Part shown: one piece after another, positions 1 to 64,000 of the stretch | Layout of the letters: every line of letters begins with the position of its first letter | Position numbering within the stretch: position 1 is the stretch's first letter | Assembly: GCA_031082125.1 (NCBI GenBank) | Contig: JAVHLM010000002.1 | Span: forward strand, 62,001-126,000 | Source: Candidatus Eremiobacterota bacterium | GTDB lineage: Bacteria > Vulcanimicrobiota > CADAWZ01 > Ess09-12 | DNA: 64,000 nt | Direction: 5' to 3' | Notes under the pieces: generated by a model | The model's input: only the letters and a program-made list of their open reading frames with translations | Database searches by the model: none | Told to the model about the DNA's origin: nothing | Program-made: the position numbers and the translations under genes

Positions 1-609
1 ATTGCGCGGAATTTCGGGATGCCCAACCCTGAAGGCCTCAGGAAGGCCCGGAGAGTGCTGGACCTGGGGGCAAAGTTCGGTTTCCCCGCCGTGAGCTTCA
101 TCGATACCCCCGGGGCCTACCCCGGCCTAGAAGCCGAGGAGCGCGGCCAGTCTGAGGCCATTGCAAGCAACATCGCCCACATGTTCTCTCTCCCTGTGCC
201 CATTGTGGTTATCATCATCGGGGAGGGGGGAAGCGGCGGAGCCCTCGCCCTTGGCGTGGGAGACAGGATAATGATGCTTGAGAATGCCATATACTCGGTG
301 ATTTCCCCCGAGGGGTGCGCTTCAATCCTCTGGAGGGATTCCCACAGGGCATCAGCGGCCGCCGAGGCCCTCAAGCTCACCTCCTATGACCTCAGGGAGA
401 TGGGCATCATAGACCTCATAGTGCCCGAGCCCATGGGAGGAGTCCACAAGAACAGTGAGGCCGTCTTCATTCACGTGAAGGATGAGCTCATCGCCCTTAT
501 TGACGAGCTTGGCGCACTTCCCCGGGAGAGGCTCCTCGAGGAGCGCTTCGGGAAATTCCGGTCCATAGGGGTATACAAAGGCAAGGAAAGAAAGGCGGCT
601 GCAGAGTGA
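1..609 (+). CDS. accA: Acetyl-CoA carboxylase carboxyltransferase subunit alpha (5' end cut off by window)
   Basis: The frame is open from base 1, so the N-terminal part lies outside the window. What is visible is the conserved C-terminal half of the crotonase-fold alpha subunit: RNFGMPNPEG, FIDTPGAYPG, EERGQSEAIA, GEGGSGGALA and SVISPEGCASILW, all typical of bacterial AccA. With AccD it transfers the carboxyl group from biotin-BCCP to acetyl-CoA, giving malonyl-CoA for fatty acid synthesis in the cytoplasm. The TGA stop overlaps the GTG start of the pyruvate kinase gene (GTGA), so the two are probably translationally coupled. Identification is firm; only the start is missing. Confidence 0.97.
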   Translation: MARNFGMPNPEGLRKARRVLDLGAKFGFPAVSFIDTPGAYPGLEAEERGQSEAIASNIAHMFSLPVPIVVIIIGEGGSGGALALGVGDRIMMLENAIYSVISPEGCASILWRDSHRASAAAEALKLTSYDLREMGIIDLIVPEPMGGVHKNSEAVFIHVKDELIALIDELGALPRERLLEERFGKFRSIGVYKGKERKAAAE

Positions 610-2357
610 GAAGGACAAAAATCGTATGTACCCTGGGGCCTGCAAGCGCTTCGCGTGAAATACTGGAGGAGATGATCCTGAAGGGGATGAATGTGGCGCG
701 CCTTAATTTTTCCCATGGCACCCATGAGAGCCATGGCCAGATGATAACCCTCATAAGAGATCTTTCAGAAAAGCTTGGGAAGCCCCTTGCCGTGATGCAG
801 GACCTCTGCGGTCCCAAGATAAGGCTTGGCGAGATCGCCGGTGCCCCCGTGACGGTGTCATCGGGCGATCCGTTCCTGCTGACGGAGGACGAGATTGTGG
901 GAGATGCCACGAAGGCCCACGTGTCCTATAAGAACCTCTCCCGGGAGGTCCATGCCGGTGACAGGATTCTCATCGATGATGGTCTCGTGGAGATGAGGGT
1001 CGAGGGGACAAAGCAGGGGGAGGTGGCCTGCCGGGTCGTCGTGGGGGGCCTTCTCAATCCCCGCAAGGGAGTGAATTTCCCGGGGGTGAAGCTCTCGGTG
1101 CCCTCCCTTACCGAAAAGGATTTTGACGATCTGAAATTCGGCATCCGCTCCGGCGTTGATCTGGTGGCCATCTCCTTTGTGCGGGCCGCCAGGGATCTTA
1201 CCCCTGCCTATCAGGTGATGGAGCGCGAGGGCACTTTTCTCCCCATTATCTCCAAGATAGAAAAGCAGGAGGCCGTTGACGACATCGAGGCCATTCTGCA
1301 GCGGTCGTACGGCATCATGGTGGCCCGGGGCGATATGGGCGTAGAATTGCCTTTCCAGGAGGTTCCCTTTATCCAGAAAAAGCTCATAAGGATGTGCCGC
1401 GAGCGGGCAAAGCCCGTCATCACGGCAACACAGATGCTGGATTCAATGATCCGCAACCCCATGCCGACCCGTGCAGAAGTGACCGATGTGGCCAATGCCA
1501 TCCTTGACGGCACCGATGCCGTGATGCTCTCCGGCGAGTCGGCCTCGGGGAAATACCCCCGGGAGGCCGTGGAGACCTTGGCCAGGATAGCTGATTACAC
1601 TGAAAAGTTCCTCCCTTACGAGCATATATTTCAAGAGCCAGGGATAAAGCTCAATGCCGTCGAGGCAGTAAGCCTCGCCACCTGCGAGATGGCGGAGCAG
1701 ATGGATGCAAAAGCCATCATAGTCGCCACCAGCTCGGGGAGGACAGCCCGGGCCATTGCCAAGTACAGGCCAAGGGCGCCGGTGATTGCCGCCACAGATG
1801 AGAGGGAGACAAGCAGGCGGCTCGTGCTCTCGTGGGGCGTTTTTCCCGTCGTGATAGCCTCGTCTCTGGGCACCGAAATCCTTATAGAGGATATGTGCAA
1901 CGCGGCGCTTGCCACGGGGCTCGTCAAGGGGGGCGACCTCTCGGTGCTCACGGCAGGGATTCCCGAGGGGATGAAGGGAAGCACCAACACCATAAAGCTC
2001 CATATCCTGGGCCATCACTTCGTGCGCGGCACCGGCGTGGGCGCCCTGAAGACCGCCACAGGGAGAATATGCGTCACCCGCTCTGTTGAAGAGATCGGCG
2101 CAAGGCTCCAGCGGGGTGACATCCTGCTGGTGCGCCGCCTCGAGGATGCCATGGAGCCCCTCGTGATGGCTGCCGGCGGTATCATTTCGCAGGAAGGCGA
2201 CAGCCATTCCCCCTTGAACGCCGTGCTCGAGAAGGCGGGCATCCCGGGGATCGTGGGAGTCCCCGGCGCCCTTGATCTCTTTGAGGAGGGAAAGATCGTC
2301 ACCATTGACGCCCAGAGGGGCCTCATCCTCACGGAGCCCCGGCAGAGCCCGCAGTAA
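606..2357 (+). CDS. pyk: Pyruvate kinase with C-terminal PEP-utiliser mobile domain
   Basis: Converts phosphoenolpyruvate and ADP to pyruvate and ATP, the last step of glycolysis. The core (about residues 1-470) begins RRTKIVCTLGPAS and carries VARLNFSHG, ISKIEKQEAV with the active-site Lys, MVARGDMGVELP and PVITATQMLDSM. At 583 aa it is about 100 residues longer than the minimal enzyme. The extra C-terminal part (about 490-583) looks like a PEP-utilising-enzyme mobile domain, with GDSHSPLNAVLEKAGIPGIVG-like sequence, as in Bacillus-type pyruvate kinases. The GTG start at 606 overlaps the accA stop, so pyk is co-translated with a fatty acid synthesis gene that uses its downstream product. Confidence 0.96.
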   Translation: MRRTKIVCTLGPASASREILEEMILKGMNVARLNFSHGTHESHGQMITLIRDLSEKLGKPLAVMQDLCGPKIRLGEIAGAPVTVSSGDPFLLTEDEIVGDATKAHVSYKNLSREVHAGDRILIDDGLVEMRVEGTKQGEVACRVVVGGLLNPRKGVNFPGVKLSVPSLTEKDFDDLKFGIRSGVDLVAISFVRAARDLTPAYQVMEREGTFLPIISKIEKQEAVDDIEAILQRSYGIMVARGDMGVELPFQEVPFIQKKLIRMCRERAKPVITATQMLDSMIRNPMPTRAEVTDVANAILDGTDAVMLSGESASGKYPREAVETLARIADYTEKFLPYEHIFQEPGIKLNAVEAVSLATCEMAEQMDAKAIIVATSSGRTARAIAKYRPRAPVIAATDERETSRRLVLSWGVFPVVIASSLGTEILIEDMCNAALATGLVKGGDLSVLTAGIPEGMKGSTNTIKLHILGHHFVRGTGVGALKTATGRICVTRSVEEIGARLQRGDILLVRRLEDAMEPLVMAAGGIISQEGDSHSPLNAVLEKAGIPGIVGVPGALDLFEEGKIVTIDAQRGLILTEPRQSPQ

Positions 2358-2373
2358 TGCCGGGCGTCATGCG

Positions 2374-3108
2374 ATGACCGCTCATCTTTTGCTTTCTTTT
2401 CTTGGAACGGGAGGGGCCCTCGGCGGCGGTCGCCTTTTTTCGGCGTTCATGGCCGACAACCATGTGCTCTTTGACTGCGCGCCCACGGTGCCTCTGGCCC
2501 TCCGGCGCATGAAGAAGGATCCCCTCCTGATCACTCATGTGTTCATCACCCACTACCATGGCGACCATGTGCTGGGCCTTCCCTTTCTGCTCGCCGAGTA
2601 TGCCCTCAAGCACCGCAGGCGCGAGCCCCTCCATGTCATCGGCCCCCCCGATATTGAGGAGCGCATCTGGAGGCTTACGGAGCTCTCGTTCTCACCCATT
2701 GCCGGCGAGGTGATGGAGAAATCAGCGGTGCGCTTTCACCCCTTCAGGGACCAGGAAATCCTCCAGACTGCGGCGGGGATATCTTTCACTCCCTACCGCA
2801 TGAGGCATTTCGGCAATTCATTCGGTTTCAGGGTAGGGTTTCCCGGCGCAGTCCTCGCCTATTCGGGCGACACAGGGTTCTGCAGCACCATCGGCCGCCT
2901 GGTGGAGGGAGCTGATGTGGCGGTTCTGGAGATGAACAGCCTGGCCGTCGATTTTCACGCCCACCTGAACCTGGCCCAGATTGAAGAGATCCGGCGGACG
3001 ACCCCTTCCCGCCTGAAGATCGTGGTGACCCACAGGGAAGATGATGAGGTGCCTTCCCTTGAGGGGGTCATCATGGCGGAAGATTTCGGGGAATACCGCT
3101 TCCCCTGA
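2374..3108 (+). CDS. MBL-fold metallohydrolase, RNase Z/arylsulfatase-like
   Basis: A 244-aa metallo-beta-lactamase-fold hydrolase. It opens with FLGTGGALGGGR and carries the metal motif THYHGDH (residues 59-65). Later ligands are likely the His in MRHFGNS, the Asp in SGDTGF and the late VVTH, so two zinc ions are probably bound. Sequence order resembles the RNase Z/AtsA-like branch, but the long exosite arm of a true tRNase Z is not obvious, so substrate is open. The frame is open upstream to 2272 inside pyk; ATG 2374 is preferred because it follows the pyk stop by 16 bases. It probably belongs to the accA-pyk transcript. The 3' end faces the minus-strand FecR gene nine bases away. Confidence 0.85.
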   Translation: MTAHLLLSFLGTGGALGGGRLFSAFMADNHVLFDCAPTVPLALRRMKKDPLLITHVFITHYHGDHVLGLPFLLAEYALKHRRREPLHVIGPPDIEERIWRLTELSFSPIAGEVMEKSAVRFHPFRDQEILQTAAGISFTPYRMRHFGNSFGFRVGFPGAVLAYSGDTGFCSTIGRLVEGADVAVLEMNSLAVDFHAHLNLAQIEEIRRTTPSRLKIVVTHREDDEVPSLEGVIMAEDFGEYRFP

Positions 3109-3117
3109 GAATAGAGG

Positions 3118-4005
3118 TCACAGCGAGGGGAAGTTCTGGGGAGGAAGCCTGATGCGCTGCCTGAGCTCATTGAGCTCGGTTCCCGTGTTCTGCTGGGGAG
3201 AAGAGGTGTCACCGGGCTTTGATGCGGAGCTGCCTGAAGAGCCTGAAGGGGGTGCGCTTCCCCCTGAGCCGGTCTTGATGAGCGCCGGGTTGTAGCTTGT
3301 TCTTGCCACCTGGGGAGGTGCAAGGGCAGCCAGCTCATCCAGGCGTCCAAGCCTCAAGAGCTCATCCTTCTTCTCATTCCACCTGGTCCACGGGGAGAAG
3401 CCGCCCTGGCTGGTCTTGGATGCCCTCAGGGGCAGCTCCTGGCCGGGCATGAGGGCCACGGACTCCTTCTCATTAAGGATCACCGCTCTTTTTTTCCTGG
3501 TAAGCACGATCGATCCTTTCCAGACCCTGAATTCTTCAAGCTCCATCTTGTCTTTTCCCTTTATTACTTCAAAGACCGCACCATGGGTGAAGATTTTCCC
3601 TTCAGGTATGGTGATGGTAAAGGAACGGTCTCCGCCTTCAGAGGCTGGTATGGTGATCCAGAGGTTTCCGTACTGAAGGAACAGTTCGTCATAGGAAGAA
3701 GGGGAGCCCGGCGTCTCCTGCGGTGCGCCAAGCTGGACCATAGTGTCGTTGCTCATGGTGATACTGTCCGAGCCGTTGAGGGTGACTATCAGACAGCCCT
3801 TGCCCCCCGTGCCGATCCAGTCCTGTGCCTGAAAGGCCCCTCCCTTCTCCAAGGGCTGCCATCCCTTGCCCTCCCGGAAAAAGGATGATTTTCCCCAGAC
3901 GCAGAGAGCGGTGGGAGATGACGGGCCATCGGCCCAGGAGCGCGGGAGCCATGAGGTAAAGAGCAGGATGATCGCTCCAAAAAGGAAGAACTGGAGTGTT
4001 TTCAA
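3118..4005 (-). CDS. FecR-domain protein with signal peptide
   Basis: Secreted or membrane-anchored protein of about 295 aa. The chosen TTG start (4005) follows AGGAGAGG and overlaps the upstream gene's TGA as TTGA, so it is translationally coupled to the SbcC-like gene. The N-terminus KTLQFFLFGAIILLFTSW is a signal peptide or anchor. Residues about 50-200 look like a FecR domain: a beta-rich stretch with WIGTGGKGCLIVTL, ITIPEGKIFTHGAVFEV and AVILNEKESVALMPGQEL. The C-terminal 60 residues are low-complexity Ser/Gly/Pro linker. FecR domains in such proteins bind surface ligands or act as structural beta-domains; no specific role is visible. A longer in-frame start at 4065 would run inside the upstream gene and lacks support. 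Confidence 0.8.
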   Translation of the reverse strand: MKTLQFFLFGAIILLFTSWLPRSWADGPSSPTALCVWGKSSFFREGKGWQPLEKGGAFQAQDWIGTGGKGCLIVTLNGSDSITMSNDTMVQLGAPQETPGSPSSYDELFLQYGNLWITIPASEGGDRSFTITIPEGKIFTHGAVFEVIKGKDKMELEEFRVWKGSIVLTRKKRAVILNEKESVALMPGQELPLRASKTSQGGFSPWTRWNEKKDELLRLGRLDELAALAPPQVARTSYNPALIKTGSGGSAPPSGSSGSSASKPGDTSSPQQNTGTELNELRQRIRLPPQNFPSL

Positions 4006-7000
4006 TGCGGTGCCTCTCCTTCCGGAGCATTGATGTCCTGGACCGTCGCCGTGCAACAGCTCCATAACTCGTGGATCCTCTCTTTGAGGAGCCCTTCATC
4101 GATGAGCCCCTCCTCAAGAGCTTCGCCCATGTCGCTGATAATCATTGCAGTGAGAGCCTCCTCGCCAAGGGGCTTTTCTTCGCTGAGATAGCCCCCGCTT
4201 TTCAGGAAGCTCTCAAGCTCTTCGACTCTGCCGTGCCTGAACTTCGCCACTGCTCCCGTCCTCAGGGCGGCCATGAGAAGGCGCCCGTCGCCTTTCACGC
4301 CGGCTGCCTTGCGCGTTATGGCATCGATGAATTTTTTTGAGACGGGGGATTCCTCGATGACAGCCCTGTCAACGACCTTCCCCTTGCCCACGTGCCAGAG
4401 GGTGAAGAAGCGCTCGGCCGCTTCAATCCATTGATCAAGCTCCCCGAGGGCCTTCTGGTCAGCCTCGGAAAGCTTCAGATTCTCACGGATATAGCGGTAC
4501 TGCCCCACGGTGGTAATTGACTGACTGGTAAGGCGGTAAAGGAGAGGAAGGTTATGCCTGAGGAGGTACCAGAGGTGGAGGGGCGCGGCGCCTTCAAAGG
4601 GATTGACTTTTGGAACCAGGAGGGAGCGGGCGTATTCCTCGGCGGTTTTTCCCTCGTAAGGGGGGGCTTCAGGCAGCTTTTCCACCTTGAACTCCTCACT
4701 TCCTATTGCCGCACTCTCGGACCTGATCTTTCCCAGGTCGATAAGAGTGAGCTCCTGGGGGGAGAAGTAACCCCGGAGCTTCCCGATATAATAACTGTCG
4801 CAGGTGATATAGAAAACCTGGCGTTTCCCGTCGGCCACCAGCTTTTTCAGATCCTTCGCGACGGCATCAAAGCGCACCGGGTCAGTGGTGGTAAGGACCT
4901 CGTCCAGGAAGAAGGGCAGCGTCGTGTTTTTTTCAGCCTGCCTCACGAAGGCAAGCCTTGCAGCGAGAAAAAGCTGCACCCTTGTTCCCGAGGAGAGCTC
5001 GGAGAGTGAGAGCGATTTTCCCGTCGAGAGCTCCTTTGCTTTGAAAGAGGGCCCGTTTTTGCCGTCGCCGGAGGTGACCAGAAGGGCATAAGTGTTAGTG
5101 GTGAACATCCTGAAAAGCTCCGATGCCGACCGGAGCGTCTGGGGCTCTATCTCTCTCTGGTACTGGCCTGTGACCTTGTCCATCAGGAAACGGCCCGCCG
5201 TCTTCCTCAATGCAAGCTCCCTCGCTTCCCGGAGGGCTTTTTCGGCCTCGTCCTGTGCGGCGAGGGCTGCTTCAAGCCTCGAGTCTTCCCGGGCCTTCCT
5301 GATGTTTTCCCTGATGATGGCAGCCCTGTTGGAGATTTCCCGGGATTGCTCCTCCTTTTTGTGGGCCGCGGCGATTCTCTCCTCAAGCTCAATGCGCGGG
5401 AGGGCCGCCAAGGCAGCTTTTCCATGGTGCGCCAGAAATTCCGTGTCCCTCCTGATGACTTCTCCATCGAGGGTGAGGGCCATGGTGATCTCCTTCCACC
5501 TGCCGTGGTTCGTGATGAGCCTTGTGAAGGCTTCCTTGTCACCACGCTGGAGGCCCAGGCGGTCGAAGAAGGATTCATAATCAAGAGAGCGCTTTTTCAG
5601 GATTCCTTCCCATTTTTCCCTCTCCTCCCTCAGCGTTTTCATCTGCTCTTCCGCCTGGGAATAGGCCTCGTTTCTCCTGTTGAGCCTCTGGAGAATCACC
5701 GAGGCGGTCTCGTTATCGGCGGCCTCCTCTTCATGGTGGGAGCGGAGAAATTCGTTGAGCTTTGAGAGGGCTTCCTGGTATGCTTCGGAGGCTTTATTCC
5801 GTTTCTCTTCTGCCACGGCAAGGCCGGTAAGGGCTTCCTGATAGATAAAGAGGTTCCTGAGGGTGAATACTATCGTGGAGTCATTGTCGGGTGCACCAAT
5901 CCCCCCCTCGTGGAGCACCTGGCCCCGCTCTTCGACAAGCCCTTTCAGCTCCTTTTCCACCTCTATGAGGCGCTCATCGAGCTCAAGCTCCTTTTTCTTC
6001 AGCTCGCTCTCGAAGAGGGCCCCCGTATAGTCATCGGAGAGCTTCATGTAATGCTTCTGCACCTCTTCCTCTCCCCAGTCGGCAGGCTTGTCAAGCCCTG
6101 TATCCTCGTATTCCTTTCTGTAGAGCTCCCGGGAGCCTTCGCGGGTGCCGCCTGCCTTGCGGCCCACGTAGTAAAGGGTGAAGATGCCTGCGAGAGAGGC
6201 AATTATCGAGGACCACCCGAGGGTATTTCCCTCAAGGGCAATGGTTACCGCCGGAATCAGGGAAATGGCAAGGAGCACTATGACTCCCATCACTATCCAC
6301 TGGGGGAGGGCTTCTTTCCCCTCGGGTGAGCATATCCAGCGGACCAGCTTCTGGATGCCGTCACGGAGCTTTCCGGGCTCCCCCGGCGCTCCCCCTTTTT
6401 TCTGGGCCTTAAGCCAGCTTTCCAGCCTTTTAAGGTGCTCCAGCTCCGCCCTTTTTGCAGTGACGGCGCCGAGATAGGCCTCGGCCCTTGCCACGAGCTC
6501 GGCGGTGACGGGAATCTCCTTCTCCCCCTCCGGCAGTCCCGTGAGCCCTTTCCGGGCTTCATTGAGCCTGGTGAGGGCCTCTGCGCAGGCCGTTTCGGCA
6601 AGCTTCACCTCCGTGCGGAGGTTCTGGAGCGTATCAGGGATGGCGAGCCACCGGTGCACCTCTTCGTGGTCAAGGGGCCCCGAAGTCATGCGCTGCGCCT
6701 CTTTTTTCTCAATGGCCTCCTTCAGAAGACGATCTATCCTTGCACATTCCTGCTTAGCCTCGTCGGTGGCATGGGAGAGTTTTTCCAGGGTGGTTTCGTC
6801 ATGCTCGTGGATGAAAGCCATGGTCTCAGGGAACTCGCTTTTTCGTGCAAGGAGGGCTCCCTCCTTTTCCCTGTGCTCGGCGATCTCATGGGCTTTTTTC
6901 AGCAGCTCAAGCTCCTGTTTTGCCTCCAGGGCTTCATGTAATTCCCTCTCCAGGCGGGGCAGCTCCCGCTCCTCCTCTTCAATGCGCAGAAGTTCATCTT

Positions 7001-7532
7001 CAACTGCCTGCCTCTTCTCAACAGCCTCTCTCAGTGCTTTTGCCTGGGGGCTCCCCTCCCTGGTGCTGAGGGCAAAAAGGGTGCTCTCGGGACCTGTGAT
7101 GAGGGAGAGATCATACCCCCCCGCCATCTCGCGGGCAATGGCGGCAGCGATCTGTGATTCTGTCCCTTCGCTCTTCATAAGGTCATCGATGCCGATGGTA
7201 AAGGAGCCCCAGGCCCTCTCGTCAGGGAGATCAAGATCTTTGTGGCTTGTCTCCCTGTCATCGATGAAGCACGTGACGTTTTTGCGGTTTCTTTCGATCA
7301 CCACGTGCTTTTCACCATGGGTCCACTGTGATGACGTGTCGCTCTCGGCAAGCACCCTGTGCTCGGCATCGAGGTCAAGGGAGGGCCAGAGCATTCCCCT
7401 GATGGCGCGGCAGAGGGAGGTTTTCCCTATGCCGTTGGGCCCCACGATGATATTGAGGCCCTCGCCGAAGTCCCTTATCGAGAACTCCCCGAGGCCGGGC
7501 ATCTTCCTTATGGTGACTGATTTCAGTTTCAT
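4002..7532 (-). CDS. SbcC/YhaN-like ATPase with coiled coils and central membrane hairpin
   Basis: An SMC/Rad50-type ATPase of 1176 aa. Walker A is VGPNGIGKTS (about residues 30-39), the ABC signature is LSSGTRVQLF (about 845), and Walker B is LPFFLDEVL (about 875). Long charged coiled-coil arms separate the halves. Where SbcC has a zinc hook this protein instead has two hydrophobic segments (about 410-455), as in Bacillus YhaN-like proteins, so it is probably tethered to the membrane. About 250 further residues follow the ATPase head and match nothing I recognise. ATG 7532 follows AAGGTGG; the frame extends upstream to 7598 without support. It lies 22 bases after a SbcD-like phosphoesterase, its expected partner in DNA-end or DNA-damage processing. 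Confidence 0.87.
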   Translation of the reverse strand: MKLKSVTIRKMPGLGEFSIRDFGEGLNIIVGPNGIGKTSLCRAIRGMLWPSLDLDAEHRVLAESDTSSQWTHGEKHVVIERNRKNVTCFIDDRETSHKDLDLPDERAWGSFTIGIDDLMKSEGTESQIAAAIAREMAGGYDLSLITGPESTLFALSTREGSPQAKALREAVEKRQAVEDELLRIEEEERELPRLERELHEALEAKQELELLKKAHEIAEHREKEGALLARKSEFPETMAFIHEHDETTLEKLSHATDEAKQECARIDRLLKEAIEKKEAQRMTSGPLDHEEVHRWLAIPDTLQNLRTEVKLAETACAEALTRLNEARKGLTGLPEGEKEIPVTAELVARAEAYLGAVTAKRAELEHLKRLESWLKAQKKGGAPGEPGKLRDGIQKLVRWICSPEGKEALPQWIVMGVIVLLAISLIPAVTIALEGNTLGWSSIIASLAGIFTLYYVGRKAGGTREGSRELYRKEYEDTGLDKPADWGEEEVQKHYMKLSDDYTGALFESELKKKELELDERLIEVEKELKGLVEERGQVLHEGGIGAPDNDSTIVFTLRNLFIYQEALTGLAVAEEKRNKASEAYQEALSKLNEFLRSHHEEEAADNETASVILQRLNRRNEAYSQAEEQMKTLREEREKWEGILKKRSLDYESFFDRLGLQRGDKEAFTRLITNHGRWKEITMALTLDGEVIRRDTEFLAHHGKAALAALPRIELEERIAAAHKKEEQSREISNRAAIIRENIRKAREDSRLEAALAAQDEAEKALREARELALRKTAGRFLMDKVTGQYQREIEPQTLRSASELFRMFTTNTYALLVTSGDGKNGPSFKAKELSTGKSLSLSELSSGTRVQLFLAARLAFVRQAEKNTTLPFFLDEVLTTTDPVRFDAVAKDLKKLVADGKRQVFYITCDSYYIGKLRGYFSPQELTLIDLGKIRSESAAIGSEEFKVEKLPEAPPYEGKTAEEYARSLLVPKVNPFEGAAPLHLWYLLRHNLPLLYRLTSQSITTVGQYRYIRENLKLSEADQKALGELDQWIEAAERFFTLWHVGKGKVVDRAVIEESPVSKKFIDAITRKAAGVKGDGRLLMAALRTGAVAKFRHGRVEELESFLKSGGYLSEEKPLGEEALTAMIISDMGEALEEGLIDEGLLKERIHELWSCCTATVQDINAPEGEAPH

Positions 7533-7554
7533 GGTGACCACCTTTGGTGAGGGC

Positions 7555-8850
7555 TCAGTGGGCCTGGTGCTGCGCGGCAAGGGCATCAAGGGCGTCAAGG
7601 CCTGCCAGTAGAAGCAGAGACCTTACCTGCTCGTCATCAGGGTCACTGGCATCCAGAAGGTTCCAGGATGAGCGGAATTTTTCCCGCTCCAGCTCTTTTT
7701 TTGCCTCGCGGATGAGCTCTTTTGCGCTGCTGTCGTTGCGCTCCAGGGCGAGGATGAGCTTGGCCAGGATTCCCGGCGGGTCATTCTCCCTCGCGTACTC
7801 TTCCAGGGGGAGCTCGGGTCGTGTCTCGTCCCAGGAGACCTTGTCGATAAAGTAGGCCACCCTGTCATGATGGCGGCAGAGGGTTTCGATAGCAAGCTTT
7901 TTCACCTCGCCTGCAAGGATGCCATGGAGAGACGTCCTCCCCGAGAGGCGCACACGGCAGCCCACGGCGGATTTTTCACCGAGCTCATCCTTTAGCTCGT
8001 CCAGGCGGGACTCGATGCCCTGGACGATTGGAGACAGGAGATCACCGCTTTCCCTTATCCCGTCAATCGGGATTACGACCTCTTCCCAGCGCAGGGGGGA
8101 GAGGGGAAGGTGCCGGCATGTCACTTCCCTGTTTTCCACGGTGACAAGCCATGGCCCATGGGGTCCGCGCTCCGTGGGATCCATCCCCATCAGCGAGCCG
8201 GCATAGCCGCAGGGCCTCTTTCCCGAGAGGTCGTCGGGCTTGTGGATGTGGCCCAGAAACCACGCGCTTATCCTGATGTCGTCAAAGTCCCGCGTGGAGA
8301 CAGGGGCATACCGTGATGACGGCTTATCCCTGTCGCAGTGAAGGAGGCCGATCACCGCCATGGGTGAACCGGGCAGATGGTCCGTGATGGTGAAGTGCCC
8401 GAAGGGATTCTCCTTCACCTCTTCCTGGGGGAAGGACCAGCCCACGAGGCGGGCCAGGGGGACCCCTTCCTTGAGGAGGTCAAAATGCTCCCACGTGCCC
8501 TTGCTCCCCAGCAGGTGAAAGTGGGGGATTTCCGCGGCAAGGCGCGGCAGCGCCTTCATATCATGGTTCCCTGCGACGGCGAAGACGGAGATTCCCGCCT
8601 CCTCCAGTGACCTTACTCCCTTTTCCAGGGGGCCGTATGCTTCAAAGATGCCATGCTCCTTATCGACCACATCGCCAAGAAGCAGCACTGCGTCAACATG
8701 CTCGCTTACGGCGCGCTTTACCACTTCATTCCAGGCGTGGAGGGGCCGCAGCCTCCCTGTAGCATGGCCCATAAGTTCCCTGAGGGACCCGGCTATCAGA
8801 GGCCGCCTCCCCAGGTGCATATCACCGACACAGAGAAGCGTCAGCTTCAT
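7555..8850 (-). CDS. SbcD/YhaO-like metallophosphoesterase (putative DNA nuclease subunit)
   Basis: A 431-aa calcineurin-like phosphoesterase with the full motif set of the Mre11/SbcD group: GDMHLG (D10, H12), LLLGDVVD (D60), AGNHDMK (N95-H96-D97) and LGHIHKP. The C-terminal half (about 270-431) is an acidic helical region likely to bind the ATPase partner. The ATG at 8850 follows GGGGGAGGGG; an alternative start at 8880 is less well supported. It is the first gene of a three-gene minus-strand unit, followed by the SbcC/YhaN-like ATPase and a FecR protein. By family knowledge it should be a manganese-dependent nuclease acting on DNA ends. It resembles YhaO-YhaN pairs more than canonical SbcCD because the partner carries membrane segments. 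Confidence 0.87.
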   Translation of the reverse strand: MKLTLLCVGDMHLGRRPLIAGSLRELMGHATGRLRPLHAWNEVVKRAVSEHVDAVLLLGDVVDKEHGIFEAYGPLEKGVRSLEEAGISVFAVAGNHDMKALPRLAAEIPHFHLLGSKGTWEHFDLLKEGVPLARLVGWSFPQEEVKENPFGHFTITDHLPGSPMAVIGLLHCDRDKPSSRYAPVSTRDFDDIRISAWFLGHIHKPDDLSGKRPCGYAGSLMGMDPTERGPHGPWLVTVENREVTCRHLPLSPLRWEEVVIPIDGIRESGDLLSPIVQGIESRLDELKDELGEKSAVGCRVRLSGRTSLHGILAGEVKKLAIETLCRHHDRVAYFIDKVSWDETRPELPLEEYARENDPPGILAKLILALERNDSSAKELIREAKKELEREKFRSSWNLLDASDPDDEQVRSLLLLAGLDALDALAAQHQAH

Positions 8851-9030
8851 TGCCACCCCTCCCCCTTTCATCACTCTCATAATACATTTAAAGATCGCGT
8901 GGGAGTATTCCTCTTCGTTTTGACCCCTTCAGAACATAAAACAGGGAAGGCCCTCATGCAGGATTTCGTACGGGGGCCTGTGAAATACTCACTTGAGCAT
9001 AAAGCGCGGTTGACGAGGAGGGGGTGCCGG

Positions 9031-11205
9031 ATGTCCCGATTCTGTCCGGAATGCGGAGCAGAGAACCGGGATTCTGCGAAATTCTGCGAGAGCTGCGGCG
9101 AGCGCTTCCCTGGTGGTCCAGTTCCCGCTTCAAAAAGTACATGCAAGGACTTCTTTGAAGCTGTCGCATCGGGAGATTTTGCCTCACTCAAAGCTCTTTC
9201 CACGCAGGGAGCGGATATTGCCGCCCAGGATGCCAGGGGATGGACTCCCCTCCACCATGCGGTGGCCCAGGGATCTTTTGAGATGGCTAAGGCCCTCCTC
9301 GCCTACGGCTCCCCTGCAGGACCAAAAGACAGGGGGGGGGCGACACCTCTCCATATCGCAGCCCTCAAAGGTGACTTCAAGACTGCAGAGCTTCTCATCG
9401 CAAAAGGCGCCCGCATTGATGTGCAGACCGGCAAGGGGAAGACCCCTCTCCATGCCGCCGCATTCGAGGGCCACCTGAAGGTGGCCGAGCTCCTTATCGG
9501 TGAGGGAGCTTCCGTGAACATCCAGGACAAGGAAGGGAGGTCCCCCCTGCACTGGGCGGCGGAAAGAAACAGCGGGGAGATCGCCGATCTCCTGGTTTCC
9601 CACGGTGCCCAGGGGACTCTTGTGGACACCGAGGGGCTTCTCCCCATTCATCTTGCCGCAGAAAAAGGAAGCTGCCAGCTTGTCACCCTGCTTGTGGATT
9701 CGGGGACCGACGTGAACGCCGAGTCCGCCCAGCATATCCGCCCCCTTCACCTTGCAGCACATTACGGCAGGGAGGATATCCTGGAAGTGCTCCTTGCCCG
9801 GAGAGCCCTTGTGAACGTCCGTGACAAGGATGGAAGAACAGCTCTCCATTATGCGGTAGAGAACGGAAGCAGGGCGATTGTGGAGCGCCTTGTCGAGAAC
9901 GGGGCCAAGGTCAACAGCAAGTCAAGCGACAGCTCCACGCCTTTTCCCCTTCACATTGCGGCGGAAAAAGGTGCCCCCGGTATCGTGGGGTTTCTTGTCT
10001 CCCAGGGCGCTGAGGTGAATGCCGAGAATGCCGACGGCAGGACGGCCCTCCACTGGGCTGCGGAAAAAGGCTATTCCGAAGTGGTTGAGGTGCTTCTGCG
10101 CAACGGTGCCCGCGTCAATGCAAAGGATTCCCACGGCTTCACCCCTCTTCACCGCGGTGCCCTCGGCGGCTCACTCGAGGCGGTGAAGATCATCACAGCC
10201 CATGGCGCCGAAGTGAATTCCCGCGACAATGAGCTCTGGACGCCTCTCCACTGGGCCTCCCAGGAAGGCCACGCCGATGTGGCTGAGTTTCTGATCTCAC
10301 ACCAGGCCGATATGGAGGCCCGTGACAAGAACGGGTGGACTCCTCTCCACAGGGTGGCCCTCGGCGGCTCGGAGAAGACGGGCGACATTCTCATATCGAG
10401 GGGAGCCCGCGTGGCGGTGAAAGACAAGGACGGCAAGACTCCTCTTCATATGGCCGGGCTGGGCGGCTCCAAGGCGGTAACAGGCCTTTTCATTGCCAGG
10501 GGGGCAAAAGTAAACGAGAAAGATGCCTATGGCTGGACCCCCCTCCACTGGGCTGTTTTCAAAGGCCACCGTGATGTTGCCGAGTTTCTCCTTGATCACG
10601 GCGCAGATCTGAGCGCGCACAACAATGACGGCTGGTCCCCCCTTCATGCCGCGGTGGGGGCGGGAAAGCCGGTGACGGAGCTCATCGTGGGAAGGGGGGG
10701 CGACGTCAATGCCATTGACAAGGACGGCTGGACGCCTCTTCACAGGGCATCGTACAAGGGAAACCGTGAAGTTGTCGAGATATTGATAGGCGGCGGTGTG
10801 GAGGTCAATGCCAAAAACAGCAAGGGCAGGATTCCCCTCCACGAGGCATCGGCCGGGGGCTCTGCCGAGGTGGTGTCTCTCCTCCTCAAACTGGGCGCCG
10901 ATTGCAATGCCGCCGACAAAGACAGCGTGACGCCTCTTCACCGGGCTTCCGAGAGGGGGCATCTTGACGCCGTGAAAGTGCTTGGCGCCCATGGGGCACT
11001 GGTGAACGGGAAGACCTCCTTTGGATGGACGGCCCTGCATTTTGCCGCCAAGGAGGGCCATGGCGCCATTATCGAGGAGCTTATAAGACAGGGGGCCAAG
11101 GTGAACGAGCGGACCCTCCTTTTCGAGACGCCCATGAAGCTTGCTGCCAAGGCCAACAGGAAAGAGGCTGTGGAGATCCTCGGCAGGCATGGCTCCGAAA
11201 AGTGA
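9031..11205 (+). CDS. Zinc-ribbon ankyrin-repeat protein (about 20 repeats)
   Basis: A 724-aa protein. Residues 1-30 are a zinc ribbon with two CxxC pairs (FCPECGAENR and FCESCGERF). After a short linker and an N-terminal cap come about 20 ankyrin repeats of 33 residues, each with the TPLHxAA and LLxxGAxVNAxD pattern, filling the rest of the protein to a C-terminal capping helix. No signal peptide is visible, so it is likely cytoplasmic and acts as a protein-interaction scaffold; the partner is unknown. ATG 9031 follows GAGGAGGGGG; the frame is open further upstream only because it is antisense to the phosphoesterase gene. Repeats are diverged at DNA level, so this is not a recent expansion. 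Confidence 0.9.
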   Translation: MSRFCPECGAENRDSAKFCESCGERFPGGPVPASKSTCKDFFEAVASGDFASLKALSTQGADIAAQDARGWTPLHHAVAQGSFEMAKALLAYGSPAGPKDRGGATPLHIAALKGDFKTAELLIAKGARIDVQTGKGKTPLHAAAFEGHLKVAELLIGEGASVNIQDKEGRSPLHWAAERNSGEIADLLVSHGAQGTLVDTEGLLPIHLAAEKGSCQLVTLLVDSGTDVNAESAQHIRPLHLAAHYGREDILEVLLARRALVNVRDKDGRTALHYAVENGSRAIVERLVENGAKVNSKSSDSSTPFPLHIAAEKGAPGIVGFLVSQGAEVNAENADGRTALHWAAEKGYSEVVEVLLRNGARVNAKDSHGFTPLHRGALGGSLEAVKIITAHGAEVNSRDNELWTPLHWASQEGHADVAEFLISHQADMEARDKNGWTPLHRVALGGSEKTGDILISRGARVAVKDKDGKTPLHMAGLGGSKAVTGLFIARGAKVNEKDAYGWTPLHWAVFKGHRDVAEFLLDHGADLSAHNNDGWSPLHAAVGAGKPVTELIVGRGGDVNAIDKDGWTPLHRASYKGNREVVEILIGGGVEVNAKNSKGRIPLHEASAGGSAEVVSLLLKLGADCNAADKDSVTPLHRASERGHLDAVKVLGAHGALVNGKTSFGWTALHFAAKEGHGAIIEELIRQGAKVNERTLLFETPMKLAAKANRKEAVEILGRHGSEK

Positions 11206-11329
11206 TGGTTCTCCTCTTGCGGGGCGAGTTTCTTTTCCCTGGATGAAGGATTTTTCCCCCTCCTCTCGAATGAGGAGTCTGATATCGGTGTTTTCAACAA
11301 TTCCCGCATGGCACAAGGAGGCATACCCA

Positions 11330-11818
11330 TTGAACACACAAAATACCCCCCAAGATCGCCCGATCCAGAAAGAAGAGGACTCTTCACGGGCAAAGCGCCT
11401 GAGAGGAGTTTTTCTTTTTCTCATATTTTCAGGACTGGCTTTCTTTGCGGCGTATGCCTTCAACCTCTGTTATGTGCAGAAAAAGATGGAGTATGAGCTG
11501 AAGCTTTCTCAGATACAGCAGGTTGAACAGGAAAACGAGCGCCTTCAGCGGGAAAACAGGGAGCTCAAGAAAAGGATTGCCTACCTGAATACCAAGGATG
11601 GCGTTGAGTCCATCGCCAGAGAGAAACTCGGCTTTATCAAGCCCCAGGAGATTGCCTTCGTGGTGATCTCGTCCCCTACTCCCCACCCATCGAAAGCTCC
11701 TCTCACGCCTGCGGCGACGGATGAGGAGAACATAAGGCTCAAAAAAGAGATAAAAAGGGAATATGCAAAAGAAGAAGGATGGTTCGGGAAGGTATGGAAT
11801 AGTATTGTGAAGAGATAG
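11330..11818 (+). CDS. DivIC/FtsL-like septum formation initiator protein
   Basis: A 162-aa bitopic membrane protein. A charged cytoplasmic N-terminus (1-26) precedes one transmembrane helix (about 27-49). A leucine-zipper-like coiled coil follows (about 50-90, with EQENERLQRENRELKKRI), then the short conserved tail seen in this family (YLNTKDGVESIAREKLGFIKPQEIAFVV, abbreviated). These are the hallmarks of the septum-formation initiator family (DivIC/FtsB/FtsL), which link FtsQ/DivIB to the divisome. The TTG start at 11330 follows AAGGAGG with eight-base spacing; the frame is open far upstream but no better start exists. The C-terminal 50 residues are a variable basic tail. Whether it is DivIC or FtsL cannot be told from sequence. 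Confidence 0.82.
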   Translation: MNTQNTPQDRPIQKEEDSSRAKRLRGVFLFLIFSGLAFFAAYAFNLCYVQKKMEYELKLSQIQQVEQENERLQRENRELKKRIAYLNTKDGVESIAREKLGFIKPQEIAFVVISSPTPHPSKAPLTPAATDEENIRLKKEIKREYAKEEGWFGKVWNSIVKR

Positions 11819-11958
11819 AGGCCTGAAGGGCCTTGTCCCGCCCGGGGATCATCAACTGAACTGGAATGCCATGCTGATTTATTTTTCTCTATGATACCCT
11901 GAAATATCCCGGGGATTGTTATGTACCCCGTGAGCAGGGGTGCCCGTTATAAGTAGCA

Positions 11959-11982
11959 GAGGAGGAAATAATGAGGATATGA
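11959..11982 (+). promoter_or_regulatory. Ribosome site plus three-codon minigene overlapping the S1 gene start
   Basis: GAGGAGGA (about 11959-11966) is followed five bases later by ATG AGG ATA TGA (11971-11982). Its TGA shares the ATGA overlap with the S1 gene start at 11979. Visible fact: the best-spaced ATG for this Shine-Dalgarno opens a three-codon frame. Inference: the S1 gene may be translated by re-initiation after this minigene. Confidence 0.4.
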
Positions 11983-12401
11983 CCCTGGAAGTAGGCTCAA
12001 TTGTAGAAGGAACCGTGATAGGAATCACGAATTTTGGTGCCTTTATCGAGCTGCCCAACGGCAAGACAGGGCTGGTCCACATTTCGGAGGTGGCTGACAC
12101 TTTCGTGGAGGACATCCGACAGTTCCTGAAGGAGCGCGACAAAGTGCAGGTCAAGATCCTGGGCATCAACGAGAAGGGAAAATATGATCTCTCAATAAAG
12201 CAGCTGAACAAGGCCACCCCTCCCCCGGAGCAGCAGCGTCCGCCCAGCCACTCCCACGGCAAGGAGAAAAGAAGGTACGTTCCTCCCGAGGAGATGACCT
12301 TTGAAGACAAGCTCACCAAATACCTGAAGGAGAGCGAGGAGCGCCTTCTCGACCTCAAGAGGAACACCGAGGCAAAACGCGGCAGGGGCCGTACCAAGTA
12401 G
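11979..12401 (+). CDS. S1-domain RNA-binding protein
   Basis: A 140-aa protein with one S1/OB-fold domain at residues 1-75 (VGSIVEGTVIGITNFGAFIE, LVHISEVA, VQVKILGINEKGKYDLSIKQ), followed by a basic, proline-rich tail and a short helical tail ending KRGRGRTK. It resembles the small general-stress S1 proteins (YugI/GSP13-like) that bind RNA or ribosomes. ATG 11979 is the likely start. A strong GAGGAGGA sits too far upstream for it but ideally placed for an ATG at 11971, which encodes only three codons before a TGA that overlaps this start. A GTG at 11940 would add 13 residues but has no ribosome site. Confidence 0.85.
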   Translation: MTLEVGSIVEGTVIGITNFGAFIELPNGKTGLVHISEVADTFVEDIRQFLKERDKVQVKILGINEKGKYDLSIKQLNKATPPPEQQRPPSHSHGKEKRRYVPPEEMTFEDKLTKYLKESEERLLDLKRNTEAKRGRGRTK

Positions 12402-12410
12402 CGCTCCCTG

Positions 12411-13355
12411 ATGAAATACCACCCTCTCGGGAAGACCGGCCTCGAGGTCTCCTTCCTCTCACTGGGAACCCTCACGCTTGGCCCCCTCCAGGCAGATCTC
12501 TCCCCGCCGTCATCGCGGCAGCTTCTTCTGAAAGCCCGCTCCCTCGGGGTGAACCTCTTCGACACGGCAGAGCTTTACGGCACTTACAGGCATATCGGCG
12601 AAGCTTTCCCCCGCCATGACAGTCAGGTTCTTGTTTCTTCGCGGTCCTATGCCGCCACCGCCGGGGAGATGGAGCAGTCGCTCCGCAGGGCCCTGGAAGA
12701 GACGGGGAGGCCCTCCATTGAGCTTTTCATGGTCCACCAGCAAGAATCGGAGCATACCCTCAGGGGCCATTATCAAGCCCTCAGGTATCTTGCCGGGGCA
12801 AAAAGAAGAGGCCTGGTGAAGGCCGTGGGGATCTCGACTCACCACGTGGCTGCAGCCGCTGCGGCTCTTCTTTATGAAGAGATAGAGGTGGTCTTTGCCA
12901 TCCTGAACCACCGGGGGCTTGGCATCCAGGACGGCACGGCACAGGACATGCGCGGAGCCCTGGAGGCCCTTCACGGCGAGGGGAAGGGCATCATGGTGAT
13001 GAAGGCCCTGGGGGGCGGCCATTTTTACCGCGAGGCAGAAATGGCTTTCAGGTTTCTCAGGGAGCTGCCCTTTGTGGCGACGGTGACGGTGGGGGCCAGG
13101 GATGAAAATGAGCTTCTGATGGATTATCTCCTGCTCCATGGCATGGAGGTGCCTCAAGAGCTTGCACGGACCATAGGAGAGAGGGAGCGCAGGCTCCACG
13201 TGGAAGACTGCCAGCGCTGCGGCGCCTGCGTAGAGCGCTGCCCCAACAAGGCCCTCTCTCTGGGGGAGGAGGGAGCCGAGCTGGACGCAGGCCGCTGCCT
13301 GCTCTGCGGCTATTGCGCCGCCGCGTGCCCCGAGTTCTGCATCAAGGTGCTGTGA
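12411..13355 (+). CDS. Aldo/keto reductase with C-terminal 2x[4Fe-4S] ferredoxin domain
   Basis: A 314-aa fusion. Residues 1-265 are an aldo/keto reductase TIM barrel opening MKYHPLGKTGLEVSFLSLGT, with FDTAELYG holding the catalytic Asp51 and Tyr56 and ELFMVHQQ holding the His. The usual catalytic Lys position reads SSRSYA, so Lys appears replaced. The last 50 residues carry two 4Fe-4S motifs, CQRCGACVERCP and CLLCGYCAAACP. This architecture is known in an oxidoreductase branch (COG1453-like) in many anaerobes; substrate is not known. It starts nine bases after the S1 gene and the ATG has no strong ribosome site, so expression may depend on coupling. Confidence 0.9.
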   Translation: MKYHPLGKTGLEVSFLSLGTLTLGPLQADLSPPSSRQLLLKARSLGVNLFDTAELYGTYRHIGEAFPRHDSQVLVSSRSYAATAGEMEQSLRRALEETGRPSIELFMVHQQESEHTLRGHYQALRYLAGAKRRGLVKAVGISTHHVAAAAAALLYEEIEVVFAILNHRGLGIQDGTAQDMRGALEALHGEGKGIMVMKALGGGHFYREAEMAFRFLRELPFVATVTVGARDENELLMDYLLLHGMEVPQELARTIGERERRLHVEDCQRCGACVERCPNKALSLGEEGAELDAGRCLLCGYCAAACPEFCIKVL

Positions 13356-13394
13356 GACAGGGGTGATGCCGATCTGGCGCGGGAGAGGATTTTG

Positions 13395-13403
13395 TGCTAC
13401 AAT
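13395..13403 (+). promoter_or_regulatory. Extended -10 promoter for tRNA-Leu
   Basis: TGcTACAAT sits 25 bases before the tRNA 5' end. No good -35 is visible, as is common with an extended -10 element. Confidence 0.6.
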
Positions 13404-13428
13404 GGAGAAAGTACACGGCCCTTTCCCC

Positions 13429-13514
13429 GCCGGAGTGGCGGAATAGGCAGACGCACGGGACTTAAAATCCCGGGGGCCTCACGGCCCGTGCCGGTTCGAC
13501 CCCGGCCTCCGGCA
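13429..13514 (+). tRNA. tRNA-Leu (anticodon UAA)
   Basis: An 86-nt type II tRNA. The acceptor GCCGGAG pairs with CTCCGGC, followed by discriminator A at 13514. The anticodon arm is CGGGA-CTTAAAA-TCCCG, giving anticodon UAA. The long variable arm (GGGGCCTCACGGCCC region) fits leucine, and the T arm is GCCGG-TTCGACC-CCGGC. CCA is not encoded; a CCA-adding-type enzyme is present in this window at 31.8-33.3 kb. Confidence 0.97.
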
Positions 13515-13677
13515 CCTGGAACCCTCTTTTTTAAACACTTATTACCGCTTATTCCATGATAGGCTACCGCGTGGTGAGGACTACAAAATAGTGAGGCCAG
13601 GAGCAAGCCCCCCGGCCTTCTCAGGTAGATTACTGATAAGGGAATGCGTTATCGCCGCACGCGCCCGGAATTCGGTT

Positions 13678-14079
13678 CTACTGCTCCGTCTGCTCCGGTG
13701 CCTTCTTGGGCTTTTTTTCAATCTTTATCTTCTTGAGCTTTTTTGCGGGAGCCTTTTTGCCCTTCTTCTCCTTGACCGTTTTGAGCTTTTTGTCAATCAT
13801 GCTTCTCAGTCCCAAGAGAATTGACTTTTTCGCCTCCATGAAGTGGGGAAGTGCTTCACCGGAAATAAGATCCAGCATTTCAGCGGGGATCTGAATGGTG
13901 ATATACTTGCCTTCTTTTCGCAGCTTTGCTTGCTGTTTCTTACCGACGGGCTTTGCTTTTTTTGCCAGTGGCTTCTTTCTGGGCCGCCCTCTCTTGGCTT
14001 TTTTAGGGGCCTTCACTGCGGTTCCCGGAGCTTCCCTCGCAGTCTCTTCCGGATTCTCTGTTTTTCTGGGTCTTGCCAT
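13678..14079 (-). CDS. Lys/Ala-rich AT-hook protein with possible ribbon-helix-helix core
   Basis: A 133-aa, very basic protein. The N-terminal third has AT-hook-like tracts (MARPRK and KRGRPRKKP, with the R-G-R-P core) embedded in Lys/Ala/Pro-rich sequence. The middle (KYITIQIPAEMLDLISGEA) has the beta-strand-then-helix look of a ribbon-helix-helix domain. The last 40 residues are a histone H1-like KKxxKKAPAKK tail. Together these suggest a nucleoid-associated DNA-binding protein, but no specific family is recognised. ATG 14079 follows GAGGAG; a GTG at 14097 adds six residues. It is transcribed divergently from the adenosine-specific kinase gene. Confidence 0.75.
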   Translation of the reverse strand: MARPRKTENPEETAREAPGTAVKAPKKAKRGRPRKKPLAKKAKPVGKKQQAKLRKEGKYITIQIPAEMLDLISGEALPHFMEAKKSILLGLRSMIDKKLKTVKEKKGKKAPAKKLKKIKIEKKPKKAPEQTEQ

Positions 14080-14190
14080 TGTCTCTCGTCTCCTCACTTT
14101 GTCGATAGTTCTCTATTCCATGCGCACCATTTGAATACCTCTCTCAATATCTGAAGAAGTATTTTTAAGTGCCCTGTCGAATAGACTTCC

Positions 14191-14203
14191 CGGGGGACCC
14201 CCG
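14191..14203. repeat. GC-rich palindrome in the 14.1-kb divergent intergenic region
   Basis: CGGGGG-A-CCCCCG, a perfect 6-bp-arm palindrome about 28 bases before the adenosine-specific kinase start. It could be an operator or a leader hairpin; nothing else supports either. Confidence 0.4.
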
Positions 14204-14231
14204 CAGACTGGTTGTTCAAGGAGTGTGAGCC

Positions 14232-14714
14232 ATGGAACTGAAAATCGTCGCCATCGAAAAGCCTGAGCCGGTGAATCTCATCCTGGGACAGTCACATTTC
14301 ATAAAAACCGTGGAGGATATCCATGAGGCGCTTGTCACCTCCCTGCCGGGGATACAGTTCGGACTGGCATTCTGTGAGTCATCGGGCCCTGCCCTTGTGC
14401 GCTGGTCGGGCACCAATGCGGAGATGATCGAGCTTGCCAAGAAAAATGCCATTGCGCTCTCTTCGGGACACTGCTTCATCATCTTCCTCTCCGGGTCCTT
14501 CCCGATCAACGTGCTGAACGCCGTCAAGATGGTTCCCGAGGTATGTCACATTTACTGCGCCACTGCAAACCCCTTACAGGTGGTCATCGCCGAGACCGAT
14601 TCGGGACGGGGCATAATGGGAGTAATAGACGGCGTCAAAACCATGGGCATCGAGAACGAAGACGATATCGCGGAGCGCAAAAGCCTCCTCCGGCGCTTCG
14701 GGTATAAGATGTGA
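14232..14714 (+). CDS. Adenosine-specific kinase family protein (PF04008-like)
   Basis: A 160-aa protein recognisable along its whole length as the small adenosine-specific kinase family, first known from archaea. Conserved stretches include LGQSHFIKTVEDIHEALV, FGLAFCESSGPALVR, SSGHCFIIFL, PINVLNAVKMVPEV, IYCATANPLQVV and RGIMGVIDG. By family knowledge it may phosphorylate adenosine, though the bacterial members are not well characterised. ATG 14232 has AAGGAG eight bases upstream. The stop overlaps the next gene's GTG (GTGA), giving a three-gene unit with a small TPR protein and a lipoprotein metallopeptidase. Confidence 0.88.
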   Translation: MELKIVAIEKPEPVNLILGQSHFIKTVEDIHEALVTSLPGIQFGLAFCESSGPALVRWSGTNAEMIELAKKNAIALSSGHCFIIFLSGSFPINVLNAVKMVPEVCHIYCATANPLQVVIAETDSGRGIMGVIDGVKTMGIENEDDIAERKSLLRRFGYKM

Positions 14715-14902
14715 CGGATATGGGGAGTATTTATTATGACAGGGGCCGTGCCTACGAGGAGAAGGGCAATCTGGACCATGCCCGCGACGATTACGAGAAA
14801 TGCCTGGAATTAGTCGATCCCGACAACCCTTGTAATGAGAAGGATATCGCCGATATCCACCGCCGGCTCAAAGATATCCGCCAGAGGAAGCTTATGGAGT
14901 GA
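14711..14902 (+). CDS. Small TPR-motif protein (63 aa)
   Basis: A 63-aa protein made of essentially one TPR hairpin (YYDRGRAYEEKGNLDHARDD, YEKCLELVDP) and a charged helix. No signal peptide is seen. The GTG start overlaps the upstream stop and its own TGA overlaps an alternative GTG of the next gene, so it sits tightly within an operon. It may be an adaptor for a neighbouring product; no specific function is recognisable. Confidence 0.7.
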   Translation: MTDMGSIYYDRGRAYEEKGNLDHARDDYEKCLELVDPDNPCNEKDIADIHRRLKDIRQRKLME

Positions 14903-14916
14903 GGGAGGCAGCGCCA

Positions 14917-16926
14917 ATGCGTGATCATGTGCACCGTCAGGACAGGCTCCTTTCCTTGGTGTTTGTAATTTCTCTCGTTATTTCGCTGGGCGGCTGCGGC
15001 GGAACACAAGGCAGCGAAGGGAGCCTTTACGGCAGAGGCTCCGAAAACAGTGAGGCGGGGAGGGGCACCCTCATGGTGAGCTGCCCCTTTGCGGGGGATT
15101 CACAGGCTTCATCCGGTATTTATGAAAGCCTGCAGTATTACCTTTTGAATGTCTATGAGAAGGGCTCAACGGTTCCGCTGGCACCGGAACAGAGGGTTGA
15201 AAGGTCTTCCGGGGGCCTGGCGGGCGTGGCTCAATTCAGCGGGCTCCCTGCGGGGTATGTGACTCTTGCGGTGAAAGGATTCACTGCGGAGGCCCTTGTC
15301 AATTGCGAGTTGAGCGAGAATATGCTCATTGCAGGCGGACTTCCTTCAGAGGTCACCGTGAAGCCGCTCCATGGCCCCGCCCCCAATGGCTTCACGATGA
15401 ATGAAATGACTTTTACCGGGGGAACGGGCGCCGTGACACTTGACAATTTCAGCGCCGCAAGCGAGGCAATCGTCTCGATTACTTACAATTCAGAGATACA
15501 GAAATCTCATGAGGTGAACCTTGTTACCACGGGAGGCTCGGCGACAAATCAGTCCTCAGCAGTTCCCGTCCCCGCGAAGAAGAGATCTCCCCCGCCGTCG
15601 CCCTCAGTTATGGAAGAAAGTGCCATCGATGACATGGAATTTACCACAAGAAAAATGGCAGAGGCTGTTGAAAAATATGGAATTCCCGGGCCGGTGTCCC
15701 GTGACATGCTCATCAGGCTGGGCAAGATGGACAGGAACGGCTCGTTTATAAAAGATACGGTGGGCCAGAAAAGGGACATCATGCTGTGGATGAGGGTGGA
15801 CAAATTGTCAAGCCCCAGAGAATACATCACCAGGAGCTGCACATGCTATTATGCGGGAACCCGCTGCGTCATATATGTCGATGACGCGGACTGGAGCTCT
15901 TCCATCGAGCAGAGCCGCGTCGATGCGATAGGCCAGCATTTTGACGCCACGACATGGCAGAAGGCCGAAGAGCTCTTCGGCCCCCTTCCGGAGCTTCGCT
16001 GGGGAGACAGGCTCTATGTCATTTTTTCGTCAAAGATTGCCCACGGCGCTTATTTTGATGCCGACAATGAATATGACAAGAGCGAGGTGCCCCACTCCAA
16101 CCAGCTTGACTGCGTGTTCTGCGATCCCACCCTGGAGAAGGAGAATATCATTCCCACCGACAGGGACTGGCAGGGCGTGGTGGCTCACGAGTTCCAGCAC
16201 CTTCTGCGCTGGTTCAGGAAAGTGTACCAGTCGGGCCATACGGTCTATGACACTCAGCAGAACAAGGACAGCCTCTTCCTTGATTCGCCGGTCACCGAGG
16301 GGCTGTCCCAGTATTTTGAATGCATGGTGGGGAGAGGATTCTTATACGGTGACGACCTTTCCAGGGCCTATCGGCTGAAAACCCTGAGGGACTATCTCTC
16401 GAAGCCCCAGGACACTACCATGGTCGCCGGCAGCAATACCGGGTATGCCATGGGCTTCCTGATGGTTTTTTACCTCCTTGATCACTATGGCATGGACAGC
16501 CTTCAAAGAGCAGAGCTCCCCGATGGAAAGCTCGCCCTCCGCTCTCTCGAGGCGGCGTCAGGGGAGACGGCGGCCCAACTCTTTGCCAAGTTCTCCATGG
16601 CCCTCAAGCTTGCCGCCGTGCCGGGCATCAATCCCCAGTATGCCTTTACCTCCATCGATCTCACCGGCGCCACCAAGTATTATAATGGCCAGGGCCTCTT
16701 CACCGCATGGAATCATGCCACCAACTGCAATGATTATTCTCAGGGAGTTGATCTCAAGGAAGGGGGCTATTCGTATCTTTTTGAGAGCCTAAAAACCCTT
16801 GAATGGTCTCCCCAGTATCTGCGCTTTTGTAATGGAAGCGGCAATCCGCTCCGTATCAGCCTGGCGGGCTTCCTGCCCACCGCTGCGGGAGGAGGCACTT
16901 TTACTGTCTATGTGCTGAGCCGGTAA
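14917..16926 (+). CDS. Lipoprotein zinc metallopeptidase, M30-like (HEFQH)
   Basis: A 669-aa exported protein. The signal sequence ends in a lipobox-like SLGGCGG, so it is probably a lipoprotein. The first 200 residues are beta-rich with a Ser/Pro linker. The peptidase region holds GVVAHEFQHLLRW (His about 424), a zinc HExxH motif, followed about 35 residues later by SPVTEGLSQYFE, whose Glu is the likely third ligand, as in the hyicolysin (M30) group. Substrate is unknown; export suggests degradation of extracellular protein. ATG 14917 follows AGGGAGG with good spacing and is preferred over GTG 14899. The 3' end converges with the kinase gene 12 bases away. Confidence 0.82.
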   Translation: MRDHVHRQDRLLSLVFVISLVISLGGCGGTQGSEGSLYGRGSENSEAGRGTLMVSCPFAGDSQASSGIYESLQYYLLNVYEKGSTVPLAPEQRVERSSGGLAGVAQFSGLPAGYVTLAVKGFTAEALVNCELSENMLIAGGLPSEVTVKPLHGPAPNGFTMNEMTFTGGTGAVTLDNFSAASEAIVSITYNSEIQKSHEVNLVTTGGSATNQSSAVPVPAKKRSPPPSPSVMEESAIDDMEFTTRKMAEAVEKYGIPGPVSRDMLIRLGKMDRNGSFIKDTVGQKRDIMLWMRVDKLSSPREYITRSCTCYYAGTRCVIYVDDADWSSSIEQSRVDAIGQHFDATTWQKAEELFGPLPELRWGDRLYVIFSSKIAHGAYFDADNEYDKSEVPHSNQLDCVFCDPTLEKENIIPTDRDWQGVVAHEFQHLLRWFRKVYQSGHTVYDTQQNKDSLFLDSPVTEGLSQYFECMVGRGFLYGDDLSRAYRLKTLRDYLSKPQDTTMVAGSNTGYAMGFLMVFYLLDHYGMDSLQRAELPDGKLALRSLEAASGETAAQLFAKFSMALKLAAVPGINPQYAFTSIDLTGATKYYNGQGLFTAWNHATNCNDYSQGVDLKEGGYSYLFESLKTLEWSPQYLRFCNGSGNPLRISLAGFLPTAAGGGTFTVYVLSR

Positions 16927-16938
16927 AGGGGCGGCAGC

Positions 16939-17847
16939 CTATCTCTTCTCCCTCCTGAAAGGGAAAAGGGACTCCAGGCGGATTTCCTTCAGAAAAACCC
17001 CGTACTTTTTCATGGAGCCATTCTCACTTGGCTTTCCTGTCAGCTCGCAGAGAATGCCCCTCACTTGGGCGGCGCTCTGGTAACGCTCTTTCGTATCCCA
17101 GGCCATGCATTTTGCGAGGAGATGCTCCATTCCCTGTGAAACTCCGCTGTTGAAGGCCCGCACGGGAGGGTACCTGAATTGAAAGGAAGCCATGTCCTGG
17201 AGGGTGAGCAGGTAGTAAAGGGTAGTTGCCAGGGAATAGAGATCCGATGCCGGCGTGGTCTGCGAGCGGCCATACTGCTCCGGCGGTGAGTAGCCTGGCG
17301 TTCCCAGGGGAATGGTATCTGTATCCTTGCCGGGGCAGTAAAAGCGCGAGATGCCGAAATCGATGAGCACCACTCGCTCCTCCATCGTCAGCATGATGTT
17401 CTGGGGCTTGAGGTCGCGGAAAATAATGGGAGGGTCATGGCGGTGGAGGTATTCAAGGGTGTCGCAGAGCTGGATCGCCCAGCCTGCCACCTCTCTCTCA
17501 TTGAGGGGCTTCTTGTTGTTTTTGACAATATCTTCGAGGGTGAGGCCCTCGACGCGCTCCATGACGAGATATCCCCTCCCGCCGGTGATGAAGTAGTCGG
17601 TGAATCTGGGTATGCCGCGGTGGGAGAGGGCAGTGAGAATGGCCGCCTCGTTGCGGAATGACTCCAGGACCTCACGCTTCTCGCCGGGCTCCATCCCTTC
17701 GCCCAGGACCTCCTTGAGGGCCCAGACCGCGCCCTTTTCCCTGAGATCCATCCCGAGATAGACGGCGCCAAAAGCCCCGCTTCCAAGAAATCTCGTAATC
17801 CTGTAGCGGCTGTTCACTACAGTGCCGGGCTGGAGAGGAGCTGCCAT
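16939..17847 (-). CDS. Serine/threonine protein kinase (Hanks type), soluble
   Basis: A 302-aa kinase: glycine loop LGSGAFGAVYLG, catalytic Lys in WALKEV, catalytic loop FRDLKPQNIM, DFGIS and the activation/P+1 region GTPGYSPPEQYG. Phe in place of the HRD His is common in bacterial relatives and does not imply inactivity. No membrane helix or sensor domain follows, so it is cytoplasmic. ATG 17847 follows AAGGCGG. It lies 31 bases after the ABC permease gene on the same strand, so it is probably the last gene of the lipoprotein-ABC operon and may regulate that transporter (inference). Confidence 0.93.
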   Translation of the reverse strand: MAAPLQPGTVVNSRYRITRFLGSGAFGAVYLGMDLREKGAVWALKEVLGEGMEPGEKREVLESFRNEAAILTALSHRGIPRFTDYFITGGRGYLVMERVEGLTLEDIVKNNKKPLNEREVAGWAIQLCDTLEYLHRHDPPIIFRDLKPQNIMLTMEERVVLIDFGISRFYCPGKDTDTIPLGTPGYSPPEQYGRSQTTPASDLYSLATTLYYLLTLQDMASFQFRYPPVRAFNSGVSQGMEHLLAKCMAWDTKERYQSAAQVRGILCELTGKPSENGSMKKYGVFLKEIRLESLFPFRREKR

Positions 17848-17878
17848 GGTGACCGCCTTTTCAGGTTGAGTGCTGGTG

Positions 17879-18751
17879 CTATTCTTTCGCTATCTCGCCG
17901 AGCTTTCTGAGGGTTGCCCTCCAGAACATGAAGGAGAAGAGCGCCATGGTGAGGAGGCACACAAGCCAGAAAAGGTGGAAGTAGGAATAAGGATCGCTCA
18001 TACAGTTATAGTGCTTTGCGCCTGCCATGAGGTACATTGCCGAAGCATAGCCGGTTCCCGGGTTGAAGAAGACCAGGAAGGGGAGGAAGGGGAAGGTGTG
18101 CCCTCCCATGGTGTGGAGGATACCGTTCCCTATCCAGTCACCAATCCACGTGGCAATGATAAGGAGGGCCATGAAGCTGGTAAGATAGCTCTGGGCTTTC
18201 TGCCCCGTGGGGGCAAGGGCTGACGAGTAGAGGCTCACCACGCCGCAGAAGAGCGAGAAGGCAATGGAGAAAAGGAATACGACGATAAGGCCCTCCAGGG
18301 CGGCACCTGAGAGGAGGCCCATGATGAAAAAGAGCGGCGAATAGAGAACCAGCGTCCCTATGACAGGGTAAAGGGCGGTAAAAAGCTTGCCGGTAAGAAT
18401 CTCCTGCGGTGTCATCAGGGAGCAGATGAGGCTGTCATAGGTTTTCTGCTCCTTCTCCCTGGTGAAGGCAAACTGGGTGGCATTGGCCGACGCGATGAGC
18501 ACGTAAAAGAACTGGATTCCTGCGCTGAAATAGAAGCATCCCTTCAGGATCTCGGTGAGGCGCCTCGCAAAATCTCTGGTGCCGCCGTTGATATCGGCGA
18601 GAGTGATGAAAGCCACGATGAGGAACGGTGCCACGAGGATGAGAGGATAGACCACGGCGTTGGCCACGTTCTGGAAGAGCAGGTTCCTGTTCCTTGAGAG
18701 GCCCCTTGATTCCTTGAAATAGATGGGGTTGTCCTTGAGCATTGAGAGCAT
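17879..18751 (-). CDS. ABC-2 type transporter permease
   Basis: A 290-aa integral membrane protein with about six hydrophobic segments (LILVAPFLIVAFITL, FFYVLIASANATQFAF, TLVLYSPLFFIMGLL, IVVFLFSIAFSLFCGVV and others). FTREKEQKTYDSLICSLMTPQEILTGKLF is the typical cytoplasmic loop of ABC-2 permeases. It starts 19 bases after the ATPase gene and should form the transport channel of the same exporter. Substrate is not predictable. The stop is followed 31 bases later by the Ser/Thr kinase start. Confidence 0.88.
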   Translation of the reverse strand: MLSMLKDNPIYFKESRGLSRNRNLLFQNVANAVVYPLILVAPFLIVAFITLADINGGTRDFARRLTEILKGCFYFSAGIQFFYVLIASANATQFAFTREKEQKTYDSLICSLMTPQEILTGKLFTALYPVIGTLVLYSPLFFIMGLLSGAALEGLIVVFLFSIAFSLFCGVVSLYSSALAPTGQKAQSYLTSFMALLIIATWIGDWIGNGILHTMGGHTFPFLPFLVFFNPGTGYASAMYLMAGAKHYNCMSDPYSYFHLFWLVCLLTMALFSFMFWRATLRKLGEIAKE

Positions 18752-18770
18752 GATGGATACCTCCTTGCCT

Positions 18771-19739
18771 TTATGAGCACAGAGCAGGAGCTTCTCCTGC
18801 CCCTTCGATGATTTTCATATACGCGCTTTCAAGAGAGCCCTGGATCTCTGAGAAGGAATAAAGAGGAAGCTCCTTCTCAATGAGATACCTGAGGAGCTCC
18901 GACAGGTCACGATCCGATCCGCTGAAGGTGATGATAAGATCCTCGCCGTCCCACTCAATACCTGAGACATCGCGGTACTCGCCGAGGATGCGGCTCAGCT
19001 CCTCGTGGTTTCCCAGGGTGCGGAGCTTCAGGCGCTTGAGGCCTGTGGAGATTTTTCTCAAGAGGGACTCTGTCTCCTCGACAAGCAGCATTTTTCCCTT
19101 TTCGATGATTCCCACCTTGTTGCAGAGATCGGCAAGGTCTGACAGAATGTGCGAGGAGATGATAATGGTTCTTCCCTGTTTCTGGAGCCCCTTGATGATA
19201 TCCCTGAGCTCCACGCGGGCTTTCGGATCAAGGCCAGAGGCAGGCTCGTCAAGGAGTATGACCCTGGGGTTGTGGAGAAGGGTCTTGGCCAGGCCGAGTC
19301 GCTGCTTCATTCCCCTTGAGAGACTCTCGACGGGAAGACCGAGGAGAGGGGCGATCCTTGTAAGAGTGGAGACCTCTTCAATGGCATAATTTCTAAGGTG
19401 CGGCGGGAGGTGGTACGCACGGGCGAAGAATTCGAGATAATCCCTTACGGCAATATCGTCGTAAATACCCAGGAAATCGGGCATGAAGCCGATGATGGCC
19501 CTCACCTTTTCCACTTCCCTGGGAAGGGAGTGCCCCGCAATGAAGACCTCCCCGCTGTCGGCCGAGAGCGTGGTGGCGAGTATCCTCAGGGTGGTGGTCT
19601 TGCCTGCACCGTTGGGTCCTATGAAGCCGAAAAGATCGCCTTCATAGAGAGTGAGATTGAGATCGTTTATGGCAAGAACCTTTCCGTAGCGCTTGGTAAG
19701 GCCCCGCACCTTCACGGTCTCCTGCGGCAATGCTTCCAA
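18771..19739 (-). CDS. ABC transporter ATP-binding protein
   Basis: A 322-aa ATPase of the ABC-2 exporter type: Walker A GPNGAGKTTTL, Q-loop region, signature LSRGMKQRLGLAKTL, Walker B VILLDEPASGLDPKA and H-loop IIISSHILSDL. The C-terminal 90 residues form the small domain common in CcmA/NatA-like ATPases. It energises the permease immediately downstream. It begins 18 bases after the lipoprotein gene, placing it second in a four-gene minus-strand operon. Confidence 0.95.
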   Translation of the reverse strand: MEALPQETVKVRGLTKRYGKVLAINDLNLTLYEGDLFGFIGPNGAGKTTTLRILATTLSADSGEVFIAGHSLPREVEKVRAIIGFMPDFLGIYDDIAVRDYLEFFARAYHLPPHLRNYAIEEVSTLTRIAPLLGLPVESLSRGMKQRLGLAKTLLHNPRVILLDEPASGLDPKARVELRDIIKGLQKQGRTIIISSHILSDLADLCNKVGIIEKGKMLLVEETESLLRKISTGLKRLKLRTLGNHEELSRILGEYRDVSGIEWDGEDLIITFSGSDRDLSELLRYLIEKELPLYSFSEIQGSLESAYMKIIEGAGEAPALCS

Positions 19740-19757
19740 GGGTGGACTCCTCTCTTC

Positions 19758-20264
19758 CTATCTCAGCCTGTCGATGAATGCGCGCACTTCCATGGGAAGC
19801 GTGCCCTTCTCCCTGTTGCTCCACTCCAGGTTGCTGAAGTAGATATAGGTTTTTCCCCCTGCCTGGGGATCGCTGGTGAAGGTGAGCTTCAGGTTGAATT
19901 GGCCTCCCTTGTCAATGCGCTCTAACTTGTAGGCCGAGTCACCCTTGCGCTTGTCGTGGAGGAAAAGAAACTGGACCCGCTCGGGTGTCGCCTTGAAGGC
20001 GAAGATATCAAGCAGATGCCGGTATGCCGAGTCTGCCTTGTCATGGACACCTATGCTCTCATCGGAAAATACATACACATTGAATCGCTGCTCCGGCTTT
20101 GAAGGGTATTCATCAAGCCAGGGCCTGTTGAAGAGCAGGTTCTGCGCCTTGAGGCCCGAGTATTTCTCGACGACCTTTCCGTGGCTGCTGCATCCTGCGG
20201 CAAGCATGACGCTCACGCACAGTGCTCCCAGGAGAAAAAACAGAAAAATCCTGCGTCCTTTCAT
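19758..20264 (-). CDS. Small lipoprotein of unknown function
   Basis: A 168-aa protein beginning MKGRRIFLFFLLGALCVSV with lipobox LAAGCSS, so a predicted lipoprotein. The mature part (VYVFSDESIGVHDKADSAYR, RVQFLFLHDKRKG, YIYFSNLEW) has no family I recognise. ATG 20264 is preferred, with GGAAAGG upstream; the frame is open to 20399 but lacks a better site and would bury the signal peptide. It is the first gene behind a strong promoter and is followed by the ABC ATPase, so it may be the envelope component of that exporter (inference). Confidence 0.75.
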   Translation of the reverse strand: MKGRRIFLFFLLGALCVSVMLAAGCSSHGKVVEKYSGLKAQNLLFNRPWLDEYPSKPEQRFNVYVFSDESIGVHDKADSAYRHLLDIFAFKATPERVQFLFLHDKRKGDSAYKLERIDKGGQFNLKLTFTSDPQAGGKTYIYFSNLEWSNREKGTLPMEVRAFIDRLR

Positions 20265-20319
20265 GGTGATCATCCTTTCCTGCGGTATGCTCATCCCCTG
20301 CCCGGGGATGTTTAAGATT

Positions 20320-20348
20320 ATTATAGCAGTACAGAGGGAAATTGGCAA
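20320..20348 (-). promoter_or_regulatory. Sigma70 promoter of the lipoprotein-ABC-kinase operon
   Basis: On the minus strand TTGCCA (20348-20343), a 17-base spacer ending in TGC, then TATAAT (20325-20320): a near-consensus promoter with an extended -10. It lies about 56 bases before the lipoprotein ATG. Confidence 0.75.
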
Positions 20349-20397
20349 TGAAAGGGAAAAGGGGTGAGCAAGGTGAACCTCTTTTCCTGGAGGTTCC

Positions 20398-20778
20398 ATG
20401 AAGAAAAGGTTCTGGCGCTGCTTCCTCTGCGAGAAAAATATTTACGACGATGACTGTCAAGGGCCTCTCATATACCACGATAAGTCAGAGGAATTCCATG
20501 TGTGCGTATCCTGTGCCGTTGATATGGGCTCGGCGGTGCTGAACCAGAAGCGCTACCTCCTTGTGGAATGCTCGCGGTGCGGCCGCTTTTTCCTTCCCCT
20601 GCCTGATTTCGACCCTTCTGAGTACCATTCCAAGGTGATGAGCTGCCCCTTCTGCAAAGAGAAAACGACGGTGGTCTTCAATGAAAAGCCTGAAGGCTCC
20701 GTAATCCGTGAACTCTCACCCGAGGAGTTCAAGAAGCACCTCAAAAAATGGAGCCCTCTCAGACGGTGTGATCCTTGA
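20398..20778 (+). CDS. Zinc-binding protein with four CxxC motifs
   Basis: A 126-aa protein with four CxxC pairs: CFLC, CVSC, CSRC and CPFC, enough for two zinc ribbons. Residues 1-75 include KNIYDDDCQGPLIYHDKSEE; the last 40 are charged and helical. No family is recognised. ATG 20398 follows GGAGG. The last 20 bases overlap the 3' end of the convergent DUF885 gene, so both stop codons lie inside the other gene. Confidence 0.78.
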   Translation: MKKRFWRCFLCEKNIYDDDCQGPLIYHDKSEEFHVCVSCAVDMGSAVLNQKRYLLVECSRCGRFFLPLPDFDPSEYHSKVMSCPFCKEKTTVVFNEKPEGSVIRELSPEEFKKHLKKWSPLRRCDP

Positions 20779-22438
20779 GGGCGGTGACAAGAGCCGCCCT
20801 CTTGTGCTCAAGCACCTCTTCCCCCGGCTCCATTCCCATCATCAAGGGCATGAGCCCCAGGGGGATCACCCCAGACTGCAGGACCATGAAGTGAAAGTCT
20901 CTCTCGCTTTTTTCCCTGGAGCGCTGAAGAAAACGGCTCTTCAATGTCTGGAGGGTCTCGCGCCCCAGGAAATAAGCGACGACGTCGCGGGCTCCCGTAA
21001 TAATTCTGGCCGTCTCTGCCGAGGCCACCTCAGCGGAAGCTCCCAGGCGATCCATGAGAAACTGCCGCGCCCCATGCTCAGTGAGGACACCGCTCTGCAT
21101 CCCGGTGAGGATCTTGAGCCGTGCAGCTCTCCAGAGGCGCGCTTCAATGAGAGAGAGAAGGCTTTCTCCTTCCAGATATCCCTTTTTTTCCGCCATATCC
21201 TCGCAGTAAAGGGTCCAGCCCTCACTGGTAATCCGTGATCGCACCCTCCTGACCGCATAGCTTTCGTGGCGGCTTGCGTAGTAGCACTGGAGGTGGTGGC
21301 CGGGAGCGCCCTCGTGGAGCGCGGCGTGCCTTATCCTCCCGAAACAGTGCGCGGCAAGCTGCTCCTCCTCGTTGTGGTACCCCGTGACGATGGGAGTGAC
21401 GAAGATAAAGGTCTTCTGCTCCTTTTCAAGTCCTCCTGCTGCCGCGAAGCTTGCCGAGGGGAACCTTAGTCTTATGTGGAAAGGAGCCGTTCTCACCTCG
21501 ACGGAGCCCATGCCGAGAGAATCGGCGATCTCCCCGTGGGCGAAGTGCTCCGCATTCCTCATCCCATTGCGGTAAGCGTCATGGAGCGACTCTATCGAGG
21601 GATGGTGCTCCCCCATCTTTTCGAGAAGGGTGTTCCAGTCCTCTCCCCGGAACCCTGCCTCTCCCGCCTTGCGCCTGAGTGCATCCTCTGCCTCCTCGAA
21701 GGCTTCTTCGGCCATTTCTCTCAGCCTTTCGATCCCGCAGTCCCTGATGCAGTCGATCTTCAGAAAAGCGGTGAGGTCACTGGAGGCTTCGGGAAGATCG
21801 GGAGGCACCGCCGGAAGCAGCTCCTTCGCAAGGTATTCGCGGAATTCAAGCAGCGAGGTGCCCGCCTCCCTCACAAGACCCTGGAGCTTCTCGAGCTTCC
21901 CGGAGGGCAGAATGGCGAAGCAGGAAGCACACTCCTCGAGAGAGAGCTTGATACCGAAGGAGAGCGGTATGGCCTCTTTTATGCGGAGCGCCGAGAGAGG
22001 CCTTAGGAGCTTCCGTGCCTCCTGCAGATGGGCCGGCATTTTCGCCAGGCGTGCCATCAAGGCTTCAAGCCTTTCCTCCGGCGGCGCGTATTCCCTCCGG
22101 GCCATTGCATCAAGCGCCGATGCAACGGGAACAAGATACAGGCGGGGATCGCGCTCCCATTCCCTCTCCTCGTAAAGAAGCCTGAAAGCCTTCAGGCTCT
22201 CGGTGAGGGCGATAATGAGATCCACTTTCTCACCGCCGCTGAGGAGGGAGAAGGAGCTTTCAGTCACCGCCCCGGCCAGGGAGATAACTTCTCTGTAATA
22301 GGACTCCCTCTTCTCCCGGGAGTATGATTCCACGGCAGCGTCAAGGCGGTGCTCCCCCGAGAGAGTGGCCTCGCAGGGAAAGAAGTCATCCTTTACCCTG
22401 AAAAGGGTCTCGGCTGCATGTGATGGTGACCTGTCCAT
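20759..22438 (-). CDS. DUF885-family putative zinc peptidase
   Basis: A 559-aa cytoplasmic protein of the DUF885 group, related to M32-like gluzincins. Diagnostic motifs are HEGAPGHHLQ (the HExxxHH-type metal site) and SEGWTLYCEDMAEKKGY downstream, plus FIFVTPIVTGYHNEEEQL before them. The N-terminal 300 residues are helical. Family members are presumed metallopeptidases; some are annotated as acting on modified peptides, but the substrate here is unknown. There is no signal peptide. It overlaps the convergent zinc-ribbon gene by 20 bases at the 3' end. Confidence 0.82.
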   Translation of the reverse strand: MDRSPSHAAETLFRVKDDFFPCEATLSGEHRLDAAVESYSREKRESYYREVISLAGAVTESSFSLLSGGEKVDLIIALTESLKAFRLLYEEREWERDPRLYLVPVASALDAMARREYAPPEERLEALMARLAKMPAHLQEARKLLRPLSALRIKEAIPLSFGIKLSLEECASCFAILPSGKLEKLQGLVREAGTSLLEFREYLAKELLPAVPPDLPEASSDLTAFLKIDCIRDCGIERLREMAEEAFEEAEDALRRKAGEAGFRGEDWNTLLEKMGEHHPSIESLHDAYRNGMRNAEHFAHGEIADSLGMGSVEVRTAPFHIRLRFPSASFAAAGGLEKEQKTFIFVTPIVTGYHNEEEQLAAHCFGRIRHAALHEGAPGHHLQCYYASRHESYAVRRVRSRITSEGWTLYCEDMAEKKGYLEGESLLSLIEARLWRAARLKILTGMQSGVLTEHGARQFLMDRLGASAEVASAETARIITGARDVVAYFLGRETLQTLKSRFLQRSREKSERDFHFMVLQSGVIPLGLMPLMMGMEPGEEVLEHKRAALVTALKDHTV

Positions 22439-22540
22439 AGTAATCCTGATTATATGTCCTCCCGGCGAATTCCTTTTGCCGAGCCCCGCTCACCGCTCAG
22501 GCTTGAACATAAACCGAATGACGGTGCCTTTCCTGGAATA

Positions 22541-22571
22541 TTGACAAATCCTCCCTCTGTCGTGATATACT
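22541..22571 (+). promoter_or_regulatory. Promoter for the HD-GYP gene
   Basis: TTGACA (22541-22546) and TATACT (22566-22571), the latter preceded by TGA as an extended -10. The 19-base spacing is long, but the extended -10 compensates. The likely transcript starts about 55 bases before ATG 22635. Confidence 0.6.
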
Positions 22572-22634
22572 AACGCATATTATAAAAGACATAACCCTGG
22601 CGCCGCCGGCAGGCTCTTGCGAAGGAAGGACACG

Positions 22635-23693
22635 ATGGTCTTCATACCTCAGGAGGGGAAATTTTTTGAAGTAAAAAAGCATGGAGGGCCCGCCCAGGCC
22701 TCAAAGGCCCGCGATGACGCCCGTGGGAAGGAAGTCCAGGGAGGGAGCTCCTTGCTGGAAGATCTCTTCACCGAGACACCTCCTCCTCCCACCATGGAGG
22801 AATCGCCCTTTTCCCCTGACCAGGGCGGCATCCTCTCCAGCGCGAAGCTTTTCGGCAAGCTGAGCGAGTTCGTGGAATCGGGCCTCCTCGATACCACTTC
22901 CCTCAGGGAGAGCCTCAAGCAGGCCGTGCAGAACGCCACGACAAGCATCTGGTCCATCCTGAAGAAGACCCTTGATGAGGAGAAAGAGGCTGACGACGAC
23001 GAGATCATCTACATGCTGGAGATGCTCATGAAGATGGCTTCGAGCTTTACCTACGAGCATTCCCAGAGGGTCATGGGATGGTCCATGTCTCTGGCGGGAA
23101 ACCTGAACCTCGACGCGGGCCAGCTCAATGACATAAGGCAGGGAGCCCTCTTCAGGGATATCGGCAAGACAGGGATTTTCTTTTCCGAGGCTTCCGAAGA
23201 TGAGCGGGAGAACGCCGCGGAGTTTCTTAAGAAGGAGATGATCGCCTGCAGGGGCTGCGGCGAGTTCCATGACATCGGGAAGCTCAAGATTCCCGAGGAG
23301 ATTGTCAACAAGACGGAACGCCTCACCGACGAGGAGTACGAGATAATGAAGCAGCATCCCATCATCGGTGAAGCTCTGCTGCGGCCCATCAAAAGCCTTG
23401 CCGCCATCCTCCCGGCAGTGCGCCACCACCATGAGCGCTGGGATGGCAAAGGCTATCCCGACGGAATTTCGGGCGAGAATATCCCTTTATCCGCAAGGAT
23501 TGTAGCTCTCACCGATACTTTTGATGCCATGATTTCCGACAGGCCTTACCGGAAAGCCCTTACCAGGGAGGAGGCCACAGGGGAGCTCAGGAAAAACGCG
23601 GGCACACAGTTTGATCCTCATCTCGTCGAGGTATTCCTGGCAATTCTTGCAAAAGAATCTTCCCCGGCGGGGCATGAGCTCCTCAGTTCGTGA
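22635..23693 (+). CDS. HD-GYP domain protein with duplicated HD segment
   Basis: A 352-aa protein. The N-terminal 120 residues are charged and unassigned. An HD-GYP domain follows: EHSQRVMGWS with the first His, FHDIGKLKIPEE, HHHERWDGKGYPDG with the GYP motif, and LTDTFDAMISDRPYRKA. Unusually, HDIGK is preceded 38 residues earlier by a near-copy, FRDIGKTGIF, in which His is Arg. The intervening segment carries CRGCG. Canonical family members hydrolyse cyclic-di-GMP. ATG 22635 follows AAGGAAGG; TTG 22617 is an alternative. The 3' end overlaps the convergent flavoprotein gene by 11 bases. Confidence 0.88.
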   Translation: MVFIPQEGKFFEVKKHGGPAQASKARDDARGKEVQGGSSLLEDLFTETPPPPTMEESPFSPDQGGILSSAKLFGKLSEFVESGLLDTTSLRESLKQAVQNATTSIWSILKKTLDEEKEADDDEIIYMLEMLMKMASSFTYEHSQRVMGWSMSLAGNLNLDAGQLNDIRQGALFRDIGKTGIFFSEASEDERENAAEFLKKEMIACRGCGEFHDIGKLKIPEEIVNKTERLTDEEYEIMKQHPIIGEALLRPIKSLAAILPAVRHHHERWDGKGYPDGISGENIPLSARIVALTDTFDAMISDRPYRKALTREEATGELRKNAGTQFDPHLVEVFLAILAKESSPAGHELLSS

Positions 23694-24261
23694 TAAGGCG
23701 CTCACCGCAGGTGAAAGCTTCTCTCAGGAGATCCTCTCTTTCCCTTGCAGCGCCTTTTCCATCGCAGTCGTCGGCCAGAAGCTCATCGAAATAGACGATG
23801 TTGTTCACCGTGAAGAAGGATTTCACTTCGGCCTTGAGGTGCTCGAATTTATCCTTTCCCGGCATCCCCTTGGAAGCGATGAGAAGGCCGCGCCTGTTCG
23901 GGCTTTTGGGGGCGATGGCCTTCCTGAGGCGGTATTTTGCCACCCACATGCACTGGCACCGGTCAATGAGGCATTTTCCAAGTGAGCTCACACCGGCAAA
24001 GAAGAGGGGCGTGGCAAAGATAAAGAAGTGCTCTGTCGCCAGGTCGCGGTATATTTTCTGGAAGTCGTCGTTGACGACGCATTTGCCCGTTTTGTTGCAT
24101 CCTCCGCACTCAATGCAGGGAGAGAGGGCCAGGTCGCAGAGCGTAATTTTTTCCGTTTCGGCGCCGCGGGACTCTGCCCCCTTGAGGGCTTCGTCAATGA
24201 GGGTATCGCTGTTTCCTTTTTTCCTGGGGCTTGTCATGAAACCAAGCACTTTCGATGCCAT
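23683..24261 (-). CDS. Iron-sulfur flavoprotein / NADPH-dependent FMN reductase family
   Basis: A 192-aa flavodoxin-like protein. The N-terminus VLGFMTSPRKKGNSDTL is the FMN phosphate-binding loop. CIECGGCNKTGKC is a compact Cys motif like that of Isf-type iron-sulfur flavoproteins, and ATPLFFAGVSSLGKCLIDR matches the conserved flavin-binding region. Such proteins carry FMN, often a 4Fe-4S cluster, and reduce small electron acceptors, oxygen species or quinones, mostly in anaerobes. Start ATG 24261. Convergent overlap of 11 bases with the HD-GYP gene. Confidence 0.87.
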   Translation of the reverse strand: MASKVLGFMTSPRKKGNSDTLIDEALKGAESRGAETEKITLCDLALSPCIECGGCNKTGKCVVNDDFQKIYRDLATEHFFIFATPLFFAGVSSLGKCLIDRCQCMWVAKYRLRKAIAPKSPNRRGLLIASKGMPGKDKFEHLKAEVKSFFTVNNIVYFDELLADDCDGKGAAREREDLLREAFTCGERLITN

Positions 24262-24420
24262 AGCGGTTCTCCTCTCATTGGTGGTAAGGAAGGCGGTATA
24301 TGATAATTAGTCTTTTCCCATGCCTTTCCCTCCTTTTATACTCAAGAGCATGGAAAGAAGGTTCACCGCTGTTCCTGTCGAAAGATTACTGGTATATCAT
24401 CATGGATGAGATGTTGCTTT

Positions 24421-26025
24421 ATGGACGCCGTAATAAGCTTCTTGACCTCACATCCTTTTTTCTATAGCCTGGGAACAAAAGATATCCTCTCTTTTTCTTC
24501 TTTTGTCCACATCACCAATTACGCCCAGGGCCAGGTGATTCTGCGCCAGGGCTCCCTCAGTGACTCCCTGTTCATGATAATGAAAGGCCACGTGGTGATA
24601 ACGGTAATCGACGAAGAGGGAAGGGAGCTCGTAGTGGCGCAGCGGGGCGTCGGCGAGTTCCTCGGCGAAAGGATTCTGGCCGGCGAGAAACAGTGGTTCT
24701 ACTCTGCGAAAGCCGTAGACGAAGTGACGGTCCTGGTGATGGAGGGGCAGTCCTTCAGGAACGTGGTCCGTGCCTTCCCCGATCTCAATGAGCGCCTGGA
24801 GCGCCTCATAGCCCAGAGGGAAGCCCAGATGGATTTCTATCGCCTCGATTTCGAGAGCGATTACAGGAAAAGGGCAGAGGCTGCCACCTTCGCCATCGAT
24901 CCCAGCCTTCCCTATCTCCTCAACCAGCTCAACGAAGCCGCAGGGGGGAAAGCCCAGCTTGAGCACTGCAAGTCCGTAGCTTTTCTTGCAAGGGAAATCA
25001 GCAAGATCCTGTGCCCCATGATGAACGAGCTTATTTACTGGGCAGGCCTCCTCCACGAGATCGGCAAGCTTGCCCTTGATGACAGCACCATCATCAGGCT
25101 GAGAAGCAAGGAGTCCCTCAGTGACGAGGAGCAAGAGCAGGTGGCCAGGATCTACGAGAATGCCATGGAGATTCTGAAGCCCGACGAGTCCCTCAGCGAG
25201 CAGATGTATTTTATCGGCTACCTGGGAAAAGAAAGCTACCACGATATGCCCCTGGAGGCCCAGATCCTCAGGGTCGCCAATGACTACATCGAGCTGCTTG
25301 AAACCAGGTCTGTCGTGAATGCCATCGAGGAGCTCAGGTCCCAGAGCGATATCATGTACAACCCCAGGATTCTTCAGGCTCTCGACGAGGTTTTTGACAA
25401 GTTTCACAGCCTCCGCCTGAACAGCCAGATCAACTTCATCAGGATGCTCAACGTGGCCCTCAACGCAAAAAATCCCGTCTCGGCGGAGCACACGAGCTCT
25501 GTTACCCAGCTCTGCCTTCTCTTGGGCAAGAAGCTCGGTCTCTCGAGGGAGCACCTCGAGGAGCTGAAGCTTGGATCAGAGCTTCACAACGTGGGCATGA
25601 TATACGTGCCTCATGAGATCTTGAATGCCGAGCGCAAGCTCACCGAGGAGGAATTTGCCTTCATCAAGCGCCATCCCGTTGACTCGGCGGCCTTCTTCCA
25701 GGATATCACCGGGATGGAGCGGCTGAGCGACTTCATCCTCCATCACCATGAAAAATATGACGGCACAGGATACCCCAAAGGGCTTGCCGGGAACGACATC
25801 CCCCTTTTCTCGAGGATCCTGAAGGTCGCCGACGTTTACTGCGCTCTCCGGCGCCCACGGGTATACCGGAGAAACAAGAAGGGGGAGATCCTCTATTACA
25901 AGCCCCTCATGGCTCTCACCATCATGGGGCAGATGCAGCCCGGCGAATTTGACCCGGGCATTCTCTCCCTCTTCAAGGACATGCTCAAGAGGGGCGAGCT
26001 GAGAAGCCTTGCCGAGGAAGGGTGA
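24421..26025 (+). CDS. Cyclic-nucleotide-binding domain protein with two degenerate HD regions
   Basis: About 534 aa. Residues 1-140 form a cNMP-binding (CRP-like) domain: YAQGQVILRQGSLSDSLFMI, MKGHVVITVIDEEGRELVVA, GEFLGER. Two HD-type helical regions follow. The first has LLHEIGKLAL where HD is expected. The second has ELHNVGMIYVP, again without the Asp, but keeps HHHEKYDGTGYPKG, the GYP motif. Both metal-binding HD pairs are therefore altered, suggesting a sensor or scaffold instead of an active phosphodiesterase (inference). The start is uncertain: ATG 24406 or 24421, neither with a strong ribosome site. The TGA overlaps the next gene's GTG. Confidence 0.85.
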   Translation: MDAVISFLTSHPFFYSLGTKDILSFSSFVHITNYAQGQVILRQGSLSDSLFMIMKGHVVITVIDEEGRELVVAQRGVGEFLGERILAGEKQWFYSAKAVDEVTVLVMEGQSFRNVVRAFPDLNERLERLIAQREAQMDFYRLDFESDYRKRAEAATFAIDPSLPYLLNQLNEAAGGKAQLEHCKSVAFLAREISKILCPMMNELIYWAGLLHEIGKLALDDSTIIRLRSKESLSDEEQEQVARIYENAMEILKPDESLSEQMYFIGYLGKESYHDMPLEAQILRVANDYIELLETRSVVNAIEELRSQSDIMYNPRILQALDEVFDKFHSLRLNSQINFIRMLNVALNAKNPVSAEHTSSVTQLCLLLGKKLGLSREHLEELKLGSELHNVGMIYVPHEILNAERKLTEEEFAFIKRHPVDSAAFFQDITGMERLSDFILHHHEKYDGTGYPKGLAGNDIPLFSRILKVADVYCALRRPRVYRRNKKGEILYYKPLMALTIMGQMQPGEFDPGILSLFKDMLKRGELRSLAEEG

Positions 26026-28193
26026 CGGGGAAAGCCAGAATGCATAGAAGAGCCATCGATATCTGCAACAAAGGATACGTTTTTGGCCTGGACGAGCGCT
26101 TCCAGGAGGCCCTTGAGCTTTTTGACAATGCTCTGGAGCTGGACCCGGGTCTTGTCGAGGCCTTGTCCAACAAGGCCGTTATCCTCTCCAAGACGGGCCA
26201 TGTTCCCGAAGCCCTTCTCTGCCTGGAGAAAGCGGCAAAACTGAGGCCGGCCTCCTTTTCCGTGTGGATGACATGGGCCGACGTGCTTATCATGGCGGGT
26301 ACCTATCAGGACGCCTTTGAGAAGGCAGAGCGGGCCACCAGGCTCTCCTTCAGGGACCCTCGACCCTGGATCACGAAAGGGAATACCCTTTTCAAGCTCG
26401 GGAGAAACGATGAGGCTCTGGCCTGCCACACAAAAGCCCTTTCAATAGACAGCAGGAACATACTTGCCTGGAAGAACAAGCGCCTTGTGCTTTACACGAT
26501 GAAGCGCTACGGCGAAGCGCTTGAGTGCAGTGAGCAGCTCGTCAGGCTCAGTCCCTCCGACGTGGAGAGCTGGATAGGGATGGGGATCCTTCTGGAGGAG
26601 CTCTCCCGTGAGAAAGAGGCCACGGCCTGCTTTGAAAAGGCCCTCGAGCACAACAGCGAGAGCGCCCTTCTGTGGATATACTGCGGCCGCCTCAAGGAGA
26701 AGTCCGGCGACATCACGGGGGCAATCAGCGCATACAGCCAGGCTTTCAGGTACGATCCCTCCCTCGTGGAGGCCCGGCGCCACCTTACCGCCCTTTCGGG
26801 GAGGGGCGACGAGGAGGAGCTGAAAAAGGCCCTCATTGAAGATCCCGAGAACGTGGAGATCTACATAGAGCTCGGCTATCATTATTTCTCCCTGAACCAG
26901 AGCGAGGAGGCCCTTGAGATTTTCAGGCGCGCCCATGAGAGGGCCCCTGAGAACAAGGAGGTCCTGAACCTTATGGCCTGGATTCTCTATTACCGCGGGG
27001 CCATTGAAGAAGCCCGCGCGCTGGGAGATCAACTGATAAGCCGCGGCAAGGAGCCCCCAGGGGTGCATTACCTGATGGGTCTCATCTACTTTCAGGAGCA
27101 GAGGCTCAGGGAGGCCGAGGCGGAATTGAGGCTGGTCCTGGAGCATGAGCGCCATAACTACTCGCTGAGATATTACCTTGGCATGCTCAAAGGACAGATG
27201 GGCAGATTCGATGAGGCTCTCCGCGAGTTGAACGAGCTCATCCAGCTTGATCCCACCAACTTCGCCGCAAAAATTTCCGTGGGATCCCTCTATATCAAGC
27301 AGGGAAAGGCAGAGGAGGCCGAGACCCTTTTCCGGCAATTGGTGGAAAAGGACTGCACGCTCCCCGGCGCCGAGGAAGGCCTGATCTCGGCATATCTTCT
27401 CAGGAACAGGTACGACGAGGCCGAGGCGCTTTTGAACTCGATGGGGGAGAGAAACAAGAGCGAGGACTTTGTCCTCTATCATCTCGGGAACATCTGCTAC
27501 GCGAAGGGAAAGCTCGAAGAAGCCTGCCGGATATGGACCCGCCTGGAAAAGCGCCCTGCGCACAGCGTTGACGAGAGATTTCTGCTGGCCCTTGTCTATT
27601 ATTTCACCGGCAACCTGCAGAAAGCCGAGAAGGTGACTGCCGAAGGCCTCGCGATATACCCAGGGAACCTGGTGCTTCTTAATTGCATGGGGCTTGTGTG
27701 GCTCCAGGAGAAGCGGTACGAGGAAGTTCGCCAGGTGCTCTGCCACGAAGTGGCCCTCCTTCCCTGGTCAACCGATGCCCATTTCAAGCTGGCGCGTCTC
27801 TTGCTCACCATGGGCGAGCATGACAAGGCGCGGGAGCATTTCGGCAAGGCCCTTGCCTCGGAGGCCGACGCCACGCCGGTCACCATTGCCGCCGAAGGCT
27901 TTCTGAAGCTCATGGACAAGGCCTTTGACCAGGCCATCCAGGCGGCGAAAAAGGCCTCGGGCCTTGATATGAATTTTCCTGATGCCTATTTCCTCGCGGG
28001 GGAAGCGGCGCGGGGCCTCGGCAGATACGGCGAAGCAGAAGGATATCTCAGGAAGGCTTTTCAGCTTGTGCCCTACCACTGTGAGTACCGCGAGGCCCTG
28101 GAGGCTCTTACCGCCTCCAGGGGAGGCCCTCATCAGGGCGGGCATTCTCAGAACGGGTATTCTCAGAACGGCAGCGACAAGGGAGTTCTCTGA
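26022..28193 (+). CDS. TPR-repeat protein
   Basis: A 723-aa (or 717-aa) soluble protein made almost wholly of TPR hairpins of 34 residues, about 18 of them, such as FQEALELFDNALELDPGLVE, YGEALECSEQLVRLSPSDVE and RFDEALRELNELIQLDPTNF. No signal peptide or enzymatic domain is seen; the last 20 residues are Gly/Gln/Ser-rich with a repeated QNGYSQNG element. The GTG start at 26022 overlaps the upstream stop (GTGA); ATG 26040 is an alternative. It is probably co-expressed with the cNMP/HD protein and may scaffold it. Confidence 0.88.
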   Translation: MTGKARMHRRAIDICNKGYVFGLDERFQEALELFDNALELDPGLVEALSNKAVILSKTGHVPEALLCLEKAAKLRPASFSVWMTWADVLIMAGTYQDAFEKAERATRLSFRDPRPWITKGNTLFKLGRNDEALACHTKALSIDSRNILAWKNKRLVLYTMKRYGEALECSEQLVRLSPSDVESWIGMGILLEELSREKEATACFEKALEHNSESALLWIYCGRLKEKSGDITGAISAYSQAFRYDPSLVEARRHLTALSGRGDEEELKKALIEDPENVEIYIELGYHYFSLNQSEEALEIFRRAHERAPENKEVLNLMAWILYYRGAIEEARALGDQLISRGKEPPGVHYLMGLIYFQEQRLREAEAELRLVLEHERHNYSLRYYLGMLKGQMGRFDEALRELNELIQLDPTNFAAKISVGSLYIKQGKAEEAETLFRQLVEKDCTLPGAEEGLISAYLLRNRYDEAEALLNSMGERNKSEDFVLYHLGNICYAKGKLEEACRIWTRLEKRPAHSVDERFLLALVYYFTGNLQKAEKVTAEGLAIYPGNLVLLNCMGLVWLQEKRYEEVRQVLCHEVALLPWSTDAHFKLARLLLTMGEHDKAREHFGKALASEADATPVTIAAEGFLKLMDKAFDQAIQAAKKASGLDMNFPDAYFLAGEAARGLGRYGEAEGYLRKAFQLVPYHCEYREALEALTASRGGPHQGGHSQNGYSQNGSDKGVL

Positions 28194-28234
28194 AGGCAGG
28201 GAAAGAATCCTTTACCGGTAAAGGGGTGAAGATC

Positions 28235-28570
28235 ATGGGAAACAAGGGCAAGGATGATGAAGGCTGGCTTCAGCGAGAGGTGGACAGGAAGCGCAGGGAA
28301 AAGGAGGCCATGGCCTCAGTGTTCTCCGGGGCCCAGAAAAAGCGCCAGGAGAGCCAGGAGGCCCTCCAGGAGCTCATGAAGAAAGAAGAGGAAAGCCCGG
28401 AAGAAAAGGGCGGCCCCCTCTATACCCCGCTTGCAAAGGACCTTGATCTCCAGACGGAAAAAAAGAAAGCCATGGCAAAGGTCTTTTCGTCGGAGCAGGA
28501 GCGCCGCGAGAAGCAGCGCCAGGCCCTCAAGGCCTGGATGCTCGGCGAGGAAAAGAAAGAGGAGTCATGA
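28235..28570 (+). CDS. Small charged protein with two copies of a 30-residue motif
   Basis: A 111-aa, highly charged helical protein with no recognised family. It contains two related segments: KEAMASVFSGAQKKRQESQE and KKAMAKVFSSEQERREKQRQ, each followed by an AL-rich helix and an acidic patch. They are separated by a short Pro/Gly linker (GGPLYTPLAKDLDLQ). ATG 28235 follows AAAGGGG with eight-base spacing; GTG 28226 is less likely. It comes 41 bases after the TPR gene in the same direction and probably ends that operon. Confidence 0.65.
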   Translation: MGNKGKDDEGWLQREVDRKRREKEAMASVFSGAQKKRQESQEALQELMKKEEESPEEKGGPLYTPLAKDLDLQTEKKKAMAKVFSSEQERREKQRQALKAWMLGEEKKEES

Positions 28571-28620
28571 AGCATTCCCGGCGGGAAGAAGAATCCGGGG
28601 AGAGGTTAACAAAATAGTAA

Positions 28621-28649
28621 TTGACCTCCCTGGCAGTCTCTGTTATGAT
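28621..28649 (+). promoter_or_regulatory. Sigma70 promoter of the beta-propeller-like gene
   Basis: TTGACC (28621-28626), 17-base spacer, TATGAT (28644-28649). The predicted transcription start is about 28656, within the palindrome that follows. Confidence 0.7.
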
Positions 28650-28652
28650 GTG

Positions 28653-28672
28653 AGGGAGCATTTATGCTCCCT
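28653..28672. repeat. Perfect 9-bp-arm palindrome at the predicted transcription start
   Basis: AGGGAGCAT, two bases, ATGCTCCCT. It lies directly after the -10 box, across the expected +1. That is where a repressor operator would sit; a 5'-end stabilising hairpin is the alternative. Confidence 0.6.
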
Positions 28673-28690
28673 TGATGTTTTCCGAGGCGA

Positions 28691-28709
28691 GGCCCGGGAT
28701 TTCCGGGCC
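28691..28709 (+). promoter_or_regulatory. GC-rich leader hairpin just before the ribosome site
   Basis: GGCCCGG, 5-base loop, CCGGGCC, ending four bases before the AAAGGAG of the next gene. A stable stem here could tune translation initiation. Confidence 0.5.
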
Positions 28710-28727
28710 GATAAAGGAGTGGTGACC

Positions 28728-30302
28728 ATGACATTGGATAAGATCGGGGCTTCATCGCCTTCCTACCAGGCTCCGCAGCGATCGTCTCCGCCCCCCGCGG
28801 GCGGCGAGGCGGCGGCGGCCGCTCCCGGCGACCAGTTCACAACGGGTGCTGCCGAGGCTCCCCGCCTCATGGCCAATCTGTCGTCTCTGCTGGGGGCGAA
28901 GGGCCTTGACAAGCAGACCATGGATTACCGCGTGAAGTCCTATGCCACGGGCTCTGACGGCACCACCTTCCTCTCCTACGGGTCGAACAGGAACGAGGAG
29001 GGAAAGGCGAAAGGCTACCTGTCGGCAGTCTCGAAGGAGGGGGAAGTTCTCTGGGAGGCGCCTGTCAGTGAAGAAGGGCTCTCGGAGCTCACCGTAGGCC
29101 CTGACGGCACTCTTTTTGCCACGACAAAAACCTCCATGAAGGCCTTCAATGCCGACGGCACCCTGAAATTTGACCACGCCTTCAAGGGAGAGGTGAAGGA
29201 GCATTTCATGGATTCGGCGGGGAACCACTACTTTCTCGGGCAGAGCCCCCGGGAGCTTTACCGGATTGCCGGGGACGGCTCCCCCCTGGAGCTTCCTGAG
29301 GCACTGCGCGGCCTTACTCCCCAGGAACTGAAGCACCCCTCGACCGATGAGCTTTACATGAGGGACGGCTCCACCATTTCTGCGTTCAACCTGAAAGAGG
29401 GCAGGAAAACGGGAGAGGTCACCTGGCAGGATACCATGGAGAAGAAGAACAATTTTTCCCGGTATATTGACCATTTTGATGTTGATGACAAGGGCCGGAT
29501 AAAAGTCTGGATCCAGAACAATACCACCATACCCTCCCATCATTCCTTCCATGACGACCTGCACTTCGGCCTCGGCGGGTTCCGCCGTCCCTGGGGCGGC
29601 ATGCCCCATCCTCCCATGGATGACGAGTTTTACAGCTCCACGACCGTCACCGATATGTCAATAGAGCAGCTCGGCAAGGAGGGGAAGGTCCAGTGGACGG
29701 CGGCGAACCTGGGCTCCGATCCCGTCTGCGGGCAGCTTCCCGATGGCAGCGTATTTTACACCACCAACAGGGATCAGCTCGTGGACAACCCGAAATACCA
29801 GGATCCCCCGCCTCCCGGCACATACGAGCCCAGGACCATAGCCTCGGGCAAGGTCTTCGTGGGGAGAGTAGGTCCCGGCGGCAAGAAAGATGAAGAGGCC
29901 CTCATGGTCGAGGGAAAGGTGAAGAAAATCCTCGTCAATGCTGAAAAGGGCACGTTCGTCGTGCGCCATGGCAACGACGGGGTTTCGGAGTACTCATCAA
30001 AGGGCGAGCTCATCCGGAGCGCCACGATTCCCGGAACCGGCAGCTACCTCTTTCCCATGGGCCTCCAGGGGAACGATAAGGTCATCCTTGAAGAAACCGA
30101 AGGCAAGAAGGCATTCTCCTTTGATATGGGAAGCGGCTCGCTCACCCCCCTTACCGACAGGGAGCGCGATTTCTCCTACAAGGTCATAAGCAAAGAGATG
30201 GGTGACGTGGAGGTCCCCGCGGGCGGCGGCGCCGAAGGCATCGAAGAGACCGACGAGTGGGTCACCATAGGGGGCATAAAGCTCAACAAGAAGGACCAGT
30301 AG
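28728..30302 (+). CDS. Predicted beta-propeller-like protein with conserved C-terminal tail
   Basis: A 524-aa protein of unknown function. The first 50 residues are Ala/Pro-rich and lack a classical signal peptide. The body has repeated strand-turn units with DGT, DGS or NADGT turns (VGPDGTLFATTK, FNADGTLKFDH, QLPDGSVFYTTN), as in PQQ-, NHL- or SMP30-type beta-propellers. The C-terminus, EETDEWVTIGGIKLNKKDQ, closely matches that of the unrelated protein at 48.2-48.7 kb. ATG 28728 follows AAAGGAG; the frame is open to 28431 but that overlaps the preceding gene. It has its own promoter. The 3' end overlaps the convergent amidohydrolase by 20 bases. Confidence 0.75.
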   Translation: MTLDKIGASSPSYQAPQRSSPPPAGGEAAAAAPGDQFTTGAAEAPRLMANLSSLLGAKGLDKQTMDYRVKSYATGSDGTTFLSYGSNRNEEGKAKGYLSAVSKEGEVLWEAPVSEEGLSELTVGPDGTLFATTKTSMKAFNADGTLKFDHAFKGEVKEHFMDSAGNHYFLGQSPRELYRIAGDGSPLELPEALRGLTPQELKHPSTDELYMRDGSTISAFNLKEGRKTGEVTWQDTMEKKNNFSRYIDHFDVDDKGRIKVWIQNNTTIPSHHSFHDDLHFGLGGFRRPWGGMPHPPMDDEFYSSTTVTDMSIEQLGKEGKVQWTAANLGSDPVCGQLPDGSVFYTTNRDQLVDNPKYQDPPPPGTYEPRTIASGKVFVGRVGPGGKKDEEALMVEGKVKKILVNAEKGTFVVRHGNDGVSEYSSKGELIRSATIPGTGSYLFPMGLQGNDKVILEETEGKKAFSFDMGSGSLTPLTDRERDFSYKVISKEMGDVEVPAGGGAEGIEETDEWVTIGGIKLNKKDQ

Positions 30303-31041
30303 CAGCAAGAAGGGCCGCCATGGTCTCCCCTGCGATGCTCTTTTTCGCCTCGGGAGGGAGGTGGGCCCTCCTCACGCGCTCCAGCTCGAACCGCATCTCG
30401 AAGAGGGGAGCCCCGCTTCCATAGACGAGCCTCTCAGGGCCAAGGGTCCTCGCCATCTCCTCGATAAAGTCCTCGCGGTAGATGCCCGATGTCTCCATAA
30501 GCACATTGGAATGCCGCAGCAGCAGCTGCCTGGCATGCTCAAGGCCGCCGCCGCTCACGTTGATCTGCCCTCCGCTGGTGGCGATTATGGTCACGCCTGG
30601 CCATTCCCCTGCCAGATCGCCTATCTGGCTCGCATGGGAGACGATGGGGAAGCCTCCCCTCACCATCACGGGAATTTTGTATTCCAGGGCCTTTTCCATC
30701 AGGGGAGCCATTTTTTTGCAGTTCACCTGGAAGGTCTCCTCCCAGGGATCGAGATAGAGCCCCCTGAGGCCCAGCGTTTCGACAGCCCTCGCAAGTTCCT
30801 CGACGGCTTTTGTCCCCCTGTGGGGGTCAACCCTTGCAAAGCCCGTGAAACGGTCGCCATGGGCCTTTACTGCCTTTGCAACGCGGTCATTTTCAGGCTC
30901 CAGGTGGTACTCAAAGGGTTTTACCGGGCAGAGCACGCAGCGATCAACTCCGCATGCGCCAAGCGACGACAGGATAGAGTTTTCGTCCATATGATGGCCG
31001 AAAAGCGAGGTTCCCAGGTGGACGTGGGCATCAAGTACCAT
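30283..31041 (-). CDS. Amidohydrolase_2-like protein, metal site degenerate
   Basis: A 252-aa TIM-barrel protein starting MVLDAHVHLG, with the HxH that opens the amidohydrolase metal site. Later ligands appear lost: the position that is HCGD in the neighbouring paralogue reads VRGG, GHMGG reads ATSGG, and ASDGP reads GSGAP. It may have a reduced metal site or be a non-catalytic paralogue. ATG 31041 follows AAGGAGGAG; the frame is open to 31185 inside the neighbour but without better support. It is 38 bases downstream of the intact paralogue and convergent with the beta-propeller-like gene, overlapping it by 20 bases. Confidence 0.8.
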   Translation of the reverse strand: MVLDAHVHLGTSLFGHHMDENSILSSLGACGVDRCVLCPVKPFEYHLEPENDRVAKAVKAHGDRFTGFARVDPHRGTKAVEELARAVETLGLRGLYLDPWEETFQVNCKKMAPLMEKALEYKIPVMVRGGFPIVSHASQIGDLAGEWPGVTIIATSGGQINVSGGGLEHARQLLLRHSNVLMETSGIYREDFIEEMARTLGPERLVYGSGAPLFEMRFELERVRRAHLPPEAKKSIAGETMAALLAATGPSC

Positions 31042-31079
31042 GAATCTCTCCTCCTTGCGCTGCCCTGCGGGCAGAAAGC

Positions 31080-31808
31080 TCATGCGCCGTGGAGGCGCTC
31101 TATGTTCCCGTGGAAAAGGCAGGCCTCTTCGGCGCTTGAAAGCCCGGCGCACCGGACCTTCTCCGCGTCCAGATGCGGAGGGCATCCCGGCCCGTCGCTC
31201 GCGAAGATGACCCGGGCCGCCCCGAGCAGTTTCACGGCCTCCCTTATCACCGAGGGATAGGGCATGGCCGAGGTCTCGAGCATGATGTTGGCGTGGTGTT
31301 CTGCTGCTTTCAGGGCGTCAGCACAGTGGAAATAGCCTCCCATATGGCCCAGGATGAAGGTGGTGCCGGGGGCCAGGGCTGCAGCCTCGGCAATCTGAAG
31401 GGGCATGGTATATTCCTCATCTCCACAGTGGAAAAGGGCCGGCACGCCGAGCCTGCCGGCCTCCTTCAGGAGCTCCAGGGAGCTTTCATGGGCAGGAAGC
31501 ATATGGTAGGCCACCGGGTGGAGCTTGAGGCCTTTGAAGCCGAGGTCCTCTATGGCATGCCGCAGGAGCCCGCAGGGATCTTTTTCCTCGGCGAGGTTGA
31601 TGTTGGCGTAGCCTATGAATTTTCCGGGGTATTTTCTCACGCACTCATCGATGTAGTCTATGGAAACCTCGGCAGGGGCCCCGCCATATGACATGATAAC
31701 AGACTTTTCCACGCCGGCCTCCTCCATGAGGGCGAGAAGGCGCTCGGGCGGCGAGTCCCAGAAGGAGCCGGGAACTCTGTGGACATGGGTATGGGCATCA
31801 ATAATCAT
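31080..31808 (-). CDS. Amidohydrolase_2 family metal-dependent hydrolase
   Basis: A 242-aa TIM-barrel hydrolase with the expected ligand series: MIIDAHTHVH, FHCGDEE, ILGHMGGYFH and FASDGPGCPP. Members of this group include TIM-barrel decarboxylases and hydrolases; the substrate cannot be read from sequence. ATG 31808 follows GGGAGGTG and overlaps the stop of the upstream nucleotidyltransferase gene by four bases (ATGA), so the two are translationally coupled. The paralogous, apparently degenerate copy follows directly. Confidence 0.87.
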   Translation of the reverse strand: MIIDAHTHVHRVPGSFWDSPPERLLALMEEAGVEKSVIMSYGGAPAEVSIDYIDECVRKYPGKFIGYANINLAEEKDPCGLLRHAIEDLGFKGLKLHPVAYHMLPAHESSLELLKEAGRLGVPALFHCGDEEYTMPLQIAEAAALAPGTTFILGHMGGYFHCADALKAAEHHANIMLETSAMPYPSVIREAVKLLGAARVIFASDGPGCPPHLDAEKVRCAGLSSAEEACLFHGNIERLHGA

Positions 31809-33289
31809 GGGGCACCTCCCTGAGTGGTTTCGTGGCACTGGCGGTAAAGGACGAGGGCGCAGCAGAGAGCGTCATCCTTTGAGGTGAGCCTGTCGCAGAG
31901 CTCCTGCTCCCTTATGCTGCGCAGGATAAGGCTCAGATGGGGGCCCCTGGGAATCCCTGCCGCCACAAGGTCATTGCCCTTTATCAGCCTGGGGGTGAGG
32001 GCACATTTGTCCAAGAGGTAGTCAAAGTCTCTCTTTTCCCTCACCACCGCCTTTTGATGGGCATTATAGAGGGTGATGAGCTGGCGCGCCATGGGATTCC
32101 CCGCCAGGATCTCCTCGGCGACTGCCCTCCGCTCCTCGAGACGTTCATAATTGACAAGGCAGAGAAACCACCTGAGGAGGTTTTCGATATCCCTCAGGTT
32201 GGGAAGGGCAAGCCGCCGCGCGACAATGGCCTGTCTTTTCGCCGTATAGAAGGCAGGGTCACCCGGGTGAGTCCCGCCGGGGACAGGCTTTTCCCCGTGG
32301 CCTGCCATCAGATCGCTGCATTCCTCGAGGGCAGTGTCGCAGAGGAGGCACGCGAGGAGGAGCGTGGCGGTGATCTCATGCGTGGCCGAGAAGGAGGGAA
32401 GGTATAGAAAGCGCCTCACAAAGATCTTTTCCCTTTCCCCGGCCATGGAGGCAAGCTCGGGGATGAGCTCTCTTAATGCCCCGCTTTTCTTCCAGTCATG
32501 GTAAGTTTCCACGGGATTCGCATGGAGTGACTTGATGAGCTCCTCGGCGATTCTCTCCATGGAGATCGTGTGAATGAGGGCGGGCATGGATTTTTCAATG
32601 GCCGCCCAGGTTTTTTTCTCTATCGTGAATCCGCGGCGCTGGTTTTTCTGCCTGATTGCGCGGAGCATCCTCAAGGGGTCCTCGGCGAAGCGCTCATAAG
32701 GGTTCCCCACGGCTTTTATCTCTTTTCTGGCAAGGCCTTTGAGACCTTGCTGATAGTCCACGATGGTGCCACCCACGGTCCTGCCCTTGAGGGTGAATTT
32801 GAAGAAGAGGGCGTTGATGGTGAAGTCTCTCCTGCTTGAGTCCTGGCGGGCCGTCACGTTCTGTGTCGAGATGGCAAAGTCCCTGTGCCCGCTTCCCGTG
32901 CTCTGCTCTTTCCGTGCAAGGGCCACGTCAACAGGGTTCAGGGCCCAGCGCACCGCTACTTTGAACACGGGGAAGTGTTTTCCCGCCGAGATGACTTCCT
33001 TGACCTGGAGGGCTGCTCTTCTTTTAAGGTCCCTGAGGATTTTTTCCAGGGAGGGGCTCTGAAGGCCGGTGATCATGAGATCGATGTCCTTGAGGTCGGA
33101 CTTCCCTTCCAGGACATCTCTCACTGTTCCCCCTGCAAGATAGAGAGTTGCTCCGAGGGGGGCCATGGCCTTGAGGAGTTCTTTGATGAAGGCCGATAGC
33201 TTTCCGTGGTGGCGCACCCACCTGGTGAGCCTTGAAGCTCCCTCGTCTTCCGGCGAACTCTCATGCAATGCCTTTCTGTTCTTCATCAA
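31805..33289 (-). CDS. CCA tRNA nucleotidyltransferase / poly(A) polymerase family protein
   Basis: A 494-aa class II nucleotidyltransferase. The catalytic motif is LAGGTVRDVLEGKSDLKDID with the DxD pair, followed by RRDFTINALFF and RFAEDPLRMLRAIR, the conserved neck motifs. The C-terminal half is helical, with no clear HD signature. Such enzymes add or repair the 3' CCA of tRNAs. This is relevant because both tRNAs in this window lack encoded CCA. The start is TTG 33289 or ATG 33286, with a weak ribosome site. It is the first gene of a three-gene unit with the two amidohydrolases. Confidence 0.9.
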   Translation of the reverse strand: MMKNRKALHESSPEDEGASRLTRWVRHHGKLSAFIKELLKAMAPLGATLYLAGGTVRDVLEGKSDLKDIDLMITGLQSPSLEKILRDLKRRAALQVKEVISAGKHFPVFKVAVRWALNPVDVALARKEQSTGSGHRDFAISTQNVTARQDSSRRDFTINALFFKFTLKGRTVGGTIVDYQQGLKGLARKEIKAVGNPYERFAEDPLRMLRAIRQKNQRRGFTIEKKTWAAIEKSMPALIHTISMERIAEELIKSLHANPVETYHDWKKSGALRELIPELASMAGEREKIFVRRFLYLPSFSATHEITATLLLACLLCDTALEECSDLMAGHGEKPVPGGTHPGDPAFYTAKRQAIVARRLALPNLRDIENLLRWFLCLVNYERLEERRAVAEEILAGNPMARQLITLYNAHQKAVVREKRDFDYLLDKCALTPRLIKGNDLVAAGIPRGPHLSLILRSIREQELCDRLTSKDDALCCALVLYRQCHETTQGGAP

Positions 33290-33482
33290 GAGGGTATCAT
33301 GCCTTTCCGGGAGTGGTCTTTACTTCCCCTTACTTATTCTGACCTCCGGCTCCTGAATCCTGGATTCCCCCGGGGGCTCCCGGGGAATTTCCATCATGGC
33401 TGGCACAAAGCCGTGGACGGAGGTATGCCGGTAACAACGCCGGGGGGCATGATCAGGAAAGGATAAGGTGAGAGGGAAAAAT

Positions 33483-33515
33483 AAAAAAGGCGGAAGGCTT
33501 CCCTTCCGCCTTTTT
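33483..33515 (-). terminator. Rho-independent terminator of the 84-aa gene
   Basis: Stem GGCGGAAGG/CCTTCCGCC (33489-33497 and 33502-33510) with a four-base loop. On the minus strand it is followed by a T-run, and a second T-run on the plus side makes it possibly bidirectional. It lies 13 bases after the stop of the gene at 33528. Confidence 0.88.
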
Positions 33516-33527
33516 CTTGCGTTCCGC

Positions 33528-33782
33528 TTAACCCTTGATGTATTCGTCCCACTTGTTGAACATCTTGTCCTGGGTCTTGGCGCGGTTGAGAGTCACATCC
33601 TGCTGAATTTCATAGATTTTTGTCTGCGTGTCCTGGAGTATCTTCCACTTGGTCCATTCATGCTTCTGCTTCTCAGCAGCCATCTGCATCGCCGTCTGCT
33701 CACCCTGCAGAGAGTCGGTCTGCTGCATCTGGGCCATGGTCATCATACTCGAGGAACCGCCACCACCTACGCCTCCAAACAT
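33528..33782 (-). CDS. Small Gly-rich/coiled-coil protein (84 aa)
   Basis: A small single-gene unit with a very strong ribosome site (AAAGGAGG, about eight bases before ATG 33782) and its own terminator, so probably well expressed. The first 12 residues are Gly/Ser-rich (MFGGVGGGGSSS); the rest is a Met/Gln/Lys-rich amphipathic helix (EKQKHEWTKWKILQDTQTK) ending in MFNKWDEYIKG. There is no signal peptide and no known family. The layout of flexible head plus long helix is reminiscent of small self-assembling or secreted helical proteins, but that is only a resemblance. Confidence 0.75.
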   Translation of the reverse strand: MFGGVGGGGSSSMMTMAQMQQTDSLQGEQTAMQMAAEKQKHEWTKWKILQDTQTKIYEIQQDVTLNRAKTQDKMFNKWDEYIKG

Positions 33783-33892
33783 AGCTCCAACCTCCTTTCA
33801 AAATATAGTTTCCTCTTACTCTGAATATCACCGCATGAGAGAAAAAAGTAAAGGGGTTTTGTAAAAAATTTTAAAAAAATTCATGAGAGCCG

Positions 33893-35425
33893 TCACAGGG
33901 GGGCTGCGATCCTCTTCCATCTCTCCCTGAAAAGGGCCTCTGAGTCTCCCCGGGCTGTCTCTTTCATGATCTGCCAGACTTCTGAGAAGGAGAGGGCGTT
34001 TCCATGGATGGGGTGACGCCAGTGCTCCTTGCCGTTTTCCGATATGATGACCCTCATGCGGTGATGGGTTTTGGGGGGAAGATAGATCCCTGCCGAAGCC
34101 TCGCGGTATTCCAGGCGGAGGCCGCTTTCCTCGGTATCATGGTAGGAGAGCGCCCTCCTCCCGCTGAGAGATCCCATGACGGCGCTCTCGATGACGATGC
34201 AGTCCTCAATGTCGGCTTCATGAAGCCATGATTTTATCACAATGGAGTTTTTTACCCTTCCGCTGCCTATATGGGAGCCCAGCACGACAGAGCCCGAGAT
34301 TTCCGTGGCGTCTGTCCATGAATCCTTCACCGGAGGCGAGGGCACCTGGTAGAAGAGGCGCATTGCCTCGCCTTCGGCTGAGTTCTCCAGGAGCTTCAGG
34401 AGATTCTCCTGGTAGAGGGCGAGCTGGCCGTAGTCCCACCAATAGGAGTCACCGGTGTCGATGGCGCCGAAGGGGCGGATACCTTCGTCGCAGGAGGCGG
34501 AAAAGCTCTCCATGAACGATTTTACCCTGTCCCAGTTGGCTTCTGACCGCCCTGCCGCCCTGTATTCATCTCTCAGGGAGGTGAGGGGCTGCCAGAGGTC
34601 TGCATCGGTGTTCAGGCGGCAGGTTTTCTGGGAAAGCTCGCCCTGGTACTGGGCGAGGAGCATCTGGAGGAACCTTGTGGAGATCGAGAAAGAGCCCAGG
34701 CTGATGCCGGCCATGGCCTCCCTGCAGTGGGAGTTCCTCAGAGATTCTTTTATCCTCTCCAGGGGCATCTTCTCCCGGAGCTTCGCGTCGCCATGGTTCT
34801 GGAAAATAAGGAGGCCGTAATTCTCGAGCTCCCTGGAGAGAGGGACTTTTTTCGCGAGCATCTCCACATGGTGCGTTCCAGGGCACTTATAGCGCGCGGG
34901 GATAAAGACCTGATCCCCCCACCAGACCGAGAGCCTTCCCGGCCTTGTGGCGGCAAAGGGGCCTGTCTGGAGTATGACGGCTTCCAGGATGGTGAGCGGC
35001 GTGGCGGTGCCATTCACGGTAAGAAGCGACGGGAGCTTCACCGCTGATTTGGAATTGCACTCAGAGCCGGGAAGGGGGGCAAGGCGCGTGCCCAGCCCCG
35101 CGATATGATACATGGCGACGCTTTTCCCCGATTCCAGGAACCCGAGGAGCGTGGTGCCGCTCTGCTCCCTCATGAGCTTTTCCGCCTTCTCCCAGGCGTA
35201 GAGGGTGCCAAGGAGGTTCCCTGCGCCGTTTTCACTGTTCCAGTCTTCATAACAGGAGAATATAAGGGAGCCGCAGTTACTCACCATCCCCCTGGTGGCC
35301 TCGAGGCGCTCCTGCCAGTAGCGGGCTTCATGGGGGCTGTTGGTGGAGATGATAATGGCATCATACCCTCTGGCCTCGCGGGGTGCCCTGTGCATCGCGG
35401 CAATATAGTCATTCACAAAGCTCAT
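33893..35425 (-). CDS. Sugar-phosphate nucleotidylyltransferase-like protein
   Basis: A 510-aa protein. HIAGLGTRLAPLPG resembles the GxGTRL nucleotide-binding loop of sugar nucleotidylyltransferases, followed by KSAVKLP. SVVLGSHIGSGRVKNSIVI is like left-handed beta-helix repeats, and the order (nucleotidyltransferase core, then beta-helix) resembles UDP-sugar and GDP-fucose pyrophosphorylases. The core is unusual, so the exact sugar is unknown. It begins 22 bases after the stop of the GAF/HD-GYP gene, so the two are probably co-transcribed. An AT-rich stretch of 110 bases separates it from the 84-aa gene downstream. Confidence 0.65.
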   Translation of the reverse strand: MSFVNDYIAAMHRAPREARGYDAIIISTNSPHEARYWQERLEATRGMVSNCGSLIFSCYEDWNSENGAGNLLGTLYAWEKAEKLMREQSGTTLLGFLESGKSVAMYHIAGLGTRLAPLPGSECNSKSAVKLPSLLTVNGTATPLTILEAVILQTGPFAATRPGRLSVWWGDQVFIPARYKCPGTHHVEMLAKKVPLSRELENYGLLIFQNHGDAKLREKMPLERIKESLRNSHCREAMAGISLGSFSISTRFLQMLLAQYQGELSQKTCRLNTDADLWQPLTSLRDEYRAAGRSEANWDRVKSFMESFSASCDEGIRPFGAIDTGDSYWWDYGQLALYQENLLKLLENSAEGEAMRLFYQVPSPPVKDSWTDATEISGSVVLGSHIGSGRVKNSIVIKSWLHEADIEDCIVIESAVMGSLSGRRALSYHDTEESGLRLEYREASAGIYLPPKTHHRMRVIISENGKEHWRHPIHGNALSFSEVWQIMKETARGDSEALFRERWKRIAAPL

Positions 35426-35447
35426 TGCGGCCTTTCTCGATCACATG

Positions 35448-37532
35448 CTATATCAGGAGGCTTTCTGTAACGTTTTCGGGGTTGCATGAGGCATCAGTTT
35501 CTATGAGATGTATGAAGATTCTCACAATCTCGGGATCAAACTGCGTACCCGCGTTCCTCTGGAGCTCACTGATGGCCTCCTCGGTTTTCAGTGCCTTGCG
35601 GTAGGGGCGGTCGCTCGTCATGGCGTCAAATGAGTCGGCGACAGTGATTATCCTTGACTCGACGGGGATGGTCTTCCCGCTGATATGCTGGGGGTATCCT
35701 GTGCCGGAGTAAGTCTCATGGTGGTGATAGAGGAAGGGCAGGATCTTCTGGAAGGCTTTCACGGGCCTCATGATGAGGGCTCCGTGCTTCGGGTGCTCCT
35801 GGATGGCGGCGCGCTCCTCATAGGTAAGCTTTCCCGGTTTCAGCAGGATCTCGTCCTTCACGTTGATTTTTCCTATGTCATGGAGAAGGGAGGCGTAGTG
35901 AAGATTTTCCACCTCTTCAGGCCTCATTTTGAGTGCCTGGGCAATCTTCATGGAGTAGTGGGTTACCCTTATGGAATGGCCTTTTGTATAGGGATCCCTT
36001 GCTTCGATGGCGTTAATCAGGGCTTTTACCGATCCGATGAAGAGATCCTTGAGCTCCATGTGGAGCCGGGAATTCTCTATGGCGATGGCGGCCTGGTTGG
36101 CGAGCATCTGGAGGAGCCCCACATGGTCATTGATAAAATTCTCGTCTCGGATTTGATCGCTTATGTTCAGCACGCCGATGATTTTCCCCTTGATCTCTAC
36201 GGGGACCGATATTGCGGACTTGAGCTCCTTGGAGTCCAGCGTGCTGTGGGAGTCGGCGAGCTTCACCCCCTTCTTTATCAGGATGGGCATGCCATCCCGC
36301 GCCACTTTGCCCGAGATGCCCTCCCCGATGATAATGCGTGTTTTCATCACGATGTCCGGGGAGAGCCCCACGGCGTTTACTATGCGCATTTCCTGGGTCT
36401 CCTCCTCGATGAGCATGAGGGAGCCCTTACGGGCATCGAGCATCCTGATGGCTTTGTCGAGGACTTCCTGGAGCACCGTGTCCAGATCAAGGGAGGAGCT
36501 GATGGCGTTGGTGATAAAGACCAGCATGGCCTGCTCCTGAAGCTTTCTCCTGAGACTCTCGTAAAGGCCCGTGTAATTGATGGCCATGGCACATCCGGCG
36601 GCGATAGCCTCAAGGAGGTCCAGTTCCTGCTCGCTGAACTTCCTGTCGTTTTTTGGATCGCTCACCGTGAAGACTCCCAGGGTCTTCCCCTGGGCAATGA
36701 GAGGCACCCACATGGAGGAGTGGCCGAAGTGGTGGTAAATCTCGGATTTCCCCGTTTTCACCACCATGTCCGCCACGCCTTCGTTGTGAGGGATAACGGT
36801 GTCCCCCGCGGAACCGTGAACGGCGCTGTAAGATGCCAGGCTTTCCAGGTTTCCCGTTTCCTCGTCAAGGGAGAACATGGAGGCCTTTTGCGCCTCGTAA
36901 AGGTGAGCCGTGAAGCGCAGCACGTCATACAGTATGTCCCTGAGCGGGAGGTCATTGTAGAGTGACCTGAAGATCCTGTAGAGAGATGAGACCTGGTGCT
37001 GGTGGTTTTTTGAATTCTCATACTCTTCGTGCCACTTCGTGATAATCGCGGTATAGCTTTCGCAGAGCCCCCTGAGCATGGCCACTGTTTCGCTCTCAAT
37101 GACAGGGCACGCGGCGCTGATTGCTTCAATATCTTCACTGCTCATGTGGTACTGCTTCCCCCGGCTCTCCGCTTTTTTCCTCCCGCCGGTCTTTTCCCGG
37201 TAAGGTCCTGCAAGAAAAAGTATCTTGCCGCCTTCACACTCCACAAGGGGGATGACAAAAACCTTGAGCCCCCCGGGAAGATCATCAAGGATCCTTATGT
37301 GGGGAGAGAGGGGGCGGGGCATGGAGGCGCAGAGCTTTTCTATGAAAGGGATAAAAAAGGAAGGGGAAAGGGAAGAGTGTGCCAGGGGCTCATTGGCTTC
37401 GTCATCAGTGAAGGCCGATGAGAGCCCGAAAGAGGCGAGAAGAAATTCCTGGATTTGATGGATGGCCTCGCGCCGAAAAAATTCTTTGAGTGTTTTTCCT
37501 GGGTCGGGATTCTGATAAGTGTTTGTATTCAT
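35448..37532 (-). CDS. GAF-domain HD-GYP protein (putative cyclic-di-GMP phosphodiesterase)
   Basis: A 694-aa sensor protein. The N-terminal 200 residues are unassigned. Two GAF-like domains follow (about 205-330, with MWVPLIAQGKTLGVFTV, and about 345-490, with ISVPVEIKGKIIGVLNIS). The C-terminal HD-GYP domain is complete: GHSIRVTHYS, LLHDIGKINVKDE, HHHETYSGTGYPQH and ADSFDAMTSDRPYRKAL. Unlike the other two HD-containing proteins in this window its catalytic residues look intact. It should hydrolyse cyclic-di-GMP under control of a ligand or redox signal at the GAF domains. No membrane helix is seen. Confidence 0.92.
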   Translation of the reverse strand: MNTNTYQNPDPGKTLKEFFRREAIHQIQEFLLASFGLSSAFTDDEANEPLAHSSLSPSFFIPFIEKLCASMPRPLSPHIRILDDLPGGLKVFVIPLVECEGGKILFLAGPYREKTGGRKKAESRGKQYHMSSEDIEAISAACPVIESETVAMLRGLCESYTAIITKWHEEYENSKNHQHQVSSLYRIFRSLYNDLPLRDILYDVLRFTAHLYEAQKASMFSLDEETGNLESLASYSAVHGSAGDTVIPHNEGVADMVVKTGKSEIYHHFGHSSMWVPLIAQGKTLGVFTVSDPKNDRKFSEQELDLLEAIAAGCAMAINYTGLYESLRRKLQEQAMLVFITNAISSSLDLDTVLQEVLDKAIRMLDARKGSLMLIEEETQEMRIVNAVGLSPDIVMKTRIIIGEGISGKVARDGMPILIKKGVKLADSHSTLDSKELKSAISVPVEIKGKIIGVLNISDQIRDENFINDHVGLLQMLANQAAIAIENSRLHMELKDLFIGSVKALINAIEARDPYTKGHSIRVTHYSMKIAQALKMRPEEVENLHYASLLHDIGKINVKDEILLKPGKLTYEERAAIQEHPKHGALIMRPVKAFQKILPFLYHHHETYSGTGYPQHISGKTIPVESRIITVADSFDAMTSDRPYRKALKTEEAISELQRNAGTQFDPEIVRIFIHLIETDASCNPENVTESLLI

Positions 37533-37617
37533 TACAGGATTGAAACTCTCTTCATCGGTTCTTTTGTGAGGCCTCCGATCCCTGAAGGAGGCTTTTCCTG
37601 AGGCTCAAGCCTGTGCC

Positions 37618-38037
37618 TCAGAGGCTCACTTTCCAGGCTCCTTTTTCCTTCACCAGGATCATCTCCTGCTGATAGGGCTCTTTTGACTCGAGAGGGAACT
37701 CCAGCGTGACGGTGGCTTTGCCGTTCTTGACCTCTTCCTTCACTATCTTCGTGGCCTTGAGCTGTGCCTTGAAGGCTTCGCTCTTGAGGGCGTCCTCGAC
37801 GTGGCTTTTAAAGCCCGACGCGCCTGCTTTTTCTACGGGGCCTTCAAACTCTTGCTGCGATTTTTTTGAAAGATCCCCCCAGGCTTTGTGGTAGTCTCCC
37901 TTCTGGAGGGCCGTGACAAAGTGCTCCATCGCCGCTTTGGGCGTGGAGCCTTGTGCGCACCCGGCAAGCAGGGCTATGGCCACCGCAATAAGTGCCCCAA
38001 AGAGCACTGCGTGAGCCAGGGGTTTCATATGATTCAT
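37618..38037 (-). CDS. Small lipoprotein, DUF4878/NTF2-like
   Basis: A 139-aa predicted lipoprotein: signal sequence HAVLFGALIAVAIALLAGCA with lipobox LAGC. The mature domain (TPKAAMEHFVTALQKGDYHK, AWGDLSKKSQQEF, ending KGAWKVSL) has the length and pattern of NTF2-like DUF4878 lipoproteins. Function is unknown. ATG 38037 follows GGAGAGGTG with good spacing. It stands alone between the GAF/HD-GYP gene and the structured 38.2-kb element. Confidence 0.8.
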   Translation of the reverse strand: MNHMKPLAHAVLFGALIAVAIALLAGCAQGSTPKAAMEHFVTALQKGDYHKAWGDLSKKSQQEFEGPVEKAGASGFKSHVEDALKSEAFKAQLKATKIVKEEVKNGKATVTLEFPLESKEPYQQEMILVKEKGAWKVSL

Positions 38038-38066
38038 AGGGCACCTCTCCTTCCCGGCGAGTAATA

Positions 38067-38075
38067 TGCTATAAT
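38067..38075 (+). promoter_or_regulatory. Extended -10 element pointing toward the 38.2-kb hairpin
   Basis: TGCTATAAT on the plus strand, without a clear -35. Transcription from it would start near 38082 and run through the long inverted repeat, where no plus-strand gene is evident. Confidence 0.4.
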
Positions 38076-38200
38076 TCTCCTTCCCTCCTGCTTTTCCTGT
38101 AAACAGGCACAGACCGATAGTAACAAAATGTTCCCATATCAGCCTCTTTCCATAAAAGAATCAGTCCCTGCATTCGCCCGAGAGCTTGAGGCGCATCGGG

Positions 38201-38324
38201 AGGCCAGGGGAATTCTCCCGGCAAACAAGATTTTGTCTGTGTGTAGATGCACCTGTAGGGACAAAATCCAATGTTTGCTGAAGAGGAGAATAGCCCCTGG
38301 CCTCTCATCACAAGTCCTACAGGT
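38201..38324. repeat. Long imperfect inverted repeat with loop-to-flank complementarity
   Basis: Four paired blocks: AGGCCAGGGG (38201-38210) with CCCCTGGCCT (38294-38303); ATTCTCC (38212-38218) with GGAGAAT (38285-38291); CAAACA (38222-38227) with TGTTTG (38272-38277); GATTTTGTC (38229-38237) with GACAAAATC (38260-38268). That is 32 pairs around a 22-base loop. The loop 9-mer ACCTGTAGG (38251-38259) is fully complementary to CCTACAGGT at 38316-38324, which overlaps the last codons of the HNH gene, so a pseudoknot is possible. There is no T-run, so it is not an ordinary terminator. It could be a structured RNA or a MITE-like element. Confidence 0.75.
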
Positions 38325-40668
38325 CCCCCATAGGCTTCAATGGTGAGCGGATTCCGCTGCCGCTGGTAAAGAAGGTAAGGTCATGGGGCGCACTGCCCCT
38401 GATGATGAGGTGCCCCTCGTGGACGCACCTGAGGTGGTGGGCCATGCAGAGGGTGATTCTGTTGTGAAGTCTGTCACTCCCCCCGTGTGAGCGGAAGATG
38501 ATATGATGGGAATGAAGGTTGCGCCGGCACTTGCAGCCGGGAGCCTGGCACTGGTAGCCGTCGCGTGCAAGGGTCCTGTGGTGGATATCGCGCTTTTCGG
38601 GGAGGTCCCAGGCGGCGAGGAAGGTGTCAAGAAGGGCCTCGATGAAGAGCGCGAGCTCCTGCCCGCCCTCGGCGGCCTCTTCTGGTCTGCCGGCGGCCCA
38701 GAGTCTCACCGCGTGGTTCCAGAGGGGGATAAGATCTTTTTTGATGAAGAAGCGGATGATGGCGCCCCGGTCTGAGGGATTTGATCCGAAGGTCCCTTCT
38801 TTCGGGGTCTCTCCCGAGAGGATCGAGAGAATCCCGGGGAGATCGGGGTGCTCCCTGCCCCGGGTGACCTCCCAGATGACGGCTCCCCCGGAACTATCTC
38901 CCCCTTCCCCTGTTTTTTGCTGTGCGGAAATCTGGACTGCGGCATCCAAACCCATATCCCCATTGGGTTCATGGGCATTTGAATCAGCCTGGATAATCCT
39001 CTTGACGGACCTCCCCGTGACGGCCACCTCGAAGGCCTCGGGAGCGATATCCCACTTTTTGTGGACAGCCCTCTTCGCGAAGCGAAGGAATCCCTCGACA
39101 GCCTGCATGAGGGTGGCCACCGGGACCTCCCGGGCGTAGTCAAGCCACGCCCCCTTGACGCGGGTCCCCTCATTGAATACCCTGGCAAGATGCCGCGCCT
39201 GCTCAGGGGTGAGCTTCCCCGCCTGCACGAGGTCCAGCATATCGGGATACTCAAGATAGCTCCTTTCTGTTGAGATGAGGGAATACGCGGTGCTGCGGGA
39301 CATTCCCAGGCGCTCCCTGGTATAGTGCCCGAGGGAGAGGAAGAGCATGTCCCTGTAGAGCCCGAAATTGTTGAGAGTCCGAAGGAGGCGCCCCTGGTAG
39401 AAGGAGAGGGAATGGCGGAGGGCCGCCATATTCCTGAGCCGTGCGACGGTTTCGAAGGGATCGGCAGGAGGGGTCGCCTGGGCGCCGGAAGCCTGGAACT
39501 CCCCGGGAAGCTCAGTGGTGACGGGCTTCCATGGGAGAAACTCCCACAGGTGCGACACCTCTTCAAGGTCCTTGTGGACCTGCCGTGCAAGCTCCTTTTC
39601 CTTCTCGCCGAAGGAGGCCTCGTCATCGAGGGAGCCGATGGCACCCGCCAGGGCGCCAAGGAGAAGGGCTTTCTTCTCGATGGCGGGATCGGTTCCGTTC
39701 TCCTTGGTGCCGGAAGCATCAAGGCTATTCCGAGAGTATGCCCCCTCGCCGTGGGTGACGCAGGCTCCCTGGGAGTCTTTCCCCTGCGAGCGGCAGAGAG
39801 AAGCTCCCGCGGCCTCCCGAGCCTCAGGCTTCCCTGTCCCGGAATCGGAATCCTCCGGAGACTGCACCGTTGTGCCAGGATCCCCGAGACCTTCGAGCGG
39901 CGCCGAAGCGACGAACTCGGCGATAAGAGCCTCCACGAACGACTCCGAAGGGAGGTCCGCCTCCTCCATCCTGCGGAACACCTCGAAGGCCCGGTCCCAT
40001 TTCGCGGCAACGGAAAAAGGAACCCGCGCGCTTACCGCGAGGCTCCCTGTATCCTCTTCGTCGTCATCGGCGGCAGCAAATGAATTGATGCCGCTTCCCT
40101 CGGCACCGGACTTAAAACACTTCACCTCCTCTTCAATTTGTCTTATGGTGCACTCGATGGCTTTTGAGAGCCACTCCGCCTCGTTCTCGGGCGTCACGAC
40201 CTGGAAAAGATACCGCAGCGCGCTTTTGCGCAGAAGCCCCTGTTCAAGAGCCTCCCTGATGAGGGGGAGCTTCTGAAGGGCCTTCGCATTCCTCATCAGC
40301 TCATAACCGCTCCTGGATGAGAGGCCCAGCTCCTCGCGTGCAAAGTCGCCGACACGCACATAGCCGAGCTTCTCGAGCTTCCCGTGTAGAGAAAGAAGTG
40401 CCTCCCCGATGAGAAGATCGAGCCTGACCCCGGCGGAAGAGAGGCACCAGAGGTTCCAGTCCAGGACCTCCCCGGTGAGATCCCGGAATATGTGCCGGCT
40501 GTCAGCGCGTGAGAGCACCTCGTCGGCGCCATAGGTCACCAGGGGCATACCAGGGGCAGCCTGGAAGACCTGCCCGCCCCCCATCACGGCTTCATAGCCG
40601 GGATACTCGCGGCGAGCAGCCTTCCTGTGTGGGGCCATTCTGAGGTGAGAGCCGGCCGGCGTGTTCAC
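38317..40668 (-). CDS. Large HNH endonuclease-domain protein with duplicated helical module
   Basis: A 783-aa protein. The C-terminus carries an HNH nuclease domain: YQCQAPGCKCRRNLHSHHII, then SDRLHNRITLCMAHH, with metal Cys pairs and the catalytic HH. Upstream lie two related helical modules: one near residues 90-180 (ELGLSSRSGYELMRNAKALQ) and one near 450-540 (RLGMSRSTAYSLISTERSYL), each resembling the DUF222-like part of bacterial HNH proteins. An acidic low-complexity linker joins them. The GTG start at 40668 follows AAAGGAGG. A consensus promoter is 60 bases upstream. The 3' end abuts the 38.2-kb structured element. Whether it is a defence, mobile or housekeeping nuclease cannot be told. 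Confidence 0.87.
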   Translation of the reverse strand: MNTPAGSHLRMAPHRKAARREYPGYEAVMGGGQVFQAAPGMPLVTYGADEVLSRADSRHIFRDLTGEVLDWNLWCLSSAGVRLDLLIGEALLSLHGKLEKLGYVRVGDFAREELGLSSRSGYELMRNAKALQKLPLIREALEQGLLRKSALRYLFQVVTPENEAEWLSKAIECTIRQIEEEVKCFKSGAEGSGINSFAAADDDEEDTGSLAVSARVPFSVAAKWDRAFEVFRRMEEADLPSESFVEALIAEFVASAPLEGLGDPGTTVQSPEDSDSGTGKPEAREAAGASLCRSQGKDSQGACVTHGEGAYSRNSLDASGTKENGTDPAIEKKALLLGALAGAIGSLDDEASFGEKEKELARQVHKDLEEVSHLWEFLPWKPVTTELPGEFQASGAQATPPADPFETVARLRNMAALRHSLSFYQGRLLRTLNNFGLYRDMLFLSLGHYTRERLGMSRSTAYSLISTERSYLEYPDMLDLVQAGKLTPEQARHLARVFNEGTRVKGAWLDYAREVPVATLMQAVEGFLRFAKRAVHKKWDIAPEAFEVAVTGRSVKRIIQADSNAHEPNGDMGLDAAVQISAQQKTGEGGDSSGGAVIWEVTRGREHPDLPGILSILSGETPKEGTFGSNPSDRGAIIRFFIKKDLIPLWNHAVRLWAAGRPEEAAEGGQELALFIEALLDTFLAAWDLPEKRDIHHRTLARDGYQCQAPGCKCRRNLHSHHIIFRSHGGSDRLHNRITLCMAHHLRCVHEGHLIIRGSAPHDLTFFTSGSGIRSPLKPMGDL

Positions 40669-40685
40669 GATAATCCTCCTTTCAT

Positions 40686-40698
40686 AAGTGATTCACTT
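40686..40698. repeat. Palindrome in the HNH gene leader
   Basis: AAGTGA-T-TCACTT, perfect 6-bp arms, between the promoter and the ribosome site. A candidate operator for the HNH gene. Confidence 0.5.
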
Positions 40699-40728
40699 GT
40701 CATGAGTAACATATGTATCCTTTATTTT

Positions 40729-40757
40729 ATTATACCCTATAATAGATGCCGAGTCAA
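40729..40757 (-). promoter_or_regulatory. Near-consensus sigma70 promoter of the HNH gene
   Basis: On the minus strand TTGACT (40757-40752), 17-base spacer, TATAAT (40734-40729). It is one of the strongest promoters in the window. Confidence 0.85.
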
Positions 40758-40759
40758 AA

Positions 40760-41078
40760 GAGCTGTCTGCAGAATGTATTGTGATTACTGGGTTTCATGA
40801 CCATCACCAGATGCCCCTCTATGGGATGGAAAGGTCTGTTGGGCGATTTTTTCGCTCTAAGCCTCTGAAGGCCCATCCAGCGAAGAGAAAAGGCGCCCTG
40901 CGGCAGTGAATGGAGAGACCTGAGGGAAAGGGGGTGGGAAGAAAAATAATTTCAGGCGGGAGCCCCCTCTGCGGAAGCAGAGGTATTTCAGGATCCTGCC
41001 GCTGAGCCCATCGATGGTGCAGGCAGATCCGGGAGAAGTCCCTGAGATAAGGTGATATGATATGCCCGGCAGAAACTC
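40760..41078. other. Intergenic stretch with no gene recognised
   Basis: About 320 bases between the HNH promoter and the tRNA-Thr promoter. The only open frame of note, 87 codons on the minus strand from 41120, has no ribosome site and a composition unlike the neighbours, and it would run through the tRNA promoter. I see no hairpin-plus-T-run or repeat here. Confidence 0.5.
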
Positions 41079-41107
41079 TTTACATAGGGGAAAAAGTGTG
41101 CTATAAT
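41079..41107 (+). promoter_or_regulatory. Promoter of tRNA-Thr
   Basis: TTTACA (41079-41084), 17-base spacer ending TGC, TATAAT (41102-41107). The tRNA 5' end is 18 bases further on. Confidence 0.85.
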
Positions 41108-41124
41108 CCTGCCACGGCAAAGAC

Positions 41125-41196
41125 GCCGGGGTGGCTCAGTGGTAGAGCAGCTCACTCGTAATGAGCAGGTCGGCCGTTCGAATCGGCTCCCCGGCT
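41125..41196 (+). tRNA. tRNA-Thr (anticodon CGU)
   Basis: A 72-nt cloverleaf. The acceptor GCCGGGG pairs with CCCCGGC, with discriminator T. The D arm is GCTC-AGTGGTA-GAGC, the anticodon arm GCTCA-CTCGTAA-TGAGC gives CGU for ACG codons, and the T arm is GGCCG-TTCGAAT-CGGCT with one wobble. CCA is not encoded. Confidence 0.95.
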
Positions 41197-41344
41197 TCTT
41201 TTATTTCTAAGGCTCCGGGGCATTTACGAAGTTACTGGGTTTTCAGGGGTTGTGCCAGATTTGTGAACTTTCCCCGGCAGGGTTGCTTCATTGTGGCTCC
41301 AGAGCCAAAGCAGAGTTGGCCCTCGTGGCTCAGCCATGAGGAGG

Positions 41345-41836
41345 TCAATAAGGCCGTTCCCTCGCGCCGTGGGCTTTGAGGAGGCCTATTATTTCTTTAT
41401 AACCTACAGTGCTTGCCATTTGAAGAGGGGTAATGCCATCGTTATCTCTGGTATTGATATCAGCGCCCTTGGAAAGAAGCAGTTTTACCAGTTCTTTTTG
41501 GTCTTTGCAGCATGCATAGTTTAGAGAGGTCCAGCGGGTATTGTCCTTTGTATTCACATCAGCACCCTTGGAAAGGAGAAACTTGGCTACTTCTATGTCG
41601 CCTGCCAGGTGTAGAGGGGCACGGCCATATTTATCCTTAGTATTGACATCCTTTCCTGCCTTTATAAAGAGTTTCACTGCTTCCAGGTTTCCTGCTCCAA
41701 CCTGCTCGATAAAATCCTCATCAGTATAAGGAATATTTTTGTTCTCTAATGCAATGCGAGCGCGTTCGTTTTCACTTGCACACCCAATAAGAAACAAGCA
41801 GCATAAGACGATTATCACAGTGAATGGCTTATTCAT
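41345..41836 (-). CDS. Ankyrin-repeat lipoprotein
   Basis: A 163-aa predicted lipoprotein: signal PFTVIIVLCCLFLIGCAS with lipobox LIGC. A short linker precedes about four ankyrin repeats (AGKDVNTKDKYGRAPLHLAG, GADVNTKDNTRWTSLNYA, GADINTRDNDGITPLQMA). ATG 41836 follows GAGGAGGG; the frame is open to 41950 but without support. Its mature N-terminus (ENERARIALENKNIPY, DEDFIEQVGAGNLEAVKL) is clearly homologous to that of the divergent ankyrin gene at 42076, so the two are paralogues arranged head to head. Confidence 0.87.
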   Translation of the reverse strand: MNKPFTVIIVLCCLFLIGCASENERARIALENKNIPYTDEDFIEQVGAGNLEAVKLFIKAGKDVNTKDKYGRAPLHLAGDIEVAKFLLSKGADVNTKDNTRWTSLNYACCKDQKELVKLLLSKGADINTRDNDGITPLQMASTVGYKEIIGLLKAHGARERPY

Positions 41837-42019
41837 TTTCCCTCCTCTTTCCTCATCGTGCACCATCACAACGACTCTCATTATATCGCTCTCTTGTCCC
41901 GATTCATATGAGAAAAAGTCTAGTCTTTTGGGGAGGCTCTCATGGGTCATGCCAGAGCTGGCCCTCGCCTTGGTCGCCTATCACAGGAAAGCCCTCAGTG
42001 AAATGTTTTTGTTAAAATT

Positions 42020-42049
42020 TTGGACTTTTTCAGAAATCTATTGTATACT
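42020..42049 (+). promoter_or_regulatory. Promoter of the 42.1-kb ankyrin gene
   Basis: TTGGAC (42020-42025), 18-base spacer, TATACT (42044-42049), followed by a leader of about 20 bases before the TTG start. Confidence 0.6.
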
Positions 42050-42075
42050 ATTTTGCGAAAACCAGGGGGCGACAC

Positions 42076-43419
42076 TTGAATGATGAAAAGAGAGAGACCG
42101 TGATCGGTGAAAAAGAACGGGCACAGGAAGAACTGAAAAGGGAAAATATCCCTTTTACCGGCCAGGCTTTCCTGAGTCAGATACGGGAGGGGAATCTGGA
42201 GGCAGTAGAGCTCTTCCTCAAAGCAGGTAGAGACGTGAATGCCACTTGCAGTGAGTCAATGGGGACTTACACTCCCCTGCACGGGGCAAGCGAAAATGGT
42301 CAGAGAGAAATAGCCGAATTCCTCATCTCACAAGGAGCAACAGTCGATGCGAGGGGAAACTATGGCATCACTCCTCTGCACGCTGCCTGCCATAAAGGTC
42401 AGAGAGAAATAGCCGAGCTCCTCATCTCACAAGGAGCCGGCGTCAATGTAAGGAGCGATGATGGCATAACGGCCCTTCACTGGGCATACAGCGGAGAAAT
42501 CGCGGATCTGCTCATCCGCAATGGCGCCGAGGTCTGCGCAAAAGACAGTAAGCTTGCGACCCCTCTTCATTGGGCAGGCACCGGGGAAATTGCAGATCTG
42601 CTCATCTCCCGTGGAGCGGAGCTTAATGCCAGGACGGAAGATGGCTGGACGCCGCTTCACTACGCGGGTATTAATGGCCAGAAAGAAGTGACGGATCTGC
42701 TCATCTCCCGCGGAGCGGAGGTCAATGGGGAGGATAACCATGGCTTTGCACCTCTTCACCTGGCCAGCTGCAAAGGGAACTATGAAATAGTGGAAGCTCT
42801 CCTTGCCCGGGGTGCCCGTGTCAATGGAAAGAATAAAGATGGCATTACTCCTCTCCACGGAGCAAGCAGCTGCGGGCACAAAGAAATAGCAGCACTCCTC
42901 ATATCCAGGGGTGCCGGGGTCAACGAAAAATCCGGCGATGGCAGGACACCGCTTCATGAGGCAAGCAGCTATGGCTGGAAAGAAGTGGCGGAGATACTCA
43001 TCCAGAGGGGTGCCGATGTCAAGGCAAGGGCCGGCGATGGCAGGTCACCGCTGGACATGGCAAGCAGCTATGGGCATAAAGAAGTAGCGGAGCTCATTGT
43101 CTCGAGTGGCGCCGATATTGACGGAAGGGGAAAATTTGGTGTCACTGCCCTTCACAGGGCCAGTGCCAGAGGCTGCAGGGAAGCGGCGGACTTTCTTATC
43201 TCCAGAGGTGCCGATGTCAATGCAAAAGCCGAGGATGGCAGGACGCCGCTGCACATGGCAAGCGGATTCGGCCATAAAGAAGTGGTGGAGCTCCTTATCT
43301 CACGGGGTGCCGATGCCGCGGCACCCGACAAATCAGGGAGGACACCGCGGCACATGGCGGAGATTAACGGTTACAAAGGGATAGTCAAGCTTCTCTCGTC
43401 GCACGGCGCAGAGGATTGA
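42076..43419 (+). CDS. Ankyrin-repeat protein (12 repeats), paralogue of adjacent lipoprotein
   Basis: A 447-aa protein with an N-terminal cap (EKERAQEELKRENIPFTG, IREGNLEAVELFLKAGRD) and about 12 ankyrin repeats. Repeats 3 and 4 are three residues short (YSGEIADLL, GTGEIADLL). The start is TTG 42076 after an AGGGGG ribosome site; the overlapping ATG at 42080 is out of frame. The first residues align with the mature part of the divergent ankyrin lipoprotein, but no signal peptide precedes them, so this copy should be cytoplasmic. A promoter with a very short leader supports this start. Role: protein-protein interaction, partner unknown. Confidence 0.87.
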   Translation: MNDEKRETVIGEKERAQEELKRENIPFTGQAFLSQIREGNLEAVELFLKAGRDVNATCSESMGTYTPLHGASENGQREIAEFLISQGATVDARGNYGITPLHAACHKGQREIAELLISQGAGVNVRSDDGITALHWAYSGEIADLLIRNGAEVCAKDSKLATPLHWAGTGEIADLLISRGAELNARTEDGWTPLHYAGINGQKEVTDLLISRGAEVNGEDNHGFAPLHLASCKGNYEIVEALLARGARVNGKNKDGITPLHGASSCGHKEIAALLISRGAGVNEKSGDGRTPLHEASSYGWKEVAEILIQRGADVKARAGDGRSPLDMASSYGHKEVAELIVSSGADIDGRGKFGVTALHRASARGCREAADFLISRGADVNAKAEDGRTPLHMASGFGHKEVVELLISRGADAAAPDKSGRTPRHMAEINGYKGIVKLLSSHGAED

Positions 43420-43432
43420 CAGAAACAGGGCA

Positions 43433-44266
43433 CTATAGCTCCATATCTTTCAGGAAATTTCTCTTTTTCCCATACTTGTCAAGGGCATCAGCCAGCATGG
43501 AATCGCGATTCCGCTTCGTGGGCTCGAATTTTCCCACCTTTGTGTCGTGGTTCTGATGGATTACATAGATATCCCTGGGTGAGACGGTCTTCCATCTGTT
43601 CATCCGCCGGCGCTGCTGGAAATCATAATCCACCGTGCCCCAGTGGGGAGATTCGTTCAGTCCCCCGAACTTTTTCCATGCCCTCCTCGTCATGCCTCCA
43701 AATACCCAGGATTCCCAGCATTCTATGGTTTCAACGATTTTTGGCGTGTAATATTGATTCCCGGTCATCCCCAGGTATTCTTCCCCGTCAGGGGAGTCTC
43801 TGTAAAAATTTTCCATGGTTCTTACCTGGTAGAAATCGGACTGCCAGTCAATGGTTTCCAGTCTCTTCTGCAAGTGCGGGGTCATATAGTAGACGCGGGC
43901 ATTAAAATATGCATTCTCATTCTCCCGGAGCGCGCTGTTGGCGTTTTCAATGCAGTCGAAGCATACCATGACCTCCGGGTGGGTGATATACACAAATTCT
44001 CCTTGTGACATGATGATGCCCCGGTTGATAATGGCCCCGGCATCTCTCCACTCACCGGGCTTCTTGTCACTCAGCCGCTCATAGCGGATGGCGAGATCAC
44101 CTGAGAAAGAGCGCACCAGGCTCTCGGTATCATCCTCGGAGCCGTCGTCCAGTATGATAAGCTCAAAATCCCTTGTGGTCTGTTTTTTGTAGGTGACGAG
44201 GGAGTTTTTCAGCAGATGGGCCCTGTTGTAGGTGCATAAGACCACGCTTGCAGAATTCTCAATCAC
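43433..44266 (-). CDS. Family 2 glycosyltransferase
   Basis: A 277-aa GT-A fold enzyme: SVVLCTYNRAHLLKNSL, ILDDGSEDDTESLV (nucleotide-sugar binding Asp residues), then GEFVYITHPEVMV where the DxD-type motif is expected and FGGMTRRAWKKFGGLNES in the acceptor region. It should transfer a sugar to a surface polysaccharide or lipid carrier; donor and acceptor are unknown. The GTG start at 44266 follows CAGGAGG. It converges with the ankyrin gene 13 bases away and has an extended -10 promoter about 75 bases upstream. Confidence 0.85.
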   Translation of the reverse strand: MIENSASVVLCTYNRAHLLKNSLVTYKKQTTRDFELIILDDGSEDDTESLVRSFSGDLAIRYERLSDKKPGEWRDAGAIINRGIIMSQGEFVYITHPEVMVCFDCIENANSALRENENAYFNARVYYMTPHLQKRLETIDWQSDFYQVRTMENFYRDSPDGEEYLGMTGNQYYTPKIVETIECWESWVFGGMTRRAWKKFGGLNESPHWGTVDYDFQQRRRMNRWKTVSPRDIYVIHQNHDTKVGKFEPTKRNRDSMLADALDKYGKKRNFLKDMEL

Positions 44267-44340
44267 GAGCGCCTCCTGTAATAAACCGGCTCCCGGGAAT
44301 AGTATCCCGGCAGTGCCTCCCTTTCTGTCGTTCAGATATT

Positions 44341-44349
44341 ATTATATCA
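44341..44349 (-). promoter_or_regulatory. Extended -10 promoter of the glycosyltransferase gene
   Basis: Minus strand TGATATAAT. No good -35 is seen; the leader would be about 70 bases. Confidence 0.5.
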
Positions 44350-44465
44350 GGTCTTTGTAAACAAGAAAAGTCGCAGTGATGGAATATTGTGCGCCGGTAG
44401 AGCGGGAACCTGTCGAAATGACATGGGCGGTATACAAGGCTGGAGCCGATTATGGCGCGTGTCTT

Positions 44466-46364
44466 TTATTGGGAAGGCTTCAGCATGGTCATGGGGAAGG
44501 AGCGCACCTGGCTTTTTGTGCTGATATCCCAGAGGCGCACTGTGCCGTCATCACCGCCGCTTGCAAGTGATTTCCCGTCAGGGGAGAAACAGGCTGACCG
44601 CACCGCATCGCTGTGCCCTCTGAATAAAGCCGTTTCCTTGCTGGTTTCCGTATCCCACAAATGGATGAGGTTGTCGTCTCCTGCCCCGGCCAGGCTCTTC
44701 CCCCCGGGGGAAAAGTCCAGGCAGTTGAGACACCAGTCTCCCTTGCCAATGGTGCAGCGCAGAGCTCCTGACAGGGCATCCCATATCCTGACGGCTCCGC
44801 ATAATGAAGCGGCGGCAAGAAGGTTTCCCCCGGGAGATGCAGCCATGACATAGACCGGATCCGGCTGCGGTGCCCACGGCAGCTCAGGCTTCATCCCTTC
44901 CTCATCCAGAAAGGAGAGCGAGGAGCCTCCAAGGGCAAATGCTCTGATGGCAGGGAGCGCGGCCAGGGTGTGGAGTTTATCAGCCTTGGCCCGGCTTTTC
45001 TCCCTGCCTGTTTTACGGTCCCAGAAGAGGAGCGAGCCGTCGTAATAGGCGGCCGCGATGGCAGTGCCGTCGGGGAGCGCAGCCAGGGAGTCCAGCCACT
45101 GGGAGAATGAGCCGTCTCCGGCCTCTCTTTTTCTCACAAGGGCGCGCAGGTGCTTGCCCGAGGGAAATTCCCAGAGCCTCAGCGTTCCGTCAGGGCTTCC
45201 GCTGGCCATCACGGGGCTCCCGGAAAGCCAGGTAAAACAGCTTATCCAGCCGGTGTGCCTCAGCAGGATCTTCTTCAGCTCGCCTGATTCCATGTCCCAC
45301 ATCCTGAGGGCTCCATCGACAGAGCCTGCCACGAGGCACGTACCGTCAGGAGAGAAAGCGAGGGTATAAACATAGTTGGGCTCCGGTGAGAGGGTCTGGA
45401 GCACCTGGCCGCTCTCCGGATCTATGAGCACGGCCATATTTTTTGCTCCGGCGGCCAGCACCCTTCCATCCTTTGAGAAAGCTACGGGAAGCATATGGTT
45501 CGCCCTGAGGTTCTGTATGCTCTGGACCGAGTGGTTCTTTGCATCCCATAGATACAGGCTCCCCCCATCGAACCCGGTGGCAAGGAAGCGACCGTCAGGG
45601 GACCAGGCAATTGAATCGATTGACTCCCTCTCGCTCCTGTCGCCGGAGCTGAATTTTTCAAGAAGCCCCCCCTTTCTTGCATCCCATATTACTATGGTAT
45701 TGGGGGTTTCTGATGTCTTTGCGTAACAGCAGGCAATGGTTCTGCTGTCAGGTGAAAAAGCCATGGCTTTTATACCGGCGAGCATGGGTTTCGGCTCACC
45801 CGGAGATGAGAGCTCCAGTGCTCTTCCCCCGGCAAGATCCCAGACGCGCGGACAATTATTGAAGCCGCACCCTGCAAGAAGCGTCCCGTCAGGGGAGAAG
45901 GCAACATGCTCCACCGGGGTGCCTTTGATGGTATGGACGGCATATCTTGTTCTGCTCCTTGTATCCCAGAGCCACACGGTGCCGTCGCCGAAGCCTCCCG
46001 CAAGAAGGGATCCATCGGGTGAATAGGCGAGGGCATGGAGATTTGCCCCTGGTCCCTTGAGCTTCCCCGCCATTTTGCCAGATGGCAGCTCATGGAGAGA
46101 CACTTCCCCATAGGTCCCTGAGGCGGCGGTTTTCCCGTCAGGCGTCAGTGCCACAGTACCCGGCTCAAAGCGATGCAGGAGCTTCCCCGAGCCCATGTCC
46201 CACAGAAAAACTCCCCCGTCACCCCCTGCGGCGAGCACTTTCATGGAAGGGGAGAATGCAATGCTCTCTATATTATAAGTGCTGTCGCCCTGCTGATTGC
46301 GCGCCTCGAGCCCTGCGGTGAGAAGCGCGAGAAAAAGAAAAAAGGGGATGATGCCTCTTGCCAT
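44466..46364 (-). CDS. Secreted WD40-repeat protein
   Basis: A 632-aa exported protein: signal peptide ARGIIPFFLFLALLTAGLEA, then about 13-14 WD40 blades covering the rest. Typical units are IAFSPDGTLLAGCGFNNCPRVWDLAGG-like, with AFSPDGxxLAAG and LWDxxSGK (LAFSPDGTCLVAGSVDGALR, CLDFSPGGKSLAGAGDDNLI). Enough blades exist for two seven-bladed propellers. There is no enzymatic domain, so it is likely a protein-interaction platform outside the cytoplasm. ATG 46364 has no strong ribosome site. It is not tightly linked to its neighbours. Confidence 0.9.
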   Translation of the reverse strand: MARGIIPFFLFLALLTAGLEARNQQGDSTYNIESIAFSPSMKVLAAGGDGGVFLWDMGSGKLLHRFEPGTVALTPDGKTAASGTYGEVSLHELPSGKMAGKLKGPGANLHALAYSPDGSLLAGGFGDGTVWLWDTRSRTRYAVHTIKGTPVEHVAFSPDGTLLAGCGFNNCPRVWDLAGGRALELSSPGEPKPMLAGIKAMAFSPDSRTIACCYAKTSETPNTIVIWDARKGGLLEKFSSGDRSERESIDSIAWSPDGRFLATGFDGGSLYLWDAKNHSVQSIQNLRANHMLPVAFSKDGRVLAAGAKNMAVLIDPESGQVLQTLSPEPNYVYTLAFSPDGTCLVAGSVDGALRMWDMESGELKKILLRHTGWISCFTWLSGSPVMASGSPDGTLRLWEFPSGKHLRALVRKREAGDGSFSQWLDSLAALPDGTAIAAAYYDGSLLFWDRKTGREKSRAKADKLHTLAALPAIRAFALGGSSLSFLDEEGMKPELPWAPQPDPVYVMAASPGGNLLAAASLCGAVRIWDALSGALRCTIGKGDWCLNCLDFSPGGKSLAGAGDDNLIHLWDTETSKETALFRGHSDAVRSACFSPDGKSLASGGDDGTVRLWDISTKSQVRSFPMTMLKPSQ

Positions 46365-46531
46365 AAGTACACACTTTTCTCATTTTCCAGATATTCCTTC
46401 TTGTCACCATGGGAGGGAAGACTGCCCTTGTCGCATCGCCGTTACATGCCGAAGCAAAGATTCCATAATGTCTGAACCGGTGAAAGGAAACTTCTGTATA
46501 ATTGATTTCGGTGCCTGAGAACAGGAAGCGC

Positions 46532-47752
46532 CTACACCATCGAGCAGCGGAGGGCCTCTTCAACGGTAGTTATCCCTTCCTTGGCCTTCCAGAGGGCGCT
46601 CTCCCGGAGCGTCGCGAGGAAGAGGGGCCTGAGCTCCTCCCTCAGCTCGGCAAGTGACAGGTTCCTCGTCAGAAGCTCGGGGAGCTTTTCGTGGCGGGGC
46701 AGGATTTCATATACCGCTGTTCTTCCCAGGTAGCCTGAATGATGGCAGCGGGCACATCCTTTGCCGCGGTAAAGCACGGCCGGGGAATCCCCCTTTCCCG
46801 GGATGCTCCCCGCGATTTCGGCAGAGCTTTTCACTTCCTCCCTGCAGTGAGGGCAGATCTTTCTCATGAGGCGCTGGGCTATGACCCCTTCAATGGTCAT
46901 GCCCAGCAGGTAGGGCTCTATGCCTATATCAACAAGCCTTTTCAGCGCCCCCGCCACGTCGCTCGAGTGGAGCTGAGAGAGCATGAGATGCCCGGTGAGG
47001 GAGAGCGTCATCAGGAGCCGGGCTGTCTCGGCATTCTGGATCTCACCGCAGAAGATGACATCGGGGTCCTGTGACATGAGGGCCTTGAGGGCCTTGGCAT
47101 GGGTGAATTCCGAGTCCACGGTAGTCTGAACGAGACCTTCCAGGTGGTATTCAATGGGGTTTTCCAGGGAAATTATGCTGCAGCGGCCTTTTGTTCTCTC
47201 ATGGAGATAGCCCAGTGATGCGTAGGCCGTGGTGGTCTTGCCGCATCCCGTGGGCCCTGTGTAGAGGATGAGGCCGAAAGGCTTGTCCAGAATCGATTTG
47301 ATCGCTTTTTCCTCTTTTTCAGAGAACCCCAGCGTTCCCATGTCACCCTTGAGGAAGCTCACCTTGCCCGGGTCCAGGATCCTGAGCACCATCCGCTCGC
47401 CGAAGCATGTGGGGAATGTGGCGATGCGCAGTGTATACGCGACTGTCTTTTTGTCGATCTTATCGGTCGTGAAGGTGACGATTCCCTCCTGGGGGGTTCT
47501 GATTTCATCGGCCTTGAGAGCGGCAGCTTTTTTTATTACCCCAAGGAGCACTGAGATGACAGGGAGGGGGTGCCGGGAGATTTCCTGGAGGAGGCCGTCG
47601 ATTCTGTATTTAATCACGCCCTCCTTCTGGCCCGGATCTATGTGGATGTCAGAGGTCCGCTCCGCGATGGCGTCAACGGCGATTCTGAGGGACAGCTCAT
47701 GGGCGACGAGCTCCTCTTCGTCTTTCGTAGTGAACTGTGCAAGGCTGTTCAC
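46532..47752 (-). CDS. GspE/PilB-type secretion ATPase, short form
   Basis: A 406-aa ATPase of the type II secretion/type IV pilus family: Walker A GPTGCGKTTTAYAS, Asp box ISLENPIEYHLEG, Walker B DPDVIFCGEIQNAETA (usual form GEIRD), His box LMLSQLHSSDVAGAL, and the zinc tetracysteine CPHC...CARC. The N-terminal MshEN/GspE_N domain that docks to the inner-membrane platform is missing; the protein starts directly with the N2-like domain (RTSDIHIDPGQ). GTG 47752 has AAGGAG nine bases before. It lies 44 bases after the HTH gene and shares its promoter. No other pilus gene is in the window, so its partner is elsewhere. Confidence 0.88.
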   Translation of the reverse strand: MNSLAQFTTKDEEELVAHELSLRIAVDAIAERTSDIHIDPGQKEGVIKYRIDGLLQEISRHPLPVISVLLGVIKKAAALKADEIRTPQEGIVTFTTDKIDKKTVAYTLRIATFPTCFGERMVLRILDPGKVSFLKGDMGTLGFSEKEEKAIKSILDKPFGLILYTGPTGCGKTTTAYASLGYLHERTKGRCSIISLENPIEYHLEGLVQTTVDSEFTHAKALKALMSQDPDVIFCGEIQNAETARLLMTLSLTGHLMLSQLHSSDVAGALKRLVDIGIEPYLLGMTIEGVIAQRLMRKICPHCREEVKSSAEIAGSIPGKGDSPAVLYRGKGCARCHHSGYLGRTAVYEILPRHEKLPELLTRNLSLAELREELRPLFLATLRESALWKAKEGITTVEEALRCSMV

Positions 47753-47796
47753 AAAAAATCACTCCTTCCTTTTATTATAGGGGAACCTCATCGGGC

Positions 47797-48048
47797 TCAA
47801 GGCTCAATATCCTTTTCCCTGAGCCTTGCCTCATAGAAATCCCGCGCCTGGCGGAGCCATTTTATCCTCCCTTCCCTTTCCTGGTCTCCCGATTCAATGA
47901 AACTCAGCAGGTCTGCCCGGTAAAACCTCCACTCCCTCCCTGCCTTGAAGGCCCTGATCCTTCCCTCGCCGACCCATCGGTAAAGGGTGGGCTTTGAAGT
48001 CTTCAGGAAAAGGACGGCCTCTTCAAAATCCAGAATATCGCCACTCAC
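47797..48048 (-). CDS. Small MerR/excisionase-type helix-turn-helix DNA-binding protein
   Basis: An 83-aa protein with the HTH_17/excisionase pattern: LDFEEAVLFLKTSKPTLYRW (helix-turn-helix), VGEGRIRAFKAGREWRFYRA (wing), DLLSFIES. The C-terminal 30 residues are a charged helix. It sits just downstream of a consensus promoter that overlaps a 20-bp tandem repeat, so it probably regulates itself and the co-transcribed GspE-like ATPase (inference). An integrase-linked excisionase role is unlikely because no recombinase is nearby. Confidence 0.85.
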   Translation of the reverse strand: MSGDILDFEEAVLFLKTSKPTLYRWVGEGRIRAFKAGREWRFYRADLLSFIESGDQEREGRIKWLRQARDFYEARLREKDIEP

Positions 48049-48064
48049 TGCACACCTCTTTATT

Positions 48065-48104
48065 ATAATTAATCATAGCTTATCATAATTAATTATAGTT
48101 TATC
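48065..48104. repeat. 20-bp tandem direct repeat at the HTH gene promoter
   Basis: Two adjacent copies (48065-48084 and 48085-48104) identical at 18 of 20 positions, starting ATAATTAAT. The 48085 copy contains the -10 box of the minus-strand promoter; the 48065 copy covers the early transcribed region. The layout is typical of a repressor operator. Confidence 0.8.
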
Positions 48105-48120
48105 TATGGTTTTTTGTCAA
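48092..48120 (-). promoter_or_regulatory. Perfect consensus sigma70 promoter (HTH-GspE operon)
   Basis: Minus strand TTGACA (48120-48115), exactly 17 bases, TATAAT (48097-48092). Both hexamers are perfect. About 44 bases separate the -10 from the HTH gene start. Such a strong promoter normally needs repression, fitting the overlapping repeat. Confidence 0.92.
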
Positions 48121-48177
48121 GCTTTTCCCTGAGAAGGCAGGCAGGCATAGACATTGGCTTCATGGGGAGAGAGGAGC

Positions 48178-48211
48178 AAAAAAAAATCCGCCTCTCAGTC
48201 CCCGGGCGGAT
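48178..48211 (-). terminator. Rho-independent terminator of the 162-aa gene
   Basis: On the minus strand ATCCGCC, 12-base loop, GGCGGAT, then a run of nine T. It starts about 30 bases after the stop at 48242. Confidence 0.85.
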
Positions 48212-48241
48212 CCTTCTCAATACGAGCGGCTGAAGTAGCCG

Positions 48242-48730
48242 TCAGTGCCTCTTCTCAAGCACTATGCCACCGATGATCACCACGTCGTCAGTTTCCTCGA
48301 TAGAGGGCAAATCTTTTGGAGCCTCAAGCTCCGAGGCCAGGCCCTCAATCTCTATGCGGGCCTTTATCTCCTCGGCCTTTTCCATCGTCACGTATGACCC
48401 GTCAACGGCCCAGACCACCGCTTCGTCCAGGCGGTCCTTGAACTTCGTGATGAAGTCGCCGGCCTTCCCCACGGGCTCGGGAGTCCCCGAGGTGGTGTCG
48501 TAGAAGACATAGCCCTTCCTGGTGCCGGTAATGAACATGTCGAGAGGGGCGAGGTGCGGCGGCCTCATCGTGGCCATGACGGTGAATCCGTTTTCATGGG
48601 TTTTGTAGCATACCTGATCGCCGTATCCGGCATAGGGATTTTCCATCATCCTCACAAAAGCCTCGGCAGGGGGCAGCTCCTTCATGTCCTGGCTTGTGAA
48701 GTGCATCCCGTTCCTGGCAAGCGAGCTCAT
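48242..48730 (-). CDS. Protein of unknown function with conserved C-terminal tail
   Basis: A 162-aa protein with no recognised family and no signal peptide. It has a mixed alpha/beta look (YGDQVCYKTHENGFTVMA, DMFITGTRKGYVFYDTTS), then a charged helix and a tail, IEETDDVVIIGGIVLEKRH. This tail is nearly the same as the C-terminus of the beta-propeller-like protein at 28.7-30.3 kb. ATG 48730 has no clear ribosome site, but an in-frame stop 18 codons upstream limits the choice. A good terminator follows. The gene stands alone. Confidence 0.7.
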   Translation of the reverse strand: MSSLARNGMHFTSQDMKELPPAEAFVRMMENPYAGYGDQVCYKTHENGFTVMATMRPPHLAPLDMFITGTRKGYVFYDTTSGTPEPVGKAGDFITKFKDRLDEAVVWAVDGSYVTMEKAEEIKARIEIEGLASELEAPKDLPSIEETDDVVIIGGIVLEKRH

Positions 48731-48975
48731 CCGGTCAAGGGCCTGCCGCTGCCTGGAATGATATGCCCGTCGGTGGTATCGTCATGGTATTCTCTCCCTT
48801 CGGCACCCGCTGCCCTGTAGAATTCCTTTTCATAGATAGAATAAGGCTTTTCTGCCAAAACTGCAATACCGGAGGGGCAAGATGCCTTTCAGGAAATGCA
48901 AGAGGGCTAAATAGCATGACAAGGCGCACCGCCATGGAACATGTGACGGCTCCCCGCGGAACCCGGAAGGAGTGA

Positions 48976-50151
48976 CTATCTGTGCTCGTTGAGGATGTCG
49001 CGCACTCCTGGGATAAGGGCGTTGATAAAAGCAATTCCTCCCGAGGGCTTGTCGAAGTCCATGTCCAGCCTGTTGATGGCTACGAACACGATGCGGCCCG
49101 AATCGGGAAGGTAGGTCCACTGGCAGCCCATGCCGGGATTTCCGCCGCTCTGCGATAACTCCTTTTCACCCCAGCCGCCCTTTTCTTTGACATAGAGGCC
49201 CAGTCCGTAATCCCGGGAGGGAGGGAGAATGGTCATCATTTTTTTCATGGAATCCAGGCTCACCACTCTCCCTTCGACAAACGCATTGGTCCAGGTGAGC
49301 ATGTCGATAGCCGTCGTCACACCTGAGCCTGATGGCCATTTCCAAGAAAAGTCCCATGCCGAGGTGTCTTCCATCTTGTTCTGAAGAGGGTTCCAGGTAT
49401 ATCCATGGACAAAGGGGGGCGTGAGGGCTCCCGATCTGGGGAGCGAGGTGCCTGACATGCCGAGGGGCCCAAAGAATCTGCTGCGGAGCTCTTCTTCAAG
49501 GGGCTTTTTGGTCGCCTTCTCGGCAATGAGCCCCAGGATGAAATAATCGGTGCTCGAGGGATACCAGGAGACTCCCGGGAGGGAAATGGGGGGGGCTTTC
49601 GCGATAATCTCCATAAGATCCTCAGGTGCCCATTGCGAGCCGGGGTTCTCGTACACTTTTTGCCATAATTCCAGGGAATTGGCGTAGTTGTAAAGGCCGC
49701 TTGTCTGTGAGAGGAGCATCATGAGGGTGATTTTCCCGCCTCCCGGCACCATGCCGGGAAGCCATTTCTCGACGGTGTCGTCGAGTGAGAGGAGGCGTTC
49801 CTCTGAGAGCTTCAGGATGAGGGCTGCCATGAAGACCCTGGTGATCCCCCCGATGCGCACTTTCATATAGGGGCTCATGGGCTTGCCCGTTTCCAGGTCT
49901 GAAATGCCAGAGGCGCTTATCCAGATGGTGCTCTTTGTCTGAATCGCCATGAGGATGCCGGGAACATCGGTGTCGTATACCGATTTGTTGAGGAGGGCCT
50001 GAAGTTCCTGGACGGGAAATTCCCTGCTGGCCTGGGCGGTGAAGATGTCCATAGGGAGACCTGATGCAGTGGTCCCCGGCAGGAGAGAGAAGAGGACAAT
50101 CCCTGCAATAATGATAATGAGGCTGCCGATACAGGTCCTTGCTCGTTTCAT
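48976..50151 (-). CDS. Beta-lactamase/serine-hydrolase-fold protein lacking catalytic residues
   Basis: A 391-aa exported protein: signal anchor IGSLIIIIAGIVLFSLLPG, then the class C beta-lactamase/DD-peptidase fold (MSPYMKVRIGGITRVFMAAL, LLSLDDTVEKWLPG, TLMMLLSQTSGLYNY, FFGPLGMSGTSLP). The catalytic SxxK, normally GSxTK in this position, reads GGITR, so both Ser and Lys are gone. The YxN element in YPSSTDYFILG reads YPS, and the H/KxG motif reads QSGG. All three catalytic motifs are altered while the scaffold is kept, so it is probably a binding protein or pseudo-enzyme. It starts with ATG 50151. Confidence 0.85.
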   Translation of the reverse strand: MKRARTCIGSLIIIIAGIVLFSLLPGTTASGLPMDIFTAQASREFPVQELQALLNKSVYDTDVPGILMAIQTKSTIWISASGISDLETGKPMSPYMKVRIGGITRVFMAALILKLSEERLLSLDDTVEKWLPGMVPGGGKITLMMLLSQTSGLYNYANSLELWQKVYENPGSQWAPEDLMEIIAKAPPISLPGVSWYPSSTDYFILGLIAEKATKKPLEEELRSRFFGPLGMSGTSLPRSGALTPPFVHGYTWNPLQNKMEDTSAWDFSWKWPSGSGVTTAIDMLTWTNAFVEGRVVSLDSMKKMMTILPPSRDYGLGLYVKEKGGWGEKELSQSGGNPGMGCQWTYLPDSGRIVFVAINRLDMDFDKPSGGIAFINALIPGVRDILNEHR

Positions 50152-50185
50152 GGCAATCCCTGGTGAGTAATTTTTGTACTCCGCA

Positions 50186-50194
50186 TGCTATAAT
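50186..50194 (+). promoter_or_regulatory. Extended -10 promoter for the 50.4-kb gene
   Basis: TGCTATAAT on the plus strand, with no -35. It would give a leader of about 170 bases in front of ATG 50374. Confidence 0.45.
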
Positions 50195-50373
50195 TTTAGC
50201 ATTAATGAGGGAATCAGATCAAGATTGGCGCCCCTTCAATTCCGAGAAAATAATACCCGATGTGCTGCAGAGGTACTTTACCTGAAAATTTCTTCTAAAC
50301 AGGGTAAGCTTTCCCAGGGGCGAATTATTTCATGGAACCAAGGTTCCGGAAGTGAAACAGGCAGGAGACACCA

Positions 50374-50691
50374 ATGGCGCGAGGAGACAACTTTATCAAC
50401 AACCTGGAGCGGACATCCTCGGAGAATTTTTTCAAGCTGGAAGAGCGGGTCAAGGCCGATCTCTGGGAGCGGGCCATGGAAGGCGACACAAGGGCTATCG
50501 ATACCCTTCTGAAGTTTATCGAGGTGGGCATGAAGGTCGTGGAGCTGTCCCACTACAGGAACAACCTCTCCGCCATCGCCGAGCGCCTGGAGGGAAGGGA
50601 GCAGATAGGTGAGCTTTTCCTTATCCTGGACAGGATTGCCACGTCGCTCGACCATATTGAGAAGAAACTCGGCGGTACCGATTCCTTTTAG
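50374..50691 (+). CDS. Small helical protein of unknown function (105 aa)
   Basis: A 105-aa all-helical, charged protein (NNLERTSSENFFKLEERVK, AMEGDTRAIDTLLKFIEVGM, FLILDRIATSLDHIEKKL). No family is recognised; the mid-part resembles small adaptor proteins with HTH- or TPR-like helix pairs. There is no signal peptide. ATG 50374 has GGAG close upstream. The candidate selenoprotein gene follows 91 bases later in the same direction, perhaps on the same transcript. Confidence 0.7.
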   Translation: MARGDNFINNLERTSSENFFKLEERVKADLWERAMEGDTRAIDTLLKFIEVGMKVVELSHYRNNLSAIAERLEGREQIGELFLILDRIATSLDHIEKKLGGTDSF

Positions 50692-50782
50692 CACGGCATC
50701 CCGGGAGGGTGCACCGGGCTGGTTGCCCCCCCATTTTATAGCCGCCGCCGTGGAGCGCGCTGCATGACAGGGAGGTGCATCA

Positions 50783-51253
50783 ATGGCTTTGACTGAAGGT
50801 ATGGAGGCTCCGGATTTCACTCTCAAGGATACCGGTGGCAGGGAGATCTCCCTCTCTCACTATAAGGGCTCAACACCTGTGGCCCTCGTGTTTAACAGGG
50901 GGTTCATATGACCTTTCTGCCGCCGCCATATGACGCAGTTGCGCCATGAGTATGAAAAGTTCAGGGCCCTTGGCGCCGAGGTGATAGCCATCGGTCCCGA
51001 GGACCCCGGGGAGTTCAGGAGGTACTGGGATCGCGAGGCGATGCCTTTCCCCGGTCTTTCCGACGCCGATCACAAGGTGGCCGATCTTTACGGGCAGGAG
51101 GTGCGCCTGCTGGCCCTGGGACGCCTCCCCGCGCTCTTCGTCATTGATAAGGAAGGAGTGGTCCGCTTTGCCCACAGGGGGCGCTCCATGGCCGACATCC
51201 CCTCCACCGGGAAGGTGCTGGAAATTCTTGGCGCTCTGACGAAGCCTTCATGA
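50783..51253 (+). CDS. Peroxiredoxin-like (AhpC/TSA) protein with in-frame TGA, candidate selenoprotein
   Basis: One continuous frame of 156 residues interrupted only by TGA at 50909-50911 (codon 43). Before it comes a standard redoxin start (ALTEGMEAPDFTLKDTGG, then PVALVFNRGFI). After it come PFCRRHMTQLRHEY, AEVIAIGPEDPGEF and LPALFVIDKEGVVRFAH. In this family the position is the catalytic Cys of RGxxCPFC, so reading TGA as Sec gives U-P-F-C (U43, C46). A hairpin suited to be a bSECIS lies 17-37 bases after the TGA. ATG 50783 follows GGGAGGTG. Predicted role: thiol peroxidase or disulfide reductase. A recent nonsense mutation is the alternative, but both halves look fully conserved. Confidence 0.8.
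50929..50948 (+). promoter_or_regulatory. Candidate bacterial SECIS hairpin
   Basis: Pairs 50929-50936 with 50941-50948: T-G wobble, A-T, T-A, G-C, an A/C mismatch, C-G, G-C and C-G, around the tetraloop AGTT. The G sits second in the loop, 27 bases after the TGA. Loop G near the apex and this distance fit the general bSECIS pattern. Confidence 0.55.
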
Positions 51254-51364
51254 CAGGCCCCCTTCCCGGGGCCCGATCTCTCTTTCCCTGCTTTGATGAA
51301 GGTATGGGGCGGAGAATAGCCAATTATATCAGGGGACTCTTATAAGACACGAGGAACAGATGCC

Positions 51365-52438
51365 ATGAGATTATTTTTTGTCCTTTTAATCTTTGTGCCC
51401 CTCTCGATTCTTTTCCATTTCCTTCATTTCTCCAAAGCCCTTAATTTTTTTATTTCGGCCCTGGCCATTATCCCCCTTGCCGGTTTCATGGGAAGGGCGA
51501 CTGAGGAAATAGCCTCGAAGAAAGGCCCCACCGTGGGGGGGCTCATGAATGCCACTTTCGGGAATGCCACGGAGCTTATCATCGCCTTTATCGCCCTCTC
51601 AAGGGGATACATCGAGGTGGTGCAGGCTTCTATCACCGGCTCAATCATCGGGAACCTGCTCCTTGTCATGGGGGCGAGCTTTTTGGCGGGCGGCCTCAAG
51701 TACAAGAGTCAGCCCTTCAACAAGGCAATCGTGGGGAATGGCGCCTCGATGCTCACCATTGCCACCATAGGCCTTGTGGTGCCGGCCATGTTTGCCTACA
51801 CATGTCACCTGGACTCAAGGAGCATTGCCGTCGTGCACCTCAGCGAGTGGGTTGCCATAGCACTGCTTTTCGTGTATTTCCTGGGACTCGTCTTTTCGCT
51901 CCATACCCATAAGAATGTCTTCTGCGTTCCTGACGAGGATGCCGTTGATGAGTGCGCGCAGATGCACTGGAGCATGGGCCGCTCTCTTGCAGTGCTGCTG
52001 GTGACCACGATTTTTGTGGCCATAGAGAGCGAGCTGCTTGTCGATTCCATCCATGAGGTGACCAAGGTGCTCTCTCTCACGGAGCTTTTTGTGGGCATCA
52101 TCATCGTGGCAATAGTGGGAAACGCCGCAGAGCATGCTGCGGCGATAGTGGTGGCCCTCAAGGGAAAGGCAGATCTCTCCCTCAATATATCGCAGGGCTC
52201 TTCAATTCAGGTGGCTCTTTTCGTGGCTCCCGTGCTTGTGCTTTTCGGTACCATCGTGGGCCAGCCTATGAGCCTCGTGTTCACGCCCTTCGAGGTGCTC
52301 GCTGTGGCGGTCTCGGTGATTATTTCCACGATAGTGTCCATGGACGGCGAGTCCAACTGGTTTGAAGGGGTGCTGCTCCTCGCCGTCTACTTTATTCTTG
52401 CCGTGGCCTTTTTCTTCTACCGCGCACCGGGACTCTGA
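51365..52438 (+). CDS. Ca2+/H+ antiporter, CAX family
   Basis: A 357-aa membrane protein with about 11 hydrophobic segments and the two alpha-repeat signatures of the Ca2+/cation antiporter superfamily: GGLMNATFGNATELIIAFIA in the first half and IVGNAAEHAAAIVVALKGK in the second. An acidic loop (PDEDAVDECAQM) separates the halves, as in CAX proteins. It should export calcium from the cytoplasm in exchange for protons. ATG 51365 follows GAGGA. Spacing of 111 bases from the redoxin gene suggests a separate promoter. Confidence 0.94.
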   Translation: MRLFFVLLIFVPLSILFHFLHFSKALNFFISALAIIPLAGFMGRATEEIASKKGPTVGGLMNATFGNATELIIAFIALSRGYIEVVQASITGSIIGNLLLVMGASFLAGGLKYKSQPFNKAIVGNGASMLTIATIGLVVPAMFAYTCHLDSRSIAVVHLSEWVAIALLFVYFLGLVFSLHTHKNVFCVPDEDAVDECAQMHWSMGRSLAVLLVTTIFVAIESELLVDSIHEVTKVLSLTELFVGIIIVAIVGNAAEHAAAIVVALKGKADLSLNISQGSSIQVALFVAPVLVLFGTIVGQPMSLVFTPFEVLAVAVSVIISTIVSMDGESNWFEGVLLLAVYFILAVAFFFYRAPGL

Positions 52439-52460
52439 TCAAAGGCCCCGGTTATGGGCT

Positions 52461-52652
52461 CTAGCCGGCCTTCTTAAGGCCAAGAATGCCGGGCCGCGGT
52501 ATCAGGGAGCGCCATAGTTTCCTCACGGTCACCATGTGCCTCATATAGTCATATTTGGTAAGGGTATTTCCCGTTCCCGGCGGAAAGCACAGGATAATAG
52601 CCCAGAACACGAAGGTGATTGTCACCAGAATTACAGAAAAAATACTTTCCAT
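52461..52652 (-). CDS. Small membrane protein (63 aa)
   Basis: A 63-aa protein with one N-terminal transmembrane helix (FSVILVTITFVFWAIILCF) and a basic cytoplasmic tail (RHMVTVRKLWRSLIPR). ATG 52652 is preceded by AAGGAGG with ideal spacing, which is the main reason to accept it. No family is recognised. It converges with the CAX gene. Confidence 0.65.
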   Translation of the reverse strand: MESIFSVILVTITFVFWAIILCFPPGTGNTLTKYDYMRHMVTVRKLWRSLIPRPGILGLKKAG

Positions 52653-52684
52653 GGAGTTCCTCCTTGATGGCTTTTGTGGATGCG

Positions 52685-52882
52685 CTATGAGAGCGGCTCT
52701 GCAATGGTGAGCCTCCGGGGCTCACCTTGAAAAGAGAGGGGGCAGGTCTCGAGAGGCAGTTCCTGCGCAAAATGGATCCTGGCGCGTTTTTTCCTGGTGC
52801 TCCGCTCTTTCCAGGCTTTTATCTTCTCCCGTTTGGAGCACCGGGATTCCCTCCTGCACACAACAAAAGAGACAAGACCCAT
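52685..52882 (-). CDS. Possible small basic protein (65 aa)
   Basis: A 65-codon frame whose ATG (52882) has AAAGGAGG five bases upstream. The product is strongly basic in the middle (KREKIKAWKERSTRKKRAR) with Cys residues near the start (VVCRRESRC). No family is recognised. The ribosome site is convincing but the sequence gives no further support, so this is tentative. It would be expressed ahead of the 63-aa membrane protein, 32 bases downstream. Confidence 0.45.
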   Translation of the reverse strand: MGLVSFVVCRRESRCSKREKIKAWKERSTRKKRARIHFAQELPLETCPLSFQGEPRRLTIAEPLS

Positions 52883-53062
52883 AAAATCCTCCTTTTATGA
52901 GCCGTCTCTCCGCATTGATACAATTCTCGGAGAGGGGGTCCATTTCCTTCCCGGTAAGAAAATTTCCCCTTTTCTTTTTCAAGAAGGAAAAGAGAAGCCT
53001 TTGGAGTATCGTAAGAAGGTACCTACTATTGCCAAGTTTCAGCATCAAAGGTGGTGAATACC

Positions 53063-53296
53063 ATGTCAGATGAGGTTGAGATTGCCCGTATAGAAAGAGG
53101 ATACGGAAAGTTTCTCGTAGTCAAGATAGCGACATGGAAAGACAGTAATTACGTGGACGTGAGGGAATATTATACCGAGAAAGAATCAGATGAGCTGAGG
53201 CCCACCAAAAAAGGGATCAGATTCTCCTATGATCTTGTCGAGGAGATCCAGGATGCCCTCGCAAAGGTGAAAGAACATGTCGAAGGGGCATCATGA
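53063..53296 (+). CDS. PC4/YdbC-like transcriptional coactivator-type ssDNA-binding protein
   Basis: A 77-aa protein whose core (VDVREYYTEKESDELRPTKK, GIRFSYDLVEEIQDAL) matches the PC4/p15 fold signature: strands, then a helix after the PTKKG turn. Bacterial members (YdbC-like) bind single-stranded DNA. ATG 53063 follows AAAGGTGG with eight-base spacing; GTG 53051 is an alternative. An STAS-domain gene follows 18 bases later, likely on one transcript. Confidence 0.8.
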   Translation: MSDEVEIARIERGYGKFLVVKIATWKDSNYVDVREYYTEKESDELRPTKKGIRFSYDLVEEIQDALAKVKEHVEGAS

Positions 53297-53314
53297 GCCA
53301 GTCCATGGAGCCGC

Positions 53315-53671
53315 ATGATGAAACTGTCATATGAATCCCGCGCCCTGAGTGAAGACCTGATTTACGTGGAGCTCAAAGGTGAGTTCGGCTATCCTGATGT
53401 GCTTCATACCAAGGATGAGCTTTACCGCTTGCTGGGCAAGGCAAAGAAAAACCTTCTCATTGACCTGAACAGCCTGGAATATATTGACAGCGTGGGCATC
53501 GGGGTCATCATCGGCCTTCAGAAGCGCGCCAGTGAGCTTGAAGGCACGCTCTCCCTCATCTGCAGGAAGGGGAAGATATTCAAGATTATCGAACTTGTCG
53601 GGCTTGATAAAGCCTTTAACCTGTTTTCCTCCTTCGCCGCTGCCCGCCAAAGCCTTCTCGGCGTCTCATGA
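53315..53671 (+). CDS. STAS-domain protein (anti-anti-sigma factor-like)
   Basis: A 118-aa STAS domain: DLIYVELKGEFGYPDVLHTK, NLLIDLNSLEYIDSVGIGVI with the phosphorylatable Ser in DSVGIG, and TLSLICRKGKIFKIIELVGL. Such proteins bind anti-sigma kinases and release a sigma factor, or serve in other partner-switch systems. No kinase or phosphatase partner is in the window. Start ATG 53315 (or 53318) has GGAG just upstream. It is cotranscribed with the PC4-like gene and converges with the TPR gene tail. Confidence 0.9.
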   Translation: MMKLSYESRALSEDLIYVELKGEFGYPDVLHTKDELYRLLGKAKKNLLIDLNSLEYIDSVGIGVIIGLQKRASELEGTLSLICRKGKIFKIIELVGLDKAFNLFSSFAAARQSLLGVS

Positions 53672-53676
53672 AAAAG

Positions 53677-53802
53677 AGGGCTCCCTTAGATTTTTCAGGT
53701 GATCCTCTGCCTTCAGGAACCTTTCCCTGCTGGCATTTCATGATGAGGGAGGAGCTTCCTTGAGCATTTTCAGGTGATCCTCTGCCTCCAGGATCCTTTC
53801 CC
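53677..53802. repeat. 75-bp tandem duplication of the TPR gene's 3' end
   Basis: The segment 53692-53727 repeats 53767-53802 with two mismatches in 36 bases, and the similarity continues downstream on the gene strand. The offset of 75 bases is a multiple of three, so the second copy stays in frame after the TGA and encodes a tail like the real one (ERFLKAEDHLKNLREPSFS against ERILEAEDHLKMLKEAPPSS). Confidence 0.8.
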
Positions 53803-56263
53803 ACTCGCCTGGTTTGTTCATTGAGCTGTCGATAAATGCCTTCCAGTACTGGATGGCATTGACGGTGCTTCTCCCCTCGTAGACAAGGGCGAGCTGATAG
53901 AGGGCGTCGGAATAATTCTTCTTATGCTTGATGGCCGCCTTATACTCCTCTATGGCCTCATCTATCTTCGCGATGCGCTTATAGACGTTTCCTGTGTTGT
54001 AGTAAGCCTCGGCATACGAGGGGTCAACCTCTTTGGCCTTTTTGAACTCCACGAGGGCGTCATCGAGCTTCCCCTGCTCGCAGTAGCAGACGCCCAGGAT
54101 GCTCCGGGCCTCGACAAAATCGGGCTGGAGCTCAATGGCATTCTTGTATTCGCCGATCCCCTTTTCATACATTCCCTGGGCATAGCAGGCGCTCCCCAGG
54201 ATGAAATGGGCCCAGGCGTTGGGGCCGAGCTCTATGGAGTTGCAGCATTCCTCGATGGCCCTGTCGATATCGCCGAGCACGTAGTAAGCATTCCCCAGGC
54301 TGCAGTGCGCCATGGGGTCGTCGGGGCGGATTTCCACCACCTTGGAGAAATACGAGATGGTCTCCTCGAGGTTGTTATCCATGAATTCGGCCGTGCCAAG
54401 ATTATTATAGGCTTCGGCGAACATGGGGTCAATCTCGATGGCTTTTCCCCAAGCCTGCTTTGCCTCGGTGAGCTGGCCGATGCTGTGGTTGGCGACCCCG
54501 AGGTTGTTGTAGGCTTCGACAAAGGCGGGATTCTCGGCGACGGCCAGCTTGAATTCCTCAATAGCCTCTTTTATGTTGCCATTCTGCTGGTAGGCAAGCC
54601 CGAGGTTGTTGTGGGCTTCGGGGTTCGTGCCGGTGAGGGCAATCACCTTCTTGTATTCCTCGATGGCCTCGTCATTTTTACCCTTGATCTGCAGCACATT
54701 GGCAAGGTCAAAATGGGCGCGGGGGAACTCGGGATTCACTTCCACGGCTCTCCTGTAGGCATCTATGGCGTCCTCGTCGCTTCCCTTTGACTGCAGGGTG
54801 AGCCCCAGCGAGTGAATCACCTCCGGATTGTCGGGATCAATCCCCAGGGCCCTCTGGTAATGCTCGATTTCCTTCTCCACGATCCCTTTCTGACCGTAGG
54901 CAAAGCCAAGGTTGCAGAGTGACGTGACAAAATCAGGCTTGTAGGAAACGGCGCTCTCAAAGCACTGGATGCTCTCGTTGATGAGGCCCTTCTTCCCGTA
55001 GGCGATGCCCATGTTATTGTATGCGATGGCGTTATTAGGGTCAATCTCAATGACCCTCTGGTAGTTCTCCAGGGCCTTGTCATAGTTCTGGAGCCGTGAA
55101 TGGCAGACTCCCATATCATTGAAGGCTGCGGCATTCGTCGGGTCTTCCTTCACCACGCGGTGATAGGCTTCAATGGCGCTCTGGTTGAGGTGGGCCATAG
55201 CGCAGATGCGGCCGATGTAAAAGTGCATCCTGGGATCTTCGGGCCCCTCGGCGATCACGTAGTTATACTGCTCTTCGGCAGTTTCAAAATCCTGGACTCT
55301 CAGGCATGAGTTCGCAAAGTTGATCCTTGCCACATGGAGGTCGGGGTCATTTTCCAGGGCTTTCTCGAACTCCTCGAGGGACTCCTCGACTTTTCCCTCC
55401 AGGCTGTAGGTATAGCCGAGGTTGTTATAGGCGCCGGCATACTGGGGATTGATGTGGAGCGCTTTTTTGAAGGACTCCTCGGCATGCTCGAGCTTGTGCT
55501 GCCTGAGGAACTCCTTGCCCTCACTGTTGTAAAACTCGGCTTTCTTGAACTGCTCGGCGGCGATGTCCAACCGGCCGTCCTGGGCCTTCTGGCCGGGTGT
55601 CTCCTTTGTCTTATGGGCTGCAGCCGTCTTTTCCGGGGGGCGCACCGCATGGGCGGCCTTTTTGGCGGGAGCTGCCTCTGGCACTTCGGCCTTCTCTGCC
55701 GTTTCCACCTCCTGCGGCTCTTCTGCCGTCTCCTCTGCGGTCTTCCGGGCAGGCTCTGCCGTTTCATGGTCAGGCTCCCCGGGGGCGGGTTCCTGCGCCG
55801 TGGGCTCCCCCTCCTTCAGGGCTTCGGGAGGCTTTTCCTCTGGCTCTTCCTTTTTTTTCTTCCTGGGCAGCTTCGGCTTTGGTTTTGCGCTCGGCTGCTG
55901 CTCAAGAGCCTTCTGGGCCAGCTCCTGCTCGAAGAGCTCGCCTTTCTTTTCCAGCTCAGCGGCTATCTCTGCCCTGATCCTGGTCTCCTCCTCCATATCC
56001 ACCGAGGCTTCATAGCCTTCTCCCTCGAGGGCTATGCCTTCCTGTTCCTCGGTCATGATCTTCTGGATTATCTTGTTGGGGAACTTGAAGGCCGGCGCCT
56101 GCTCCTGCGTGCCCTCCTCACCCTTGCTCTCAGCCTCTTCTTCGCCTGCTATGAAGTCTTCGTCGCTGAAGGCGGGAAAGGACTTTTTCCGGCCGGCCGC
56201 TTCCTTGTCGTCATCTTCATCGTCAATGTTGAAAAGCACTTCATCGGAAAAGCTTCTGTCCAA
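53738..56263 (-). CDS. Large acidic TPR-repeat protein
   Basis: An 841-aa protein. Residues 1-230 are low-complexity: acidic start (DDEDDDKEAAGRKKS), Glu/Lys/Pro/Ala-rich stretches and a KPKPKLPRKKKK patch. Residues about 235-800 are about 16 TPR hairpins of 34 residues with AYNNLGxAY and ALEIDPNN patterns (IAYNNMGIAYGKKGLINESI, EAYNNLGTAEFMDNNLEETI). There is no signal peptide. TTG 56263 has AAGGAG upstream. It is a likely scaffold for a multiprotein assembly. Its 3' end carries a 75-bp in-frame duplication beyond the stop. Confidence 0.88.
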   Translation of the reverse strand: MDRSFSDEVLFNIDDEDDDKEAAGRKKSFPAFSDEDFIAGEEEAESKGEEGTQEQAPAFKFPNKIIQKIMTEEQEGIALEGEGYEASVDMEEETRIRAEIAAELEKKGELFEQELAQKALEQQPSAKPKPKLPRKKKKEEPEEKPPEALKEGEPTAQEPAPGEPDHETAEPARKTAEETAEEPQEVETAEKAEVPEAAPAKKAAHAVRPPEKTAAAHKTKETPGQKAQDGRLDIAAEQFKKAEFYNSEGKEFLRQHKLEHAEESFKKALHINPQYAGAYNNLGYTYSLEGKVEESLEEFEKALENDPDLHVARINFANSCLRVQDFETAEEQYNYVIAEGPEDPRMHFYIGRICAMAHLNQSAIEAYHRVVKEDPTNAAAFNDMGVCHSRLQNYDKALENYQRVIEIDPNNAIAYNNMGIAYGKKGLINESIQCFESAVSYKPDFVTSLCNLGFAYGQKGIVEKEIEHYQRALGIDPDNPEVIHSLGLTLQSKGSDEDAIDAYRRAVEVNPEFPRAHFDLANVLQIKGKNDEAIEEYKKVIALTGTNPEAHNNLGLAYQQNGNIKEAIEEFKLAVAENPAFVEAYNNLGVANHSIGQLTEAKQAWGKAIEIDPMFAEAYNNLGTAEFMDNNLEETISYFSKVVEIRPDDPMAHCSLGNAYYVLGDIDRAIEECCNSIELGPNAWAHFILGSACYAQGMYEKGIGEYKNAIELQPDFVEARSILGVCYCEQGKLDDALVEFKKAKEVDPSYAEAYYNTGNVYKRIAKIDEAIEEYKAAIKHKKNYSDALYQLALVYEGRSTVNAIQYWKAFIDSSMNKPGEWERILEAEDHLKMLKEAPPSS

Positions 56264-56312
56264 GGCCTTATGCTCCTTAACGATGGTTTCTCTTTATGGG
56301 ATACTCGGGGAG

Positions 56313-57914
56313 CTATGAGCTCTTCAGTAATGATTTCAACTTGCCGTCATATTCATCCTGCAGCTTTTTTATCTGCTTCTGGAGTGAGTCACGCTGCCCC
56401 TTGAGGGTTTTCACTTCCCGGTAGAGCGCCGCCGTGTCCTTTGACATGCGCGCCGCCATGTGCTTCTTCCAGGTTCTGATGTTTCTCTGCTCCGCTTTCA
56501 GCTTGTCATACTGTTTTTTTCCTGCTTCAATCTTGTCGGCATTATCCTGGGGGTTTTTCTCCAGCTCCGTGAGGTCGGCATCAAGCTCGGTGAGCTTTTT
56601 TGCCACCTTTTTCCCGCGCTCGTTGAGGCTCCTTATGGCATCCTGGTTTCTCAGGTCATCCTTGCCCTTCTTGAGTCCATACGTCTCTTTCTTGTTCTCG
56701 AGAGAAGTCTGCACTTTCTGAAGTTTGTCCCTGAGGGTGGCGAGCTTCCCCTTGAGGGTGGTGATATAAGCGAGAAGGGCGTTCTTGTCGGCTGGCTTGG
56801 CCGTGACTTTTTTGTCAGGGCTTGCCTTGGGTGCTGCCGTGCTCCTGGGAGAAAGGACCGTCTTTGGTGTCTCCGAAGGGTGCGGCAGAGATGAGGGAGT
56901 CACTTTGGAAGTTATTTCAGGCCTGGGCAAGGATGGCCGAGCAGAGATCTCCCCGGGTGAGGGGCTCTCTGTGGGCGTTTCGGGCGTAGGTTTCGCCGTA
57001 AAGGTCTCCTTTGGCGCCGGCGGGATGGGAATCGCTTTGGTGCGCGTCTCTTCAGGTGTTGGCGGAGGAAGGACCTTGACGGGAGTGGCCGAGGCCGCCG
57101 CAAGCGGGCTTGCCATGGAAGGAGAGGGCGATGGCGCCGGAGTGGGAGGGGGCACCGTTGTGGAGGCCTTCACTGAAGGCATTGCCGTCGGTGTTCTCAC
57201 GGTATAAGGCGAGGGGGAGGGGCTCTCCCTGGGGGGGGGCGGGACAGGGATAATGGGAGGAGTGACCACTTTCGGAGACGGCTTTGGCGCCTCGCTTGCC
57301 GAGGGCGTGGCCGTGGCTTTCGCGATACCCTGCGCTCCCTCCTCGAGTTCCTCGAGCTTCTTGCACATGAGGCTGAAATTCCCCTTTTTCTTCGCCACGA
57401 TGTCGATTTCCACCTTGTTGTCATCGCCGCCCGAGGTTATCACCGTCTGCTCCGCGCCTCCCGGGAGGTCGATGATCTCGTAGTATTTGTTCTTCACCAT
57501 TATCTTCCAGGGCTTTTTGGAGCCGACGACCCTGATGATCCCCTTGGTCTTCTGGCCCGCGTTGAGGTTCTTGTCGGCAAGGCCGAACTCGATGTAGGGA
57601 ATCACGTAGAATTTGTATTCCTTGCTCCTCAAACCCAGGACATCGACGGTGACGCCGCAGACCTTGGCGCCTTCAGGCACGGTCACGACGAGCATATCGG
57701 GCCAGGCCTTCTTGATCTCGGCCACGATGTTTCCAAAGCGCACGATGTTCTTTTCCTTCTCCTTGTGGAAGTTGCTTCCCTTGATCATGATCTGTTCGCC
57801 GGCCTTTGCCTTCGAAGGCGTGATCTCGTTGATGACAGGAATTTGAGGTTCCTCTGCGAAGAGGGGAAGGGCTGTCAGGATGAGCAGGAGCAGTGCAAGC
57901 GACGTCTTTTTCAT
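56313..57914 (-). CDS. Exported IPT/TIG-domain protein with Pro-rich linker and coiled coil
   Basis: A 533-aa protein: signal peptide KKTSLALLLLILTALPLFAE; an IPT/TIG domain (about 25-110: PVINEITPSKAKAGEQIMIK, LVVTVPEGAKVCGVTVDV); a second beta domain to about 200; a Pro/Ser/Thr-rich linker of about 170 residues; and a C-terminal coiled coil (LEKNPQDNADKIEAGKKQYD, LYREVKTLKGQRDSLQKQIK). IPT domains bind sugars or form surface structures. ATG 57914 follows GAGGTG; the frame is open to 58196 without support. It lies 43 bases after a small membrane-protein gene and 49 bases before the TPR gene. Confidence 0.82.
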   Translation of the reverse strand: MKKTSLALLLLILTALPLFAEEPQIPVINEITPSKAKAGEQIMIKGSNFHKEKEKNIVRFGNIVAEIKKAWPDMLVVTVPEGAKVCGVTVDVLGLRSKEYKFYVIPYIEFGLADKNLNAGQKTKGIIRVVGSKKPWKIMVKNKYYEIIDLPGGAEQTVITSGGDDNKVEIDIVAKKKGNFSLMCKKLEELEEGAQGIAKATATPSASEAPKPSPKVVTPPIIPVPPPPRESPSPSPYTVRTPTAMPSVKASTTVPPPTPAPSPSPSMASPLAAASATPVKVLPPPTPEETRTKAIPIPPAPKETFTAKPTPETPTESPSPGEISARPSLPRPEITSKVTPSSLPHPSETPKTVLSPRSTAAPKASPDKKVTAKPADKNALLAYITTLKGKLATLRDKLQKVQTSLENKKETYGLKKGKDDLRNQDAIRSLNERGKKVAKKLTELDADLTELEKNPQDNADKIEAGKKQYDKLKAEQRNIRTWKKHMAARMSKDTAALYREVKTLKGQRDSLQKQIKKLQDEYDGKLKSLLKSS

Positions 57915-57957
57915 TGGTTCACCTCTTTGTGCGTGGCCTTTCTTTATGGTAAGGTAA

Positions 57958-58512
57958 TTATCTCCCCCCATGGCAATTTCCTTCTTGCGGGTGGCTCTGA
58001 AGGGTGCCCTCCCCGCCGCTGAGGCCTTTGCGTGCCTCGCTGTCGGAGAGAAGCGCGCTGAGCCTTCCATGAATCTCTTCGAGAGGAGCTTCAAAGAGCT
58101 GCGGGGGGAAGCAGAAATGGTAGCCGGTCTCTTCGTGGTTGAGGGCGGCAAGCCCCTGCATCGCTTTCCTGAGGCCTTCGGTTCCTGAGAGGGCAAAACC
58201 CAGGTAGCGCTTTCCCGAGTGCTCGAACATGTCGATTTTTTCGATAATCTGCCATTTCAGCAGCAGGGGCCTCAAACCGGCGGGAATGGTAATGCCCTCT
58301 GAAGTGACTGAAAGGGCGCCGGCCTTGCCCATCCGCCCTGCCATCGCGGCGACGAGGAAGATCACGAGGGCAAGGCCGAAGAGGCCATGAGCGAATAAGG
58401 CAGGGGCTCCCAGTGCCTGAAGATAAAGCGAGAGAAAGATGCACGCGGTGGCAATGACTGCTCCCATGGTGGCGAGGGCCCTTGCCCTTGTTCTGTTTCC
58501 CGGTATGATCAT
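57958..58512 (-). CDS. Membrane protein with two TM helices and PH-like domain (STM3941-like)
   Basis: A 184-aa protein with two transmembrane helices near the N-terminus (MGAVIATACIFLSLYLQALG and GLFGLALVIFLVAAMAG) followed by a beta-rich cytoplasmic domain (LSVTSEGITIPAGLRPLLLK, EKIDMFEHSGKRYLGFAL), the arrangement of STM3941/PH-like membrane proteins. Function is unknown. It lies 29 bases after the DUF4139 gene and before the IPT/TIG gene, so it belongs to the same minus-strand run. Confidence 0.7.
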   Translation of the reverse strand: MIIPGNRTRARALATMGAVIATACIFLSLYLQALGAPALFAHGLFGLALVIFLVAAMAGRMGKAGALSVTSEGITIPAGLRPLLLKWQIIEKIDMFEHSGKRYLGFALSGTEGLRKAMQGLAALNHEETGYHFCFPPQLFEAPLEEIHGRLSALLSDSEARKGLSGGEGTLQSHPQEGNCHGGR

Positions 58513-58541
58513 GGTCCCGTAAGCCCCTCTATGCCCTTGTT

Positions 58542-60551
58542 TCAGCGGGGGTGCTGCTCTTCCACCTTGATTTCGCGCTGGAGCGTCACCAGGAACTGGT
58601 TTATCTCCTTCTGTGCCTTTTCGATATCCTCCTGGAGAGACTTTATGGTCCGCTCCAGGGTCTCGATGAGGTTCTCCTGCTCCGTCATCTTGCCTATGAG
58701 CCGCTCCCTGAGCGCCGTCTCCTCTCTCGAGGAGGAGAGGGACTGGATATTGTTCCGCAGGCGCTCCTGGTCATTGAAGATGCTCTGGAGCTCGGCGCGC
58801 CTGAGAGCAATCTCCCGCTCCATATCCTGCTTTTTGATCTGCAGGCCGTTGAGCCTCTGTATCTCCTCGGCGGTGTCACTGTCGTAGAACTTCTGCGAGA
58901 GGAAGTACATGATGGCGTCATTGCTTAGGTTCATCAGGTTATAGGTGGTCCAGAAGATTCTCTTGTCCTTGACCGGGAAGGTATATTCACCGGCGGCGGG
59001 AAGGTCCATGAGGAAGCGGTAAAAGCTCTGCGTCGTCTCTATGGGCGCCGGAGTGTCCACAAGCTCCCAGTCCACCTCGCGGGGATGCTCTATGATGAGC
59101 TTCACTGCCTCGGCGCTCTTGTACTTGATCTTGTAGATCTTCTCCCTTTTCCGGTAGTAGTGGGTGTTCATCACGCCGCCGGCGATATTGACGAGAAACA
59201 CGGGCTCGTCATTGAAAAACTCCATTTTTTCTATATGGCAGCCCAGATCCACGGCGTAGGGAATGAACTTTTTCTCGTCGGGCTTGGTGAAATCGAGCAT
59301 CGACTCGCCCATATAGGTGTCCTGCTCATAGACGGTCACGGGTCCGCCCTCGAGGGTAAGTCCCGTGTCGTTGGTCATTTCAAGGCATGTCATGGGATTG
59401 TGGGCTCTGTTCCGCTCGTTGTAGACCAGGATTTTCTCACCCTTGAAGTGGCCGTGGATGATGGGGACCAGGGCCGACTGGTTTCTCTTGATGGTCACGG
59501 GGTGTGCAATTCGGTACTCGAAGAAATCGCCCACTTTCGCGGTGATGGTCTTCACCTCCACGGAGCTTGCCATCTGCGCCCTGGCGGGGGCCGGCGCTCC
59601 CGGCGCGCCGCCGGCGAAGAGCATCGCCTGGTCGCCCTTCGCTTTCATCTCCCTCTTTCTTGGCATTATGGCGGCTTCTTCCATGTCCATTTCCATGGGA
59701 GCACTGGGGGCCGGCTCGGCGAAGCCCTCCTCGAAGGAGGGAGGGGCGACGCCCGCCTCGTCCCGCACCTCCACAACGGGTCTCCGCTTGAAGCGGGGGT
59801 GGTAGAGATCGTGGACAAAGGAGACAGGGAGGCCCGAGACAAGGGAGAGGGCAATCTCATCCCAGTCCTCGTCCTGCGTGTTGTCCACGACAGCCCAGCC
59901 CTGGATGAGGGGCTTTTTCCCCGCTCCGAGGACCACGCGGTAGGTGGTCTTCCAGACAGGCGACTCCAGCACGTAGCTCACGAGGAGCTCCCGCTCGCCT
60001 TCGCCAGAGGTGAAGATGGTGAGCTTCTTGAGGTCCTTCTTCTGCTTGAAGATGATGGTCTTCAGGTAGAACTCCAGGTCCCTGTTGATGCTCTCGTCGG
60101 CGATCCTGATGCTTTTTATCTCCTCGAGGGGGAAGCTGGTCATCTCTCCCCTGTCGTTGAGGATGGTGAGGCGCTGCGTCTCGATGATGGTATCCTGCTC
60201 CTTCCTGGTGAGGGGATCGAGGCCCACGACGGCGCCCTGGAGGATCTCCTTTCCGACGTGGAGCTCTATGCGGGCCCCCTTTATCTGGGACAGCAGCGAA
60301 GTGAGGCTCCGCTCCTCGGGGATCCTTATCGAGATATCCTCAAGGAGCTTTTCCGTCGGCGTCGTGGAGTCGTAGCTCACCGATGAGACTATGCCGCCGC
60401 CCAGGTCCATGATGGTGAGGGACTTCAGGACGTCGTTCATCTCCCTGGTCTTGAAGGAGAGGTCCACGGCGGCCTTGTCCCTGATGGTCATTCTTTTCTC
60501 GAAGTATCCCACGCCGTGCTTATAGAGAATCACCTTTTTCACATGGGGCAT
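58542..60551 (-). CDS. DUF4139 domain-containing protein
   Basis: A 669-aa protein of the DUF4139 (mucoidy inhibitor A-like) family: HVKKVILYKHGVGYFEKRMT at the N-terminus, SYVLESPVWKTTYRVVLGAG in the middle, then the beta-sandwich region FFEYRIAHPVTIKRNQSALV and a coiled coil near the end (about 565-660). There is an Ala/Pro-rich inserted linker near residues 295-340. No signal peptide is visible, although many relatives are exported. ATG 60551 follows AGGAGG; the frame is open upstream to 60596. Family function is unknown. Confidence 0.85.
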   Translation of the reverse strand: MPHVKKVILYKHGVGYFEKRMTIRDKAAVDLSFKTREMNDVLKSLTIMDLGGGIVSSVSYDSTTPTEKLLEDISIRIPEERSLTSLLSQIKGARIELHVGKEILQGAVVGLDPLTRKEQDTIIETQRLTILNDRGEMTSFPLEEIKSIRIADESINRDLEFYLKTIIFKQKKDLKKLTIFTSGEGERELLVSYVLESPVWKTTYRVVLGAGKKPLIQGWAVVDNTQDEDWDEIALSLVSGLPVSFVHDLYHPRFKRRPVVEVRDEAGVAPPSFEEGFAEPAPSAPMEMDMEEAAIMPRKREMKAKGDQAMLFAGGAPGAPAPARAQMASSVEVKTITAKVGDFFEYRIAHPVTIKRNQSALVPIIHGHFKGEKILVYNERNRAHNPMTCLEMTNDTGLTLEGGPVTVYEQDTYMGESMLDFTKPDEKKFIPYAVDLGCHIEKMEFFNDEPVFLVNIAGGVMNTHYYRKREKIYKIKYKSAEAVKLIIEHPREVDWELVDTPAPIETTQSFYRFLMDLPAAGEYTFPVKDKRIFWTTYNLMNLSNDAIMYFLSQKFYDSDTAEEIQRLNGLQIKKQDMEREIALRRAELQSIFNDQERLRNNIQSLSSSREETALRERLIGKMTEQENLIETLERTIKSLQEDIEKAQKEINQFLVTLQREIKVEEQHPR

Positions 60552-60596
60552 TGCATGAACCTCCTCTCGTTGCTGAAGCGGTGCCTCTGCGACCAT

Positions 60597-62252
60597 TCAT
60601 TCTCCGATGTCTTCATACCTGGTGTGGTGCCTTCCATAGAAGAAATACACCACAAGGCCGATGACAAGCCATGATACAAAGCGGATCCATGTGATAAGCG
60701 GGAGGCCGCACATAAGGTAGACGCAGGTGGCAATGCCCAGCAGGGGCACCAGGGGCACCAGGGGGGTCTTGAAGGGCCTGTGAAGGTCCGGCGACCTGTA
60801 GCGGAGGATGATGACGCCGGCGCAGACCAATACGAAGGCGAAGAGCGTGCCGATGTTGCAGAGCTCGGCTACCTCGTTGATGTTAAGGACCGTGGCGCAG
60901 AGGGCCACGACGATGCCCGAGATGATGGTGGTGCGGTAAGGCGTCTTGAAGCGCGGGTGCACCACGGAGAGCCACTTGGGCACAAAGCCGTCGCGGGACA
61001 TCGAAAAGAAGATCCGCGGCTGGCCGAGCTGCATCACAATCAGCACGGCGATAAGGGCCACCACGGCTCCCACTGAGATGATGTGGGAGGCGAGGAACGT
61101 CTCGCCGACATACTTGAGGGCCGTGGCCACGGGCTCCGAGGTGCCCAGCAGGTTCCAGGGGCAGATGCCCGTCATCACGCCGGCCACAATCACGTAGAGG
61201 ATGGTGCATACGATAAGGGAGCCTATGATTCCTATGGGAAGGTCCCGCCCCGGGTTTTTTGCCTCTTCAGCCGTCGTCGAGACCGCATCAAACCCGATAT
61301 AGGCAAAGAAGATCATCGCCGCCCCTGTCTGGATGCCCGCGATACCATTGGGCATGAAGGGAACCCAGTTCTGCGGGTTGATGTGGCGAATCCCTACAAT
61401 GATGAAGACCGCCAGGATGATGAGCTTGAGGGCCACGATAAAGCTGTTGACCTTGGCGCTCTCAGAGATTCCCACCACCAGGAGCGTTGTCACCAGGGCG
61501 ATGATCAGGAATGCCGGAAGGTTGATGCATACCGGCAGGTTCCCTATATGGGGAGCTTGAAGGGCCGTGATGAGAAGGCTGTTGAACTTGATGAGAATCG
61601 GTGATGTGGAGATATCGGGCACGGCTCCTATGGCATCAGCCATGGCCTGGGTCTTGTTCGCCACCGCGGGATTATGGATGATGTCCGTGAGGGTTCTCGC
61701 GAGGTCGGGAAAGGCTTCGCTGAATTTGGAGATATACTTTTCGGGATGTTTGAGGGCTTCCACCACCGTCATGATATCGGTGGTGATCCATGAGGGGAGC
61801 CTGATGCCGAAGCCATCAAGAAAAGACTTGAAGTAGCCTGACCAGCCGATGGCCACCGTTGATGAGCCCACCATGTATTCCAGCACGAGGTCCCAGCCGA
61901 TGATCCAGGCCACGAGCTCGCCCAGGGTGGCGTAGGAATAAGTATAAGCGCTTCCCGCGATGGGGATGAGCGATGAGAACTCCGCGTAACAGAGGGCGGC
62001 GAAGCCGCAGGCAATCCCCGTGATGATGAAGGAGATGACGATGGCGGGTCCTGCGCCGATATGGCTTGCGCCGCCTGCGGCCGCCGTGCCGGTGATGACA
62101 AATATGCCGGCGCCGATGATGGCGCCTATTCCCAGGGCCATCAGATCAACAGGGCCAAGGACCTTCTTGAGCTTGTTCTCGCCTTGCTCTGATTCCCTGA
62201 GGATTCTCTCCACGGATTTTACTTTGAACGCGTTGTGAAACAGGGTGACCAC
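60597..62252 (-). CDS. APC-family amino acid permease (cationic amino acid transporter-like)
   Basis: A 551-aa permease with 12 or more hydrophobic segments. LGIGAIIGAGIFVITGTAAA is the conserved TM1 of the amino acid-polyamine-organocation family; FAALCYAEFSSLIPIAGSAY (TM3) and FFAYIGFDAVSTTAEEAKNP (TM8) match the CAT/YfnA branch. A loop of about 80 residues after TM5 is longer than in its neighbour. It should import amino acids by proton symport. The GTG start at 62252 has GGAG nearly adjacent, so the exact start is uncertain. It is the second of two tandem paralogues, 19 bases downstream of the first. Confidence 0.92.
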   Translation of the reverse strand: MVTLFHNAFKVKSVERILRESEQGENKLKKVLGPVDLMALGIGAIIGAGIFVITGTAAAGGASHIGAGPAIVISFIITGIACGFAALCYAEFSSLIPIAGSAYTYSYATLGELVAWIIGWDLVLEYMVGSSTVAIGWSGYFKSFLDGFGIRLPSWITTDIMTVVEALKHPEKYISKFSEAFPDLARTLTDIIHNPAVANKTQAMADAIGAVPDISTSPILIKFNSLLITALQAPHIGNLPVCINLPAFLIIALVTTLLVVGISESAKVNSFIVALKLIILAVFIIVGIRHINPQNWVPFMPNGIAGIQTGAAMIFFAYIGFDAVSTTAEEAKNPGRDLPIGIIGSLIVCTILYVIVAGVMTGICPWNLLGTSEPVATALKYVGETFLASHIISVGAVVALIAVLIVMQLGQPRIFFSMSRDGFVPKWLSVVHPRFKTPYRTTIISGIVVALCATVLNINEVAELCNIGTLFAFVLVCAGVIILRYRSPDLHRPFKTPLVPLVPLLGIATCVYLMCGLPLITWIRFVSWLVIGLVVYFFYGRHHTRYEDIGE

Positions 62253-62271
62253 CTCCGGTAAAGTTTTGTGC

Positions 62272-64000
62272 TTATTCTTTTTCCATTTCCTTGATTTCGG
62301 TTATCTTCCATCCCATGGGGGTAAGCTCAAGCTTCATCAGCAGCCGCTTCTCGCTTCCCGGGATTGCCATGAGAAAGTCGGCCCTGTCAAGCCCGGGGAG
62401 AGGCTTCTTGATAAGGGGAAGTGCATTCCCCCCGTTGGCCTTGATATAGCCCATGTAGCGCTCCACGTCAGCATTGTAGTCCCTGTATTCCCGCCCAATG
62501 TAGCTCCTGATGGCGGTAGTCGCCTCAGGGCTGTTCATAACGGCAATTATCCTGTCATGGACCTTCATCGCCGGTCCCAGGAATATGACGATATACCACG
62601 TGATGAGCAGGAAGCTTATGATGGTGGGGATAAGGAAAGGCATCGTCGATCTCAGCGATTCTGTGAAGGTGACCTTTTCCTTCCTGAGGCGGCTGTGGGC
62701 CGCGCCGTAGAGAAAATAGATGAAAAGGCCAATGATGAGCCAGTAAAGGAACCTTATCCATGTGAGGAGCGGAAGCTTTATCATCAGGAAAGCGCAGCAG
62801 GCAATGCCCAGGAGAGGCACCAGGGGCACGGCGGGGCACTTGAAGGGGCGGTGGCGATCCGGGTCCCGGCGGCGCATGATGATGACGCCTATGCAGACAA
62901 GCACAAAGGCGAAAAGGGTGCCGATGTTGCAGAGCTCCACCACCTCGTTGATGTTGGCGAAGGCGGCAAAGAAGGCCACGAAGACGCCGGTGAGGATCGT
63001 GGTCACATGGGGCGTCTTGAAGCGGGGGTGTACATGGGAGAACCATGCGGGAAGGAGTCCGTCGCGCGACATCGAGAAGAAGATGCGCGGCTGCCCGAGC
63101 TGGAACACAAGCAGCACCGCCGCCATCGATACGATAGCCCCGAAGGATATTATCCCCGCCGCCCAGTTCACCCCTATAAGGCTGAAGGCCCTTGCGAGGG
63201 GATCGCCCGTACCGAGCTCAGAGTAAGGAGTCATTCCCGTGAGCACGGCGGCGATGGCGATATAGATAACGGTGCATATTATGAGGGAGCCTATCATGCC
63301 GATGGGGAGGTCCCGCGCGGGGTTCTTGGCCTCCTCGGCGGTCGTGGAGACGGCGTCAAAGCCGATATAGGCGAAGAAGATAAGGGCGGCGCCGCTGAAG
63401 ACTCCCTGCCACCCGTTGGGCATGAAGGGGCTCCAGTTCTCGGGCTTGATGAACTTGATCCCTGCAATGATGAAGAACGCGAGGATAAGGAGCTTGAGGC
63501 CCACGAAGATGTTGTTCATGAATGACGATTCCTTGATGCCTATGACCAGCACAAGGGTGATGAGTGCCACGATGGCCACGGCGGGAAGGTTGAAGATGAC
63601 GGGGAAAGAGCCGATATGGGGAGCGCTTTCCAGCACCCCGGGCGCGGAAAAGGCGTCACGGTAATTCGTACAGAGCCATACAGGGACATTGATACCGAGC
63701 CCCTTGAGGAACTGTACAAAATAGTCTGACCAGGAGATGGCTACGGCGATATTTCCCACGGCATATTCAATGATGAGATCCCACCCGATGATCCAGGCCA
63801 CTATCTCTCCCAGGGTGGCATAGGAGTAAGTATAGGCGCTTCCCGCAATGGGGATGAGGGAGGCAAACTCAGCGTAGCAGAGGGCCGTGAAGGCGCAGGC
63901 TATGGCAGTGAGCACGAAGGAGAGCATGATGGCAGGTCCTGCTCCCTTGTGGGCCGCACCGCCTGCTATTGCCGAGCCTATGGTGGCAAAGATCCCTGCG
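62272..64000 (-). CDS. APC-family amino acid permease with C-terminal soluble extension (5' end outside window)
   Basis: The frame runs out of the window at its N-terminal side; AGIFATIGSAIAGGAAHKGA is visible at the edge (TM1), so perhaps 50-60 residues are missing. The body is closely similar to the adjacent permease (YAEFASLIPIAGSAYTYSYA, FFAYIGFDAVSTTAEEAKNP). After the usual last helices it has an additional transmembrane helix (FLIPTIISFLLITWYIVIFL) and about 105 further residues (VHDRIIAVMNSPEATTAI, KLELTPMGWKITEIKEMEKE) that look like a small alpha/beta NTF2-like domain. The paralogue lacks this. It may sense substrate or bind a partner. Confidence 0.9.
   Translation of the reverse strand, partial: AGIFATIGSAIAGGAAHKGAGPAIMLSFVLTAIACAFTALCYAEFASLIPIAGSAYTYSYATLGEIVAWIIGWDLIIEYAVGNIAVAISWSDYFVQFLKGLGINVPVWLCTNYRDAFSAPGVLESAPHIGSFPVIFNLPAVAIVALITLVLVIGIKESSFMNNIFVGLKLLILAFFIIAGIKFIKPENWSPFMPNGWQGVFSGAALIFFAYIGFDAVSTTAEEAKNPARDLPIGMIGSLIICTVIYIAIAAVLTGMTPYSELGTGDPLARAFSLIGVNWAAGIISFGAIVSMAAVLLVFQLGQPRIFFSMSRDGLLPAWFSHVHPRFKTPHVTTILTGVFVAFFAAFANINEVVELCNIGTLFAFVLVCIGVIIMRRRDPDRHRPFKCPAVPLVPLLGIACCAFLMIKLPLLTWIRFLYWLIIGLFIYFLYGAAHSRLRKEKVTFTESLRSTMPFLIPTIISFLLITWYIVIFLGPAMKVHDRIIAVMNSPEATTAIRSYIGREYRDYNADVERYMGYIKANGGNALPLIKKPLPGLDRADFLMAIPGSEKRLLMKLELTPMGWKITEIKEMEKE

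Follow-up and report, generated by a model that had tools for sequence, protein, structure and literature searches.

Within the window, as the whole 64,000-nucleotide stretch of DNA analysed here is called, the frame of a peroxiredoxin-like gene is broken by a TGA codon at 50909, which raises the question whether this codon marks a damaged gene, the end of one short protein ahead of another, or a site at which selenocysteine (Sec) is inserted, as an earlier note on this DNA had proposed. The window belongs to a draft genome of 7.43 Mb in 69 contigs that is 97.6% complete. In all likelihood the gene product is a peroxiredoxin-like thiol:disulfide oxidoreductase with selenocysteine in a UxxC active site, UGA-43 being read as Sec; the support lies in sequence, namely in the machinery genes, the UGA column and a hairpin, and the fold is a predicted one.

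Table 1. Features of the selenoprotein locus (positions in the window).
Feature	Position	Strand	Evidence
Selenoprotein gene (predicted), 156-residue AhpC/TSA (peroxiredoxin-fold) protein	50783..51253	+	Read-through ORF, PF00578, orthologues, AlphaFold model
Shine-Dalgarno-like GGGAGG	50770..50775	+	7 nt 5' of the ATG; read from the sequence
TGA codon probably read as selenocysteine, residue 43, UxxC position 1	50909..50911	+	Aligns with TGA in 30 orthologues and with TGC in L099 and L057
TGC codon of Cys46, UxxC position 2	50918..50920	+	Invariant C46 in alignment A2; corresponds to the Cys/Sec of TxxC/TxxU relatives
Putative bacterial SECIS (SelB-binding hairpin), UAUG-A-CGC / AGUU / GCG-C-CAUG	50929..50948	+	Comparative; leave-one-out covariance model

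The reading frame itself is as the earlier note had described it. It opens with the ATG at 50783 behind a good ribosome site, has the TGA as its codon 43 and sole internal stop, and ends at an in-frame TGA at 51251-51253, so that 42 residues precede the internal codon and 113 come after it. The sequence was said to be intact and family-like on both sides, and this is borne out by the PF00578 match of the read-through protein, which runs across the TGA from residue 6 to 129 (3.5e-29, 101.7 bits, cut-off 26), and by codon usage, which favours the gene frame on either side of the TGA (0.20 bits per codon ahead of it and 0.38 past it, versus -0.39 and -0.61 in shifted frames). The active-site motif reads N-R-G-F-I-U43-P-F-C46. 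Upstream of the gene, at 50374-50691, lies a 105-aa ORF with no Pfam match.

A standard ORF list puts the gene start at 50930, as had been foreseen, and on such a call the locus would be split between an N-terminal peptide of 42 residues and a separate protein of 107 aa from that ATG. There is indeed an ATG with an open frame from 50930 to 51253, and the annotation of the Thermomicrobium roseum orthologue has the 42-residue piece alone, but the PF00578 match extends over both pieces, and the ATG at 50930 falls inside the hairpin. The AlphaFold model of the window protein (pLDDT 91.6) has a peroxiredoxin fold, matching most closely Bcp4 and AhpE (3hjp and 4x0x, TM-scores 0.90 and 0.89), and in it strand 33-37, residue 43 just before the helix, and helix 44-62 form a single active-site unit. 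According to the model neither piece contains the whole fold, and a start at Met50 would cut helix 44-62 and lose both active-site residues, which makes a pair of separate proteins exceedingly improbable.

The TGA also recurs among relatives. In the genome's own phylum a search of 149 genomes found no close orthologue; identity to the best relatives is only about 35%, although many of these have one TGA, and every internal TGA in these relatives aligns to column 43 (UxxC) or to column 46 (TxxU, the true peroxidatic position), the others being terminal stops. G029 and G078, both drafts that contain UGA homologues, gave no tRNA-Sec in a coarser scan. Closer relatives are found elsewhere. A plasmid of T. 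roseum (NC_011961.1; L194:1492-1962) encodes a 43% identical protein with TGA at column 43, and Leptolinea sp. HRD-7 (48% identical) and Chthonomonas (46%) have Cys there. Among 400 genomes of the phylum of Leptolinea, Chloroflexota, there were 51 matches down to an E-value of 1.5e-31, and 49 of these 51 best matches (41-57% identical) carry a TGA. Its position was checked residue by residue for 29 Chloroflexota loci and T. roseum, and in all 30 column 43 is TGA and column 46 is Cys; a TGA column shared by 30 aligned Sec orthologues is therefore not due to chance. The TGA column, which the earlier note had marked for comparison with homologues, is thus occupied by Sec or Cys.

These data also bear on the possibility that the gene is an ordinary Cys gene with a nonsense mutation, or with a TGC, TGT or TGG misread in sequencing or assembly. 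A single base separates TGA from each of these codons, and the genome is a draft of many contigs, but of the roughly fifty orthologues, which come from independent genomes, nearly every one carries one TGA, and in the 30 that were aligned, T. roseum among them, it occupies the same column, which makes the misreading considered in the earlier note untenable. Frame and codon bias stay intact past the TGA, the genome has the full Sec machinery, and the TTG codon at the hairpin loop is constrained (both described below), so that a pseudogene or sequence error is to be regarded as extremely unlikely.

In a tree of the family the window gene falls within a largely Sec-containing group, beside L198 and L201 with weak support (85/76), and the two Cys forms sit inside this group on separate branches. 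This suggests that Sec has been lost to Cys at least twice, which is tentative because both branches are long. Leptolinea has a tRNA-Sec and retains, beside its Cys copy of the gene, one with TGA; the Chthonomonas genome has no tRNA-Sec over the cut-off. No relatives were found in viral contigs, which is why an origin from a phage or virus was discarded.

If the UGA is to be read as Sec in a bacterium, a SelB-binding hairpin is expected just downstream of it, and a candidate begins 18 nt past the UGA, with its AGUU loop at 50937-50940, 25 nt past the UGA. The stem of the window gene has 3 and 4 bp around one A-C mismatch, a position at which relatives have a G-C, G-U or A-U pair, and in several orthologues it is continuous (7 bp in T. 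roseum, 8 in L195 and L197). The hairpin that the earlier note had mentioned in its proposed check does exist and has comparative support, but its folding energy taken alone does not set it apart from shuffled sequence (z +0.67, percentile 0.51 within its own gene), and energy was dropped as stand-alone evidence. Also covariation was dropped as an argument: there is some compensation among the variable outer pairs (G-C to A-U in L200, G-C to C-G in L205), and in alignment A1 just three pairs change on both sides, a value reached by 61 of 500 shuffles, which is suggestive and not significant. As the covariation is too slight, the case relies on the loop, the codon that encodes it and the contrast with the Cys forms. 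The hairpin stands at +25 in all 22 Sec genes of the first clade, with the loop AGUU (AUUU in L209), and is degraded in both Cys genes, which lack the clade-1 form. For the Leu at the loop, every one of these 22 Sec genes uses TTG, a codon that makes up 1.4% of the 570 Leu codons in ten ORFs of the window, and it is constrained because the AGUU loop requires it.

Scoring with a covariance model, as had been recommended, points in the same direction. A model trained on the other 21 genes, with the window gene excluded, gives the window site 50.6 bits, versus 26.1 and 21.4 bits for the Cys forms and 16.9 for the next best site in the genome, a gap that in part reflects protein similarity. Four other matches of the model in the same genome (16.2-16.9 bits) were read and rejected, there being no redox-like coding frame across a TGA. 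Separately, L227 and L228, which lie on contig 5 some 10 kb from each other (28065 and 37818), have identical flanking translations and represent a repeated stretch. In the same-phylum family, bSECIS-like hairpins are commoner behind UGAs than behind the remaining codons of these genes (rank test p 3e-9, uncorrected for kinship). In a second Sec clade (L210, L215-L220, L223 and L224) the hairpin is another one, placed at +16/17, 8-9 nt nearer to the UGA, with the loop (A/C)GUU, AGCU in one gene, and a different GCGCGC stem.

For bacterial SECIS elements, rules have been given by which the loop has 3-9 nt with a G in the first two positions, the spacing from the UGA is 16-37 nt and there is a stable upper stem with 4-16 bp (PMC13188914). 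Like the bSECISearch consensus (PMC13188914), the window element lies directly past the UGA and has a loop of 4 nt, a G at position 2 followed by U, and a spacing of 25 nt; unlike it, its stem of seven pairs is broken by one A-C mismatch. By comparison it is convincing that the element at 50929-50948 would serve as a bacterial SECIS.

The genome has what such an element would need. The earlier note had named selA, selB, selC and selD as the genes to look for, and all four are present: the tRNA-Sec with its UCA anticodon lies on contig 6 (70 bits, cut-off 47) directly upstream of selB (383 bits), selA scores 557 bits, and selD (385 bits) has an in-frame TGA of its own at the usual Sec position (...HAAGUASK...). 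One might still suppose that some ordinary tRNA whose anticodon is UCA, or an altered code, makes this UGA a codon for Cys or Trp with no selenium involved, as some relatives have Cys in column 43 and any amino acid at UGA would leave the frame open. UGA is an ordinary stop in this genome too, however, because 9 of the 15 clear genes of the window end in TGA; among the tRNA genes whose anticodon was read, which are part of the genome's set, tRNA-Cys has GCA, tRNA-Trp has CCA, and UCA occurs in tRNA-Sec only; and decoding of this kind has no need for a hairpin past the UGA. Reassignment of UGA throughout the genome is unlikely, and a selenium-free reading of this one codon is very unlikely.

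The same genome has further UGA-containing genes. A thioredoxin-like protein (L022:1501-1896) contains WRYGUPEC, and a 2-Cys-peroxiredoxin-like protein (L024:1501-1896) contains FTFVUPTE, with Sec at the peroxidatic position by its motif and at column 43 by pairwise alignment; the AGUU hairpin of L024 has one 1x1 mismatch of the same kind as that of the window gene. The hairpins of the genome's UGA genes differ: the window gene and L024 have an AGUU loop, L022 has UGGA, and selD has a GGC-type loop. There are also two full-length SelB-like factors that are 34% identical (L017:6361-8259 and L018:2842-4800, both on the minus strand), the former adjoining the tRNA-Sec and the latter away from it, by an arginase/agmatinase-like ORF. 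It is conceivable, though rather doubtful, that each of the two SelBs serves another SECIS class; if true, such a division of labour is not described in the literature that was searched.

On these grounds, synthesis of the protein would proceed by the usual bacterial route, in which selenophosphate comes from SelD, the serine carried by tRNA-Sec is turned into Sec by SelA, and the Sec-tRNA reaches the ribosome with SelB, itself attached to the AGUU-loop hairpin just 3' of the UGA. Sec is presumably inserted there at UGA-43, and translation would continue to the TGA at 51251. The earlier note had placed Sec at the catalytic Cys, and this holds insofar as residue 43 is the first Cys of a thioredoxin-type CxxC, but it is not the peroxidatic Cys, the column of which is C46. 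The window protein is without the classical P-x-x-x-(T/S)-x-x-(C/U) motif and has R39-x-x-x-U43-x-x-C46 in its place; going by the alignment, Sec43 stands for the Thr of peroxiredoxins and for the first Cys of the thioredoxin CxxC, and C46 for the peroxidatic column of peroxiredoxins. As judged from the motif, the most likely chemistry is a cycle in which Sec43 would be the attacking selenolate and form a selenenylsulphide with Cys46, which thioredoxin would reduce again; the substrate may be a peroxide or a protein disulfide.

Peroxiredoxin-like selenoproteins of the UxxC type were reported in 2005 (PMC1088965) and are found in current catalogues (PMC13188914, PMC9312934). The window protein shares with them (PMC1088965, PMC9312934, PMC13188914) PF00578, UxxC in place of TxxC/TxxU, a predicted UGA-encoded Sec and Cys homologues; the published entries, with WP_010940744.1 as their reference sequence, describe the family broadly, and the likeness is drawn from these descriptions. 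What marks the family is found together here, that is PF00578, UGA at CxxC position 1 with UGA or Cys in homologues, and selA, selB, selC and selD, and the window gene is a real additional member of this already known group. Its subfamily has the signature R-[GSA]-x-x-U-P-[FYH]-C ... G-R-[LMIV]-P ... D-I-[PS] and is, within the searches made here, most abundant in Chloroflexota. SelL proper has UxxU. To the SelL-related AhpC-TSA_2 proteins there is likeness in a PF13911 match above the cut-off (32.3 vs 27) and in NF040769 as the best NCBIfam match, but with 82.6 bits the latter is below its curated cut-off of 120, and the window protein has one predicted Sec (UxxC). True peroxiredoxins such as BCP/PrxQ and AhpE have the same fold and their peroxidatic Cys in the column of C46, but the window protein lacks P-x-x-x-T-x-x-C, with R39 for the Pro and U43 for the Thr.

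The titles and abstracts returned from an open-access library did not mention this subfamily for either Chloroflexota or T. roseum, and in its lineages it is easily missed: the T. roseum record annotates the orthologue only as a 42-residue hypothetical protein, WP_012643006.1, that ends at the TGA codon. The gene points to a subfamily whose members usually have selenocysteine, Cys being apparently secondary. Its compact putative SECIS, with the AGUU loop and the fixed TTG codon, can be tested by mutation and may be used to find selenoproteins in Chloroflexota and in the phylum of the window genome.
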